This document shows, one piece after another, positions 1 to 37,465 of a stretch of DNA of 37,465 nt. The number at the start of each line of letters is the position of its first letter. The first letter of the stretch is position 1. Where the stretch lies: positions 1 to 37,465 of the forward strand of contig JAFZUS010000057.1 of the NCBI GenBank assembly GCA_017618275.1, in the 5' to 3' direction. Origin of the DNA: Prevotella sp. Its GTDB lineage: Bacteria > Bacteroidota > Bacteroidia > Bacteroidales > Bacteroidaceae. Below the pieces are notes generated by a model. It made no database searches. It saw only the letters and a list, made by a program, of their open reading frames with translations, and had not been told where the DNA came from. A program made the translations under genes and the position numbers.

Positions 1-75
1 CTCGAAATTCGCAACATCAAAGTTGTCTATCAGCACATCTGGAAGGATGGCTCGCAGCAGTTGGGTATGATCCAT
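1..75 (-). CDS. Transposase N-terminal region, partial (cut by window edge)
   Basis: Reading the minus strand from ATG at 75 gives an open frame of 25 residues that runs off the window edge (begins MDHTQLLRAILPDVLID). I recognise this start as like the short N-terminal protein of two-ORF Bacteroidetes insertion sequences (ISAon1-type), from memory only. A well-formed Bacteroidetes promoter lies just upstream (80-110), so the gene is probably expressed outward to the left. The plus-strand reading of the same bases is also open but has no start codon. The element boundary appears to fall near 137-140, where the neighbouring RhuM frame begins. Only 25 residues are visible, so the family call is tentative. 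Confidence 0.5.
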   Translation of the reverse strand, partial: MDHTQLLRAILPDVLIDNFDVANFE

Positions 76-79
76 GCTG

Positions 80-110
80 CAAAGGTACAACTTTATTCTT
101 GATTAGCCAA
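80..110 (-). promoter_or_regulatory. Bacteroidetes-type promoter for the partial transposase gene
   Basis: On the minus strand TTG (108-110) is followed after exactly 20 bases by TACCTTTG (80-87), matching the TTG-N19-21-TAnnTTTG consensus. The -7 box ends only 4 bases before the ATG at 75, so the leader would be almost absent. Confidence 0.6.
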
Positions 111-137
111 GCTTTACCAACCGGGTAAATCCGCTGA

Positions 138-755
138 GCCGGAAAAACCTATCAAGTTGATTATTTCAATCTTGATATGATTCTGTCTGTTGGATATAGA
201 GTAAAATCCACACAAGGCGTTAGATTTAGAAAGTGGGCAAACAAGGTTCTCAAACAATACTTGCTAAAAGGTTATGCGATTAATCAAAGGATTGAACAAT
301 TGGAAAGAAGGGTTGCAATCACAGAGGAAAAGATTGACTTCTTTGTCCAAAAGTCCCTGCCACCAGTAGAGGGTATCTTCTACGATGGCCAGATATTCGA
401 CGCTTATGTACAGATAGCCAGCCTTATCAAACAGGCCAAGCAATCCGTTATTCTCATCGACAACTATATCGACGAGACTACCCTCACCTTGCTCAGTAAG
501 CGCAACACCAACGTCTCTGCCACCATCTATACACGCCAATTAAACCAGCAACAGCAGTTGGACATACAACGCCATAACCAGCAGTACTCACCTATAGCGA
601 TCAATGTCTGCCAGCGAAACCATGATCGCTTCCTCATTATTGACGATATGGTCTATCTCTTTGGGGCAAGCCTAAAGGATGCTGGCAAAAAACTCTTCGC
701 TTACATCAAAATGCAAGAGACCTCCGCCCAGGAGTTAACCAATAGCATCAGATAG
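138..755 (+). pseudogene. RhuM-family protein with PLD-like C-terminus, 5'-truncated
   Basis: The frame opens at 138 after a TGA at 135-137 and at once reads family-conserved sequence (GKTYQVDYFNLDMILSVGYR, 141-200), which lies in the middle of normal RhuM/virulence-type proteins; the usual first ~90-100 residues are absent. The first ATG, at 177, is internal to this block. The middle part (KVLKQYLLKGYAINQRIEQL) is typical of the family. The last ~130 residues resemble a phospholipase-D-like domain, with VILIDNYID and a HDRFLIID motif (H-x-R-x4-D, a variant HKD). The junction with transposase-side DNA at about 137-140 suggests an insertion sequence cut the gene and the missing 5' part lies left of the window. 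A shortened protein starting at 177 could still be made. RhuM proteins are often found on mobile islands; their biochemical role is not settled. Confidence 0.72.
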
Positions 756-788
756 ATAGTGTTAATGTGTATCGTTGTGCTTTGTATC

Positions 789-893
789 AATAGTACTGCC
801 CTAGCAAAAAATAGTACTGTCCTGACGAAAAATAGTACTGCCCTGACGAAAAATAGTATTGCTGTAATTATCAATAGTGCTGTCTTGGTATTT
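789..893. repeat. Five tandem 21-bp repeats
   Basis: Five consecutive units start at 789, 810, 831, 852 and 873, each beginning AATAGT. Units 2 and 3 differ by one base (AATAGTACTG[T/C]CCTGACGAAA); units 4 and 5 are degenerate. There are no spacers, so it is not CRISPR. The unit length is a multiple of three, so an open frame runs through it (NSTALAK/NSTVLTK heptads), but I see no support for a real protein. The period is two helical turns. Confidence 0.85.
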
Positions 894-932
894 GGGGGCT
901 TATTTCATATACTTGTCTTATGCCAAAAACAT

Positions 933-1001
933 CCCACTCATCCCGCTCATCCCACACTGAAAGTAAAAAAACATACGTGTGGGATGAGCGGGATAGGCGG
1001 G
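933..1001. repeat. Long inverted repeat (25-bp arms, 19-base loop)
   Basis: The left arm 933-957 and right arm 977-1001 are reverse complements at 22 of 25 positions, with the inner 18 bases perfect (ATCCCGCTCATCCCACAC / GTGTGGGATGAGCGGGAT). The left arm itself has an internal CATCCC(A/G)CT direct repetition. A run of T follows the right arm (GGTTATTTTTC), so it could act as a terminator on the plus strand. It could equally be a mobile-element end or a folded DNA site. It is the main content of the gene-free stretch 756-1051. Confidence 0.8.
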
Positions 1002-1051
1002 TTATTTTTCTATTTCATAATAATAACGCGCGTAAGTTTTAGGGAAAATGC

Positions 1052-1082
1052 TTGGCTATGTCCCCCTTTTTTCGTACCTTTG
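1052..1082 (+). promoter_or_regulatory. Bacteroidetes-type promoter for the dockerin gene pair
   Basis: TTG (1052-1054), 20 bases, then TACCTTTG (1075-1082). This matches the major sigma factor consensus of Bacteroidetes. It lies 63 bases upstream of the ATG at 1146, leaving an untranslated leader of roughly 55-60 bases. Confidence 0.75.
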
Positions 1083-1145
1083 CCCCCAAATAGCATTTTC
1101 GCTTAACACCCATAAATTAAGAGCAACAAAAATAACCGTACCATT

Positions 1146-3854
1146 ATGAAAGAAATATTATCATTTCACAGATACCTAACAAGGAAACAGAGACTATTTC
1201 TTGTGTTGTTTGTCTTGGTATTTATGCCAATCGGGGCATGGGCCGATTATGAACTCGCCATCCAATATGGAACCGAAGAAAGCAACTATCACTCGGTAAA
1301 AGTCCCTGAAAACACCACCGATGTCTTGGGCGATGGCACGATAACTTACGATGACAATACTCATGTCCTTACACTCAACGGAGCCAATGTGACGTGTTCA
1401 TACAATAGTTATCCTTTCATTGTAAACAATGGATATTGGGATGCCGAACAAGAACTTACTGTTCGTCTGGTGGGTTCTAACACCATAACCTTGGGCGATG
1501 GATCAAGTTTTTATGAAGGAAAAGGCATCACGTTCATGACGGGCGAGGGAAATTCCGGTTCACTGACAATCATAAAAGAAACTGGATGGAATGGAAAGTT
1601 GTTCACAGATGGTACTGAGGAAATCACTCCAACCTACGAAGACGATCTGGCTTACTATCCCAGCACTTCAGAGATTAAATATGCAAAGAGTTATTCACTC
1701 TGGATTTGCGGCACCCAGGTGACAGATGCCATCAAGGATGACATCCTGGGCGATGGCCATTGGAGTTTTAAGCAGATTGTGGGGGCATTTACAATCAATC
1801 AACTCTCTTTTAATGGCGTGTCGATTGAGAATTATAAAGGAAATGCCATTAGTAGCGGTATAGATATTACCGTTGTTGTTGAAGGCAACAATACGATCAG
1901 TTGCGCCGATGGACATTACCCGTTCTATTCGGCCAATGGAGCACAGTTTGACTTCGATGCTTATAGCGATGGTACCCTTAGTGGTACAAACAGAAAGCCT
2001 TTTTCTGACAACTGCGACTATCACTTTGGGGAGTACGGGAGTGATCCCGACATAACAGGACCGACACTGTATTTCACACCGAACGGATACACAATAGCCC
2101 CAGGAATTACCCATTGGGATGTTTCAATCAACAGCAACGCTTTATATAGTCAGAATTATGCTGACGTATTTGGTGACGGCACTGTCAGCGTGACGGATAA
2201 CAGCGCCACAGGAACCTTCACAATCACATTGAACGAAGCGAATTTTAAAGGGCCCGTATGTACAGAAGCCTATGAGAATGTCGTTGTTAACCTGACGGGT
2301 GTCAACTATATCAAGAATACAGATTCATATAAAAAACCATTTTCCAGGTCATACGGTGATGATTATACTCTTACATTTACAGGCGATGGCGAATTGCGCA
2401 TCATAGACGCGAATATATCGTCTGCTGATGATGCTTTTGCAAATAACACCAACACGTTTAATGATATTGATTGCAGCGCCAACTTCACTACTGGCGGCTG
2501 GTATAAGGAGTATGTTGGTTCCACTAATGGCAGCGTTCCATACCTCAGAATCTATAGAACCCCGACTATAGGCTACAACCTCAGGATCAACGGCACCGAG
2601 GTAACAAATAATAACTGCTCGGACATCCTCCAAGACGCTATGGTTGGTCAGGGCGTGCCGGCTTCTTTCCAGTATATCCCAAGCCTCAACACACTCTTCA
2701 TCACCAACAGCAGGAACCGCCCGACCATCGAGACGTGGAACGATGAAGGCCTGACCATCTATCTGGCTCCGAACAGTAGTAATATAATTAGCGACATTGT
2801 CTATACAGGGAATGGTAATGCCCCGCTGACCATCACCACGGATGGAAATAACCCTGGCAAAATCACTCTGTCGGCGAAAGACGATGTCATCAGGGGCTTC
2901 AGTAGCCTGACATTGGAACAGAACCTTGTCATTACAGATCCTGCGAACCGATCCTATGACGTTAACAACAGAATACTTGAAACGGATGAGGCCACCATCC
3001 GTGTGCCGTTGAGACCGATTATTCCTACAACTGAAGAAGAAGAAATAATCAAGCCTAGAGGTAGCGAACTACAACCAGAGGATGGCAGCGATAATATCAA
3101 CAAGGTGGTTGATAAAATCCTCTACACACTCGGCAATGTGAAGAGCAGCGATGGCGACGGTTACGATACCGATAACAACGACAATGGATTCATCGTCATC
3201 AACTCTGTCACGACAAATAGCCAGGCGGCAGATGCTATCCAGAACTACGTCCCCGGTACCGAGGGATATCTGGAGAGGTTCAAGGGACTGACCTTCATGA
3301 TACCAGCAGGCAAGGGAATAATCACTTTCGATGTGCAGACACTAAACGGCTATGCCATGAAGGTGATGGTTGGCGACGCTGTGCCAGTCATCGTGGAAAA
3401 CGCCGAACCAGGCACCGTTGAGATTCCATACAATGTGGCTGAGCCCACTTATGTTTATGTCTGGAATGCAGGCAAGAGCGGCAATGCCAACAATGCAAGA
3501 AGCATCCATAAGGGAAAGATGACAACTGTCCATATCAAGATCACCGGTGTCGGCGTCAAACCCAATCAGGTCAAGTCATCCAATTCTGCCGCCGAGGCAT
3601 CAGGTGGGCAATACAGTGGTCATACCGCCAACTTAGAAGGACAGGAGCCTGAAAGCGAAGAAGATATAGAGGACAGCAAGGGTGACGTCAATGGTGACGA
3701 GGCCTTCAATGTGGCTGATATCGTAGGTATCGCAAATGCCATCAACGGTGAACACTCCACTACCTACGACAAGCGTGCCGCAGATGTCGACAGCAACGAC
3801 GTCATCAACGCAGAAGACATCGTAAGACTCATCGAAAAGATGATAGGACATTAA
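1146..3854 (+). CDS. Secreted multidomain protein with C-terminal dockerin-like domain
   Basis: This 902-residue protein starts with a signal peptide (basic start, hydrophobic 17-30, likely cleavage after AWA at residue 33). The body holds about four diverged beta-rich modules, at roughly 34-170, 184-290, 324-470 and 478-610. Each is marked by a D-[IV]-[LF]-GDG-like turn (DVLGDG, DILGDG, DVFGDG, DILQDA) followed by a strand ending LTL.G or FTI.L and a 'L.G.NTI' strand. A further globular region (about 650-810) precedes a Ser/Ala-rich linker. Residues 846-902 carry two calcium-loop segments (DVNGDEAFNVADIV and DVDSNDVINAEDIV), as in type I dockerins. No catalytic motif is visible, so binding or structural display at the cell surface is the best inference. 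Its 3' half is duplicated in the next gene 24 bases downstream, which probably shares the promoter. Confidence 0.75.
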   Translation: MKEILSFHRYLTRKQRLFLVLFVLVFMPIGAWADYELAIQYGTEESNYHSVKVPENTTDVLGDGTITYDDNTHVLTLNGANVTCSYNSYPFIVNNGYWDAEQELTVRLVGSNTITLGDGSSFYEGKGITFMTGEGNSGSLTIIKETGWNGKLFTDGTEEITPTYEDDLAYYPSTSEIKYAKSYSLWICGTQVTDAIKDDILGDGHWSFKQIVGAFTINQLSFNGVSIENYKGNAISSGIDITVVVEGNNTISCADGHYPFYSANGAQFDFDAYSDGTLSGTNRKPFSDNCDYHFGEYGSDPDITGPTLYFTPNGYTIAPGITHWDVSINSNALYSQNYADVFGDGTVSVTDNSATGTFTITLNEANFKGPVCTEAYENVVVNLTGVNYIKNTDSYKKPFSRSYGDDYTLTFTGDGELRIIDANISSADDAFANNTNTFNDIDCSANFTTGGWYKEYVGSTNGSVPYLRIYRTPTIGYNLRINGTEVTNNNCSDILQDAMVGQGVPASFQYIPSLNTLFITNSRNRPTIETWNDEGLTIYLAPNSSNIISDIVYTGNGNAPLTITTDGNNPGKITLSAKDDVIRGFSSLTLEQNLVITDPANRSYDVNNRILETDEATIRVPLRPIIPTTEEEEIIKPRGSELQPEDGSDNINKVVDKILYTLGNVKSSDGDGYDTDNNDNGFIVINSVTTNSQAADAIQNYVPGTEGYLERFKGLTFMIPAGKGIITFDVQTLNGYAMKVMVGDAVPVIVENAEPGTVEIPYNVAEPTYVYVWNAGKSGNANNARSIHKGKMTTVHIKITGVGVKPNQVKSSNSAAEASGGQYSGHTANLEGQEPESEEDIEDSKGDVNGDEAFNVADIVGIANAINGEHSTTYDKRAADVDSNDVINAEDIVRLIEKMIGH
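2613..3850 (+). repeat. Segmental duplication, copy 1
   Basis: This 1238-bp stretch of the first dockerin gene matches 4833-6052 in the second gene with a few short in-frame length differences (net 18 bp). The last ~165 bases differ at only a handful of positions, while the middle is more diverged. This is consistent with tandem duplication followed by local gene conversion. Confidence 0.85.
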
Positions 3855-3878
3855 ACGAAATAACAAAAACGTATCGAT

Positions 3879-6056
3879 ATGAATATTTTTATCAACCATT
3901 TTAATCTATTCAAGAAAGCAAGGCTTTTCGCAGCCCTGTTTGTTGTTCTGTTTCTTCCCCAAGGATTATGGGCAGAGGAACCAATGACAAAACCGTATAC
4001 TTTTAATGGGTCTGAAAAGATTCTAAACCCAACGACACAGGCCTATGATATGCACTTTTATCATACAACATGGAAAAATGAAAAAGTTACGACTTGGATT
4101 CTTAGCGGCGCGTCATCGGGTTCTGACTTGACTTTTGGCGTTGATTATAGTGCTGACGCTTTTATTGGAGCCACACTGACATCTATTGATGAGTTCTATA
4201 AGGTTAGCAAGATTGTCTTTGACATCGACTTAGAGGACAAAGCAATAGAGTATGGAGGAGGTGTGCGGTGGGTTCGTTTTAGATGTGGCCAAACATCTCA
4301 GACCGTTGATGCCACATTGTTAGACTTGGATCCTGATGAACATGGAGTTGTCTTAAAGATGGATGAATTCCCCGCTTATGGTCCGTTAAGCATTCAAATT
4401 GAAGGAGAAGGTTATGAAATCACTCTCAACAGCATTACGGTGGAATATGTAACACAATCTCGGTTTTTAAATAGGATGGAGTTTGATGGCTCTTCTCCTT
4501 ATGTAATCAATTGGAGTGAAAGAAATACGGTACAGATCCAGGATTTAGGTTATTACGATAACGATCCGGATAATTACATGTTTATCAAACTCTCTAATTC
4601 CGAACTATCAAATATCACCTATTGGTCTGAAAAGGAAAACATTGCAACCATTTCCAATGAAGAAGGTGATAAAGGTCACATCACCATTCACCGTTCTGGT
4701 TCTACAACCATTCATGCCGTTTATCCAGGAGACACCCGGTATAAAGAAGAAAAAGCCGAGTACACTCTGACAGTAATAGACAACTCCGAAACGTATGACC
4801 TATGGATCAATAAAATCCAAGTATCGGAAGGGAACTGCTCGGACATCCTCGATGATGCCATGGTTGGTCAGGGCGTGCCGGCTTCTTTCCAGTACATCCC
4901 AAGCCTCAACAAACTATTCATCACCAACAACAGGGACGAAAGAACCATAGAGACGTCAAACGTTAAAGGCCTGACCATCTATCTGGCTCCGAACAGTAAT
5001 AATAAAATTAGCGACATCATTTATATAAGCCAGGAAAGTGCCCCGCTGACCATCACCACGGATGGCAATAACCCTGGAAAAATCATTCTGTCGGCGAATG
5101 CCAATGTTATCAGGGGCTTCAGTAGCCTGACACTGGAACAGAACCTTGTCATTACGGATGCTACGGACAAGACCTATGACACTGACCACAGATGGCTTAA
5201 AACATCTTATGCCACCATCGGTGTCCCACTGAGCCCAATTACAAAGGAAAGAACCATCAAGCCTAGAGGTAACGAACTACAACCAGAGAATGGCAGCGAT
5301 AATATCAACAAAGTGGTTGATGACATCCTCTACACACTCGGCAATGTGAATAGCAGCGATGGCGACGGTTATGACGACGACGGATTCATCGTCATCAACT
5401 CTGTCACTTCAAATAATCAGGCGGCAGATGCTATCCAGAACTACACCCCCGGTACCGAGGGATATCTGGAGAGATTCAAGGGACTGACCTTCATGATACC
5501 GGCAGGCAAGGGAAATATCATTTTCGATATGCAGACCCTAAACGGCTATACCATGAAAGTAAAGGTTGGCGACGCTGCGCCTTGTATTGTGAGTAAAATA
5601 AGGGAAGGTAAGGTTACCATACCATACAATGTGGCTGAGCCCACTTATGTTTATGTCTGGAATGCTGGCAGGAGAAAAATTATCAACAATGCAAGAAGTA
5701 TCCAAAAGGGAAAGATGACGACTGTCCATATCAAGATCACCGGTGTCGGTGTCCAACCCAATCAGGTCAAGTCATCCAATTCTGCCGCCGAGGCATCAGG
5801 TGGGCAATACAATGGCGGCAACGATATCAACTATTTAGAAGGACAGCAGCCTGAAACTGACGATGAGATAGAGGCCAGCAAGGGTGACGTCAACGGCGAC
5901 GAGGCCTTCAATGTGGCTGACATCGTAGGTATCGCAAATGCCATCAACGGTGCACACTCCACTACCTACGACAAGCGTGCCGCAGATGTCGACAGCAACG
6001 ACGTCATCAACGCAGAAGACATCGTAAGACTCATCGAAAAGATGATAGGACAATAG
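3879..6056 (+). CDS. Secreted paralogue with Ig-like region and dockerin-like C-terminus
   Basis: This 725-residue protein has a signal peptide (hydrophobic 16-30, likely cleavage after WA at residue 32). The N-terminal half (about 33-195) is unrelated to the previous gene and beta-rich. It is followed at about 200-305 by a region resembling a bacterial Ig-like (BIG) domain (ATISNEEGDKGHITIHRSG, then TTIHAVYPGDTRY). From about residue 319 to the end it is a close copy of the upstream gene, including the two calcium-loop segments of the dockerin-like domain (669-725: DVNGDEAFNVADIV, DVDSNDVINAEDIV). Different N-terminal domains on a shared C-terminal half suggest domain shuffling onto a common attachment or export module. 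A hairpin terminator follows immediately. No enzyme motif is recognised; the exact role is unknown. Confidence 0.75.
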   Translation: MNIFINHFNLFKKARLFAALFVVLFLPQGLWAEEPMTKPYTFNGSEKILNPTTQAYDMHFYHTTWKNEKVTTWILSGASSGSDLTFGVDYSADAFIGATLTSIDEFYKVSKIVFDIDLEDKAIEYGGGVRWVRFRCGQTSQTVDATLLDLDPDEHGVVLKMDEFPAYGPLSIQIEGEGYEITLNSITVEYVTQSRFLNRMEFDGSSPYVINWSERNTVQIQDLGYYDNDPDNYMFIKLSNSELSNITYWSEKENIATISNEEGDKGHITIHRSGSTTIHAVYPGDTRYKEEKAEYTLTVIDNSETYDLWINKIQVSEGNCSDILDDAMVGQGVPASFQYIPSLNKLFITNNRDERTIETSNVKGLTIYLAPNSNNKISDIIYISQESAPLTITTDGNNPGKIILSANANVIRGFSSLTLEQNLVITDATDKTYDTDHRWLKTSYATIGVPLSPITKERTIKPRGNELQPENGSDNINKVVDDILYTLGNVNSSDGDGYDDDGFIVINSVTSNNQAADAIQNYTPGTEGYLERFKGLTFMIPAGKGNIIFDMQTLNGYTMKVKVGDAAPCIVSKIREGKVTIPYNVAEPTYVYVWNAGRRKIINNARSIQKGKMTTVHIKITGVGVQPNQVKSSNSAAEASGGQYNGGNDINYLEGQQPETDDEIEASKGDVNGDEAFNVADIVGIANAINGAHSTTYDKRAADVDSNDVINAEDIVRLIEKMIGQ
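4833..6052 (+). repeat. Segmental duplication, copy 2
   Basis: This 1220-bp partner of 2613-3850 starts at the shared AACTGCTCGGACATCCTC and ends at the shared GATGATAGGACA just before each stop codon. The two genes even use different stops (TAA and TAG) directly after the shared block. Confidence 0.85.
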
Positions 6057-6085
6057 AAAAAGAGAGGCAACTGCCTCTCTTTTTC
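6056..6085. terminator. Bidirectional hairpin terminator
   Basis: A perfect stem (AAAAAGAGAGGCA / TGCCTCTCTTTTT) with a 2-base loop starts right at the stop codon of the second dockerin gene. It has A and T runs on both sides, so it can end transcription from both the plus-strand gene and the convergent TMEM43-family gene that ends at 6113. Confidence 0.85.
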
Positions 6086-6112
6086 TATATACTCATTGGT
6101 ATCAACATGGAA

Positions 6113-7507
6113 CTAAGGTGCAGGTTGCACTTGCTTGCGCTTGGCAGCCAGTTCCTTCAGTTTGTCCTTGCCCTTGAAAGCAAACACCCAAATCAGGAAT
6201 CCGGCAAGAACCAGCAGGGCGATACCGAGCAGCGGACGATAGAAGAGCCAAGCCAAGGCAATAACAATCAGCGACCAGACGATACCAATCACGGTACATA
6301 CGACACCCACGCCCCATCCGAAGATATTGGCAATGAATGGCACCACCTTGAGGATGGTCTCCAGGAAGCCGAAGATACCCTTTAGACCTGCAATGACAAG
6401 CATCACACCAAGGATGCGGAGAGCCCAGAGGATCATGTTGTTTGCCTCTTTCTCAGCATCGATAATCTCATCGCCACTCTTCTTACCCATCACAAGCGTC
6501 TGGAAACGCTTGCCGTTCTTAGCCTTGTAGGGTTTGAAGGAGTCACCTTCGACTACAGCCATCACCGTCACCTTGGCAGGAACGACAATCTCGAAGGTTA
6601 CACGTACATCACCCACCTCAGGCGATCCAGGCACGCGTCCGAAGTAGAGTACGTTGCTGGCCTGGTGGACATACTGCAAGTCCTTTTTGTTTTCGGCATT
6701 GGCCATCGACTTGACGATAGAGTCGTTGACAGCCTGCAATGAATCGAGCACAGCCCTGGCAGAGTCTGAGAGCAAAGCCCTGATAGAATCGGGGATGGCC
6801 GGCTGTGGAGTCGGCTGCTGGGTGGGCTGCTGCTGGATGCTCTTCTGCACGCCATAGAAACGCTCGTAAGCAGCCTGGGTGCTCTTGTCGAACTGCGCCA
6901 GCAGATCTTCGCTAATGGCCAGGTCGAGGCCCTCACGAGAAGAAATGCTGTGGATAAGGCTCTCGCTCAATTTATAGGCACCGAAGGAGACGTTCTCAGC
7001 ATACTGCTCAGCCTCATCGATGGTGGTCAGCACCATGTTCTTGTTCTGATAGGCAGGATCCTTGAACTGACTCGACTGCACAGGGCTCGACACCCACTGC
7101 TTACTATAAGTATAGGTGGTGGTGGTCACCTGCTTACCACCGAGTTTGTCCTCACTCTTGCTCTCAGAATGTTCCACCCATTGGTAGTACTCTACCGTGC
7201 GACGAAGAGCGATTGCCTTGGCACCGACGCCGAACTGGGCATCAGAGAGGGAATCCTCGGTGGTGGCCATTGCTGTACCACAAATCAGTTCGCCTTCAAG
7301 AGAGGCATCCTTCTTGTTGGGGTTCTCCATCTCCACGTAGGCATTACCTGCCTCGTCGAGCATCTTTTCCGTCTTCACGGCACGTCCCTCATTCCACCAG
7401 AGGAGTGCCGTAGCAAGGCAAAAGATGATAAACCCAGATCCGATACTCTTGAACGAGCGTCCCACGCGCGTTCCATAACCTGTTGTTGTTGTTTCTGTAA
7501 AAGCCAT
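6113..7507 (-). CDS. TMEM43-family membrane protein
   Basis: This 464-residue protein belongs to the TMEM43/DUF1625 family. It has one hydrophobic segment near residues 22-40 (FIIFCLATALLWWNEGRAV; the WWNEGRAV motif is a family hallmark). A long loop contains YYQWVEHSESKSED and YTYSKQW, typical of the family. Three or four closely spaced membrane segments lie in the last ~110 residues (including LGVMLVIAGLKGIFGFLETI, then VVCTVIGIVWSLIVIALAWL), before a basic K/R/Q-rich tail. A Gln/Pro-rich, low-complexity stretch of about 230-255 is probably a linker. The animal homologue LUMA is an ER/nuclear envelope protein; the bacterial function is unknown. It is the last gene of the minus-strand run and is separated from DUF5020 by about 100 bases that include the CCTAGG repeat array, so co-transcription is uncertain. 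Confidence 0.8.
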   Translation of the reverse strand: MAFTETTTTGYGTRVGRSFKSIGSGFIIFCLATALLWWNEGRAVKTEKMLDEAGNAYVEMENPNKKDASLEGELICGTAMATTEDSLSDAQFGVGAKAIALRRTVEYYQWVEHSESKSEDKLGGKQVTTTTYTYSKQWVSSPVQSSQFKDPAYQNKNMVLTTIDEAEQYAENVSFGAYKLSESLIHSISSREGLDLAISEDLLAQFDKSTQAAYERFYGVQKSIQQQPTQQPTPQPAIPDSIRALLSDSARAVLDSLQAVNDSIVKSMANAENKKDLQYVHQASNVLYFGRVPGSPEVGDVRVTFEIVVPAKVTVMAVVEGDSFKPYKAKNGKRFQTLVMGKKSGDEIIDAEKEANNMILWALRILGVMLVIAGLKGIFGFLETILKVVPFIANIFGWGVGVVCTVIGIVWSLIVIALAWLFYRPLLGIALLVLAGFLIWVFAFKGKDKLKELAAKRKQVQPAP

Positions 7508-7550
7508 AATCTTTTCTTTAAATTATTAATAATGTATAAAGGTTTACTCT

Positions 7551-7613
7551 TAGGATTACCTAGGACTACCTAGGACCACCTAGGATTGCCTAGGATTATC
7601 TAGGATTATCTAG
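7551..7613. repeat. CCTAGG repeat array, six units, 10-bp period
   Basis: Six consecutive 10-bp units of the form TAGGAYYRYC start at 7551 and repeat exactly every ten bases, ending in TAG. Four junctions give the palindrome CCTAGG (7559, 7569, 7579, 7589) and one gives TCTAGG (7599). The array lies between DUF5020 and the TMEM43 gene, and its last bases form the stop codon of DUF5020 (7610-7612). The same family occurs at 11013, 19952 and 33249. Confidence 0.92.
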
Positions 7614-8317
7614 AAGTTCCACTTCACGGCCAAGGTTGGATTGACAAAGAAGGTCTTGTCATTATACGTGTTGTAGATGAAGTTATTGCTGATCTCCACT
7701 TCACCGCCAATGCTGAAGTGTTCGGTGGCATTGAACCATATCTGGGGCTCAGAGAGGATGACCAGTTTGCCGTGACCATCAGGTTTCTCCTCGCGCCAGA
7801 AATCGATGAAGCCAGAGAAGGTGCATTTCCTGTTGGCAAACGTCGTACCCCACACACCCGTCAGTTGGGCACTGTTGAAGGCACAGTTGTGGTCGGAACT
7901 TTTGAAGAAACGCTTGTAAAGCAACTGAACCGACCATGTGGTGGAGAAGTCACCCGTATGACCATTGTAGGCGGCACCGACGAGGGCTGCCTGCTGATAA
8001 CTGCCAGAGCGGGAGCCCAGTCCGCCGTCGTACTCGACATGGGCTGCGAAGGGCGACTGTTTGCCGATGTTGAACTCACGCGAGATCTCCGTATAAGCAC
8101 CACGTGTCTCCTTACGACTCAAGTCGATATCGACGAAATAGTACCATGAACCCCAGTTATCGGCCTTGAACTGTTCGAGTGTGACGGTCACCTTCTGACG
8201 TCCGTCTTCCTCATCTGGATAGAGGTTACGACCGAAGTCGTAGTGCAACTGGATGTTCTGTGCCTGTGCGGCAAGGGCTGCTGCAGCCATCACCGCGATT
8301 GTTAGAATCTTTTTCAT
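7610..8317 (-). CDS. DUF5020 family outer-membrane protein (Tsx-like)
   Basis: This 235-residue protein starts with a clear signal peptide (MKKILTIAVMAAAALAAQAQ). The rest alternates in short amphipathic strands typical of a small beta-barrel and ends in VKWNF, a terminal aromatic residue as in outer-membrane barrels. I recognise it as DUF5020, which is related to nucleoside-specific Tsx-type channels. It lies 6 bases downstream of an NCS2 nucleobase permease, so the pair could carry nucleosides or bases across the outer and then the inner membrane; that link is inference. Its stop codon is built by the CCTAGG repeat array, so the array may have altered the original 3' end. Confidence 0.75.
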   Translation of the reverse strand: MKKILTIAVMAAAALAAQAQNIQLHYDFGRNLYPDEEDGRQKVTVTLEQFKADNWGSWYYFVDIDLSRKETRGAYTEISREFNIGKQSPFAAHVEYDGGLGSRSGSYQQAALVGAAYNGHTGDFSTTWSVQLLYKRFFKSSDHNCAFNSAQLTGVWGTTFANRKCTFSGFIDFWREEKPDGHGKLVILSEPQIWFNATEHFSIGGEVEISNNFIYNTYNDKTFFVNPTLAVKWNF

Positions 8318-8323
8318 ATCTCT

Positions 8324-9634
8324 TTAGTTAATTAAATATTTCAATAAGAAGAAAAATGCAAGGACATACATCATGATGGACAATTCCTGATGGCGGCCTG
8401 TGCAGACCTTCACCAGGACGCAAGAGAGCATTCCTAATACGATACCGTCGGAGATACTACCCGTGAGCGGCATGGTAAGTATCGTTATGAAGCAGGGAAC
8501 AGCATCGGTGAAATCAGAGAAATCAATCTTTGTAATAGTATTCATCATCAGTACCCCCACCAGCACCAAGGCACTGGTAGTAGCCTCAGGGGGAATAATC
8601 AGGAAGAGCGGGGAAAAGAACAAAGCCACGAAAAACAACATAGCCACCGTAAAGGCCGTGAGTCCCGTACGACCACCTTCTGCAACACCTGTTGCACTCT
8701 CCACGTAAGTTGTCACCGTATTGGTTCCACACAAGGCACCAATGGTTGTTCCGACAGCATCAGCCATCAGTGCACGGTTCAGTCCGTGAATACGTCCGGT
8801 CTTGGGGTCGGCCATACCCGCACTGGTGGAAGTGCCGATCAGAGTGCCAAGCGTGTCAAACAGATCCATGAAGAGCAGGGTGAACACCACCACATAATAG
8901 TTGATATCGAAAGACAGGAAAGCAGAGAAATCCAGACAGAAGGCAATGGGTGCCAGCGACTGGGGCATGCTCACCAGCATGAAATCCTCTGGCATCGGGG
9001 TGACACCGAAGGGGATGCCTATAATGGCGATGATAACGATGGTATAGAACAAAGCCCCCCTGACCTTGGCAGCCATTAGGACGGTTCCCAATATGATACC
9101 AGCAAGTGCCAACGCAGAAGAGACCTTCCATGGCCCCAGCATCGTCAGCATATCCTTGCTGGCCACAATCAGGCCGCCATTCTTCAGTCCGACATAGGCG
9201 ATAAAGATACCGATGCCCACTGTAATGGAGTATCGGAGGTTGAGGGGGATAGCATTGACGATGACTTCACGCACCTTAAACAGGGTAAGCAGTATGAACA
9301 GGATGCCCTCCAAGAACACGGCTGCCAAGGCTTCTTGCCAAGTGTAGCCCATAGTCAGGACAAGCGTATAGGCAAAAAAGGCATTCAGACCCATACCAGA
9401 GGCCAGTGCAAACGGCAACTTGGCATAAAAAGCCATCACCAGCGTGGCCACTGCAGCCGCCACGACAGTGGCAGAGAACAAGGCTCCCTTATCCATCCCC
9501 GTCTCTCCGAGGATCACCGGATTGACGGCTAAGATATACGACATCGTGAGGAAAGTTGTCAGACCGGCCATCAGTTCCACCTTCACAGAATGTTTGAGTG
9601 GGTCGAAACCCAATAGTGCAAGAAATTGATTCAT
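8324..9634 (-). CDS. NCS2 family purine (nucleobase) permease
   Basis: This 436-residue protein is hydrophobic throughout, with about 12-14 membrane segments, as expected for the AzgA/PbuG-type (hypoxanthine/guanine/adenine) branch of NCS2. Visible family motifs are the N-terminal GLTTFLTMSYILAVNP, the FALASGMGLNAFFAYT segment in TM3, and the GLNRALMADAVGTTIGALCG-like block and TYVESATGVAEGGRTGL, which carry substrate-binding residues in TM8-TM10. Inner-membrane proton symport of purine bases is the known role; the precise substrate cannot be read. The ATG overlaps the lpxB stop as ATGA (9631-9634), implying translational coupling. The Tsx-like gene follows 6 bases downstream. Confidence 0.9.
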   Translation of the reverse strand: MNQFLALLGFDPLKHSVKVELMAGLTTFLTMSYILAVNPVILGETGMDKGALFSATVVAAAVATLVMAFYAKLPFALASGMGLNAFFAYTLVLTMGYTWQEALAAVFLEGILFILLTLFKVREVIVNAIPLNLRYSITVGIGIFIAYVGLKNGGLIVASKDMLTMLGPWKVSSALALAGIILGTVLMAAKVRGALFYTIVIIAIIGIPFGVTPMPEDFMLVSMPQSLAPIAFCLDFSAFLSFDINYYVVVFTLLFMDLFDTLGTLIGTSTSAGMADPKTGRIHGLNRALMADAVGTTIGALCGTNTVTTYVESATGVAEGGRTGLTAFTVAMLFFVALFFSPLFLIIPPEATTSALVLVGVLMMNTITKIDFSDFTDAVPCFITILTMPLTGSISDGIVLGMLSCVLVKVCTGRHQELSIMMYVLAFFFLLKYLIN

Positions 9635-10770
9635 ACGGATTTCTTTCTATTTATTAATAATTGATATATCATGCGTGCGGCTTCATCGGGTGCCTTCTTG
9701 TCGCCCAACCGCCTGATCACCTCATCATAGCCATCAAGCATTGCCTGACGATCCGGCCCGTCAAGAATTTTTCGGAGTTCCGTCTTGATATTAGCCACGG
9801 AAAAGGTGTCTGCCACAAGTTCGGGCGCTACATCCCTGTCAGCGATGAGGTTGACCAGTGAGATGGATTTCACCTGGAGAAAATGCCGGCGCAGGAAACT
9901 GAAAAGCCAGTGTAACGGAGTTTCATAGCACACTACCTGAGGCACGCGGAAGAGACAGGCTTCAAGGGTGGCGGTACCACTGGTGACTAAAGCAGCATGG
10001 GCATTTGCCAACAGGCGATAGGTCTGGTTGAAGACAATCTCTGCCTGGCTCCCCCGCATGAACGACTCGTAATAGGATGGTTCTATGCCCGGTGCGCCAG
10101 CCACCACGATGCGGTAGTCTTCTTTATACTCCTTCGTTGCTTCCAACATGGCTGGCAAGTTGTCCTTAATCTCTTGTTTCCTGGAGCCGGCCAACAAAGC
10201 AATGACTGGCCGCTGCCTATCGACTTCTGATTCCTGGCTCCTGTCCTCTAACCTCCTAAACTCCCTGACCTCATCGGCCGTGGGGTTACCCACGTAGTGG
10301 ATAGGATAATGATGTTTCCCTTCGAAGAACTCTACCTCGAAAGGCAAGATGGAAAAGAGTTCATCCACATCGCGCTTGATGTTCTTGATGCGATACTCCT
10401 TCCATGCCCAAATCTTAGGTGAGATGTAATAATATACGGGTATAGATGTCCGCGATTTTACATATTTTGCGATCTTCAGGTTAAAGCCCGGATAGTCAAC
10501 CAGAATCACACAGTCTGGCTGCCACTCCAGAATGTCGCGTTTACACATCCGCATATTACCAAGTATTGTTGGCAGATGGGTAAGCACAGGAACAAAGCCC
10601 ATATAGGCCAGTTCACGGTAATGACGGACACGCGTACCTCCCACTGTGGCCATCAGGTCGCCTCCGAAGAAACGGAACGTTGCCTCTTTGTCCATATTCT
10701 TCAACGACTGCATCAGATGTGATGCATGTAGATCGCCAGATGCCTCGCCTACAATGAGATAATACTTCAT
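9631..10770 (-). CDS. lpxB: Lipid-A-disaccharide synthase
   Basis: This 379-residue protein has the family's usual length. It joins UDP-2,3-diacylglucosamine and lipid X to form the tetra-acyl disaccharide of lipid A at the inner face of the cytoplasmic membrane. Diagnostic sequence includes the start YYLIVGEASGDLHASHL, the FFGGD motif, VDYPGFNLKIAKY, YYISPKIWAWK and the C-domain GSRKQEI nucleotide-sugar binding loop, followed by TSGTATLEACLF. It overlaps both neighbours by 4 bases (ATGA with surE upstream and with the permease downstream). The surE-lpxB order next to parA is common in Bacteroidetes. Nothing is missing. Confidence 0.96.
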   Translation of the reverse strand: MKYYLIVGEASGDLHASHLMQSLKNMDKEATFRFFGGDLMATVGGTRVRHYRELAYMGFVPVLTHLPTILGNMRMCKRDILEWQPDCVILVDYPGFNLKIAKYVKSRTSIPVYYYISPKIWAWKEYRIKNIKRDVDELFSILPFEVEFFEGKHHYPIHYVGNPTADEVREFRRLEDRSQESEVDRQRPVIALLAGSRKQEIKDNLPAMLEATKEYKEDYRIVVAGAPGIEPSYYESFMRGSQAEIVFNQTYRLLANAHAALVTSGTATLEACLFRVPQVVCYETPLHWLFSFLRRHFLQVKSISLVNLIADRDVAPELVADTFSVANIKTELRKILDGPDRQAMLDGYDEVIRRLGDKKAPDEAARMIYQLLINRKKSV

Positions 10771-11549
10771 AAGTCCCAGGATTTGATTTGATCCATCGCC
10801 TGATAGGCTGTCACATCAATCTGTGTCGGCGTAATGGCCACATAGCCATGTGCCAAAGCCCAGTTGTCAGTATCCTCAGCCTCTGGCTCGTCATTCTGAT
10901 ATTGTCCCACCATCCACCAATAATCATAGCCACGGGGGTGATGACATTTCGTCACCTCATTGTACCAGGTGCCGTGCGCCATCCGACAGACACGCACGCC
11001 TTTATAGGTAGTCCTAGGATCTCCTAGAATTAATGGGAAATTCACATTCAGGCAAACACCCAAGGGGAGGCCTTCACGGAGCACAAGCTCCGTAATCTGG
11101 CAGATGAGAGACCGAAGCGGCTGGAAGTCTGCATCATCTCGATGGTCGCACAGGGAGAATGCCACAGATGGGATATATTTCATACAGCCCTCAAAGGTCA
11201 CGCCCATCGTACCACTGTAATGTGTATTAACCGAGCCATTATCGCCGTGGTTGATACCGCCGATGACCATATCAGGCTTGCGCGGGACAATCTCCGCCAA
11301 TGCCAACTTCACGCAATCAACAGGTGTCCCGTTGCAGGACCATATTTCCACGCCTTGACGCTTCTCACGGCAATTCAGTCGCAGCGGCGTAGTGGCAGAA
11401 AAGGCACAGGAATAGCCACTTCGTGCTTCTTCCGGTGCACAGACGATGATATCTCCCATGCCAGAAAGCATCTCAACCAAGTCGTTAATCCCTTTTGCCT
11501 GATACCCGTCGTCGTTAGAAATGAGTAGTAATGGTCGTTTAATTTCCAT
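10767..11549 (-). CDS. surE: 5'/3'-nucleotidase SurE
   Basis: This 260-residue protein is a metal-dependent phosphatase that removes phosphate from nucleoside 5'- and 3'-monophosphates. The metal site DD pair is in LLISNDDGYQAKGI near the start, followed by APEEARSGYSC, NGTPVDCVKLAL, GINHGDN and YSGTMGVTFEG, all conserved. An unusual peptide ILGDPRTT sits at about residues 174-181, directly after CLNVNFP, where homologues normally go straight to a short loop and then KGVRVCR. Its DNA (11013-11028) is a two-unit copy of the CCTAGG repeat, so the loop looks like an in-frame repeat insertion. First gene of the surE-lpxB-permease-DUF5020 unit. Confidence 0.95.
   Translation of the reverse strand: MEIKRPLLLISNDDGYQAKGINDLVEMLSGMGDIIVCAPEEARSGYSCAFSATTPLRLNCREKRQGVEIWSCNGTPVDCVKLALAEIVPRKPDMVIGGINHGDNGSVNTHYSGTMGVTFEGCMKYIPSVAFSLCDHRDDADFQPLRSLICQITELVLREGLPLGVCLNVNFPLILGDPRTTYKGVRVCRMAHGTWYNEVTKCHHPRGYDYWWMVGQYQNDEPEAEDTDNWALAHGYVAITPTQIDVTAYQAMDQIKSWDL
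11013..11028. repeat. CCTAGG repeat, two units inside surE
   Basis: CCTAGG at 11013-11018 and CCTAGA at 11023-11028, spaced 10 bases apart and joined by ATCT. On the coding (minus) strand this gives ILGDPR in a surface-loop position of SurE. Confidence 0.7.
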
Positions 11550-11570
11550 AAAATATCAACTATTTGGGTG

Positions 11571-11578
11571 CAAAGATA
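11571..11578 (-). promoter_or_regulatory. Likely -7 box for the surE operon
   Basis: The minus strand reads TATCTTTG (TAnnTTTG) 21 bases before the surE start. No good TTG is found at the -33 distance, so only the -7 element is supported. Confidence 0.45.
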
Positions 11579-11621
11579 CAAAAAATTCCTAATTCCTACG
11601 CCCTTATTCCCTATTATTTTG

Positions 11622-11629
11622 TACCTTTG
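11622..11629 (+). promoter_or_regulatory. Likely -7 box for the parA operon
   Basis: TACCTTTG lies 42 bases before the parA start, divergent from the surE box. The -33 region lacks a clean TTG at the standard spacing. The divergent intergenic region surE/parA is 122 bases. Confidence 0.5.
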
Positions 11630-11671
11630 TAGCCAAATTTCCTATTAAATAAGGTATAAAGATTTTGAAAT

Positions 11672-12436
11672 ATGGGTAAGATTATTGCATTAGCAAACCA
11701 AAAAGGAGGTGTTGGAAAGACGACGACAACCATCAATCTGGCTGCCTCGCTTGCCACATTGGAAAAGACGGTGCTTGTGGTCGATGCCGACCCGCAAGCC
11801 AATGCCTCCAGTGGTCTGGGTGTCGATATTCAGCAGGTGGACTGTTCCCTTTATGAGTGTATTGTCAACAAGGCAGACATCCGGGACGCCATTTATACGA
11901 CAGACATAGAAGGCTTGGACATCATCCCAAGCCATATTGATTTGGTTGGAGCAGAAATAGAGATGCTGAATATGAATAACCGCGAGAAACTCATCCGCGA
12001 ATTGCTTCAACCCATCAAAGACGATTACGACTATATCCTCATCGACTGTTCGCCTTCACTGGGACTAATTACTGTCAATGCACTGACAGTTGCCGACTCC
12101 GTCATCATCCCCGTTCAATGCGAATATTTCGCCCTCGAAGGAATCAGCAAACTACTGAACACCATCCGAATCATCAAGCAAAAACTGAACCCCGCTCTTG
12201 AGATTGAAGGATTTTTGCTGACCATGTACGATAGTCGTCTGCGACTGGCCAACCAAATTTATGATGAGGTGAAGCGCCACTTCCAGGAACTGGTCTTCAA
12301 GACCGTCATCCAGCGCAACGTCAAGTTAAGCGAGGCTCCCAGTCACGGTCTGCCCGCCATCCTCTACGATGCAGACTCTACAGGCAGTAAGAATCATCTG
12401 GCACTTGCCAAGGAAATCATTAACAAAAACAAATAA
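11672..12436 (+). CDS. parA: Chromosome partitioning ATPase ParA (Soj)
   Basis: This 254-residue protein is a chromosomal ParA/Soj ATPase of the MinD/Mrp fold. It has the deviant Walker A KGGVGKTT at residues 11-18, [17 protein letters not shown] (switch I/A' motif), [17 protein letters not shown] (Walker B) and [19 protein letters not shown]. It forms ATP-dependent dimers on the nucleoid and moves ParB-parS complexes during segregation. It is the first gene of a five-gene plus-strand run, 6 bases before parB. Length and motifs are complete. Confidence 0.95.
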
Positions 12437-12442
12437 GGGGCT

Positions 12443-13372
12443 ATGGCAGTACACAAGAAATACGACCGTAACGTATTAGGCCGGGGACTGGACAATATCG
12501 GCACAGGGAAAGGCAGGGGGCTGGATGCCCTGATAGACACTGGTGACGTGCAGACAGAGGGTACTTCCAACCTAAATGAGATACCCATCCACCTCATTGA
12601 ACCCAACCCGAATCAGCCACGACGTGAATTTGATGAAGAGGCCATGGCCGAACTGGCTAATAGTATCCGAGAGATTGGTATTATCACCCCCATCACCTTA
12701 CGTCAGATGCCAGACGGCAAATACCAAATCATTGCAGGAGAACGCAGATGGAGGGCATCGCAACAGGCTGGGCTGAAAAGTATTCCCGCCTATATCCGTA
12801 CCGTAGAGGACCAGAATGTGATGGAGATGGCACTTGTGGAGAATATCCAGCGCGAAGACCTCAACGCCATTGAGATTGCACTCGCCTATCAGCACATGGC
12901 CGACACACTGGGAATGACTCAGGAAAGTATTGCCGACCGGGTCAGCAAAAGCCGCACGGCCATCACTAACTATATGCGTTTGCTGAAACTACCTGCACAG
13001 ATCCAGATGGCTCTTAAGAATCGGGATATGGACATGGGACATGCCCGTGCACTGCTTGCATTAGACAGTCCTTCTGCCCAAATCAAGATGTTCAAAGAGG
13101 TACAAAAGAATGGATACTCTGTACGCAAGGTGGAAGAAATGGTGCAGATGCTCAAGAAAGGGAAAGACATCCAAACCATCAAGACAACTATCTCCTCCAA
13201 GACACAGTTACCGAGAGAATATATCATCCTACGTGACCGTCTTGCGAATCTGTTTAAGACTAAGGTCGACATGACCTGCTCTCCAAAAGGAAAAGGTAAG
13301 ATTTGTATTCCTTTCGCTAACGAAGAGGAACTCGAACGCATCATGAATGCAATTGATGGAATCAATGGTTAA
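12443..13372 (+). CDS. parB: Chromosome partitioning protein ParB
   Basis: This 309-residue ParB/Spo0J-type protein binds parS and slides along DNA as a CTP-dependent clamp. Visible parts are a basic N-terminus with GRGLDNI and GRGLDALI (ParA-interacting region), PNPNQPRREFD, the GERRWRA CTP-binding motif (99-105), the ENIQREDL box (133-140), the helix-turn-helix LGMTQESIADRVSKSRTAITNYMRLL, and a C-terminal dimer domain. It follows parA by 6 bases and overlaps the next gene by 8 bases. No convincing parS is visible near the operon. Confidence 0.95.
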   Translation: MAVHKKYDRNVLGRGLDNIGTGKGRGLDALIDTGDVQTEGTSNLNEIPIHLIEPNPNQPRREFDEEAMAELANSIREIGIITPITLRQMPDGKYQIIAGERRWRASQQAGLKSIPAYIRTVEDQNVMEMALVENIQREDLNAIEIALAYQHMADTLGMTQESIADRVSKSRTAITNYMRLLKLPAQIQMALKNRDMDMGHARALLALDSPSAQIKMFKEVQKNGYSVRKVEEMVQMLKKGKDIQTIKTTISSKTQLPREYIILRDRLANLFKTKVDMTCSPKGKGKICIPFANEEELERIMNAIDGING

Positions 13373-14027
13373 AAAACTGGTCCTTCTGCCCCTGATGCTG
13401 TTGACTGGCACTATCCAATTATCTGCCCAGGACATAATCCCTGCAGATAGTATAGCGTCAGACACTATACCGTCAGTCGTGCAGCCCCTACAGGTCACAA
13501 AGGAATTCAAGGACTGGTCTACCTGGAAACCAGATCCCAAAAGAGCCTTGTGGCTGGCACTGGTCATCCCGGGCGGAGGACAGATATATAACCGCAAATA
13601 CTGGAAACTGCCGCTTGTGTACGGAGGTTTTTTAGGCTGTGTATATGCCATGAGTTGGAACAATTCCCAATATAAGGACTACGCTCAGGCCTACCTGGAC
13701 CTTTCGGACAATGACCCTGGCACCGCCAGTTACAATAAATTCCTGCATCTCGGCGTGGAGATAACAGATGCCAACAAACAGCGCTATCTTGATATTTTCA
13801 GGAAACGTAAAGACAAGTACCGTCGGTGGCGCGATCTGAGTTTCTTTGTCATGTGCGGCGTATATGCTCTTTCCGTCATTGATGCCTACGTGGATGCAGA
13901 ATTGTCTGTATTTGACATTTCCAAGGATCTGAGTCTAAAAGTGGAGCCGACTATCATTAACACGCACACGTCGAACAACCCGTTTGACTCTTCATCCATA
14001 GGATTGCAGTGTAGTGTGAATTTCTGA
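13365..14027 (+). CDS. DUF5683 domain-containing exported/membrane protein
   Basis: I chose ATG 13365 because it gives a clean signal-like start (MVKKLVLLPLMLLTGTIQLS) and overlaps parB as ATGGTTAA; the frame also has ATGs at 13347 and 13356 that would add residues buried in parB. The 220-residue product has the DUF5683 hallmarks: DWSTWKPDPKRALWLALVIP followed by GGGQIYNRKYWKLPLVYGG, and two or three membrane segments (around residues 70-90 and near DLSFFVMCGVYALSVIDAYV). The family occurs almost only in Bacteroidetes, next to parAB and lytic transglycosylase genes. Its role is unknown; the neighbourhood suggests a link to envelope growth or division. Confidence 0.85.
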   Translation: MVKKLVLLPLMLLTGTIQLSAQDIIPADSIASDTIPSVVQPLQVTKEFKDWSTWKPDPKRALWLALVIPGGGQIYNRKYWKLPLVYGGFLGCVYAMSWNNSQYKDYAQAYLDLSDNDPGTASYNKFLHLGVEITDANKQRYLDIFRKRKDKYRRWRDLSFFVMCGVYALSVIDAYVDAELSVFDISKDLSLKVEPTIINTHTSNNPFDSSSIGLQCSVNF

Positions 14028-14062
14028 AAATTTAAAATGGTAAAATAATGAAAAAGTAAGAT

Positions 14063-15514
14063 ATGAAGAAAAGATTATTATGGATATTTGCTATCATGTT
14101 GCTGATCGGCACTTGCAATACGCTGCAGGCCCAGGTCGTCGTGGAAACAGATCCTGTGGAAACAGACTTTGACGATGAAGATGAAGATGAAGAAGACGAA
14201 GAGGCAGACGATGATATGGAAAATGATGATGATGTGCCGCTTGGAGAAGACGAGTTTGCAGTCACAGATAATGAAGGGAATGAAGAAGTCGTAGAATTTC
14301 CAGAAGCCATGACTTACGACTTGGACAGTCTACTGAACCTCTATATGTCGAAAACATATCTAAGCGGTGACAATGACTGCCAAATGAAAAATGAAAATCC
14401 CGTTTTCGCCAAAGAGGTATATGTTGAACGCCTCAGCCGCATCCCCTCTGTGATGGAACTGGCCTACAACGATGTAGTACAGAAATTCATTGACCGTTAC
14501 AGTGGTCGTCTACGTTACTCTGTCAGTTATATGCTGGGAGCCGCCAACTTCTATATGCCGATCTTCGAGGAGGCACTTGAGGCCTACAAGTTGCCCTTGG
14601 AACTGAAATACCTGCCCATCATCGAATCGGCCTTGAACCCGAAAGCCGTATCAAGAGCCGGTGCTACAGGACTCTGGCAATTCATGCTGGCAACTGGCAA
14701 GCAATACGGCCTGGAGGTGAACTCCCTAGTCGACGAGCGCCGCGATCCCGTGAAATCATCGTATGCCGCAGCCCGCTATCTGAAGGCACTCTACCGGATC
14801 TTCGGTGATTGGAATCTGGTCATTGCTGCCTATAACTGTGGCCCAGAAAATATCAACAAGGCCATCCGCCGGGCTCGCGCCGCAGCAGGACATGCCCAGG
14901 ATGATACCCCCATCACCGCCGCAGAGAAGGATTACTGGCATATCTATCCCTATCTCCCTGCTGAGACACGAGGCTATGTGCCAGCCTTCATCGCCGCAAA
15001 CTACATTATGACCTATTACTGCGATCATAATATCTGCCCGATGACCACCCGTCTGCCGGCACAAACAGATACTGTTATTGTCAACAGGAATGTACATCTG
15101 GAACAGGTTGCAGGCGTACTCGGTCTTGACATCGACATGCTTCGTTCACTCAACCCGGAATTCCGCCATGACATCGTACCCGGACTGACCAAACCATACG
15201 CTATCCGGCTTCCTTTAGCCGACACGGGCCGTTTTATCGACAATGAAGACTCCATCTATGCCTACCGTGCCGATGAATTATTGAACAAGCGTATCGAGGT
15301 CACCATCAACGATGATGTTCCAACTTACAGCAAAAAGAAGACCACCGTAAGGAAACGGACAAACACCCGAGCCAGGCGTAACACCCGTGCCACACGCAGC
15401 AAGAAAACGTCTACCAAGCGTTCAACTGCCAAGCGCAAGACTACAGCCAAGAAGACTGTCCGCAGCAAGGCAAAAACGACAACAAAGAAAAAAACAACAA
15501 GGAGGAGGAAATAA
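14063..15514 (+). CDS. MltD-type lytic transglycosylase with basic C-terminal tail
   Basis: This 483-residue protein cleaves peptidoglycan between MurNAc and GlcNAc to give anhydro-MurNAc ends. It has a signal peptide (1-24, ending LQAQ), then a very acidic stretch (about 35-57, mostly D and E). The SLT domain (about 165-330) shows the catalytic Glu188 in YLPIIESALNP, RAGATGLWQFM, YLKALYRIFGDWNLVIAAYN and the family's YVPAFIAANYIM. A single LysM-like segment (about 340-385, VNRNVHLEQVAGVLGLDIDM) follows. The last ~60 residues (424-483) are almost only K, R, T, S and A, resembling a histone H1-like tail, where many MltD proteins carry further LysM repeats. The tail may hold anionic wall polymers or lipopolysaccharide; this is inference. 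It starts 35 bases after DUF5683 and ends 5 bases before rel. Confidence 0.88.
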   Translation: MKKRLLWIFAIMLLIGTCNTLQAQVVVETDPVETDFDDEDEDEEDEEADDDMENDDDVPLGEDEFAVTDNEGNEEVVEFPEAMTYDLDSLLNLYMSKTYLSGDNDCQMKNENPVFAKEVYVERLSRIPSVMELAYNDVVQKFIDRYSGRLRYSVSYMLGAANFYMPIFEEALEAYKLPLELKYLPIIESALNPKAVSRAGATGLWQFMLATGKQYGLEVNSLVDERRDPVKSSYAAARYLKALYRIFGDWNLVIAAYNCGPENINKAIRRARAAAGHAQDDTPITAAEKDYWHIYPYLPAETRGYVPAFIAANYIMTYYCDHNICPMTTRLPAQTDTVIVNRNVHLEQVAGVLGLDIDMLRSLNPEFRHDIVPGLTKPYAIRLPLADTGRFIDNEDSIYAYRADELLNKRIEVTINDDVPTYSKKKTTVRKRTNTRARRNTRATRSKKTSTKRSTAKRKTTAKKTVRSKAKTTTKKKTTRRRK

Positions 15515-15519
15515 CGATT

Positions 15520-17784
15520 ATGGATGATGAGCAAACCAGACAAGAACTTGCGGATGAGCAATTAATCAATGATGCTTTCCAGAAACTGTTGGACAGTTAT
15601 TTGGCATCGCGCCATCGCAAGAAGGTTGACCTGATTACCAAGGCCTTCAACTTCGCACGCCAGGCACACAAGGGTGTCAGGCGGTTGTCTGGCGAGCCCT
15701 ATATCATGCATCCTATCGCAGTGGCCCAAATCGCATGCGAGGAAGTCGGTTTAGGCTCTACGAGCATCTGCTCTGCCCTACTCCATGATGTAGTCGAGGA
15801 TACTGACTATACCGTTGAGGACATAGAAAACATATTCGGGGCAAAGATTGCACAGATTGTCGACGGACTGACCAAGATCAGTGGTGGTATATTTGGCGAA
15901 CAAGCCTCTGCCCAGGCAGAGAACTTCAAAAAGTTACTGCTGACAATGAGTGATGACATTCGAGTCATCCTCATCAAAATTTGCGACCGTCTGCACAATA
16001 TGCGCACGCTGGAGTCACAACCCGCCAACAAACAATACAAGATTGCCGGCGAAACGCTCTATATCTACGCTCCCCTTGCCAACCGCTTCGGCCTCTACAA
16101 AGTAAAGTCGGAATTGGAGAACCTCAGTTTCCGTTTCGAGCACCCCGACGAGTATGCATCCATCGCCAAGAAACTGGAATCAACCCAACAACAGCGTGGA
16201 ATTCTCTTCGAACAGTTCAAGGCTCCCATCATGGAAGCGCTCGATAAGATGGGGATCGATTATGAAATCAAGCAACGTGTGAAGACACCTTATTCTATCT
16301 GGAATAAGATGCAGAACAAGCATGTGACCTTTGAGGAAATATATGACATTCTTGCAGTCCGTATCATCTTCACGCCAAAAGTTAGGGAAGAAGAGATCAA
16401 CGAGTGTTTTAGTATCTATGTGGCCATCTCAAAGATTTATAAGTCGCACCCAGATCGTATGCGCGACTGGCTCAGTCATCCGAAGGCCAACGGTTATCAG
16501 GCCTTGCACGTCACACTGATGTCAAAGACGGGTCAGTGGATAGAGGTACAGATTCGCTCTGACCGCATGGACGAAGTCGCAGAACAGGGATTCGCGGCCC
16601 ATTGGAAATATAAGGACGGACTCGAGGATGAAGAGTACACCGAGGATGAGGCAGAACTTAACGACTGGCTCCGTACCATCAAGGAGATCCTCGACGACCC
16701 ACAGCCTGATGCCATGGATTTCCTCGATACCATCAAACTCAACCTCTTTGCCAATGAGATATTTGTCTTTACGCCCAAGGGCGAGATCAAGACAATGCCT
16801 GCCGGTTGTACAGCCCTCGACTTTGCCTTCTCCATCCACACCTTCCTCGGCAGCCACTGTATAGGGGCTAAGGTTAATCACAAACTGGTACCGCTCAGTC
16901 ACAAACTGAACAGCGGCGATCAGGTGGAGATTCTGACCTCCAAGTCACAACATGTCAGCCCATCGTGGATCAACTTCGTATCCACTGCCAAGGCTAAAGC
17001 CAAAATACAGGCCATCCTGCGCCGCGATAGCAGAGAGACCTTAAAAGCCGGAGAAGATATCTTACAAGAATTCCTCAAAAAGAACGAGATGGATTTGACG
17101 CCAGCCATCATTGATCAGTTGGCAGAGTTCCATGACATCCCCAAACGAAATGATTTCCTGATTGCCTTGGGCGAGAAGACAGTGCTGTTAAGTGAAAAAG
17201 ACCTGGACGAACTGCACGGCAACAATAAAAAGCAGGACGGTAAGTCGGGCTGGCGCAAGTACATCCCGTTCATCGGCAACAAAAAAGAAGATTTGCCCAA
17301 GCAGGAACTCTTTATCGTGCCAGAGAAGTTCAACCGCAAGAAGCCCATTTACATTTCAGAAGAGAATATCAACCAGTACAAGTTCATGGGTTGCTGCCAT
17401 CCCATACCTGGCGACGATGCCCTCGGCTACATCAACAACAAGAACCAAATAGAGATTCACAAACGGGCCTGTCCTGTTGCTGCTAAGTTGAAGACCAGTT
17501 ACGGCAACCGTATACTGGATATCAAGTGGGACATGCACAAGAAACTCTTCTTCGATGCAACCATACGACTGGGGGGTATAGACCGTGTAGGACTGCTCAA
17601 CGAGGTGACACAGATCATTTCTGCACAGATGAATGTAAACATCCACACCGTGAACATCACTTGCGAAGGGGGTATCTTCGACGGCTCCATCGAACTGCGA
17701 GTCCACGACCGCGAAGATGTCAAGACCATCATAGACAACCTCAAGTCGGTGGCAGACTTAAAGGAGATCTCACAAATTATCTAA
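15520..17784 (+). CDS. rel: Bifunctional (p)ppGpp synthetase/hydrolase (Rel/SpoT)
   Basis: This 754-residue protein is a full-length RSH enzyme. The HD hydrolase domain (about 45-200) keeps H50, H64, the HD pair 89-90 and the ED pair in HDVVEDTDYT, so hydrolysis should be intact. The synthetase domain shows KTPYSIWNKMQNK, EIYDILAVRIIF and NGYQALHVTLM. A TGS domain follows (VFTPKGEIKTMPAGCTALDF), then the conserved-cysteine region (KFMGCCHPIPGDDALGY) and a C-terminal ACT domain (RVGLLNEVTQIISAQMNVNI). It makes and destroys the alarmone (p)ppGpp on starvation. Last gene of the parA run; its stop codon touches the stop codon of the convergent MerR gene without any spacer. Confidence 0.96.
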   Translation: MDDEQTRQELADEQLINDAFQKLLDSYLASRHRKKVDLITKAFNFARQAHKGVRRLSGEPYIMHPIAVAQIACEEVGLGSTSICSALLHDVVEDTDYTVEDIENIFGAKIAQIVDGLTKISGGIFGEQASAQAENFKKLLLTMSDDIRVILIKICDRLHNMRTLESQPANKQYKIAGETLYIYAPLANRFGLYKVKSELENLSFRFEHPDEYASIAKKLESTQQQRGILFEQFKAPIMEALDKMGIDYEIKQRVKTPYSIWNKMQNKHVTFEEIYDILAVRIIFTPKVREEEINECFSIYVAISKIYKSHPDRMRDWLSHPKANGYQALHVTLMSKTGQWIEVQIRSDRMDEVAEQGFAAHWKYKDGLEDEEYTEDEAELNDWLRTIKEILDDPQPDAMDFLDTIKLNLFANEIFVFTPKGEIKTMPAGCTALDFAFSIHTFLGSHCIGAKVNHKLVPLSHKLNSGDQVEILTSKSQHVSPSWINFVSTAKAKAKIQAILRRDSRETLKAGEDILQEFLKKNEMDLTPAIIDQLAEFHDIPKRNDFLIALGEKTVLLSEKDLDELHGNNKKQDGKSGWRKYIPFIGNKKEDLPKQELFIVPEKFNRKKPIYISEENINQYKFMGCCHPIPGDDALGYINNKNQIEIHKRACPVAAKLKTSYGNRILDIKWDMHKKLFFDATIRLGGIDRVGLLNEVTQIISAQMNVNIHTVNITCEGGIFDGSIELRVHDREDVKTIIDNLKSVADLKEISQII

Positions 17785-18141
17785 TTACTGCAGATAGTCG
17801 AGTTGCTTCTTCAAGGCTTGCAGTTCTGTACGGACGCCGATAAGCGTTTCAAGCACATCGGTCTTTTTATCGGCGCCCTTACGGTTCTGACTTAGGATCT
17901 TCTTGGCAGCAGCAAGTTTGAAGCCTCGCACCTTCACCAAATTATGAATCACACGAATCTGCTCAATATCCTTTTCCTGATACTGACGTATCTTAGCGGG
18001 ACCGCTCGTCTTCGGTTTCAGGTATGGAAATTCCTGTTCCCAGTAACGAAGCGTACTCTCATTCAACCCAAACATCTTAGCGACTTCGCTGATGTTATAA
18101 TACAATTTGAGGTTTTTGTTCAGATTCAGTGCCATACTCAC
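17785..18141 (-). CDS. MerR family transcriptional regulator
   Basis: This 118-residue protein has a MerR-type winged helix-turn-helix at about residues 14-85: YYNISEVAKMFGLNESTLRY, WEQEFPYLKPKTSG, RQYQEKDIEQIRVIHNLV and KVRGFKLAAAKKIL. It ends in a short coiled coil (ETLIGVRTELQALKKQLDYL) and has no effector-binding domain or metal-binding cysteines. It starts 16 bases after alaS ends and is likely co-transcribed. An alternative start at the third codon (18135) is possible. Target genes are unknown. Its stop abuts that of rel. Confidence 0.9.
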   Translation of the reverse strand: MSMALNLNKNLKLYYNISEVAKMFGLNESTLRYWEQEFPYLKPKTSGPAKIRQYQEKDIEQIRVIHNLVKVRGFKLAAAKKILSQNRKGADKKTDVLETLIGVRTELQALKKQLDYLQ

Positions 18142-18157
18142 ATTATTTGATTTGTTG

Positions 18158-20833
18158 CTATAGGCTTGCTAATTCCACCACCTTATCGACGGCAGCAGAA
18201 AGGCCATCCACATTCTTACCGCCAGCCTGAGCGAAGTGGGGTTGACCACCGCCACCACCCTGAATAAGTTTGGCAGCCTCGCGTACCATCTGTCCGGCAT
18301 TAAGCCCATGATCGCTGACCATATCATCACTCATCATGATAGAGAGTTGGGGTTTATTGTCGGCATGGGTACCCAGTACACAAAGCAGAGAACTGTCTAC
18401 GGCTGCACGAATCTTGAAGGCAAGGTCCTTGGCGGCAGCAGGATTCATGGGCAATACAGCAGTTACCACCTTTACGCCATTCACCTCGCGGGCCTTCCCA
18501 ACCAACTGTTTAGCGGCACGCTCAACAGCCTGAGCCTGGAATCCCTCGATTTCTTTCTTCATGGAATCATGCTCGTCGATGTATTTCCTGATAACACCTT
18601 GCAGGTCCTTGGCATTGTTGAAGAATGCCTTGACAGCCTTCAGCATATCCTCCGTCTGATACAGCAGTTCCTCGCATTCCCTGCCGGTCTTGGCCTCAAT
18701 ACGACGGATACCGGCAGCAACAGAACTTTCAGAGATAATCTTGAAGAATCCTATCTTACCCGTAGCCTTGGCGTGGATACCGCCACAGAACTCACACGAA
18801 GGTCCGAAGCGAACCACTCGCACCTTATCGCCGTATTTCTCACCGAAAAGGGCAATGGCGCCTAGTTTTTTGGCCTCCTCAAAGGGTACGTCACGATGTT
18901 CGTCGAGTTGGATATCCTGACGGATCATATCGTTTACCATCCGTTCCACCTCACGGATCTGCTCGTCATTCACCTTCTCAAAGTGAGAGAAGTCGAAACG
19001 CAGCGTATCAGGCGATACAAACGAGCCCTTCTGTTCCACGTGGTCGCCCAGAACCTGCTTCAGGGCATAGTCGAGCAGGTGGGTAGCGGTATGATTGGCG
19101 GCAGAAGCATCACGTTTGTCTGTGTCCACACAGGCCATGAACTGGGCCGTAGGATCCTTCGGCAACTGCTTCACGATGTGTACCGTCTGGTTGTTCTCAC
19201 GCTTGGAATCGATGATCTCGATGGTCTCGGCCTCATTGCAGATCACGCCACAATCGCCAACCTGACCACCCATCTCGCCATAGAACGGGGTATAGTCGAG
19301 TACAAGTTCATAGAACTCGTTCTTCTTCTGCGTCACCTTACGATAACGGAGAATACGACACTCGTATTCCGTATAGTCATAGCCCACGAACTGCTGTTCA
19401 CCTGCGGCGAGTTCCGTCCAGTCGGAGTTCTCGACAGCAGCAGCATTACGGGCACGTTCCTTCTGTTTCTGCATTTCAACGTTAAACTGCGCCTCATCCA
19501 CTGTAAAGCCGTTCTCACGACAAATGAGTTCCGTCAGGTCGAGAGGGAAACCGTAGGTATCGAACAGACGGAAAGCCTGAACACCATCCAACTCAGTCTT
19601 TCCCTGTCCCTTCAGGTCGTCCATGGCTTTGTCAAGCAGGGAGATACCCTTGTCAAGGGTACGCAGGAATGCATCCTCTTCTTCTTTGATCACCTTGGTG
19701 ATAAGTTGCTGCTGAGCCTTCAACTCTGGGAAGGCATCACCCATTTCAGCCACCAAAGTAGGCACAAGTTTATGCAGGAAACCGTCTTTCTGTCCGAGGA
19801 AGGTATAGGCATAGCGCACAGCACGGCGCAGGATACGACGGATGACGTAGCCCGCCTTCGCATTCGAAGGCAACTGTCCGTCAGCAATCGAGAAACTGAC
19901 AGCACGAAGATGGTCGGCGCAGACACGCATAGCCACATTGATCTCATCCTGCCTAGGATCACCTAGGTTATTCCTAGGATTGCCTAGGTTTTCTTCCTCA
20001 AAGGTCGTATATTTCAGGCCGGTGATAGCCTCCTCAGCCTTGATGATGGGCTGGAAGATGTCAGTATCATAGTTGGAGTGCTTGCCTTGCAGCATACGGA
20101 CAAGGCGCTCAAAACCCATACCCGTATCAATCACGTTCATCGAGAGTTTCTCGAGAGAACCGTCAGCCTTGCGATTGAACTGCATAAACACGAGGTTCCA
20201 AATCTCAATCACCTGAGGATCGTCCTGATTCACCAGTTCGCGACCACTCTTTCCGCTGGCTGCACGCTGCTCAGGGGTACGAGAATCCACATGAATCTCC
20301 GAGCAAGGACCACAAGGACCCGTATCGCCCATCTCCCAGAAATTATCGTGCTTGTTGCCATTGATGATGTGATCCTCAGGCACATGCTTGGCCCAATACT
20401 TGGCAGCCTCATCATCGCGAGGGATATTCTCTTCGGGCGAACCCTCGAAGACGGTTACATACAGATTCTCCGGATTCAGTTTCAGCACATCCACGAGATA
20501 TTCCCACGCCATATCAATGGCACCCTCCTTAAAATAGTCGCCAAACGACCAGTTGCCGAGCATCTCGAACATCGTGTGGTGATACGTATCATGACCCACC
20601 TCTTCCAGATCGTTGTGCTTACCACTCACGCGGAGGCACTTCTGTGTATCGGCACGGCGGCGCGGCTCCGGGTCGCGTGTACCTAATATAATATCCTTCC
20701 ACTGGTTCATACCAGCGTTGGTAAACATCAGTGTGGGGTCATCCTTGATGACCATCGGGGCTGAGGGCACGATAGCGTGCTGTTTCGACTCAAAGAACTT
20801 CTTGAATGAGTCGCGAATCTCGTTTGCTGTCAT
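18158..20833 (-). CDS. alaS: Alanyl-tRNA synthetase
   Basis: This 891-residue class II synthetase charges tRNA-Ala. The catalytic core shows [36 protein letters not shown] (positions partly recalled as the family's signature [10 protein letters not shown]), [12 protein letters not shown] and the motif 3 region [16 protein letters not shown]. The editing domain has [11 protein letters not shown] and [14 protein letters not shown], the conserved zinc-type His/Cys set. The C-Ala end has the [14 protein letters not shown] segment. It is somewhat longer than many bacterial forms. Part of the excess is at about residues 282-294 ([13 protein letters not shown]), encoded by four CCTAGG repeat units just before the conserved [14 protein letters not shown] standard promoter precedes it. 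Confidence 0.96.
19952..19988. repeat. CCTAGG repeat array, four units inside alaS
   Basis: CCTAGG occurs at 19952, 19962, 19973 and 19983 (spacings 10, 11, 10). The single 11-base step keeps the frame reading [13 protein letters not shown]. It sits in a poorly conserved linker of AlaRS ahead of the [10 protein letters not shown] helix. Confidence 0.9.
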
Positions 20834-20873
20834 TATCTTATGAATGTTTTATCTGTAAATTTGAAATCGTATG

Positions 20874-20904
20874 CAAAGGTACGCATTTTCCACGATACAG
20901 CCAA
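20874..20904 (-). promoter_or_regulatory. Bacteroidetes-type promoter for alaS
   Basis: On the minus strand TTG (20902-20904), 20 bases, then TACCTTTG (20874-20881), located 41 bases before the alaS start. Confidence 0.75.
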
Positions 20905-20968
20905 AGGATTCTATTTCTTTTTTTCATTTACTACATCTATATGTTTTATCATAGAGTGACATTTTATG

Positions 20969-21052
20969 TTTTCAAATTGAAGATACCTGTTCTTAAATTA
21001 AAGATACATGTTTTAAAATTGAGAACATAAGTTTCCAAATTGAATATAAAAA
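20969..21052. repeat. Four tandem 21-bp AT-rich repeats
   Basis: Units start at 20969, 20990, 21011 and 21032, with the shared core AAATTGA(A)GATAC at a constant 21-base step (variants AAATTGAAGATACCTG, AAATTAAAGATACATG, AAATTGAGAACATAAG, AAATTGAATATAAA). It lies between the divergent alaS and topoisomerase genes. A weaker unit may precede it. An open frame passes through because 21 is divisible by three; I do not regard it as a gene. It fills most of the 308-base gene-free stretch 20834-21141. Confidence 0.75.
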
Positions 21053-21104
21053 ATATCTGCAAGAAAAAAAACATCAAATCCTCGTCTTTCTCATTTTTTT
21101 TTCG

Positions 21105-21112
21105 TAATTTTG
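21105..21112 (+). promoter_or_regulatory. -7 box for the topoisomerase operon
   Basis: TAATTTTG (TAnnTTTG) lies 29 bases before ATG 21142. No exact TTG at -33. Its position argues against the upstream in-frame ATG at 21040, which would lie before the transcription start. Confidence 0.55.
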
Positions 21113-21141
21113 CACACAGAAACAAAAGACCAATAATCACA

Positions 21142-23838
21142 ATGGACGACGAAATAAAAGACGAGGAGATTTTGGAACAGCAGGAGTCGGAAGGCGCAGC
21201 AGAAGGCCATTCCGACTATAAGCCCGTGAACCGCTTCGATGCAGCAGCGGTACATCATCTGAGCGGCATGTACCAGAACTGGTTTCTGGATTATGCCTCC
21301 TACGTGATTCTGGAGCGAGCCGTGCCGAATATCGAAGACGGATTCAAGCCTGTTCAGCGCCGTATCATGCACTCGATGAAGCGCATGGATGACGGCAGAT
21401 ACAACAAGGTGGCGAACATAGTGGGTCATACGATGCAGTTCCACCCCCACGGTGATGCTTCCATTGGCGACGCGCTCGTGCAAATGGGACAAAAGGACCT
21501 GCTTGTGGACACCCAGGGAAACTGGGGAAACATCCTCACAGGCGACAAGGCCGCTGCCCCTCGATATATCGAAGCCCGACTTTCCAAATTCGCCCTCGAC
21601 ACCGTGTTCAACCCCAAGACCACCGAGTGGCAACTCAGTTACGACGGACGAAACAAGGAGCCTATCACACTGCCAGTCAAATATCCCCTGTTACTGGCAC
21701 AAGGTGCAGAAGGTATTGCCGTAGGCCTTTCGTCCAAGATACTTCCTCATAACTTCTGTGAGATCTGCGATGCTGCCATCAGTTATCTGCACGGACAAGA
21801 GTTCCACCTCTATCCCGACTTCCAGACGGGTGGTAGCATCGACGTCTCAAAATACAACGATGGTCAGCGTGGCGGTATGCTGAAGGTGCGTGCTAAAATC
21901 GAGAAACTTGACCAGAAGACGCTCGTCATCCGCGAACTGCCTTACTCCAAGACTGTCGGCACCCTCATCGAGAGCATCACAAAGGCCATCGAGAAAGGAA
22001 AGATCAAGGCAAAGCGTGTGGACGATCTGACCTCTGCACAAGTAGAGATCCAGATACATCTGATGCCAGGTGTTTCAAGCGACAAGACCCTTGATGCCCT
22101 CTTCGCCTTCACCGATTGCGAGATCAACATCTCACCCAACTGTTGTGTCATCAAAGAGGAGAAACCACAGTTCCTTACCATTAGCGATGTGCTCATCCAT
22201 AATGTGGAACATACCAAGGACCTGATTCGTCAGGAACTGGAAATCCGCAAGAACGAACTGTTAGAGCAACTCCACTTCCAGTCATTGGAAAAGATCTTCA
22301 TAGAAGAGCGCATCTATAAAGACAGACAGTTCGAGCAGGCACCTAACATCGACAAGGTCTGCGAGCATATCGATGATCGTCTGACACCCTACTACCCCAC
22401 CCTCATACGCGAGGTGACCAAGGACGACATCCTGAAACTGTTGGAAATCAAGATGCAGCGCATCCTGAAGTTCAACAAGGAGAAAGCGGATGAACTGATG
22501 GCACGTATCAAGGCGGAAATTGAGGAGATTGACCGTGATCTGGCCAATCTGACAGAAGTGACTGCCAGTTGGTTCCAATTCCTCAAGGACAAATACGGCA
22601 AGGATCATCCGCGACTCACGGAAATCCGCAATTTCGACACCATTGAGGCTACGAAGGTGGCTGAGGCCAACCAGAAACTCTACATCAACCGCACCGACGG
22701 CTTCATCGGCACAGGTCTGAAGAAAGACGAGTTCGTATGCAACTGTTCCGACATCGATGATATCATCATCTTCTACAAAGACGGCAAATACAAAGTCATC
22801 CGTGTGGCAGAAAAAGTGTTCGTTGGCAAGAACGTGCTCCATCTGCAGGTGTTCAAGAAGAACGATTCACGTACCATCTACAATGTGGTCTATCGCGACG
22901 GGAAAAAGGGCTTCTACTATATGAAGCGCTTCAACGTGACCTCAATGACCCGTGACAAGGAGTACGACCTGACTCAAGGAACGCCCGGCTCGAAGGTGAT
23001 GTACTTTACTGCCAATCCGAATGGCGAGGCGGAAATCATCAAAGTGACACTCGACCCGAATCCGAAACTAAAGAAGATATTCATTGAACAGGACTTCTCG
23101 GAAGTGATGATTAAAGGGCGTACCTCGAAAGGTAATCTGCTGACTAAGAACCCCGTACACCGCATCGGACTGAAGAGTCACGGACATTCGACACTCGGTG
23201 GAAGAAAAGTCTGGTACGACCCGGATGTGAATCGTCTGAACTACGATGAGCACGGACGACTGCTCGGAGAGTTCTACGACGAAGACCAGATACTCGTCAT
23301 CCTCGACAATGGTGACTTCTACCTGACCTCCTTCGATCTGAACATCCATTTCGAAGAGAACATCCTACGCATCGAGAAATACAACGCCAACAAGGTATGG
23401 ACGGCTGTTCTCTTCGACGCTGACAATCAGGGGTATCCCTACCTGAAACGTTTCTTGATGGATGCCTCGAAGAAGAAGCAGAACTGGCTCAGCGATAATC
23501 CCGCCTCAAAACTCGTCCTGTTGACAGATGTCGTCTACCCGCTTATCAAGGTCACTTATGGCGGAGCCGATGAATTCAGGGGCTCCGAGGAGATTGATGC
23601 TGAGCAATTTATCGCCGTCAAGGGTTTCAAGGCCAAAGGCAAGCGCATCAGCACTTATCAGATTGAGAGCATCGAAGAACTTGAACCTACCCGTTTCCCC
23701 GAAGAGCCGGAAACTCCAGAAAGCCCCGATAATCCGGAAGAAACCGACGAAAATCTTGACCCCGATGCCGGCAAGAGTGAAGAACAGGTACGCGATGAAC
23801 TGACAGGACAATTAAGACTGTTTGACGATGAGGTTTAG
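21142..23838 (+). CDS. DNA gyrase/topoisomerase IV subunit A
   Basis: I chose ATG 21142 (898 residues, [10 protein letters not shown]) because the longer frame from 21040 adds 34 lysine- and phenylalanine-rich residues that run through the AT-rich repeat and the -7 box. The breakage-reunion core has [47 protein letters not shown] and the active tyrosine 142 in [12 protein letters not shown]. The C-terminal beta-pinwheel is present but lacks a clear GyrA box (QRRGGKG-type), which favours topoisomerase IV subunit A (ParC) over GyrA, so I leave the symbol blank. It cuts and rejoins duplex DNA with the ATPase subunit, which is not in the window. The acidic E/P-rich tail ends by overlapping the next gene. 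Confidence 0.92.
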
Positions 23839-24634
23839 CAGGCTTTTATTCATCTTGTTAATAATATGCAGTACTGCAACTGCCCAGCCCACTGACTCCA
23901 CCCAGGTCAGGACTTCTGTCAATATGATAGGTGTTGGCAACACGAATATCCTCGACACCTATCTGTCACAGGAGAAGTTTTCAGGCATAGGGCTCTCCTA
24001 CCTCCACCTGAGTGAATGGCAAGGCAGGAACTATCGTTGGAGTACAATTATGCAACAGGAAGTCAATTTCGCTTCTACCCAAGACCGAAGTGAAAAGGCA
24101 ACCGAACTACAAGGCGACTACAGTTTCTTCTGGGGGAAGTATTACAATTGGAACATTCTGGATCATCGGCTCAAGATACAGGCAGGAGGCTTGGTTAATG
24201 CCAATATCGGTTTTATCTACAACACCGTAAACTCCAATAATCCGGCACAAGCCCGTCTTTCTGCCCAATTGATGCCATCCGGCATTGCCACATACAACTT
24301 CACCCTTTGGAAAAAGCATTTCGCCTTGCGATATGAACTGGACCTGCCACTCGTAGGTATCATGTTCAGTCCCAACTACGGACAATCATACTATGAGATT
24401 TTCAGTCAGGGAAACTACGACCACAATGTCGTGCCTACGACCTTTATCAGTGCCCCCAACCTACGCCAGCAACTGTCCATCGACTGGAATGCCGGACGCA
24501 CGTGGACACTCCGTGTCGGCTATCTGGGGCACTACCAACAGGCCCAAGTGAACAACCTCAAATCGCACATCTATGCCCATCGGGTGATGATAGGCGTTGT
24601 CAAGCGATTCCAAACCCTCCGCTACCGTCCATGA
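23828..24634 (+). CDS. DUF3316 family exported protein
   Basis: Start at ATG 23828, giving [20 protein letters not shown] as signal peptide and an 11-base overlap with the topoisomerase stop (an in-frame TTG at 23822 is less likely). The 268-residue product is rich in aromatic amphipathic strands ([32 protein letters not shown]) and looks like an outer-membrane barrel or barrel-associated protein. I recognise the family as DUF3316, which is restricted to Bacteroidetes; no function is known. It overlaps the S41 peptidase by ATGA, so the three genes form one transcript. Confidence 0.75.
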
Positions 24635-25644
24635 AGCATCTCTGCATCTCCCTACTTTGTCTGATGGCTCTGCTCTTCCTCGCCTCCTGTGTTGACGAAG
24701 AGGAATTACCAAACACTCCACAGGGTAACTTTGAGGCTCTTTGGAAAATCATTGACGAACATTACTGCTTCTTCGATTATAAGCAGCATGAATACGGACT
24801 TGACTGGAACGATGTTTATAATAAGTATAATGTACGCGCGAAAGAAAACCTCAACAAAGAACAACTCTTTGAAGTTCTTACCGATATGTTAGGCGAATTG
24901 AAAGACGGTCACGTAAACCTATCGACAGCCTTCGACTATGGACGCTACTGGGCTTGGCACGAAGACTATCCCACCAATTTTAGTGACACTCTGCAACGTA
25001 TCTATCTCGGAACCGACTACCGTATCGCCTCCAGTCTCCAATATACCATACTTGACGACAATATCGGCTATGTCTATTGTGGCAATTTCCAGAATGGCTT
25101 TGGCGAAGGCAACATCGATGAAGTCATCCAATACCTGATGCTGTGCAATGGACTGATCCTTGACATACGCAACAACGGAGGAGGCAATCTGACCTATGCA
25201 GAGAAACTGGCCGCACGGTTCTGCCAGGAAAAGACACTGGTTGGCTATCTGCAGCACAAAAACGGCAAAGAGCACAACAATTTCTCTGAGATGAAAGAGC
25301 AATACATCGAGCCATCCAGTAATCTGAGGTGGCTAAAGCCCGTTGTGGTTCTGACTAACCGCCACGTTTTCAGTGCTGCCAACGAATTTGTGAAATATAT
25401 GAAATGTATGCCCCAGGTAAAGATAGTCGGCGACAAGACAGGCGGTGGTGCAGGCTTGCCATTCTCCAGTACACTACCCAATGGTTGGACAGTCCGTTTC
25501 TCAGCCTGTCCGATGTATGACCGACAGCGCCAGCATACGGAGTTTGGCATAGAGCCCGACTATCCTGTCAGCCAAAAAGACGCAGATTTTGTCGACGGAA
25601 AAGACACTTTGATAGAATTTGCCCGTAAACTTTTGGTGGAATGA
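24631..25644 (+). CDS. S41 family peptidase lipoprotein
   Basis: ATG 24631 overlaps the DUF3316 stop as ATGA and gives a lipoprotein signal with lipobox LASC (Cys20); the longer frame from 24502 is buried in the preceding gene. The 337-residue product has an N-terminal helical region ([17 protein letters not shown]), [10 protein letters not shown], then the S41 core: [20 protein letters not shown], the probable nucleophile Ser248 in [11 protein letters not shown], and [13 protein letters not shown] with Lys269 as a candidate general base. S41 enzymes (C-terminal processing type) degrade or trim exported proteins. A PDZ domain is very short or missing. It is probably anchored in the inner or outer membrane, facing the periplasm. 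Confidence 0.9.
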
Positions 25645-25663
25645 ATAAAATTTAGTACCTTTG
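25633..25663 (+). promoter_or_regulatory. Bacteroidetes-type promoter for tRNA-Leu
   Basis: TTG (25633-25635), 20 bases, TACCTTTG (25656-25663), 29 bases before the tRNA. The -33 element lies inside the end of the S41 peptidase gene. Confidence 0.75.
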
Positions 25664-25692
25664 CACCCGCGTTTTCAGAAAACCACGGATAT

Positions 25693-25774
25693 GCGCTTGT
25701 GGCGGAATTGGTAGACGCGCCAGACTTAGGATCTGGTGGCTCAGGTCGTGTAGGTTCGAGTCCTATCAGGCGCA
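25693..25774 (+). tRNA. tRNA-Leu (anticodon TAG)
   Basis: The acceptor stem GCGCTTG pairs with CAGGCGC (one G-U pair), with discriminator A at 25774. The D arm contains GGCGGAATTGGTAGACGC, typical of leucine tRNAs. The anticodon stem CCAGA/TCTGG encloses the loop CTTAGGA with anticodon TAG, reading CUA-type leucine codons. A long variable arm and the T arm GGTTCGAGTCC follow. The 3' CCA is not encoded, as is common in this phylum. Confidence 0.96.
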
Positions 25775-25780
25775 CAAAAC

Positions 25781-25821
25781 ATATCCCCGGAATGATCCAA
25801 ATGCTATCTTTTCGGGGATAT
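25781..25821. repeat. Inverted repeat downstream of tRNA-Leu
   Basis: ATATCCCCG (25781-25789) pairs with CGGGGATAT (25813-25821) around a 23-base loop. No T-run follows directly, so it may be a weak terminator or an RNA processing structure. The rest of the gap to 25971 is AT-rich with a T8/A7 run at 25861-25875 and a promoter. Confidence 0.55.
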
Positions 25822-25887
25822 ATCGTACCAAAACGACGGTATTTTATCACAAATTCCTCGTTTTTTTTAAAAAAACATAAAATTTTC

Positions 25888-25918
25888 TTGGCAGTTTCAA
25901 AATAAATTCCTAATTTTG
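25888..25918 (+). promoter_or_regulatory. Bacteroidetes-type promoter for the collagen-like lipoprotein gene
   Basis: TTG (25888-25890), 20 bases, TAATTTTG (25911-25918), 53 bases before the ATG at 25972. Confidence 0.75.
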
Positions 25919-25971
25919 CCACGAATTATGTAGAATCAACATATATATGTCTAATTATAATTTTAAATTCA

Positions 25972-27543
25972 ATGAAAAAGAAAATTATTAATGGAATTCT
26001 CTTAGTGGCATTACTTTTCGCCGCTTCGAGTGCATTTGTTTCTTGTAAGGACAATGATTCAGATGTTAAAACAGAACTCTATGCAAAGATTGCCCAACTT
26101 CAGAGTGATCTCAATGATTTAAAGGGCAAGGTTGGCCTTAACGGCAAAGACGGAGTTGACGGAAAAGACGGCAAGGACGGCAAAGACGGCAAGGACGGAA
26201 TTGATGGTAAGGACGGCAAGGACGGCAAAGACGGAGTTGACGGCAAAGATGGTAAGGATGGTAAAGATGCCGACACCGATGACATCTATGCAAAGATCAA
26301 GGCTCTTCAGGATCAGATTGATGAACTGAAGGGTAAGACATGGGCTACTCAGGAAGACATTGACGCTGCTGTGGCTGCCATTCAGGAACAGATTAAAGCT
26401 TTGAATGAAAAGATTGAAGCCATCTTCAAGACTCAGGTTACCAGCCTGAACATTGATGCTATCAAGAATCCTGTATTTGGTTTCGTTTCTGCTCCCATAG
26501 ACGTTCAGTCGAATTTGCTGATTGCTTATTGGGGTAAAGCTGGAGAAAATTTATATTTCCCCCAAGGCACTGATAATGTTGTTGCTGATGCCGACGATAT
26601 TCTGACTCTCGATGGTTACGCAGGTAAACTTTATGTTACCGTTAACCCATCAAGCGTAGACTTCAGCGGTAAGACACTTACTCTTGAAAGCACTTCTGGC
26701 AAGCAGGCTCCTGTTGAACTCAGTCCTCTGGTTCCTTCTGAGGAGGAACTCCTTTTTGGTTGGACACGCGGTGCAAATGCTTTCTACGAGACAACTGCTA
26801 AGATTCCTACAAGCAAACTGAGTGATGTCACTATTGACTTAACCAAGCAGGATCTTATGGATTTGAAGGATGATATTATTTATATCATCAAGAACCGTAA
26901 GCACACAAAGCGTGGTTCTGTAGAGTTGTTGAAGGATGTCTACGACCTCTATACAAGAAATATGTTTAGTGCATACCGCTTAAAGGCTACATGGGGCGAC
27001 AACAATTATAGCACATTCTCTGAGACAAAGATTGCTGCTCTTGCAGTTACTCCATTGTCATTCTCCTTCAATCCTGAGGGCTATGTCACAGAAGAAGAAC
27101 TTGAGAAACTCGAAGACGAAATCAATGAAATTTTCGAGATTGACGGTAGCAGTATGGAGCAGAGAGTGAACAAGTTCTGGGACAAGTTCAACGCATTCAC
27201 ACTTGACAAGATTATTGGCAACATTCCATACGCTTTGCAGCCATGTCTGTTGGTTCAGGAGGGCAAGAAGATGAGCCGCGCTAAATACAGTTACAGCGGT
27301 GATATTCTGCTCGTTCCAACATCTCGTACCGCTGAGGTATTTGCACCTGCTTATAAGAAGTACGTTGAAGTTAAATGCGACGGTGAATTAGTAGAAGGCG
27401 AACTGCTGAACAAGGTTATTGATGGTACAGTGCTTGCTATTCCTCTGAAGGTTGAGCCTGGCAAGAAGTACGATATTGAGTATCAGGCAATAGACTACCA
27501 TGGTGTTATAGTGGTAAAGAACTACACCATCTATGGTAAGTAA
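25972..27543 (+). CDS. Surface lipoprotein with collagen-like (Gly-X-Y) stalk
   Basis: This 523-residue protein has a lipoprotein signal (hydrophobic 8-22, VSC with Cys25). A short coiled coil follows (about 32-52, KTELYAKIAQLQSDLNDLKG). Fifteen uninterrupted Gly-X-Y triplets, mostly GKD, occupy residues 55-99. A second coiled coil (about 103-147, IYAKIKALQDQIDELKGK) leads into a ~375-residue C-terminal globular region with no motif I recognise. Coiled coils on both sides of a collagen stretch suggest a trimer on a stalk, carried on the outer membrane. Related Bacteroidetes lipoproteins have a similar layout, but function is unknown. It lies 35 bases before an OmpA-family gene and is probably co-transcribed with it. 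Confidence 0.85.
   Translation: MKKKIINGILLVALLFAASSAFVSCKDNDSDVKTELYAKIAQLQSDLNDLKGKVGLNGKDGVDGKDGKDGKDGKDGIDGKDGKDGKDGVDGKDGKDGKDADTDDIYAKIKALQDQIDELKGKTWATQEDIDAAVAAIQEQIKALNEKIEAIFKTQVTSLNIDAIKNPVFGFVSAPIDVQSNLLIAYWGKAGENLYFPQGTDNVVADADDILTLDGYAGKLYVTVNPSSVDFSGKTLTLESTSGKQAPVELSPLVPSEEELLFGWTRGANAFYETTAKIPTSKLSDVTIDLTKQDLMDLKDDIIYIIKNRKHTKRGSVELLKDVYDLYTRNMFSAYRLKATWGDNNYSTFSETKIAALAVTPLSFSFNPEGYVTEEELEKLEDEINEIFEIDGSSMEQRVNKFWDKFNAFTLDKIIGNIPYALQPCLLVQEGKKMSRAKYSYSGDILLVPTSRTAEVFAPAYKKYVEVKCDGELVEGELLNKVIDGTVLAIPLKVEPGKKYDIEYQAIDYHGVIVVKNYTIYGK
26134..26268 (+). repeat. Collagen-like coding repeat (15 triplets)
   Basis: Tandem 9-bp units (GGC AAA/AAG GAC type) encode 15 Gly-X-Y triplets, with repeated GACGGCAAGGACGGCAAAGA blocks. 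Near-identical units could expand or contract by slippage or recombination in 9-bp steps and change stalk length without frame loss. Confidence 0.85.
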
Positions 27544-27578
27544 TTAACATTTAAGAATTCAAAATAGTAAATAAGAAT

Positions 27579-28727
27579 ATGAAAATGAAGAAAACAATAT
27601 TGTCTTGCCTGCTGGCGCTGGGTTTCCTCACAGCATCCGCACAGGATCAGCAGCCTAAGACTGAATACGTTTTCAATCCTCACTGGTATGTTCAGATTCA
27701 GCCATTAGGTGTTCAGCATACTCTTGGTGAGGTTGATTTCGCAGATTTGAATTCATACAACGTACAGGCAGCCTTAGGCCGTCAGTTCAACCCTGTCGTA
27801 GGCGCACGTCTCGCTGTTAATGCATGGCAGAGCAAGGCTGGTTCTAAGATTGGTGGATACACATACAAGTGGGACTGGAAATATGTTGCACCTTCTGTTG
27901 ACGTAACATTCAACCTGTCTAACCTCTTCTGTGGTTTCAATCCTAACCGTGTGTTCAACTTTGGTATCTTTGGAGGTCTGGGAGCCAACATAGGTTTCGA
28001 CAATGACAAGGCTGCTGATGCAAGAGCACAGATCAAAGCCAACTACCCTTCTCAACCCGACTATTATTTCTGGGACAATGCTGACAATCTTGCCTACCTT
28101 TGGGATGGTACGAAAGTTCGCCTGTTTGGTCAGGCTGGTGTCACGGCAGACTTCAGAATCTCTGACGCTGTCAGCGTTGGTCTTGAAGTCAGCGCCAACA
28201 CCCTGAACGACAAGTACAACTCAAAGAAGGCTGGTAACTGGGACTGGTACTTCAATGCCCTCGCTGGTGTGAAGATCAACCTTGGTCAGACCTACACAAC
28301 CCGTGAGATTCCTGTTCCAGAGCCCGAGATTCGCTACGTGGAGAAGATTGTTGAGAAGATCGTAGAAAAGCCCGCTCCCGCCGCTGCTGCAGTTGTTACA
28401 GTTGAGCCATTGCGTCGCGATGTATTCTTCCTGATCAACAAGACCAACATCCGTCCGTCGGAGGCTCAGAAGGTGAAGGATATTGCTGACTACCTGAACG
28501 AGCATCCAACAGCCAAGGTGATGGTTACCGGTTATGCTGATGCAGGTACTGGTAATAACAGAATCAACGACCGTCTCGCTGCTGGCCGTGCTGATGCTGT
28601 TGTGAAGTCACTGAAGAAGGACTACGGAATTGCTGAGTCTCGTATCTCTTACGACAGCAAGGGTTCACGTGTACAGCCGTTCGCTGAGAACGACATGAAC
28701 CGTGTATCAATCTGTATTGCTGAGTAA
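27579..28727 (+). CDS. OmpA family outer-membrane protein
   Basis: This 382-residue protein has a signal peptide (about 1-21, ending TASA) and an N-terminal beta-barrel region (about 25-245, with NPHWYVQIQPLGVQHTLGE and aromatic-rich strands). A Pro/Glu/Val linker follows (EIRYVEKIVEKIVEKPAP). The C-terminal OmpA-like peptidoglycan-binding domain spans about 285-382 (VFFLINKTNIRPSEAQKV, MVTGYADAGTGNNRIND, LAAGRADAVVKSL). It ties the outer membrane to peptidoglycan. Translation could also start at the second ATG, two codons in. A good terminator follows, closing the transcript that begins with the collagen-like lipoprotein. Confidence 0.9.
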   Translation: MKMKKTILSCLLALGFLTASAQDQQPKTEYVFNPHWYVQIQPLGVQHTLGEVDFADLNSYNVQAALGRQFNPVVGARLAVNAWQSKAGSKIGGYTYKWDWKYVAPSVDVTFNLSNLFCGFNPNRVFNFGIFGGLGANIGFDNDKAADARAQIKANYPSQPDYYFWDNADNLAYLWDGTKVRLFGQAGVTADFRISDAVSVGLEVSANTLNDKYNSKKAGNWDWYFNALAGVKINLGQTYTTREIPVPEPEIRYVEKIVEKIVEKPAPAAAAVVTVEPLRRDVFFLINKTNIRPSEAQKVKDIADYLNEHPTAKVMVTGYADAGTGNNRINDRLAAGRADAVVKSLKKDYGIAESRISYDSKGSRVQPFAENDMNRVSICIAE

Positions 28728-28747
28728 TACTGACTAGATATATTATT

Positions 28748-28798
28748 TCCCAGCCTTGCATCTTACTGAATCCGGTATGATGAAAGGCTGGGATTTTT
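28748..28798 (+). terminator. Rho-independent terminator after the OmpA gene
   Basis: TCCCAGCCTT (28748-28757) pairs perfectly with AAGGCTGGGA (28784-28793), followed by TTTTT. The long loop holds a secondary CAT...ATG pairing. Confidence 0.85.
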
Positions 28799-28810
28799 AA
28801 ATAACAAATT

Positions 28811-30478
28811 ATGAAAAGACTGATATTTCTACTGATAAGTGGCATAACAGCGCTTCCCATATTGGCACAACTCAAAGGAGACGGATACTACCGTATCCAA
28901 AATACAAGTAGTTACGGAAGGTATCTAACGATTTCAAATAACAAGATTGACGAGACGAACAAAAGCTACATTACCAGTGGTAATGAAGGGAACGTAGATG
29001 GATTGAAGACCATAACAGACCCTATATCCGATCCTAGTTCAATTATCTATATTTCGAAAGATAACACAGCACAAAGCAATTATGCCTATAATATTCAAGC
29101 CCAGGGGGTCAACCCGTTGAAATTTCTAAAAGACAATGGTGCTGAGTTAAAAATTTATCCTGATGGGAACAACTACTTTATATATGGTAGCAAAGGTTCC
29201 ATCAGCCTTTTTTTAGTAGATAATCCTGGTCCTGAAGGATATATAAAAGTGGCACGAAAAGGGGTATACCCCCAAAACCAGTCATGGAAACTTTATCCCG
29301 TTGACCAGGTTGTAGATTATTTTGCAATTACGCCAAACGAAGACATCAAAGTTGGAGACAAATACTATACGACCATCTATGCTAGTTTCCCATTCCAACT
29401 TGGTGATGGAATGAAAGCATATTATGTGATAAACTCAAAACTTGAATCAGGAATACCATACGCAGAACTTAAGGAGATAAATGGTAAAATTCCCGCTGCA
29501 ACACCAGTCATCATAGAGTGTAGTTCTCTTGACCCAGCAGATAATAAAGTTACCTTGTTAACAAGCAATGACGCTCCAGCAGCAATTTCTGGTAACAAAC
29601 TTAATGGAGTATATTTCTGCTATGTGAAAATGAAGGCAAGTAATATCAGTCAGGAAAACACATCAGCAAATTACCAAAAAATCAAAAACGTCGTTAATTA
29701 CGATTCCAAGAAGATGAGAGTATTGGGTCTCGTCAATGGAAAACTTGGGTTGGTAGATGCTAATGACGATGCACTCGTAGTTACAGACCAAGGAAAATAT
29801 CTCCCCGCTAACAAGGCATATTTCCCCATTGACGAATCAGTAGCAGAGGCGACTGCCAACGGGATCCGACTACTGGATAAGCAAGGCATTGAGGATCTAA
29901 GCAAATTGATTACTGACAATAAAGCCATTTTCGAGAAAAACGAAGAAGGCGGAAACACCGTAAGTGTTACTGGCAATTATAATGTGTCAGGTAATTACGT
30001 AATTCCTGAGAAAGTAACAGGAAATGACGGTATTGTTTATGATGTTACAGGAATTGCCTCAGGTACTTTCAAAGGTAACAAACGATTGACATCAATAACG
30101 ATCCCGGCTTCTGTCAGTAGTATCGGAGAGGCAGCTTTCTCAGGATGTGTGAATTTGAAGGAGATATCTGTAAACATAGATGACCCCATTAATCTGGGAC
30201 CAAATGGTGCATCTGTATTCGAGGGCATTGACCTTGAAAAATGCGTGCTCTACGTGCCAGAGGCAAGTATAGACAAATACAAGGCTGACGAGATTTGGGG
30301 GAAATTCAAGAATATCCTTTCTCACACCTCAGGCATCAATGATATCAGACTTGATGAGGATAAGACAAACGATGTCTATAACCTACAAGGACAGAAAGTC
30401 CTCAGACAAGCAACTAATATTGATAAATTGCCAAAAGGAGTTTACGTCATAAATGGAAAGAAGATCATCAAAAAGTAA
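28811..30478 (+). CDS. BspA-type leucine-rich repeat surface protein
   Basis: This 555-residue protein has a signal peptide (1-19, ending PILA). The N-terminal region starts with DGYYRIQNTSSYGRYLTIS, a motif common in large Prevotella secreted proteins (possibly ricin-like trefoil). The middle (about 180-350) is not recognised. A short LRR_5/BspA-type array (about 410-495: IASGTFKGNKRLTSITIPAS, SIGEAAFSGCVNLKEISV) follows. The last ~35 residues (NDVYNLQGQKVL ... LPKGVYVINGKKIIKK) match the C-terminal sorting-type signal seen on many Prevotella exported proteins, probably read by the type IX secretion system. It lies just after a terminator and I see no clear promoter in the 12-base gap, so expression may depend on read-through. 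A surface adhesin is likely. Confidence 0.82.
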   Translation: MKRLIFLLISGITALPILAQLKGDGYYRIQNTSSYGRYLTISNNKIDETNKSYITSGNEGNVDGLKTITDPISDPSSIIYISKDNTAQSNYAYNIQAQGVNPLKFLKDNGAELKIYPDGNNYFIYGSKGSISLFLVDNPGPEGYIKVARKGVYPQNQSWKLYPVDQVVDYFAITPNEDIKVGDKYYTTIYASFPFQLGDGMKAYYVINSKLESGIPYAELKEINGKIPAATPVIIECSSLDPADNKVTLLTSNDAPAAISGNKLNGVYFCYVKMKASNISQENTSANYQKIKNVVNYDSKKMRVLGLVNGKLGLVDANDDALVVTDQGKYLPANKAYFPIDESVAEATANGIRLLDKQGIEDLSKLITDNKAIFEKNEEGGNTVSVTGNYNVSGNYVIPEKVTGNDGIVYDVTGIASGTFKGNKRLTSITIPASVSSIGEAAFSGCVNLKEISVNIDDPINLGPNGASVFEGIDLEKCVLYVPEASIDKYKADEIWGKFKNILSHTSGINDIRLDEDKTNDVYNLQGQKVLRQATNIDKLPKGVYVINGKKIIKK

Positions 30479-30485
30479 ATATTTG

Positions 30486-30518
30486 AATTGAGGGCGGTCA
30501 TCTAAACCGCCCTCAATT
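30486..30518. terminator. Bidirectional hairpin between convergent genes
   Basis: AATTGAGGGCGGT (30486-30498) pairs perfectly with ACCGCCCTCAATT (30506-30518) around a 7-base loop. It sits between the LRR gene (+) and the outer-membrane protein gene (-) and is AT-rich at both ends. Confidence 0.88.
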
Positions 30519-30523
30519 ATACT

Positions 30524-31498
30524 TTAAAAAAGAGTTCGTGTGACACGGACATTCAGCACTGGAAAGACCTTAACGCCCTTTACTAAATCCACATAATCAC
30601 CGACCTTACCTCTGACATTCTTAACTTCTTTTGCAAGGTCTGTACCATCATGAGTCAGAATACTTGGCGTACCTCCCCAAAACATAGCACCACAATCAAA
30701 AGATATCTTATATCTATCATCGCCCTTAAGTAGACGACCACCATATCCGAAACCTAAATAAGGTTTGAAAGCATTCACTCTGACCTCAGCCTTTACCATA
30801 CTGTTTTCATCAGGCTCAACAATATACGGTGAGCCGTCTGAAACATAATCTCCTATCCGAACACCCATACGACCATAACTCTTAAACTTATAATATAGCA
30901 TATCCTGATATTCTGGATCATCAGTAAGAGCAACAGGGCTTCCATTATAAGTGAATGTCACGAAAGGCTCCTTTCTGATAGCCTTCTCGTACATAGTATT
31001 ATAGATACCGACAGCCACCAGTGAAGGCATATCTTCCGTTGTATTATAGCCCTTACCTATCATGGAGTTTCCCAAATAGAAACCTGCTGTAAAATGCCAA
31101 TGTTTATTATTCTTAAAAGGTAAAACATCTACAAACAAATTGAAATTATAGTAAGTAGGAACACCTATCATATCAACAGAATTATTAACCTTATAACCAG
31201 TCATTCCCTCTAAAATCCCTGAGAGCCTCTGAAATTTTGATTTTGATTCTTCTGCATTCTCTCCTACTTGGACATCAAAACCCATCGTGTAATTAATATG
31301 AGGCATAAATGCGAAACCTGCGCGCAACTGGACATACTCTCCCATAGGCGATGCAAGATCGAATCCCAAACCTGTTGATCCCGCAGTCAAAGATGCATCA
31401 AGATGCTTAAAAAAGCCTTTTTCTTGAGCATCAGAAGTCTGCGCATTTACCACAAGTCCAGAACAAATTGCAACAAACAATAAAATAATCTTCTTCAT
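30524..31498 (-). CDS. Outer-membrane beta-barrel protein, family not recognised
   Basis: This 324-residue protein has a clear signal peptide (MKKIILLFVAICSGLVVNAQ). The remaining sequence is rich in alternating polar/aromatic strands (LQLRAGFAFMP-like, WHFTAGFYLGNSMIGKGY, FKPYLGFGYGGRLL, KISFDCGAMFWGG). It ends in VRVTRTLF, a terminal Phe consistent with the outer-membrane barrel insertion signal. No ligand motif is seen and I cannot assign a family. It lies 29 bases downstream of a small lipoprotein gene at the end of the yceD-era-der run and stops just before a strong terminator, so it is probably the last gene of that transcript. Confidence 0.7.
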   Translation of the reverse strand: MKKIILLFVAICSGLVVNAQTSDAQEKGFFKHLDASLTAGSTGLGFDLASPMGEYVQLRAGFAFMPHINYTMGFDVQVGENAEESKSKFQRLSGILEGMTGYKVNNSVDMIGVPTYYNFNLFVDVLPFKNNKHWHFTAGFYLGNSMIGKGYNTTEDMPSLVAVGIYNTMYEKAIRKEPFVTFTYNGSPVALTDDPEYQDMLYYKFKSYGRMGVRIGDYVSDGSPYIVEPDENSMVKAEVRVNAFKPYLGFGYGGRLLKGDDRYKISFDCGAMFWGGTPSILTHDGTDLAKEVKNVRGKVGDYVDLVKGVKVFPVLNVRVTRTLF

Positions 31499-31527
31499 CT
31501 TTTCGATTTTTATGTATTGTTATTAAT

Positions 31528-31914
31528 TTATTTCATCCTCCATGCTCCGTGATGCTCAACCATCGGGACGACAACCTGTTCATTGGTGGAGTCACCATAG
31601 CAGAATACGAGGAACACATTCATACACTGTAGGAGCGTGTCTGCCGATGTGCCTACAATACGGATATCCTGAATACCATGATGCGACTTCTCCTGCTGGG
31701 CCAAGAACTGTTTATATCCCATAATCAGTTGTTCGCGATAGTGCTTCGGAAGACTATCTGCACCAGCCTTCCCAGCCAGGAAAAGATCATATTCACCACC
31801 TATCAGATGCTCATAATAACCTTTAGCAGCAAGTGAAGCCATTTCCTCTGCCGTTGCACCTGAACAAGCACAAAGGAGCAGAAGCAATAAGGCCAAAGTC
31901 AAGAGATTTTTCAT
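31528..31914 (-). CDS. Small lipoprotein, function unknown
   Basis: I chose ATG 31914 (128 residues), one base after the der stop, because it starts directly with a lipoprotein signal (MKNLLTLALLLLLLCAC, Cys17). The longer frame from 31938 puts eight residues inside der ahead of it. The mature part is small, mixed alpha/beta and reminiscent of DUF4878/NTF2-like lipoproteins (AAKGYYEHLIGGEYDLFL, VPMVEHHGAWRMK at the end). That resemblance is by pattern only. No catalytic residues are evident. Confidence 0.7.
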   Translation of the reverse strand: MKNLLTLALLLLLLCACSGATAEEMASLAAKGYYEHLIGGEYDLFLAGKAGADSLPKHYREQLIMGYKQFLAQQEKSHHGIQDIRIVGTSADTLLQCMNVFLVFCYGDSTNEQVVVPMVEHHGAWRMK

Positions 31915-31915
31915 C

Positions 31916-33229
31916 CTATTTCTGACGGATAAATACATTGATAGGGGTTCCTGTCAGTGTCCAATTCTCACGAATCTTATTCTCTAAGAAGCGCTTGTAC
32001 GGTTCCTTTACATACTGCGGCAGGTTGGCATAGAACACGAAGGTGGGTATCTGTGTATCTGGTACCTGCGACACGTATTTGATCTTAATATATTTGCCCT
32101 TGATGGAAGGAGGAGGGAAGGCCTCAATCAGGGGCAGCATTACTTCATTCAACTTCGTGGTTCCAATACGGGCCTTACGGTTCAGATAGACCTGCTTTGC
32201 TGTTTCCAGTACCTTGAAGATACGTTGTTTCGTCAAAGCCGAGGCAAAGATAATGGGAAAATCCACAAATGGCGCCATACGATTACGGATAGCGTTTTCG
32301 AAAGTATCGATGACTATTTGTGATTTGTCCTCTACCAAATCCCACTTGTTAACAACGACCACCAGACTCTTGTTGTTCTTCTGAATCAACTGGAAGATAT
32401 TCATATCCTGCGCCTCTATGCCACGAGTAGCATCAATCATCAAGATGCAGACATCGCTATTCTCAATGGCACGAATAGAACGCATCACACTATAGAACTC
32501 CAGATCCTCCGTAACTTTATTCTTACGACGGATACCCGCAGTATCCACCAGATAGAAATCGAAACCGAACTTGTCATAACGGGTATAAATGGAATCACGG
32601 GTCGTACCTGCAATTTCTGTCACGATGTTACGTTCCTCTCCGATGAAGGCATTGATGAGACTCGACTTTCCTGCATTCGGACGACCGACAACGGCAAAAC
32701 GGGGGATACCTTCCTCCAGATTATCGCCGCCCTTCTCAGGTAAAACCTCCAAAACCTTATCGAGCAAATCACCCGTACCACTACCGGTGGCAGCACTGAT
32801 ACAATATGGATCACCTAATCCAAGTTGATAGAATTCGTACTGATCATAGAGATTCTTGTTGTCGTCAGCCTTATTGGCCACAAGAATAACAGGCAATTTG
32901 GCACGACGAAGGATTTGGGCCACATCCATATCCCAGTCTGTCACACCGTTCTTGATGTCACAAAGGAAGAGCACCAAATCTGCCTCCTCAGTAGCGATGA
33001 TCACCTGCTTACGAATTTCCTCTTCGAAGATATCATCCGAGTTGACCACCCAACCGCCTGTATCAACGACAGAGAACTCTCGCCCGTTCCATTCACATTT
33101 ACCATATTGACGGTCACGTGTGGTACCGGCCTCGTCGCTGACGATGGCCTGACGGCTCTTCGTCAAACGGTTAAACAGAGTGGACTTTCCCACATTCGGG
33201 CGTCCTACGATTGCCACCAAATTTGCCAT
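31916..33229 (-). CDS. der: Ribosome biogenesis GTPase Der
   Basis: This 437-residue protein has the double-GTPase layout unique to Der (EngA). Domain 1 has GRPNVGKST (9-17), DTGGW and ANKAD; domain 2 has GRPNAGKSS (about 182), DTAGI and VNKWD. A C-terminal KH-like domain follows ([20 protein letters not shown]). It acts in late assembly of the 50S ribosomal subunit. It lies downstream of era, separated by 64 bases that contain four CCTAGG repeat units, and one base upstream of the small lipoprotein gene. Confidence 0.96.
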
Positions 33230-33248
33230 ACGCTTCTATTTTAGTATT

Positions 33249-33290
33249 TCTAGGATTTCCTAGGATCACCTAGGATTACCTAGGACTTCC
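33249..33290. repeat. CCTAGG repeat array, four units between era and der
   Basis: TCTAGG at 33249, then CCTAGG at 33259, 33269 and 33279, at an exact 10-base period (units TAGGATTTCC, TAGGATCACC, TAGGATTACC, TAGGACTTCC). The array fills most of the era-der gap and lies in the likely transcript between era's stop and der's start. Confidence 0.92.
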
Positions 33291-33293
33291 TCT

Positions 33294-34202
33294 CTAATCT
33301 ACATTATACCCAAAATGATTCAATTCTCTCTCAGACGAACGCCAGTCCTTATCCACCTTCACGAATACCTCCAGAAAGATGGGCTTGCCAAAGAATCTCT
33401 CCAGTGACTTCCGAGCCTCTGTACTGACTTTCTTCAATGCAACGCCCTGATGTCCGATGATAATACCTTTCTGAGAGTCACGTTCCACATAGATGATTGC
33501 ATTGATATGAATATGCTTCTCGTCCTCTTTGAAACGCTCCACGACAACCTCCACACTATAAGGAATCTCCTTGTCGTAATAGAGAAGAATCTTCTCACGG
33601 ATAATCTCGGAAACAAAGAAACGAGCAGGTTTGTCCGTCAACTGATCCTTATCAAAATAGGCAGGACTCTCAGGCAAAAGTTCCTGAATACGCTTTAACA
33701 GCATATCCACGCCAAACTTGTTCTTGGCAGAAATAGGCAGGATCTCAGCATTGGGTAGCAGAGTATGCCACTTCTCAACAATCGTGTTAAGCGATTGTTG
33801 AGCCCCATTAGTTCCATTAATCCCATTCCCCAACTCATCAATCTTGTTAATCAAGAGCAGCACAGGAATCATCATCTTCTGGACTTTCCCCAAAAAATCC
33901 ATGTTCTTTTCCGGATTCTCAACGACATCCGTGACGTACAACAACACATCAGCATCCTGCAAGGCCGACTCAGAGAAAGCCAGCATCGATTCTTGCAACT
34001 TGTAATTCGGTTTCAGCACACCTGGAGTGTCAGAAAAAACAATCTGCATCTCAGGTGTATTGACAATACCCATAATGCGATGGCGTGTAGTCTGAGCCTT
34101 GAAGGTTGCAATTGAAATACGCTCACCAACCAGTTGGTTCATGAGCGTACTTTTACCGACGTTGGGATTTCCAACGATATTGACGAATCCTGCCTTATGC
34201 AT
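33294..34202 (-). CDS. era: GTPase Era
   Basis: I chose ATG 34202 (302 residues, [20 protein letters not shown]) because family members start here. Upstream in-frame ATGs at 34214 and 34250 fall deeper inside fabH. G1 is GNPNVGKS (11-18), G3 is DTPG, G4 is NKID. The C-terminal KH domain shows [20 protein letters not shown] and [10 protein letters not shown]-like sequence ([20 protein letters not shown]). It binds the 3' end of 16S rRNA and aids 30S maturation. It overlaps fabH by 8 bases. Confidence 0.95.
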
Positions 34203-35208
34203 ATTTACTCCCATCGTAAGCCCACTTATAATACGATGCCCCATGAACAAAACCTGCTCCGAAAGCGGTAAAGATCATATTATCTCCCTTTCTGAGTTTT
34301 GCCTCATTGTCCCACAATGCGAGAGGAATGGTAGCAGCACTGGTATTACCATAGTGCTCTATATTAACCATCACCTGTTCCATAGGTACTTCCAAGCGTT
34401 TTGCCACAGCCTCGATAATACGCATATTGGCCTGATGGGGAACAATCCATTGGATATTATCCTTATTCAGTCCATTACGTTCCGCTATCAGGGCACAATC
34501 ATCGCTCATATTCGTTACAGCATAACGGAACACCGTACGCCCCTCTTGATAGAGGTAATGCAACCGATGGTCTACCGTAAAATGCGACGGAGGGCAGACG
34601 GAACCTCCAGCCTTCATATGCAGGAACGGCAGTCCTTTACCATCGGCACGGAAATAAGAGTCCATCACACCGATATTCTCCTCTTCCGAAGCCTCTAGAA
34701 GAACGGCTGCCGCACCGTCTCCGAAAAGCGGACATGTCTGACGGTCCTTGTAGTCTGTCACAGATGACATCTTGTCTGCTCCAATGACGATAATCTTCTT
34801 ATACCGGCCGCACTGAATCATAGATGCTGCCACATCGAGCGAATAGAGGAATCCACAACATGCTCCCCAAAAGTCAAATGCAAAAGCATTCTTCAGTCCG
34901 AGTTTTCCCAGCACAATGCTGGCTGTTGATGGAAATTTATAGTCAGCAGTTGAAGTAGTGACAATGATTGCATCAATAGCATCCGGGTCAACCCCGGTCT
35001 TCTGTATCAACTGCTTGGCAGCTTTACGGGCCATATAAGAAGTGCCGAGTCCCTCTTCTGTCAGGATACGGCGCTCCTTAATACCCACACGTGTCATAAT
35101 CCACTCGTCATTGGTATCTACCATTCTCGACAATTCCTCATTGGTAAGGACATAGTCGGGAACGAAACCACCAATACCCGTGATTATCGCACTAAACTTA
35201 CTGCTCAT
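34195..35208 (-). CDS. fabH: Beta-ketoacyl-ACP synthase III
   Basis: This 337-residue enzyme starts fatty acid synthesis by condensing acyl-CoA with malonyl-ACP. Its catalytic triad is visible: Cys117 in [12 protein letters not shown] (usual pattern ACSGF, here with Cys in place of Ser after the nucleophile), His in [10 protein letters not shown] and Asn in [15 protein letters not shown]. The N-terminal [15 protein letters not shown] and [11 protein letters not shown] motifs are standard. It overlaps rpmF upstream (TAATG-type, 1 base) and era downstream (8 bases), so expression is tightly coupled. Confidence 0.96.
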
Positions 35209-35399
35209 TACTCAGCAACTTCTTCCTCTTTCTTAATAGCGACCTTACCACGATAGTAACCGCAAGTGGGGCATACTGTGTGATAAACATAGTAAGCACC
35301 GCAGTTGGGACATACTGCCAGTGTAGGTGCTACGGCCTTGTCGTGAGTACGACGCTTGGCCTGACGAGTACTTGATTGTCTTCTTTTTGGATGTGCCAT
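35208..35399 (-). CDS. rpmF: 50S ribosomal protein L32
   Basis: 63 residues: [20 protein letters not shown] start, then a four-cysteine zinc-type pattern CPNC...CPTC and YYRGK near the end, standard for L32. The last ~10 residues are acidic. It is flanked by yceD upstream and fabH downstream, the usual order. Confidence 0.97.
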
Positions 35400-35408
35400 A
35401 ATTCTTAA

Positions 35409-35933
35409 TTATTTAATGTTTAATTCTACTAGTTTGCTCCATCGGGGGTCTACTGGCTGGTTGGACTCCTCATCGCTGCTTCGGTCAGTTGAGAGTTCTT
35501 CCAGAACTTTGCTCATCGCAGGGTTGCACTTGCCAGGTGCATGCACATGCTTGAGAGGTATAGCCAGCATAATAAACTCATAGATGAGCCACGACATGTC
35601 GAGTATTCCTTCGTCCTCAGGCACTATAATGACATCATCTTCCTCGGAGTTGGCCGTACCAAGTTTCACTACCAGACTATTGTCAGTCGATATCGGCTGA
35701 TCCATATCGTCAAGACAGCGATCACAGGTCACGGTCACTGTGCCTTCAAAATGAAACTGGAGTTCAAAAAAACCGGTAGCCTTGCGTATAGACACCGACA
35801 CATGCAATGTCCCCTGTCTCAATTCCGAACCGTCGAGAACAGCAAAGAAACGATTATCCAAGTCATATTCCAAGGTTGTCACCTCATCGGTCAGACGTTT
35901 CAAATCTATCTTAAACTGCTCTAAACTACACAT
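35409..35933 (-). CDS. yceD: DUF177/YceD family protein
   Basis: This 174-residue protein has the DUF177 cysteine motif in VTVTCDRCLDDMDQPI (CxxC) and the later family region PEDEGILDMSWLIYEFIMLA followed by IPLKHVHAPGKCNPAM. It is the first gene of the run yceD-rpmF-fabH-era-der. In bacteria this family is linked to 23S rRNA and L32 accumulation. The gene begins with MCSLEQFKIDLKRL, a normal start, 9 bases ahead of rpmF. Confidence 0.9.
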   Translation of the reverse strand: MCSLEQFKIDLKRLTDEVTTLEYDLDNRFFAVLDGSELRQGTLHVSVSIRKATGFFELQFHFEGTVTVTCDRCLDDMDQPISTDNSLVVKLGTANSEEDDVIIVPEDEGILDMSWLIYEFIMLAIPLKHVHAPGKCNPAMSKVLEELSTDRSSDEESNQPVDPRWSKLVELNIK

Positions 35934-35956
35934 TTATTCGCTTACATTTTGAGGTG

Positions 35957-35964
35957 CAAAGTTA
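35957..35964 (-). promoter_or_regulatory. -7 box for the yceD-rpmF-fabH operon
   Basis: The minus strand reads TAACTTTG (TAnnTTTG) 23 bases before yceD. The -33 region has TTTCG rather than a clean TTG. The remaining intergenic DNA to 36072 is AT-rich and shows nothing else. Confidence 0.5.
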
Positions 35965-36072
35965 CAAACTTTTTCTCACATACGAAACACTTATTTGCTT
36001 TTTTTATATTTTTCACCACAAATCGTTATCAGCCAAGCCCCAATCTCGCACACTTTCTCTTCAACTGTGCAA

Positions 36073-37272
36073 CTATTTCCATATTTCTATCCTGAATGTG
36101 GTCCCCACTCCCAACTCCGATTCTTTAACAAAGATCTTTCCTTTATGATATTCTTCTACAATCCTTTTAGCCAGCGATAATCCTAAGCCCCATCCACGTT
36201 TCTTCGTTGTAAAGCCTGGCGTGAACACATTCTTAATATCCTTTTTTCGGATACCCTTTCCATTATCGCTTACTTCAACAACCACACGACCACCTTCGTC
36301 TGTCAAAGTCAAGTCAATTCTTCCCTTACCCTCCATCGCATCGACGGCATTCTTGCATAGGTTCTCTATCACCCACTCAAACAACTGGGCATTCATCTTC
36401 ACAATCACTTCCTCTTCTGGCAAATGACTTACGATTTCCACCTTTTTCGATGTCCGACGATTCATATAGTCTACCACATGCACCAACACCTCATTCATCG
36501 ATGCGTCCACCGGCTCAGGCAAAGAACCGATCTTCGAAAAACGTTCAGCAACGAGTTCCAACCGTTTCACATCCTTGTCCATCTCCGGTATCAGTTCATC
36601 CTCTGGGTAATTCTCCTTCAAGATCTCGACCCACGCCATCAGACTGGATATCGGCGTTCCCAACTGATGGGCAGTTTCCTTCGACAAGCCTACCCACACC
36701 TTATTCTGTTCTGCCCGTTTAGAGGCCAATAGTGCAAAAATGGCTACTACAACAAATATCATCACAACGCCTAATTGCCAATAAGGATATTGTGCCAAAC
36801 GTTTCAACAAAGTAGACTCGTCGTAGCACACCAAAGTATAAGGCCGCGACTCCTCAGGCATCTCAAGCGAATCACCTGACATAGAATTATTTTCAGCCAG
36901 ATAAATCTTAATATAGTCGCCACGATCATACATCCGATTTCCATAGTTGGATACATAGGCCATAGAATCTGTTTCAGTCTTAGCATTTATCTCGATATTC
37001 CGATAGTCGGATACCACACCGTCAGAATCCATCACAATCACAGGAATGGTATTATTTCCTTGTATCACATTTAATACTAACGACAAGTCCGTTGTCTCAT
37101 CCGCATTATTCAGTGCATGAAGAGCTTCAGCCCATATTTCCATCTTATTACGCTCCTCGCGCTGCAAATCTTTGACTAACAGATGAGACACCAAAAGTGA
37201 AGCCACCGCTATCACGATAGCCACTACTACAAGGATGATCTTCACTTGACGTATTCTGTCGGTCCACTGCAT
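36073..37272 (-). CDS. Orphan sensor histidine kinase
   Basis: I chose ATG 37272 (399 residues), because the -7 promoter box lies at 37281-37288, upstream of this ATG but downstream of the longer frame's start at 37332. TM1 is about 11-32, a ~130-residue periplasmic sensor segment follows, and TM2 is about 165-184. His202 in KETAHQLGTPISSLMAWVEI is the phosphorylated residue. The ATPase domain shows NLCKNAVDAM (N box), VEVSDNGKGI (G1), FTPGFTTKKRGWGLGLSLAK (F and G2). No HAMP domain and no response regulator gene are next to it, so its partner is elsewhere. The signal is unknown. Confidence 0.92.
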   Translation of the reverse strand: MQWTDRIRQVKIILVVVAIVIAVASLLVSHLLVKDLQREERNKMEIWAEALHALNNADETTDLSLVLNVIQGNNTIPVIVMDSDGVVSDYRNIEINAKTETDSMAYVSNYGNRMYDRGDYIKIYLAENNSMSGDSLEMPEESRPYTLVCYDESTLLKRLAQYPYWQLGVVMIFVVVAIFALLASKRAEQNKVWVGLSKETAHQLGTPISSLMAWVEILKENYPEDELIPEMDKDVKRLELVAERFSKIGSLPEPVDASMNEVLVHVVDYMNRRTSKKVEIVSHLPEEEVIVKMNAQLFEWVIENLCKNAVDAMEGKGRIDLTLTDEGGRVVVEVSDNGKGIRKKDIKNVFTPGFTTKKRGWGLGLSLAKRIVEEYHKGKIFVKESELGVGTTFRIEIWK

Positions 37273-37280
37273 ATTGGCGA

Positions 37281-37288
37281 CAAAGATA
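37281..37288 (-). promoter_or_regulatory. -7 box for the histidine kinase gene
   Basis: The minus strand reads TATCTTTG, 8 bases from the chosen ATG, giving a near-leaderless message. No TTG at the normal -33 distance. Confidence 0.4.
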
Positions 37289-37328
37289 TGAACTTTTTCG
37301 CAAATAACGAAGGATTTGTCTAAAAAAC

Positions 37329-37362
37329 ACAAAAAAGCCCCGGAGATTTCTCTCCAGGGCTT
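37329..37362 (-). terminator. rRNA operon terminator
   Basis: On the minus strand AGCCCTGGAGA pairs with TCTCCGGGGCT (one G-T type mismatch) around a 4-base loop, followed by TTTTTT. It lies right after the 5S rRNA. Confidence 0.85.
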
Positions 37363-37371
37363 CTGAAAAAA

Positions 37372-37465
<94 letters not shown>

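Follow-up and report, generated by a model that had tools for sequence, protein, structure and literature searches.

Short tandem CCTAGG arrays dispersed in Prevotella genomes and an associated family of S23/Avd-fold proteins

CCTAGG arrays in the window and in other genomes

The window, that is, the whole stretch of 37,465 nucleotides analysed here (Prevotella sp., contig JAFZUS010000057.1), carries four arrays of short units joined by the palindrome CCTAGG, and all four were confirmed at the coordinates given in a preliminary description. The first array (7551..7613), with approximately six TAGGN4CC units, lies between two genes of the minus strand (7610-8317 and 6113-7507), and its last partial unit forms the TAG stop codon of gene 7610-8317. 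The second, with two units (11005..11028), and the third, with four units (19952..19988), are located in frame within a surE-like gene (10767-11549, minus strand) and an alaS-like gene (18158-20833, minus strand), respectively, so that two of the four loci (previously listed as 11013 and 19952) are within coding genes. The fourth, with approximately five units (33242..33290), separates an era-like gene, which stops at 33294, from a der-like gene, which starts at 33229, both on the minus strand. The four gene names are those we presume from recognition of the sequences. A set of tandem 21-bp repeats was also seen at 785-882 (approximately 3.5 copies), the sequence of which is unrelated to the CCTAGG arrays.

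The window contained 12 copies of CCTAGG, compared with a mean of 5.7 and a maximum of 11 in dinucleotide shuffles, and 7 neighbouring pairs exactly 10 bp apart, compared with 0 in 300 Markov shuffles. In the source genome (G000; 3.6 Mb in 213 contigs), CCTAGGN4CCTAGG was found 101 times and its reversed control 0 times, with 239 CCTAGG sites in total. The first 50 of the 101 pairs formed 18 arrays, from which roughly 35-40 arrays per genome were extrapolated; the hundreds per genome proposed previously were too high, G000 having tens. The preliminary description had named two outcomes that would speak against a dispersed family, namely that these were the only copies or that CCTAGG was no more frequent or clustered than by chance, and neither was obtained.

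Among 398 genomes of the genus, CCTAGG pairs were present in 60 (largest counts 101, 89, 54, and 42), and 40 genomes representing other families within the order had no such pairs. In 12 whole genomes with arrays, pair spacing was 10 bp in 484 cases, 9 bp in 30, 11 bp in 32, and 12 bp in 1 (the last two tallied by hand). These deviating pairs, together with steps of 10, 11, and 10 bp in the alaS-like gene of the window, show that the step is not the strict 10 bp that had been claimed. Across 848 kb of array loci, a set selected via the 10-bp pattern, the distance between consecutive CCTAGG sites was 10 bp in 384 cases, 20 bp in 34, 9 bp in 8, and 11 bp in 4, and nine control palindromes combined gave one pair at 10 bp in the same loci. 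This count excludes just five loci with non-Bacteroidetes titles (L017, L046, L058, L067, and L072). Array edges were half sites (xTAGG ... CCTAx); because the inner half site (TAGG at the left edge, CCTA at the right edge) was kept at the edges of 137 runs and the outer letters had decayed, the unit is best written as TAGG-N4-CCTA, with the overlap being TA.

A scan of named genomes gave at least 114 loci, mostly in records of Prevotellaceae and Bacteroidales, many of them from herbivore gut (80 titles); the counts of array placement and those after them exclude the five loci above and three more with GC-rich context (L096, L099, and L102). The matches listed include two isolates with arrays, Prevotella communis E15-14 and Prevotellaceae bacterium HUN156, as well as five records whose titles name other phyla. 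In the CCTAGG tandems of those phyla (L058 from Actinomycetales, L046, L067, L072, and L017), spacers were usually identical or similar, and the first TAG of L058 looks like the stop codon of the preceding gene. Three CCTAGG units were also seen in 18 viral contigs. Other short repeats are dispersed in close relatives of G000, including ATGAGAA-type heptamers, GCATTGT-type units, and the AATAACCC dyad (L233 11767-11833, 12285-12317, and 10244-10275; L234 9915-9999), with many short matches.

Placement and evolution of the arrays

Placement was assessed with our own codon-based gene caller for 130 arrays (the named-genome loci and the window). Ninety-six were in tandem gaps, 18 in convergent gaps, 2 in divergent gaps, and 1 inside a gene, the remaining 13 being at a locus edge or without a neighbour. 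As background, gene pairs separated by 40 bp or more were 311 tandem, 41 convergent, and 52 divergent; divergent placement was found for 2 of 116 arrays versus 52 of 404 background pairs (p = 2e-4), and one of the two divergent cases is the surE array, misplaced since the caller had shortened that gene. Arrays in tandem gaps had a median distance of 8 bp to the stop codon upstream and of 50 bp to the following start codon, and 78 of 95 were closer to the stop. Stop codons within 40 bp of an array were TAG in 63 of 109 cases, compared with 79 of 458 elsewhere. Since three strict 10-bp units place TAG in all six frames, arrays within coding sequence need other steps; most of the 12 arrays called within genes have steps of 10+11 or 9+9 bp, with translations that read LGxPR..LGxPR or NPRxPR, although the share of non-10 steps is inflated by most of these loci having been fetched for such steps.

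Among close relatives of G000, arrays at the same sites differed in presence and length. The 7551 array was present in G000 and G364 and absent in five other relatives; reading of its flanks by eye showed that the protein end was kept and the stop codon was changed from TAA to TAG. Arrays of differing length were found in surE of five of seven relatives (none in G262 and G013). In alaS, four units were present in G000, two in G364, and none in five other relatives, and the genes of G364 and G000 differed by a 21-bp in-frame step. The array between era and der was present in G000, G414, G392, and G159 and absent in G364, G262, and G013. In the era-der gap of G371 (L146), a CTAG array flanked by different letters and stepping by 9-10 bp was seen at the same place as that of the window.

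Comparison of orthologous arrays showed identity at 1674 of 1724 core positions (97%) and 562 of 817 spacer positions (69%), with 1865 of 2098 identical in the 14-bp outer flanks; these counts are of alignable ordered pairs with both directions counted, and unit turnover inflates the spacer divergence. A repeat found genome-wide, with a core conserved while its spacers drift, fits the suggestion made earlier of a new short interspersed repeat. Identical spacers in neighbouring units were observed in 37 of 237 cases versus 4.6 in shuffles, indicating that units duplicate locally. In 26 spacer chains from G000, no three-spacer run was shared, and one two-spacer run was shared (0.94 expected), which indicates that the arrays are not recent copies of each other; copy-and-paste spread, tested in this way, is disfavoured. 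The multi-genome loci, orthologous loci included, had 34 shared two-spacer runs versus 18.8 in shuffles and 2 three-spacer runs versus 0.1, and orthology may be the cause.

Local duplication raises the possibility that the arrays are passive minisatellites, which arise by slippage and persist where harmless, the link to a gene (see below) being a by-product. Besides the identical neighbouring spacers, the avoidance of promoters and frames and the 21-bp in-frame step between the alaS genes agree with this explanation. Conservation limited to the core argues against it, and neutral slippage alone is disfavoured by the difference between core and spacer identity. Of the slippage origin proposed in the preliminary description, the duplication of units therefore stands, and slippage as the sole process, which would not conserve just the core, does not. 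Insertion of a miniature inverted-repeat element (MITE) was also considered and rejected: on inspection by eye, neither terminal inverted repeats nor a target-site duplication were seen at the era-der and 7551 empty sites, and 45-70 bp are replaced at the block site described below. CRISPR was rejected as well, as the units consist of a 6-bp core and a 4-bp spacer rather than repeats longer than 20 bp with long unique spacers.

A gene family bracketed by arrays

The 278 proteins encoded next to arrays fell into 215 clusters. The largest, with 17 entries compared with 4 for the next, was a four-helix-bundle family with an S23/Avd-like fold, NCBIfam TIGR04258; a gene between two arrays gives two entries, and 14 of the 17 come from nine loci. 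The G000 gene (G000:C79:16133-16795, outside the window) encodes approximately 220 residues, and the bracketed gene product matched TIGR04258 and TIGR02436, with both the family profile and the fold of S23 proteins. Gene and both arrays form a block (903 bp in G000) between two convergent genes in G000, G364, G414, and G392. In G159 and G262, the same neighbours are separated by 70 and 45 bp, respectively, with a terminator-like hairpin (by eye), and G013 has such a hairpin together with other sequence at this site. Array pairs numbered 101 in G000, 54 in G364, 89 in G414, and 21 in G392, versus 18, 7, and 2 in the three genomes without the block (p = 0.03). In G159, which lacks the block at the site and in which no close homolog was found, cores were intact in 10 of 14 cases versus 35 of 48 in G000, and so show no greater decay despite the missing block.

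A protein search of the 398 genus genomes detected some family member in 225 and a close homolog (68-100% identity) in 25, the remainder being at most 61% identical. CCTAGG pairs were present in 22 of these 25 genomes versus 38 of the other 373 (p = 3e-17, nominal, as the genomes are related), a difference that a passive minisatellite does not account for. The three exceptions, G218 (whose gene is interrupted by an internal stop), G360, and G417, show other cores in the arrays beside the gene; of the 25 close-homolog genes, 20 have CTAG arrays at the locus and five another core. Four genomes that are 91-99% complete, G365, G019, G050, and G055, have 22, 15, 10, and 10 pairs, respectively, and no close homolog, so arrays can exist without the gene or with another one. 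G103 and G241 have CCTAGG pairs, yet the best homolog of each adjoins another core, and a further family gene of G000 (L414) has no evident array.

Across the phylum, 50 of 395 genomes, one of them G000, had a TIGR04258 match, and none of the 14 control genomes did. No relatives of the protein were found in viral contigs or in a phage search, and a plasmid search gave one P. nigrescens replicon. At locus L355 (NZ_CP082843), from a named P. nigrescens isolate, a gene is annotated as encoding a four helix bundle suffix domain protein, and a CTAG array lies downstream of it. PADLOC gave no match, a sequence search for a solved structure gave none, and Foldseek gave no hit with E below 0.001 (best 0.059, 2gsc). 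To our knowledge, S23-fold proteins are widespread and have no known role outside retroelements. In literature other than subscription journals and bioRxiv, neither CCTAGG arrays in Prevotella nor the terms "four helix bundle suffix" and TIGR04258 were found. At seven Prevotella loci picked by their appearance (L279, L284, L289, L294, L300, L313, and L318), the gene is behind hsdS (six) or hsdM (one) of type I restriction systems, and in three it is also before hsdR; hsdR adjoins the TIGR04258 gene also in L031 and L118. In L318, the hsdM-like methylase upstream appears to owe its C-terminal tail to the array, with I-D-P-I-A-like residues repeated.

The flanks of 50 Prevotella family genes, inspected by eye, carry further cores in other branches of the family, namely CTATAG, ACTAGT, TCTAGA, CATAGG/CCTATG, GATAGG/CCTATC, CTGGG, and CCGG. 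Since some of the 468 control stretches from the same loci scored up to 40, their 99th percentile (24) was used as the threshold of periodicity; it was exceeded in the flanks of 46 of 50 Prevotella genes (17 on both sides) and in those of 15 of 28 genes from other classes of the phylum (2 on both sides), 13 of the 28 falling below it. In the latter, the best period was 9 bp in 25 of 28, and the cores included GTCCC, GTCCTAT, GATCGG, and GTGGAC, among others. Motifs were grouped into seven classes after flank inspection, 23 of 78 loci fitting none. On a 74-protein tree, which omits 4 of 78 proteins (stops or length) and has weak support on 30 of 71 inner branches, 53 rows required 9 changes of motif class, compared with a shuffled mean of 23.8 (minimum 19, 500 shuffles); for Prevotella alone, 43 rows required 6 changes versus 14.4 in shuffles (minimum 9). 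A weaker first test with raw top 6-mers showed that 4 of 23 cherries share a 6-mer (chance 0.6, highest shuffle 5). That motif class follows the protein tree also speaks against a passive minisatellite, which we regard as very improbable.

If the motif beside a gene spreads, it should occur elsewhere in the same genome, and this prediction was tested in two single genomes, G386 and G610. In 400 kb of the complete genome G386, away from its two family genes (cores CTATAG and ACTAGT), CTATAG ranked first among 64 palindromes with 9 pairs spaced 8-11 bp, and ACTAGT gave 1 pair. A 400-kb sample of G016, a genome without a family match, contained no CTATAG pairs, and no palindrome exceeded 2 pairs there. 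For G610, from another class, 400 kb contained 27 pairs of GTGGAC, the core beside one gene, some of them in that gene's own flanks, with two further arrays, one at an upstream stop and one 43 bp behind another stop; GTCCCA gave 7 pairs, part of them next to its own gene, and GATCGG, which belongs to a third gene, just 2.

A structural element was considered, in which the arms form hairpins in RNA or extruded DNA and structure, not sequence, is kept. CCTAGG-N4-CCTAGG is a perfect stem-loop, and non-palindromic cores are often arranged in head-to-head arrays (L295, L297, and L416). Where both neighbouring cores were variants, they were identical in 12 of 22 pairs and complementary in 2 of 22, which disfavours hairpin pairing and makes this explanation improbable.

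The position of the arrays could also point to host regulation, in which the arrays serve as sites in 3'-UTRs or between cistrons where the protein acts on transcript stability, termination, or supercoiling, and are kept by selection on target genes. The short distance behind stops, the conserved core, the arrays flanking the partner gene itself, and the terminator-like hairpin in place of the block in relatives lacking it are in agreement with such a role. Against it, array presence varies among close relatives at the same gene, arrays also occur in frame within genes, the adjoining genes include no other large family, and at era-der and 7551 the array-free relatives have no replacement terminator (by eye). 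We therefore consider host regulation unlikely.

Proposed system and comparison with known systems

It is highly probable that the gene, the motif, and the dispersed arrays belong to one system. Recognition of the motif by the protein would be the simplest cause of their co-variation. The S23/Avd-fold protein may recognise a short motif, palindromic in most cases and CCTAGG in this branch, whose copies follow one another at roughly one helical turn, with the protein's gene located between arrays of that motif. Binding could be to the motif as DNA, or as RNA, which was considered because nearly all arrays are in transcribed stretches. The other arrays would be dispersed over sites where the damage is small, directly downstream of stop codons or, inside permissive parts of genes, in frame; they would enlarge in place through tandem duplication and would persist since bound cores are kept. 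The system would be mainly selfish, any effect on 3' ends being at most secondary. For this statement as a whole (recognition, growth in place, and a mainly selfish nature), we estimate a probability of about 0.6. The phased protein-binding array proposed in the preliminary description gains from a protein family tied to the repeat, with the binding itself being putative. The reverse-transcription process named there received no direct support, the one connection being that the partner protein has the same fold as Avd, which is an accessory protein in diversity-generating retroelements.

A broader reading, which we put forward tentatively and at slightly less than even odds, is that these elements represent a new class of self-spreading repeats in Bacteroidota and their relatives, in which S23/Avd-fold proteins with their own motifs, each with its gene set between arrays of its motif, seed and enlarge arrays behind other genes, and that specificity diversifies along the protein tree, giving a natural protein-motif code (CCTAGG, CTATAG, ACTAGT, TCTAGA, CATAGG, GTCCC, and GTGGAC, among others). 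One branch of the S23 fold gains a concrete, testable partner sequence and, if the reading is true, small proteins with branch-specific motifs would provide a natural set for studying the evolution of nucleic-acid specificity. The system would also account for a type of 3'-end repeat in rumen Prevotella and for in-frame repeats entering essential genes such as alaS.

The operator and centromere arrays of MetJ, ParR, and BldC consist of few sites, in promoters or plasmid centromeres. The arrays described here resemble them in having tandem sites about one turn apart and variable in number, and differ in comprising tens of sites behind and inside genes. Avd of diversity-generating retroelements has approximately 9% identity to the TIGR04258 protein. 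S23 proteins (TIGR02436, PF05635) share its fold with weak sequence similarity, and the TIGR04258 protein has an extra suffix domain and a C-terminal helix. The S23 genes of 23S rRNA intervening sequences are located in an element called selfish in one study (PMC4990558). Unlike that element, the present loci are array-bracketed and lie between protein genes, as judged by the called neighbours at most of the 50 Prevotella loci.

The closest parallel is found in REP sequences, described in PMC3733652 as extragenic repeats behind tandem or convergent genes, near 3' ends, that supply TAG stops and are sometimes in frame. Placement behind tandem or convergent genes was observed for 114 of 116 intergenic arrays; they also give TAG stops and in-frame copies, and a partner gene adjoins the repeats. 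In contrast, the arrays consist of 9-10 bp tandem units with a free spacer, whereas REP is a 20-40-bp palindrome with a GTAG/CGTC tag; the array-bracketed gene encodes an S23/Avd-fold protein, whereas RAYT is a tyrosine transposase; and no array of G000 is a copy of another. Since both the repeat structure and the partner protein differ, this system is REP-like and works like REP/RAYT without being one.
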